Shown here: positions 1-5,976 of the stretch, one piece after another | Layout of the letters: each line of letters starts with the position of its first letter | How positions within the stretch are numbered: the stretch's first letter is position 1 | NCBI GenBank assembly: GCA_016763915.1 | Contig: JAESSX010000191.1 | Location: forward strand, 1 to 5,976 | Length of the DNA: 5,976 bases | Direction: 5' to 3' | Source: Rhodospirillales bacterium | GTDB lineage: Bacteria > Pseudomonadota > Alphaproteobacteria > Rhodospirillales_A > Casp-alpha2 | Program-made: the position numbers and the translations under genes | The notes under the pieces: generated by a model | Database searches by the model: none | What the model was told of the DNA's origin: nothing | The model's input: only the letters and a program-made list of their open reading frames with translations

Positions 1-1
1 C

Positions 2-1837
2 GCTATCGAGAACTATATGAAAGCTAACGTATATAGAAATAAACTTGGTGAAAAAATTAATCAAGGTAAAAACCTAAACAACATTGGAACTCTTTTTGAA
101 TATCAAGGAAAATATGAAGCGGCCATTGAGCATTTTTTATCTGCATTAAGGATATATGAAGAATCTGGCTATATCACCGGACAAGGTATCGTATTAAATA
201 ACATTGGAATCATCTATATTATTCAGAAGAATTACGATAAAGCAATAGAATATCAAAAGAAATCACTCATCATAAAAGAAGAACAGCATGACACTGTTGG
301 AATGGCAAGCAGTATTGACAATATAGGTATCGCCTATTTATACAAAGATAATCTTGATCAGGCACTGATTTACGGAAAAAGATCAATGGCTATAAGAGAA
401 AACCTAAATGACCAACTGGGATTGTCTAGAACCTTGAATAATGTTGGTAATATTTATTCCAAGCAAAAGAATTATTCAATCGCTTTAGATCTATTCATAC
501 GGGCCTTAAAAATAAAAAATGAATTAAATGATCATCCCGGTACAGTTGTGAGTCTAAACAACATTGGGGAATTATATGCTGCCCAAGAGAAATATGATAG
601 AGCCATTGCTTACTTTACAGATTGCCTGGAAAAAGCAAAGGAGATTGATTTCAAGGAAGCTATTCTGTCTTGTTACACGAATTTAGCACAAGCGCATAGA
701 GCCAAAACCAATTTTGAAATTGCTTTTGACTTCCACGAACGATTTATAAGTTTGAAAGATTCCCTTTTTAATGAACAAAGTACCAGGAGTATGAATGAGA
801 TGCAGGCAAAATATGAATCTAAAAAAAAGGAAAAAGAGATTGAAATGCTTACGAAGAATAATGGCCTTCAGGAACTAATAACTCAACAACAAAAAGATCA
901 AATAAAAAAACAAAAATTATTAATTCTTGGAATCTTTTTCATTTTAGCATTGGCAGTATCTTTAATTTATGTGGTTTATTCACAGTTTAAATTTAAGCGT
1001 AATGCAAATATTGAATTAGAAAGAAAAAATGTCCTTTTGGAACTTACTAATAATGACCTGGATAAAAAAAATAAAAATATTTCTGAAAGTATCAACTATG
1101 CGCAAAGAATTCAGGAAACTATAATGCCTACCCAATCTCACCTTAAGAAAATTTTTCCTGACTCGTTTATTTTTTATAAAGCCAAGGACGTAGTAAGTGG
1201 TGATTTCCCCTGGACAATGAATACCAATGAAAACTTTTTTGCTGCAGCTGTTGATTGTACCGGTCATGGGGTTCCAGGTGCGATGATGAGTATGATCGGT
1301 TATTTTTTATTAAATGATATTGTAGGAGGCAAAAAAGTACAGGACCCTGCTGAAATACTTAATCAACTTCATAATGGCATAAAAGATACTTTGAAACAAG
1401 AGGAGAACCTTGAATCAAAGGATGGTATGGACATTGCCTTTTGCAAGATCAATAAAGGGAAAAAGGAAGTACAGTTTGCCGGTGCCCACAGACCTTTAAT
1501 TTGGCTTCATCAAGGAGAGATTCATGAAATTAAGGGGGATAGATTTCCTGTAGGTGGATTGCAATACTCAAGTAGAGGTAAAGAAATAAGGTTTACAAAA
1601 CACCAGTTAAATCTTGATATTGGTGATTCCATATTTTTCTATTCGGATGGTTTAATAGACCAAATTGGGGGGCAAAATGGAAAAAGGTTCAAAAATGATC
1701 AGGTAAAAGAAATAATATTAACCCATCAAGATAAAACCATGGAAGAGCTGAACGAAATATTTGATCAAACATTTACAAAATGGATGGGTGGCAGTAAGCA
1801 ATTAGATGATGTAATTATGATTGGGATAAGAATTTGA
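2..1837 (+). CDS. TPR-repeat membrane protein with SpoIIE/PP2C-type Ser/Thr phosphatase domain (5'-truncated by window edge)
   Basis: Likely a signalling phosphatase that dephosphorylates Ser/Thr on a partner protein in response to something sensed by the TPR region. The frame is open to the window edge, and the codons before the first ATG (position 17) read AIENY, the second half of a TPR unit, so the true start lies upstream. Counting from that ATG: six TPR units with a 40-residue period (about 17-256, each with an LNNIG-like core), a charged coiled coil (about 258-300), one membrane span (about 301-321), a second short coiled coil, then the phosphatase domain (about 355-606). Metal-site and catalytic motifs are intact: SGDF with D396, DCTGHGVPGA from D413, DGMD 469-472, YSDG with D544, and LDDV with D597/D598. 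SGDF is followed by PW where YW is common; I regard this as a subfamily variant. The C-terminus is complete. The substrate is unknown and no anti-sigma-factor partner gene is adjacent. Confidence 0.9.
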   Translation, partial: AIENYMKANVYRNKLGEKINQGKNLNNIGTLFEYQGKYEAAIEHFLSALRIYEESGYITGQGIVLNNIGIIYIIQKNYDKAIEYQKKSLIIKEEQHDTVGMASSIDNIGIAYLYKDNLDQALIYGKRSMAIRENLNDQLGLSRTLNNVGNIYSKQKNYSIALDLFIRALKIKNELNDHPGTVVSLNNIGELYAAQEKYDRAIAYFTDCLEKAKEIDFKEAILSCYTNLAQAHRAKTNFEIAFDFHERFISLKDSLFNEQSTRSMNEMQAKYESKKKEKEIEMLTKNNGLQELITQQQKDQIKKQKLLILGIFFILALAVSLIYVVYSQFKFKRNANIELERKNVLLELTNNDLDKKNKNISESINYAQRIQETIMPTQSHLKKIFPDSFIFYKAKDVVSGDFPWTMNTNENFFAAAVDCTGHGVPGAMMSMIGYFLLNDIVGGKKVQDPAEILNQLHNGIKDTLKQEENLESKDGMDIAFCKINKGKKEVQFAGAHRPLIWLHQGEIHEIKGDRFPVGGLQYSSRGKEIRFTKHQLNLDIGDSIFFYSDGLIDQIGGQNGKRFKNDQVKEIILTHQDKTMEELNEIFDQTFTKWMGGSKQLDDVIMIGIRI

Positions 1838-1856
1838 ATGAGTAGTTAAATCACAA

Positions 1857-1877
1857 AAACTGGTAAAAACCATGTTT
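1857..1877 (+). other. Small hairpin just downstream of the phosphatase gene
   Basis: AAAC-TGGT (1857-1864) pairs with ACCA-t-GTTT (1869-1877) across an AAAA loop: eight pairs with one bulged T. It lies 20 bases past the stop codon, but A-rich sequence follows instead of a U-tract, so it is not a textbook intrinsic terminator. It may protect the 3' end of the mRNA, or be chance in AT-rich DNA. Confidence 0.3.
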
Positions 1878-1882
1878 AAAAC

Positions 1883-1909
1883 AAAAAAACCGATCTGATG
1901 ATCGGCTTG
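1883..1909 (-). terminator. Intrinsic-terminator-like hairpin, functional orientation on the - strand
   Basis: CCGATC (1890-1895) and GATCGG (1900-1905) form a perfect six-pair stem with a four-base loop. Seven A's at 1883-1889 become a seven-U tract when read on the - strand, the classic terminator layout. On the + strand the hairpin is followed by CTTGAAACC, without a U-tract, so it would terminate the phosphatase mRNA poorly. No - strand gene is visible to its right, so it is either a decayed bidirectional terminator or a leftover from an earlier arrangement. Confidence 0.5.
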
Positions 1910-2001
1910 AAACCTGCTAGAATGGGAATAATATCGAACCTTTTGATGCAAGATATTAAGTTGATAACAGATTCTCAGCTCTATTTATAAAGTGTAAAAA
2001 A

Positions 2002-2964
2002 ATGCATAAAATGAAAGCCTCAATACGTAGAAGATATGGTTCACCAAATCAGATAAAAATTGAGAATATTGAAAAACCTATTTCGAAAGACAATGAGGTA
2101 TTAATTAAGGTTTATGCTACTACGGTCAACAGAACAGATTGTGCAAACCTTACAGCTAAACCTTTTATTATGAGGTTTTTCTTAGGGTTATTTAGACCAA
2201 GAAAAATAATATTAGGGACAGATTTTGCAGGTAAAGTAGTATCAATAGGAAAAAATGTCAACTCATTTAGCATTGGTGATAAGGTCTTCGGTTTTAATGA
2301 CACAGGTTCAGAATCACAAGCTGAATATATAACAACAACTGTAGAAAATTTATTTCCTATTCCGAAAGAGATAGATTATAAACAAGCAGCTGCAAGTTTA
2401 GAAGGGGCTAATTATGCGTATACTTTCATTCATAAAGTAAATATTCAATCTGGACAAAAAATTCTGATAAACGGGGCAACTGGTGGAATTGGTTCTGCTC
2501 TCCTGCAATTTGTTAGACAATATGATGTCAAAATAACAGCCACTTGCAATACAAAAAACATGAAATTAATACAATCTTTAGGTGCTGACAAAATTTATGA
2601 CTACACCAAAGAAGACTTTACAAATGATAATGATAAATATGACTTTATATTTGATGCGGTGGGTAAAAGTACATTTGGAAAATGTAAATCACTATTGAGA
2701 AAAAAAGGAGTTTATATATCGTCAGAGTTAGGACCTTACTCTCAAAATATTTTTTACCCCTTATTGACTTCAATTTCAAGTAAAAAAGTAATCTTTCCTA
2801 TACCTTATAGTAAGCAGAAAACGATACCTTATATTAGTAATCTTTTGGAGAAAGAAAAGTTCAAGCCCGTGATAGACCGAGAATATTTATTAGAAGATAT
2901 ATCCAAAGCTTACGAATATGTAATTACAGGACAGAAAACGGGAAACGTTTTAATTAATGTATGA
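2002..2964 (+). CDS. Zinc-independent NAD(P)H-dependent alcohol dehydrogenase / quinone oxidoreductase-like protein (MDR superfamily)
   Basis: A cytosolic medium-chain dehydrogenase/reductase, expected to use NAD(P)H to reduce a quinone, enone or other carbonyl; the substrate cannot be read from sequence. At 320 residues it has the normal length for the family. The N-terminal GroES-like domain carries the quinone-reductase signature VNRTDC (42-47) and GTDFAG (72-77) where zinc enzymes have GHE-type metal ligands, so no catalytic zinc is expected. The Rossmann nucleotide-binding motif is GATGGIGS (158-165). Family members usually begin MKA, so the ATG at 2011 (M4) is a plausible alternative to the ATG at 2002; no Shine-Dalgarno-like site favours either. 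Two sampled 60-base lines give about 31% GC, the lowest in the window. The gene has about 165 bases of non-coding DNA on its left and structured repeat A directly after its stop, so it is probably transcribed alone. The family call is firm; the function is generic. Confidence 0.9.
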   Translation: MHKMKASIRRRYGSPNQIKIENIEKPISKDNEVLIKVYATTVNRTDCANLTAKPFIMRFFLGLFRPRKIILGTDFAGKVVSIGKNVNSFSIGDKVFGFNDTGSESQAEYITTTVENLFPIPKEIDYKQAAASLEGANYAYTFIHKVNIQSGQKILINGATGGIGSALLQFVRQYDVKITATCNTKNMKLIQSLGADKIYDYTKEDFTNDNDKYDFIFDAVGKSTFGKCKSLLRKKGVYISSELGPYSQNIFYPLLTSISSKKVIFPIPYSKQKTIPYISNLLEKEKFKPVIDREYLLEDISKAYEYVITGQKTGNVLINV

Positions 2965-2975
2965 AAAAAACGAGA

Positions 2976-3049
2976 GCACAACAAAGGCTAAAACGACAAT
3001 AGCTCCCATTCGGTCGCTACTGCGTTTAGCCAAACTGTTAGTGGTAAGC
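2976..3049 (+). repeat. Structured attC-like site A (nested inverted repeat)
   Basis: The order of elements is AAC (2980-2982), 3-base spacer, GGCTAAAACG (2986-2995), TAGC (3000-3003), 12-base loop, GCTA (3016-3019), CGTTTAGCC (3023-3031), 5-base spacer, GTTA (3037-3040), five bases, AAGC (3046-3049). GGCTAAAACG pairs with CGTTTAGCC through nine pairs with one bulged A. The outer AAC pairs with GTT and the inner TAGC with GCTA. An imperfect hairpin with outer AAC/GTT, unequal 3- and 5-base spacers and an extrahelical base is reminiscent of integron attC recombination sites. The same architecture recurs as site B. It has no U-tract, so it is not a normal terminator. The shared structure is seen directly; the recombination role is inference. 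Confidence 0.6.
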
Positions 3050-3165
3050 AAAATAGGAACTAAATAAAAACCTATGAAACAAATAATTCTAGGGCAATAA
3101 CATACGACATTTGCAAGAATAAAACTCATGATTTGGCTGAGATCGTAAAAAGAAAATTTAGTGAA

Positions 3166-4359
3166 ATGAATATAATCAGCTTACAACCCACTGCATCAAC
3201 TGAGAGAATTCAGTCACTTGACTTACTAAGAGGATTTGCCCTGTTCGGCATACTTATAATGAACATCATCTCCTTCTCTAACATAGGGACTGGGTATATC
3301 AACCCCACGTTAGGAGCCGGTTTAGAAGGATACAATGGGTGGATTTATGGGTTCAATCATCTGTTTGCAGAGATGAGATTCATGAGTATTTTCTCGATGC
3401 TCTTTGGAGCTGGTATCCTGATCTTTTCAGACAATGCAATGAAGAAAGGAAAGACAGCCTGGAAATATCATTACCGCAGGATGTTACTTCTGATAGTTAT
3501 TGGATTTATACATGCATACCTCATATGGATGGGTGATATATTGGTAGCATATGCGATCTGCGGAAGTATAGCATTCTTAATGCGTAAGTGCAATACCAGA
3601 ACCTTGTTTATTGTGGGTGGAATCTTTTTCGTAATACCTGTCGTTCTGTCTTTAATGTCTTACTTCTTTACCCCGCAAGAAAAGCTTGAAGAGATATTCA
3701 GGTTCTGGAATCCCACACAGGAAAGTGTGGATTGGGAGATCAGTGCCTACTGCGGGTCGTATATGGATCAAATGTCTCCTCGTATATCCGGCGCTATAGA
3801 ATTACAGACATTGGTTTTCCTTATAGAATATATTTGGAGAGTCTTATCGATGATGTTGCTAGGTATGATCTTATATAGAAAAGGGATATTGTCTGCTCAA
3901 AAAGATAATGCCTTCTATCAAAAACTTCTTCTCATTGGACTAACAGCAGGACTCGTAATATCAGGAACCGGGCTATACAGAGCTTATAACCAAGGCTGGA
4001 ATGGTATATGGTACATGAATGTCGGCCATCATTATAATTACATCGCCTCTCTCTTGATAGCTATAGCGTATATTGGCCTCATCATGCTTTGGAACAAGTC
4101 GAATATCCTGCAAGGCCTGAAATCCAGATTGAAGGCTGTCGGCAGGCTTGCATTCACTAACTATATTATGACTTCTATCATCTGCACTTTCATATTCTAT
4201 GGCCATGGCCTGGGATTATTCGCCACTATGGACAGGTTGCATCATTGGGGTATTATCTTACTAGTATGGGCTTTTCTATTATTCATATCTCCTGTCATTT
4301 TGAAGAAATACAAGAGAGGGCCACTGGAGTGGGCCTGGAGAAAATTGACTTATCTGTAA
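3166..4359 (+). CDS. DUF418 / YeiB-like multi-spanning membrane protein
   Basis: An integral inner-membrane protein of about 397 residues, close to the usual family length. Family signatures in order: RIQSLDLLRGFALFGILIMN at the N-terminus (14-33), FSMLFGAG (76-83), YRRMLLLIVIGFIHAYLIWMGDIL followed by a further span, GRLAFTNY (326-333), and the C-terminal GPLEWAWRKLTY typical of DUF418. By eye there are roughly eight to ten hydrophobic spans. The biochemical role of the family is not settled; it resembles acyltransferase-like membrane proteins and is often discussed in a transport or envelope context, so no reaction is assigned. The ATG at 3166 is chosen because homologues start shortly before the R-I-Q-S-L-D motif; the frame stays open upstream and a TTG at 3133 would add 11 unremarkable residues. 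The gene sits alone between sites A and B, like the body of a single-gene cassette. Its GC content is intermediate (about 39% in two sampled lines). Confidence 0.88.
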   Translation: MNIISLQPTASTERIQSLDLLRGFALFGILIMNIISFSNIGTGYINPTLGAGLEGYNGWIYGFNHLFAEMRFMSIFSMLFGAGILIFSDNAMKKGKTAWKYHYRRMLLLIVIGFIHAYLIWMGDILVAYAICGSIAFLMRKCNTRTLFIVGGIFFVIPVVLSLMSYFFTPQEKLEEIFRFWNPTQESVDWEISAYCGSYMDQMSPRISGAIELQTLVFLIEYIWRVLSMMLLGMILYRKGILSAQKDNAFYQKLLLIGLTAGLVISGTGLYRAYNQGWNGIWYMNVGHHYNYIASLLIAIAYIGLIMLWNKSNILQGLKSRLKAVGRLAFTNYIMTSIICTFIFYGHGLGLFATMDRLHHWGIILLVWAFLLFISPVILKKYKRGPLEWAWRKLTYL

Positions 4360-4411
4360 TTGAACGTGAACCCAATTTTATATAAAAAACTAAAGAAGAG
4401 CGAAAACCAGC

Positions 4412-4486
4412 GACTAACAATGGCTAATAAATCATAGCTGCGCTACGGGACAACAATGCTTTTTAGCCGGAACGTTATAAACAAGC
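4412..4486 (+). repeat. Structured attC-like site B (second copy of the same architecture)
   Basis: The order of elements is AAC (4416-4418), 3-base spacer, GGCTAA (4422-4427), TAGC (4435-4438), 3-base loop, GCTA (4442-4445), TTAGCC (4463-4468), 5-base spacer, GTTA (4474-4477), five bases, AAGC (4483-4486). Every element of site A is present in the same order, with identical spacers between AAC and GGCTAA (3) and between TTAGCC and GTTA (5), while the internal loops differ in sequence and length. Conserved arms with a variable centre are the hallmark of a recombination-site family more than of a copied transposable repeat. Site B lies in the same orientation as A, downstream of the DUF418 gene, and GTT-to-GTT spacing is 1437 bases. 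The function is inferred; alternatives are an mRNA 3'-end stabiliser or another Bacteroidota intergenic repeat. Confidence 0.6.
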
Positions 4487-4537
4487 CATATTAAACAAAA
4501 TCACTCATTAATTTTAACATATAAAAATTACGAAAAA

Positions 4538-4545
4538 AAGGTGGG
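4538..4545 (+). promoter_or_regulatory. Shine-Dalgarno-like ribosome binding site
   Basis: AAGGTGGG ends three bases before the ATG at 4549 and differs from AAGGAGG at one position. The two complete upstream genes lack such a site, as is normal for Bacteroidota. It fixes the start of the opine dehydrogenase gene and suggests a donor that relies on Shine-Dalgarno initiation. Confidence 0.55.
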
Positions 4546-4548
4546 AAC

Positions 4549-5763
4549 ATGACTAAACAAGAAAAAAAAGAGGTGACGATTGTAGGTGGAGGTAGCAGTG
4601 CTCATATTTTGATTCCATTTCTTTCTGGAGCGAGTTTTACCGTCAACATTCTCACACGAAGACCTAAGGAATGGTTCTCTAAGATCGATCTTCAATTGCA
4701 CTCGATTCACGGGGAAATCCAGGAGGAGTTTAGTGGTTCCCTGACGAAAATCAGTGACAATCCGACTGAAGTCATTCCACAGGCAAGTTTTGTGATTATA
4801 TGCATGCCGGTATGCAAATATCGTATTGCTCTTCATGGTCTGGCGCCACATCTTGCGAAAGACAAAGAGGTGTTTGTTGGGACCATTTATGGTCAGGCAG
4901 GATTTAACTGGATGGTTGATGAGATCAAGAAAAAGTTTGATTTGAGCAATATCACTACCTTTGCCATCGGCTTAATTCCGTGGATTTGCCGGATCATTGA
5001 ATATGGTAAGGTGGGAGTCACCTATGGTTGTAAGGAGTTTAATGTTGTGGCAGTATCGCCGCCGAACCGTTTCTCTGAACTCAATAATCTTTTTTTGAAA
5101 AATATTTGCGAGCGATGGCTAAATAAAGGGCATTTCCGACAAGCCGACAATTTTTTGTCATTAACTCTGTCTGTCGACAACCAAATCATCCATCCATCGC
5201 GTTGCTACGGTTTGTTTCTCAAATACAACGGGAAATGGGCGAACAAAGAAGATATTCCCTATTTTTACCGCGACTATGATCAAAAATCAGCCGACCTTCT
5301 ACAGGAATTAGACGCAGACTACTCTAAAATCCGAGAGGCCATCAAGATAAAATATTCTGAGTTTGATTTCCAATACATGCTTGATTACCTCGGTCTTGAG
5401 CGACTATCATACCGATCGGAAAACACCGACATTCGCGAATCATTCACGACATCACCGACGTTGGGAGCCATCAAACCACCCACCATTCAATTGGAAAGTG
5501 GCGAATGGATCATAGACAAGGATCATCGCTTCTTCACAGACGACATTCATTATGGCCTATGTATTGCAAAGTGGATTGCTGACCAACTATTTTTGGACGT
5601 TCCCACCATTGACAGTATCATTGACTGGGCCCAGCAATTGCGCAATGAGAAAATCATCGAGGGAAATAAATTGTTATTGGGCAGCGAAAGCCTGACTACG
5701 GAATTTATGTCCGGTATTCCCCCGGTGTATGGACTCAACAGCATCGATGACATACTGGACTAA
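4549..5763 (+). CDS. Opine dehydrogenase (NAD/NADP octopine/nopaline dehydrogenase family)
   Basis: Expected to join an amino acid and a 2-oxo acid by NAD(P)H-dependent reductive condensation, or to run the reverse oxidation, in the cytosol. Its 404 residues match the family. The N-terminal Rossmann domain shows VTIVGGGSSAH (9-19), corresponding to the family GGGxxAH-type nucleotide loop. A central segment has GLIPWICR, like the family's G-x-x-PW-x-C-R stretch. The C-terminal domain has VDNQIIHPSR with the expected catalytic His at H215, and RFFTDDIHYGL, where D332 is the likely partner Asp. The reading frame is intact and begins after a Shine-Dalgarno-like site. Two sampled lines give 47-50% GC against about 30-43% in sampled lines of genes 2 and 3, suggesting acquisition from another lineage. 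Neighbours are site B on the left and a tRNA-Ser remnant on the right; no nicotianamine-synthase-like or exporter gene of a metallophore cluster is visible. The family is firm; the substrates are unknown, and octopine or nopaline should not be assumed. Confidence 0.87.
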   Translation: MTKQEKKEVTIVGGGSSAHILIPFLSGASFTVNILTRRPKEWFSKIDLQLHSIHGEIQEEFSGSLTKISDNPTEVIPQASFVIICMPVCKYRIALHGLAPHLAKDKEVFVGTIYGQAGFNWMVDEIKKKFDLSNITTFAIGLIPWICRIIEYGKVGVTYGCKEFNVVAVSPPNRFSELNNLFLKNICERWLNKGHFRQADNFLSLTLSVDNQIIHPSRCYGLFLKYNGKWANKEDIPYFYRDYDQKSADLLQELDADYSKIREAIKIKYSEFDFQYMLDYLGLERLSYRSENTDIRESFTTSPTLGAIKPPTIQLESGEWIIDKDHRFFTDDIHYGLCIAKWIADQLFLDVPTIDSIIDWAQQLRNEKIIEGNKLLLGSESLTTEFMSGIPPVYGLNSIDDILD

Positions 5764-5976
5764 CTTTTGTTTTTATCTCATCCATAAAAGTGTGGAGAGT
5801 ACAAGATTTGAACTAGTGCATGATTGTTAAACCATGACGGATTAGCAATACACAATCTCACGAGGAGGAATATTGAATGTGTGCTATAAATGTGCTGTGT
5901 TTTTTAGAAAATTGATTTTATACATTGGTTGATTACGGTTTTCGGAAGGGACAGGTTAGTTATTGTTTAATAAGTA
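5764..5976. other. Right-end non-coding stretch
   Basis: Apart from the tRNA remnant I see no supported gene here. A T-rich run follows the opine dehydrogenase stop, but I find no stem before it. A strong Shine-Dalgarno-like GAGGAGG (5862-5868) lies eight bases before an ATG at 5877, but that frame closes after 12 codons (MCAINVLCFLEN). Confidence 0.5.
5794..5850 (-). pseudogene. 3' remnant of a tRNA-Ser(GCT) gene, probable integration (att) scar
   Basis: Read on the - strand, the segment matches the 3' two-thirds of a class II tRNA. It has the anticodon loop TTGCTAA (5842-5848, anticodon GCT, serine), an anticodon 3' stem, and a long variable arm closed by CATG/CATG (5833-5836 with 5819-5822). 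A T-arm follows with loop TTCAAAT (5806-5812) and a stem of four pairs out of five (mismatch at 5815), then the acceptor 3' strand ACTCTCC (5794-5800). The expected 5' part, with GGAGAGT acceptor strand and D-arm, is absent: to the right of about 5850 the sequence becomes unrelated, and even the 5' anticodon stem is mismatched. It cannot fold as a tRNA. Retention of exactly the anticodon-to-3'-end part is what tRNA-targeting integrases leave at one end of an inserted element. Confidence 0.7.

Follow-up and report, generated by a model that had tools for sequence, protein, structure and literature searches.

The window, that is, the whole stretch of 5,976 nucleotides analysed here and probably a complete contig, carries four genes, all on the + strand, together with two attC-like sites, A and B, which come after the second and the third gene, respectively (Table 1). 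Among the relatives listed, the closest to the TPR-SpoIIE phosphatase is found in a Bacteroidia MAG (89%). The alcohol dehydrogenase (ADH) gene is perhaps a preceding cassette; a scan with the covariance model R2 gave no site on its upstream side (1838-2001). The DUF418 open reading frame opens at TTG 3133, with an ATG at 3166, and the octopine/nopaline dehydrogenase gene may be flank, since R2 placed no site downstream of it within the window.

Table 1. Genes, attC-like sites and inferred cassette of the window
Feature	Position	Strand	Details
TPR-SpoIIE phosphatase, 5' open	2..1837	+	upstream flank
Zinc-type alcohol dehydrogenase family gene (ADH)	2002..2964	+	PF13602, PF08240
attC-like site A	2980..3040	+	R'' AAC 2980-2982, spacer AAA, L'' GGCTAA 2986-2991
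Site A, 3' half		+	L' TTAGCC 3026-3031, spacer AAACT, R' GTTA 3037-3040
Inferred gene cassette, one gene, 1437 bp	3038..4474	+	G/TT of A to G/TT of B (slash, breakpoint)
DUF418 membrane protein, cassette gene	3133..4359	+	PF04235, E 2.3e-41
attC-like site B	4416..4477	+	R'' AAC 4416-4418, spacer AAT, L'' GGCTAA 4422-4427
Site B, 3' half		+	L' TTAGCC 4463-4468, spacer GGAAC, R' GTTA 4474-4477
Octopine/nopaline dehydrogenase family gene	4549..5763	+	PF02317

A sequence-only reading of this DNA had described A and B as two sites of one architecture, both on the + strand, and this was borne out, the joint pattern AACAANGGCTAAN{20,50}TTAGCCNNANNGTTA, which was written from the two sites themselves, having two matches in the window and none in 200 dinucleotide shuffles. 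Each site does lie 3' of a stop codon, with 15 bases between the ADH stop at 2964 and A, and 56 bases between the DUF418 stop at 4359 and B; the GTT-to-GTT distance around the DUF418 gene is indeed 1437, the loops of A and B differ as described, and the 5976 bp contain neither an integrase gene nor an attI. The claim of identical spacers had to be narrowed to their lengths (3 nt and 5 nt), as the letters are not the same (AAA and AAT, AAACT and GGAAC). Site A scored 73.5 bits with covariance model R1 and 66.5 bits with R2, and site B 73.9 and 71.7 bits, both sites being in both training sets; even at E<=1, A and B were the only sites that R2 gave in the window. In single-strand DNA folding, site A was better than shuffles (z -2.7 for the top and -2.8 for the bottom strand), and site B was no better than them (z +0.96 and -0.35). 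Clusters of at least two attC sites less than 4 kb apart without an integrase are known as CALINs. The window resembles them in its two attC-like sites, 1437 bp apart and with no integrase in sight, with 5976 bp only to look in, and it differs from them in that many clusters of its relatives do have an integrase, one without the IntI-specific region.

Outside the window, the pattern AACAANGGCTAAN{25,55}TTAGCCNNANNGTTA was matched in 33 genome stretches, 32 of them labelled as Bacteroidota lineages (Maribacter, Roseivirga, Aquimarina, Rufibacter, Croceivirga, Crocinitomix, Salibacter and others), which upholds the earlier suggestion of a distinct Bacteroidota site family. Site A is identical to the site of a Flavobacteriaceae MAG (L026) in 55 of 61 aligned columns, and site B to the sites of L028 and L054 (Croceivirga lutea) in 57 of 62. 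In alignment A1, with 41 sequences, the ends are conserved and the loops variable, and over 32 genome sites conservation extends beyond AAC/GTT to approximately AAACWR..CY before AAC and GTTAGCRRYAAT after. Other arm sequences (GTGTAT, GTATAA, TTGTAT, GCATAA) hold the same frame and, moreover, a single array (L039) mixes GGCTAA- and GTATAA-type arms. The sole non-Bacteroidota pattern match (L027) and another locus (L016) had looked ill-fitting on visual inspection and were not used for training; R1 later scored them at E 0.12 and 0.25. As R2 was trained on sites found with R1, the scores it gives to those loci do not count as independent; more independent tests are a census of Bacteroidota genomes, the integrases of the 28 untrained site genomes, the regions around integrases and a Bacillota control. 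In the census, sites were found in 30 of 395 Bacteroidota genomes, an even draw in which a coarse first look makes 30 a lower bound and in which two site genomes (G012, G017) had supplied training sites, versus 0 of the 199 Bacillota genomes taken as negative control for R2.

The arms of these sites pair. In alignment A4, whose 96 rows (93 distinct) were fitted to their own model and thus lean towards it, 93.1% of the cells were paired, versus 77.7% in shuffles and 20-44% when the sequences were slid; 157 cells had changed on both sides of helix pairs, and the covariation score was 0.349, the shuffles giving 0.085 and the slid sequences no more than 0.037. Of the five measures of covariation, two fell within the shuffles of A4 (double-change pairs 110/500, further pair types 69/500). 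Furthermore, a scan demanding exact arms, and therefore no test of pairing itself, gave 100 distinct sites, related to each other and possibly including some chance matches; 24 of them carried a one-sided extra base in their 5' arm, and no site carried one in its 3' arm. The remainder showed a mismatch (31), a perfect match (1) or other arrangements (44). The extra bases of the 5' arm resemble the extrahelical bases which the I2 patch reads in IntI.

With R2, many loci contained several sites, almost always on one strand per array, as in Rufibacter glacialis (L039; 7 sites, 520-710 bp apart) or L107 (5 sites). Seventy-eight adjacent site pairs, 120-2500 bp apart, were taken from 22 loci picked for at least two sites, the window included and some such loci left out (e.g., L033, L105, L046, L115); the longest open reading frame lay on the site strand in 74 of them, on the opposite strand in 2, and was missing in 2. 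Median values were 976 bp for length, 12 nt from stop codon to AAC and 26 nt from GTT to start codon, which is the compact layout of gene cassettes. The distances in the window exceed these medians, with 56 nt from stop to AAC in the case of B and about 95-128 nt from GTT to start. The covariance-model scan of relatives, proposed with the sequence-only reading, thus returned same-strand tandem arrays of single-gene cassettes of about 1 kb bounded by attC-like sites, in line with what had been claimed; sites at the ends of core genes in both orientations, named there as the pattern that would speak against cassettes, are not what the arrays showed.

The boundaries of these units could be located by comparing copies. 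One array of G013 contains two copies of a cassette of about 1.39 kb with their first 1001 bp identical, the identity running from GTTATAAACAATG of attI to after ..AAAACGTT, as judged from the printed ends of the match and not base by base through its middle. The first cassette of R. glacialis has a second copy elsewhere in the genome, on a different contig (92.7% over 559 bp), the match beginning at GTTATAGGGC, 144 bp beyond the integrase stop, and a cassette common to a Flavobacteriales MAG and C. lutea (L109/L054), 84% identical, begins at GTTGTATG. Two contigs of a viral collection have a common 306-bp unit and diverge just after CCGTTATA. In addition, attI is exposed where differing first cassettes meet an identical integrase end: G056 and G084 show no difference over the integrase start, the leader and ..GTATACATAAGTTG, part right after ..AAGTTG and carry dissimilar first cassettes, and G173 and G157 are alike to ..TGTTG before they part. 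The junctions of these four cassette pairs and two attI pairs are at G/TT or a few shared bases away from it, with the exception of the far end of the L109/L054 cassette, which lies at the R'' box, before the hairpin, and not at GTT. The limits 3038..4474 of the cassette in the window follow this boundary rule, which was inferred from the relatives.

Beside the arrays of the relatives, though not in the window, there is a tyrosine recombinase. The model TIGR02249 (integron integrase) was above its cut-off in only 1 of the 30 site-bearing genomes of the first set; three patch-bearing IntI of Bacteroidota genomes reach 427-437 bits with it in a single stretch, and therefore its absence elsewhere is meaningful. 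The best recombinase below the cut-off often adjoins the sites. Ten of these were inspected: they contain PF13495 and PF00589, and in 10 of 10 TIGR02249 matches in two stretches, skipping about model positions 180-238. Accordingly, the distance between the motifs GKGxKDR and HxLRH, measurable in 33 of 50 patch-less proteins and in five of seven IntI, amounts to 65-66 residues in all but one of the former (32 of 33; the exception has 71) and to 106-108 in the latter, that is, the recombinase is about 41 residues shorter than IntI at the place of the I2 patch. The integron-specific patch, which had been recommended as the handle for finding the integrase, is missing from the integrases of this family. 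Model NF040815, 'site-specific tyrosine recombinase/integron integrase', ranked first or second among the models for each of these ten (206-244 bits; 4 of 10 above its 220-bit cut-off). The integrases often bear an N-terminal extension for which Pfam has no family among those tested; in the model predicted for one long integrase (mean pLDDT 83.6, pTM 0.42) it would form two beta-beta-alpha-beta-beta-alpha units ahead of the usual fold, and in Foldseek the whole model had its best matches in archaeal Xer, XerA and IntI4, the rows shown being recombinases.

An integrase profile (A6) was matched at >=256 bits in 112 of the 395 Bacteroidota genomes, namely in 19 of the 30 with sites versus 93 of the 365 without a detected site. 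Seventeen of the 28 untrained site genomes have a recombinase above 270 bits, the other matches listed being at or below 197; it lies at most 12 kb from a site on the same contig in 10 of these 17, and a smaller search adds G084, G114, G255 and G333 (14/17), and not G137, G319 or G374. The cassette organisation proposed earlier was hence recovered in the relatives, with boundaries at or beside G/TT and an integrase adjoining the array.

In the regions around integrases, all 85 sites found with R2 at E<=0.01 (85/85) point away from the integrase. Seventeen of them come from 8 of 20 regions (L147-L166) in 18 census-negative genomes, and 68 from 15 of 18 regions in site-positive genomes (L167-L185 minus L178); 15 of the 38 regions gave no site at this threshold. 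Of 18 weaker matches (E 0.01-1), 17 point away and one, at 10499-10552 of L171 (E 0.49), towards the integrase. Eleven matches in L178, all on the minus strand of a stretch without integrase, were left uncounted, and loci L097-L116 are outside the count of 85. Where the integrase is long (356-395 aa, 16 loci), the array lies 3' of it in the same orientation; where it is short (280-302 aa, 7 loci), the array lies 5' of it in the divergent arrangement of class 1 integrons. This rule of length is broken by L097 and L106 (277 aa; sites 3') and by L232 of Bacillota; the side of the array is unbiased for L147-L166 only, the remaining regions having been cut around sites known beforehand.

These data bear on the simplest alternative, in which the sites would be RNA elements of 3' ends, terminators or processing hairpins, with no tie to mobility. 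Their closeness to stop codons and the covarying hairpins would suit such elements, but neither the conserved GTTA and its flanking motif nor arrays adjoining integrases, with uniform orientation and breakpoints at or beside G/TT, would be expected of them, and Rfam gave nothing in the window at gathering scores; we consider this explanation hardly credible. It is also improbable, if less so, that true attC sites are moved in trans by a canonical patch-bearing IntI encoded elsewhere, the patch-less neighbour being incidental. Some genomes do contain both kinds of integrase, since 9 of the 28 new site genomes have a patch-sized split in their A6 match (L187-L195), three proteins of this set being those at 427-437 bits with TIGR02249. 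Against this stand the single genome in 30 of the first set with TIGR02249 above its cut-off, as well as G164, where 13 sites (E<=0.01) lie by a patch-less integrase and none of the three A6 matches listed is patch-split; moreover, it is the patch-less gene that attI and the differences in first cassettes directly adjoin.

The patch-less integrases are near kin of IntI, either a sister lineage or an unresolved grade. In trees of 66 and 67 rows, IntI (7 and 6 rows) and Xer (9 and 9) each fell on one side of a branch with supports of 100/100 and 100/99, extraction having missed 2 of 11 Xer and 3 of 10 IntI stretches; IntI and the patch-less integrases together were split from the Xer of Bacteroidota genomes at 100/99. 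The patch-less rows were placed together at 69/89 with Bacteroidota alone and at 83/84 with Bacillota, in a tree from which 16 rows had been thinned out on account of speed or long branches. Xer and IntI rows were from Bacteroidota genomes only, and the lineage may either never have had I2 or have lost it.

On this basis, A and B are taken to be attC-type recombination sites and 3038-4474 to be a gene cassette of an integron-like system, with a probability of about 0.8. Array, attI, breakpoint, orientation, integrase kinship and the missing patch can all be read, at the level of sequence, in the relatives, as can the gain, duplication or rearrangement of cassettes with junctions at G/TT or next to it, and for the window itself the case for a cassette is a strong one, argued from homology. 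We regard the system as a new, patch-less integron lineage, integron-like in its working and not an IntI integron by the strict definition, because its integrase lacks the defining I2 patch. The integrase would pair attI with a folded strand of attC, as IntI does, strands being exchanged between the two at G/TT, so that a circular cassette would be inserted at attI and cassettes could be excised between attC sites. In the absence of I2, the one-sided extrahelical bases would be either tolerated or recognised in another way, a task that may fall to the N-terminal units in long integrases; short integrases have no such units. The window would then be part of an array of this kind, or a cluster situated apart from any array.

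One point against this explanation is the absence of I2, a region needed for activity in IntI1, which was abolished by its deletion (Messier and Roy, as cited in the relevant passage of PMC7790495). In this context, a cassette system could also be conceived whose integrase reads double-stranded inverted core sites in the manner of Xer, the arms being paired binding sites. The lack of I2, the nearest solved structures (archaeal Xer/XerA and IntI4), the poor folding of site B and the short palindromes seen by eye in some attI would all accord with this. Nevertheless, dissimilar arms occur within one array (L039) while pairing is kept, and the one-sided extra base, in the 5' arm of 24 of 100 sites and in the 3' arm of none, also speaks against it. 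This mode of reading is therefore regarded as unlikely, though far from negligible, and recombination of folded single strands is the mechanism proposed for the patch-less lineage.

A further possibility, held at rather less than even odds, is that A and B are relics in a cassette cluster no longer served by an integrase. The 5976 bp hold no integrase and, in coarse first looks, none of the patch-less type was detected in 11 of the 30 site genomes; on the other hand, the conserved positions are intact in A and B, whose scores are 66-74 bits (both having been in the training sets), and the contig is too short to judge. As regards the cassette gene itself, DUF418 homologues at E<=1e-60 were found in 14 of the 395 genomes, 37-46% identical; their loci, of about 4 kb each, had a site in 0 of 14, and no relative turned up in which this DUF418 cassette had been inserted or removed. 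A tblastn search with the four window genes against loci of the relatives gave two weak matches, at 29% for DUF418 (L177) and 36% for ADH (L176), so that the window cassette was not traced to any of them, and a plasmid search gave only DUF418 homologues below 60%.

In comparison with known systems, the likeness to IntI integrons, whose canonical features are described in part in PMC4792948, lies in the R''-L''-loop-L'-R' structure of attC with AAC/GTT, the tandem one-gene cassettes, the attI by the integrase, the G/TT breakpoint and cassettes reading away from the integrase. The new systems differ from class 1, Vibrio and other chromosomal integrons in their integrase, which has no I2 and often an N-terminal extension, and in their site sequences. 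By its description in PMC3607928, the chromosomal integron of Treponema is similar in that its integrase is co-oriented with the cassettes and transcribed toward attI. With XerA, XerC and XerD the new integrases share the fold and the lack of a patch; unlike them, they are split from the Bacteroidota Xer rows (100/99) and adjoin attI/attC arrays.

Patch-requiring surveys should miss these systems. In the passages concerned, only patch-bearing genes were selected in PMC2426708, with Spirochaetes among the holders; IntegronFinder requires the profile of the IntI-specific region (PMC9668308); and attC models are given for 11 taxa, Bacteroidetes not included (PMC8352920). The IntegronFinder 2.0 survey (PMC9024848) describes, in the part dealing with these phyla, Bacteroidetes with In0 only in earlier work and then a complete integron in Salinibacter, as well as a single complete integron in Firmicutes. 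Subgroup members without the insertion are mentioned in PMC8138268, in passages that do not link them to arrays, and I2 and its origin are treated in sections of PMC4792948 and PMC7790495. No report of arrays headed by patch-less integrases came up in full-text searches of the open-access PMC literature, and subscription journals or preprints could contain one. The map of integrons may thus change, this integrase type being present in 112 of 395 Bacteroidota genomes, not all of them known to head arrays, versus the counts in those passages of PMC9024848, and cassettes may commonly be captured by bacteria in which the process had seemed nearly absent. Moreover, natural arrays adjoining integrases without I2 are direct test material.

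A broader and more tentative proposal, to which we would grant somewhat under even odds, is that a second integron lineage, the sister group of IntI and present in Bacteroidota and Bacillota at the least, has integrases that never had I2, that attC-like sites and arrays would predate I2, and that these phyla may seem integron-poor only through patch-requiring surveys. If true, with attC and arrays in place before I2, the origin of integrons would no longer pose a chicken-and-egg paradox.

In Bacillota, A6 was matched at E<=1e-60 in 24 of the 199 genomes, 18 reaching at least 256 bits and up to 396, and the motif distance was 65-67 in the 13 measurable of 17 integrases. R2 gave 0 sites at E<=5 in the Bacillota integrase regions. 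Self-comparison revealed other attC-like repeats on one side of the integrase, of the type TAACACGATTGTTTGCG...CGCAAACAACGGGAACGTTATMTGAAAT, in five aligned regions (L229, L231-L234), the other 13 of 18 having 0-8 repeat pairs each, and patch-less integrases with another attC-like family thus head arrays in this phylum. Spo0A was found in 53 of the 61 genomes of the second phylum, in accord with Bacillota; FlaA was found in none of the 61 and in none of the controls, and has little discriminating power. In G476, integrase, array and Spo0A are on one 3.17-Mb contig, and therefore contamination is unlikely.

Coordinates of the loci described here are given in the table. A single array at locus L168 provided ten cassette genes which were examined for Pfam families, and these included a serine beta-lactamase/esterase fold (PF00144), two SUKH genes, an RDD gene, an alpha/beta hydrolase and a DUF6985 gene, while no Pfam family was matched in four of the ten. 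In Portibacter lacus, five places in locus L114, on the contig that carries the integrase, match a single L041 segment of some 435 bp at 91-93%. Cytophagales Alg240-R148 has two copies of the integron-like locus: over 545 bp of the integrase gene, two of its contigs (L104 and L105) agree at 98%.

Coordinates of the features discussed
Feature	Source	Positions	Strand
Cassette array	L168	2869-18274	
Five matches to L041 segment	L114, Portibacter lacus	12762-18459	
Shared integrase-gene stretch	L104, Cytophagales Alg240-R148	15192-15733	
Shared integrase-gene stretch	L105, Cytophagales Alg240-R148	12808-13352	
Sequence 5' of ADH gene	Window	1874-1885	
Long integrase with N-terminal units	L024	3196-4617	+
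Longer-repeat array	L229, Bacillota	11255-18381	
Longer-repeat array	L234, Bacillota	9130-12848	
Longer-repeat array	L231, Bacillota	396-8812	

In the window itself, the sequence GTTTAAAACAAA, 5' of the ADH gene, looks by eye like the beginning of a cassette (a GTT with AA after it, at the usual distance). An ADH cassette that had been inserted downstream of the SpoIIE gene could have its boundary here. The exact DUF418 protein (entry P0001) is listed with a contig of 10,304 bases and the SpoIIE protein of the window with one of 5976 bases; the entry perhaps represents the same DUF418 cassette in another context.

A short, 47-nt form of the site was found on 21 of 23 IMG/VR contigs filed as viral (L001-L015, L017-L022), arranged in one of them (L006) as an array, which would mean either that cassettes are carried by phage or that host DNA was misfiled as viral.

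As regards the integrases, the long patch-less ones (L024, L100, L101, L107 and L113) bear N-terminal beta-beta-alpha-beta-beta-alpha units that contain invariant tryptophans; the modelled integrase has two such units, and by eye their number ranges from one to three. Pfam gave these units no family name, and they are a candidate for recognising folded DNA. Genuine patch-bearing IntI is also present in several Bacteroidota genomes (L187-L195). In Bacillota genomes (L221-L238, for instance L229, L231 and L234), patch-less integrases adjoin arrays whose attC-like repeat is of another, longer kind.
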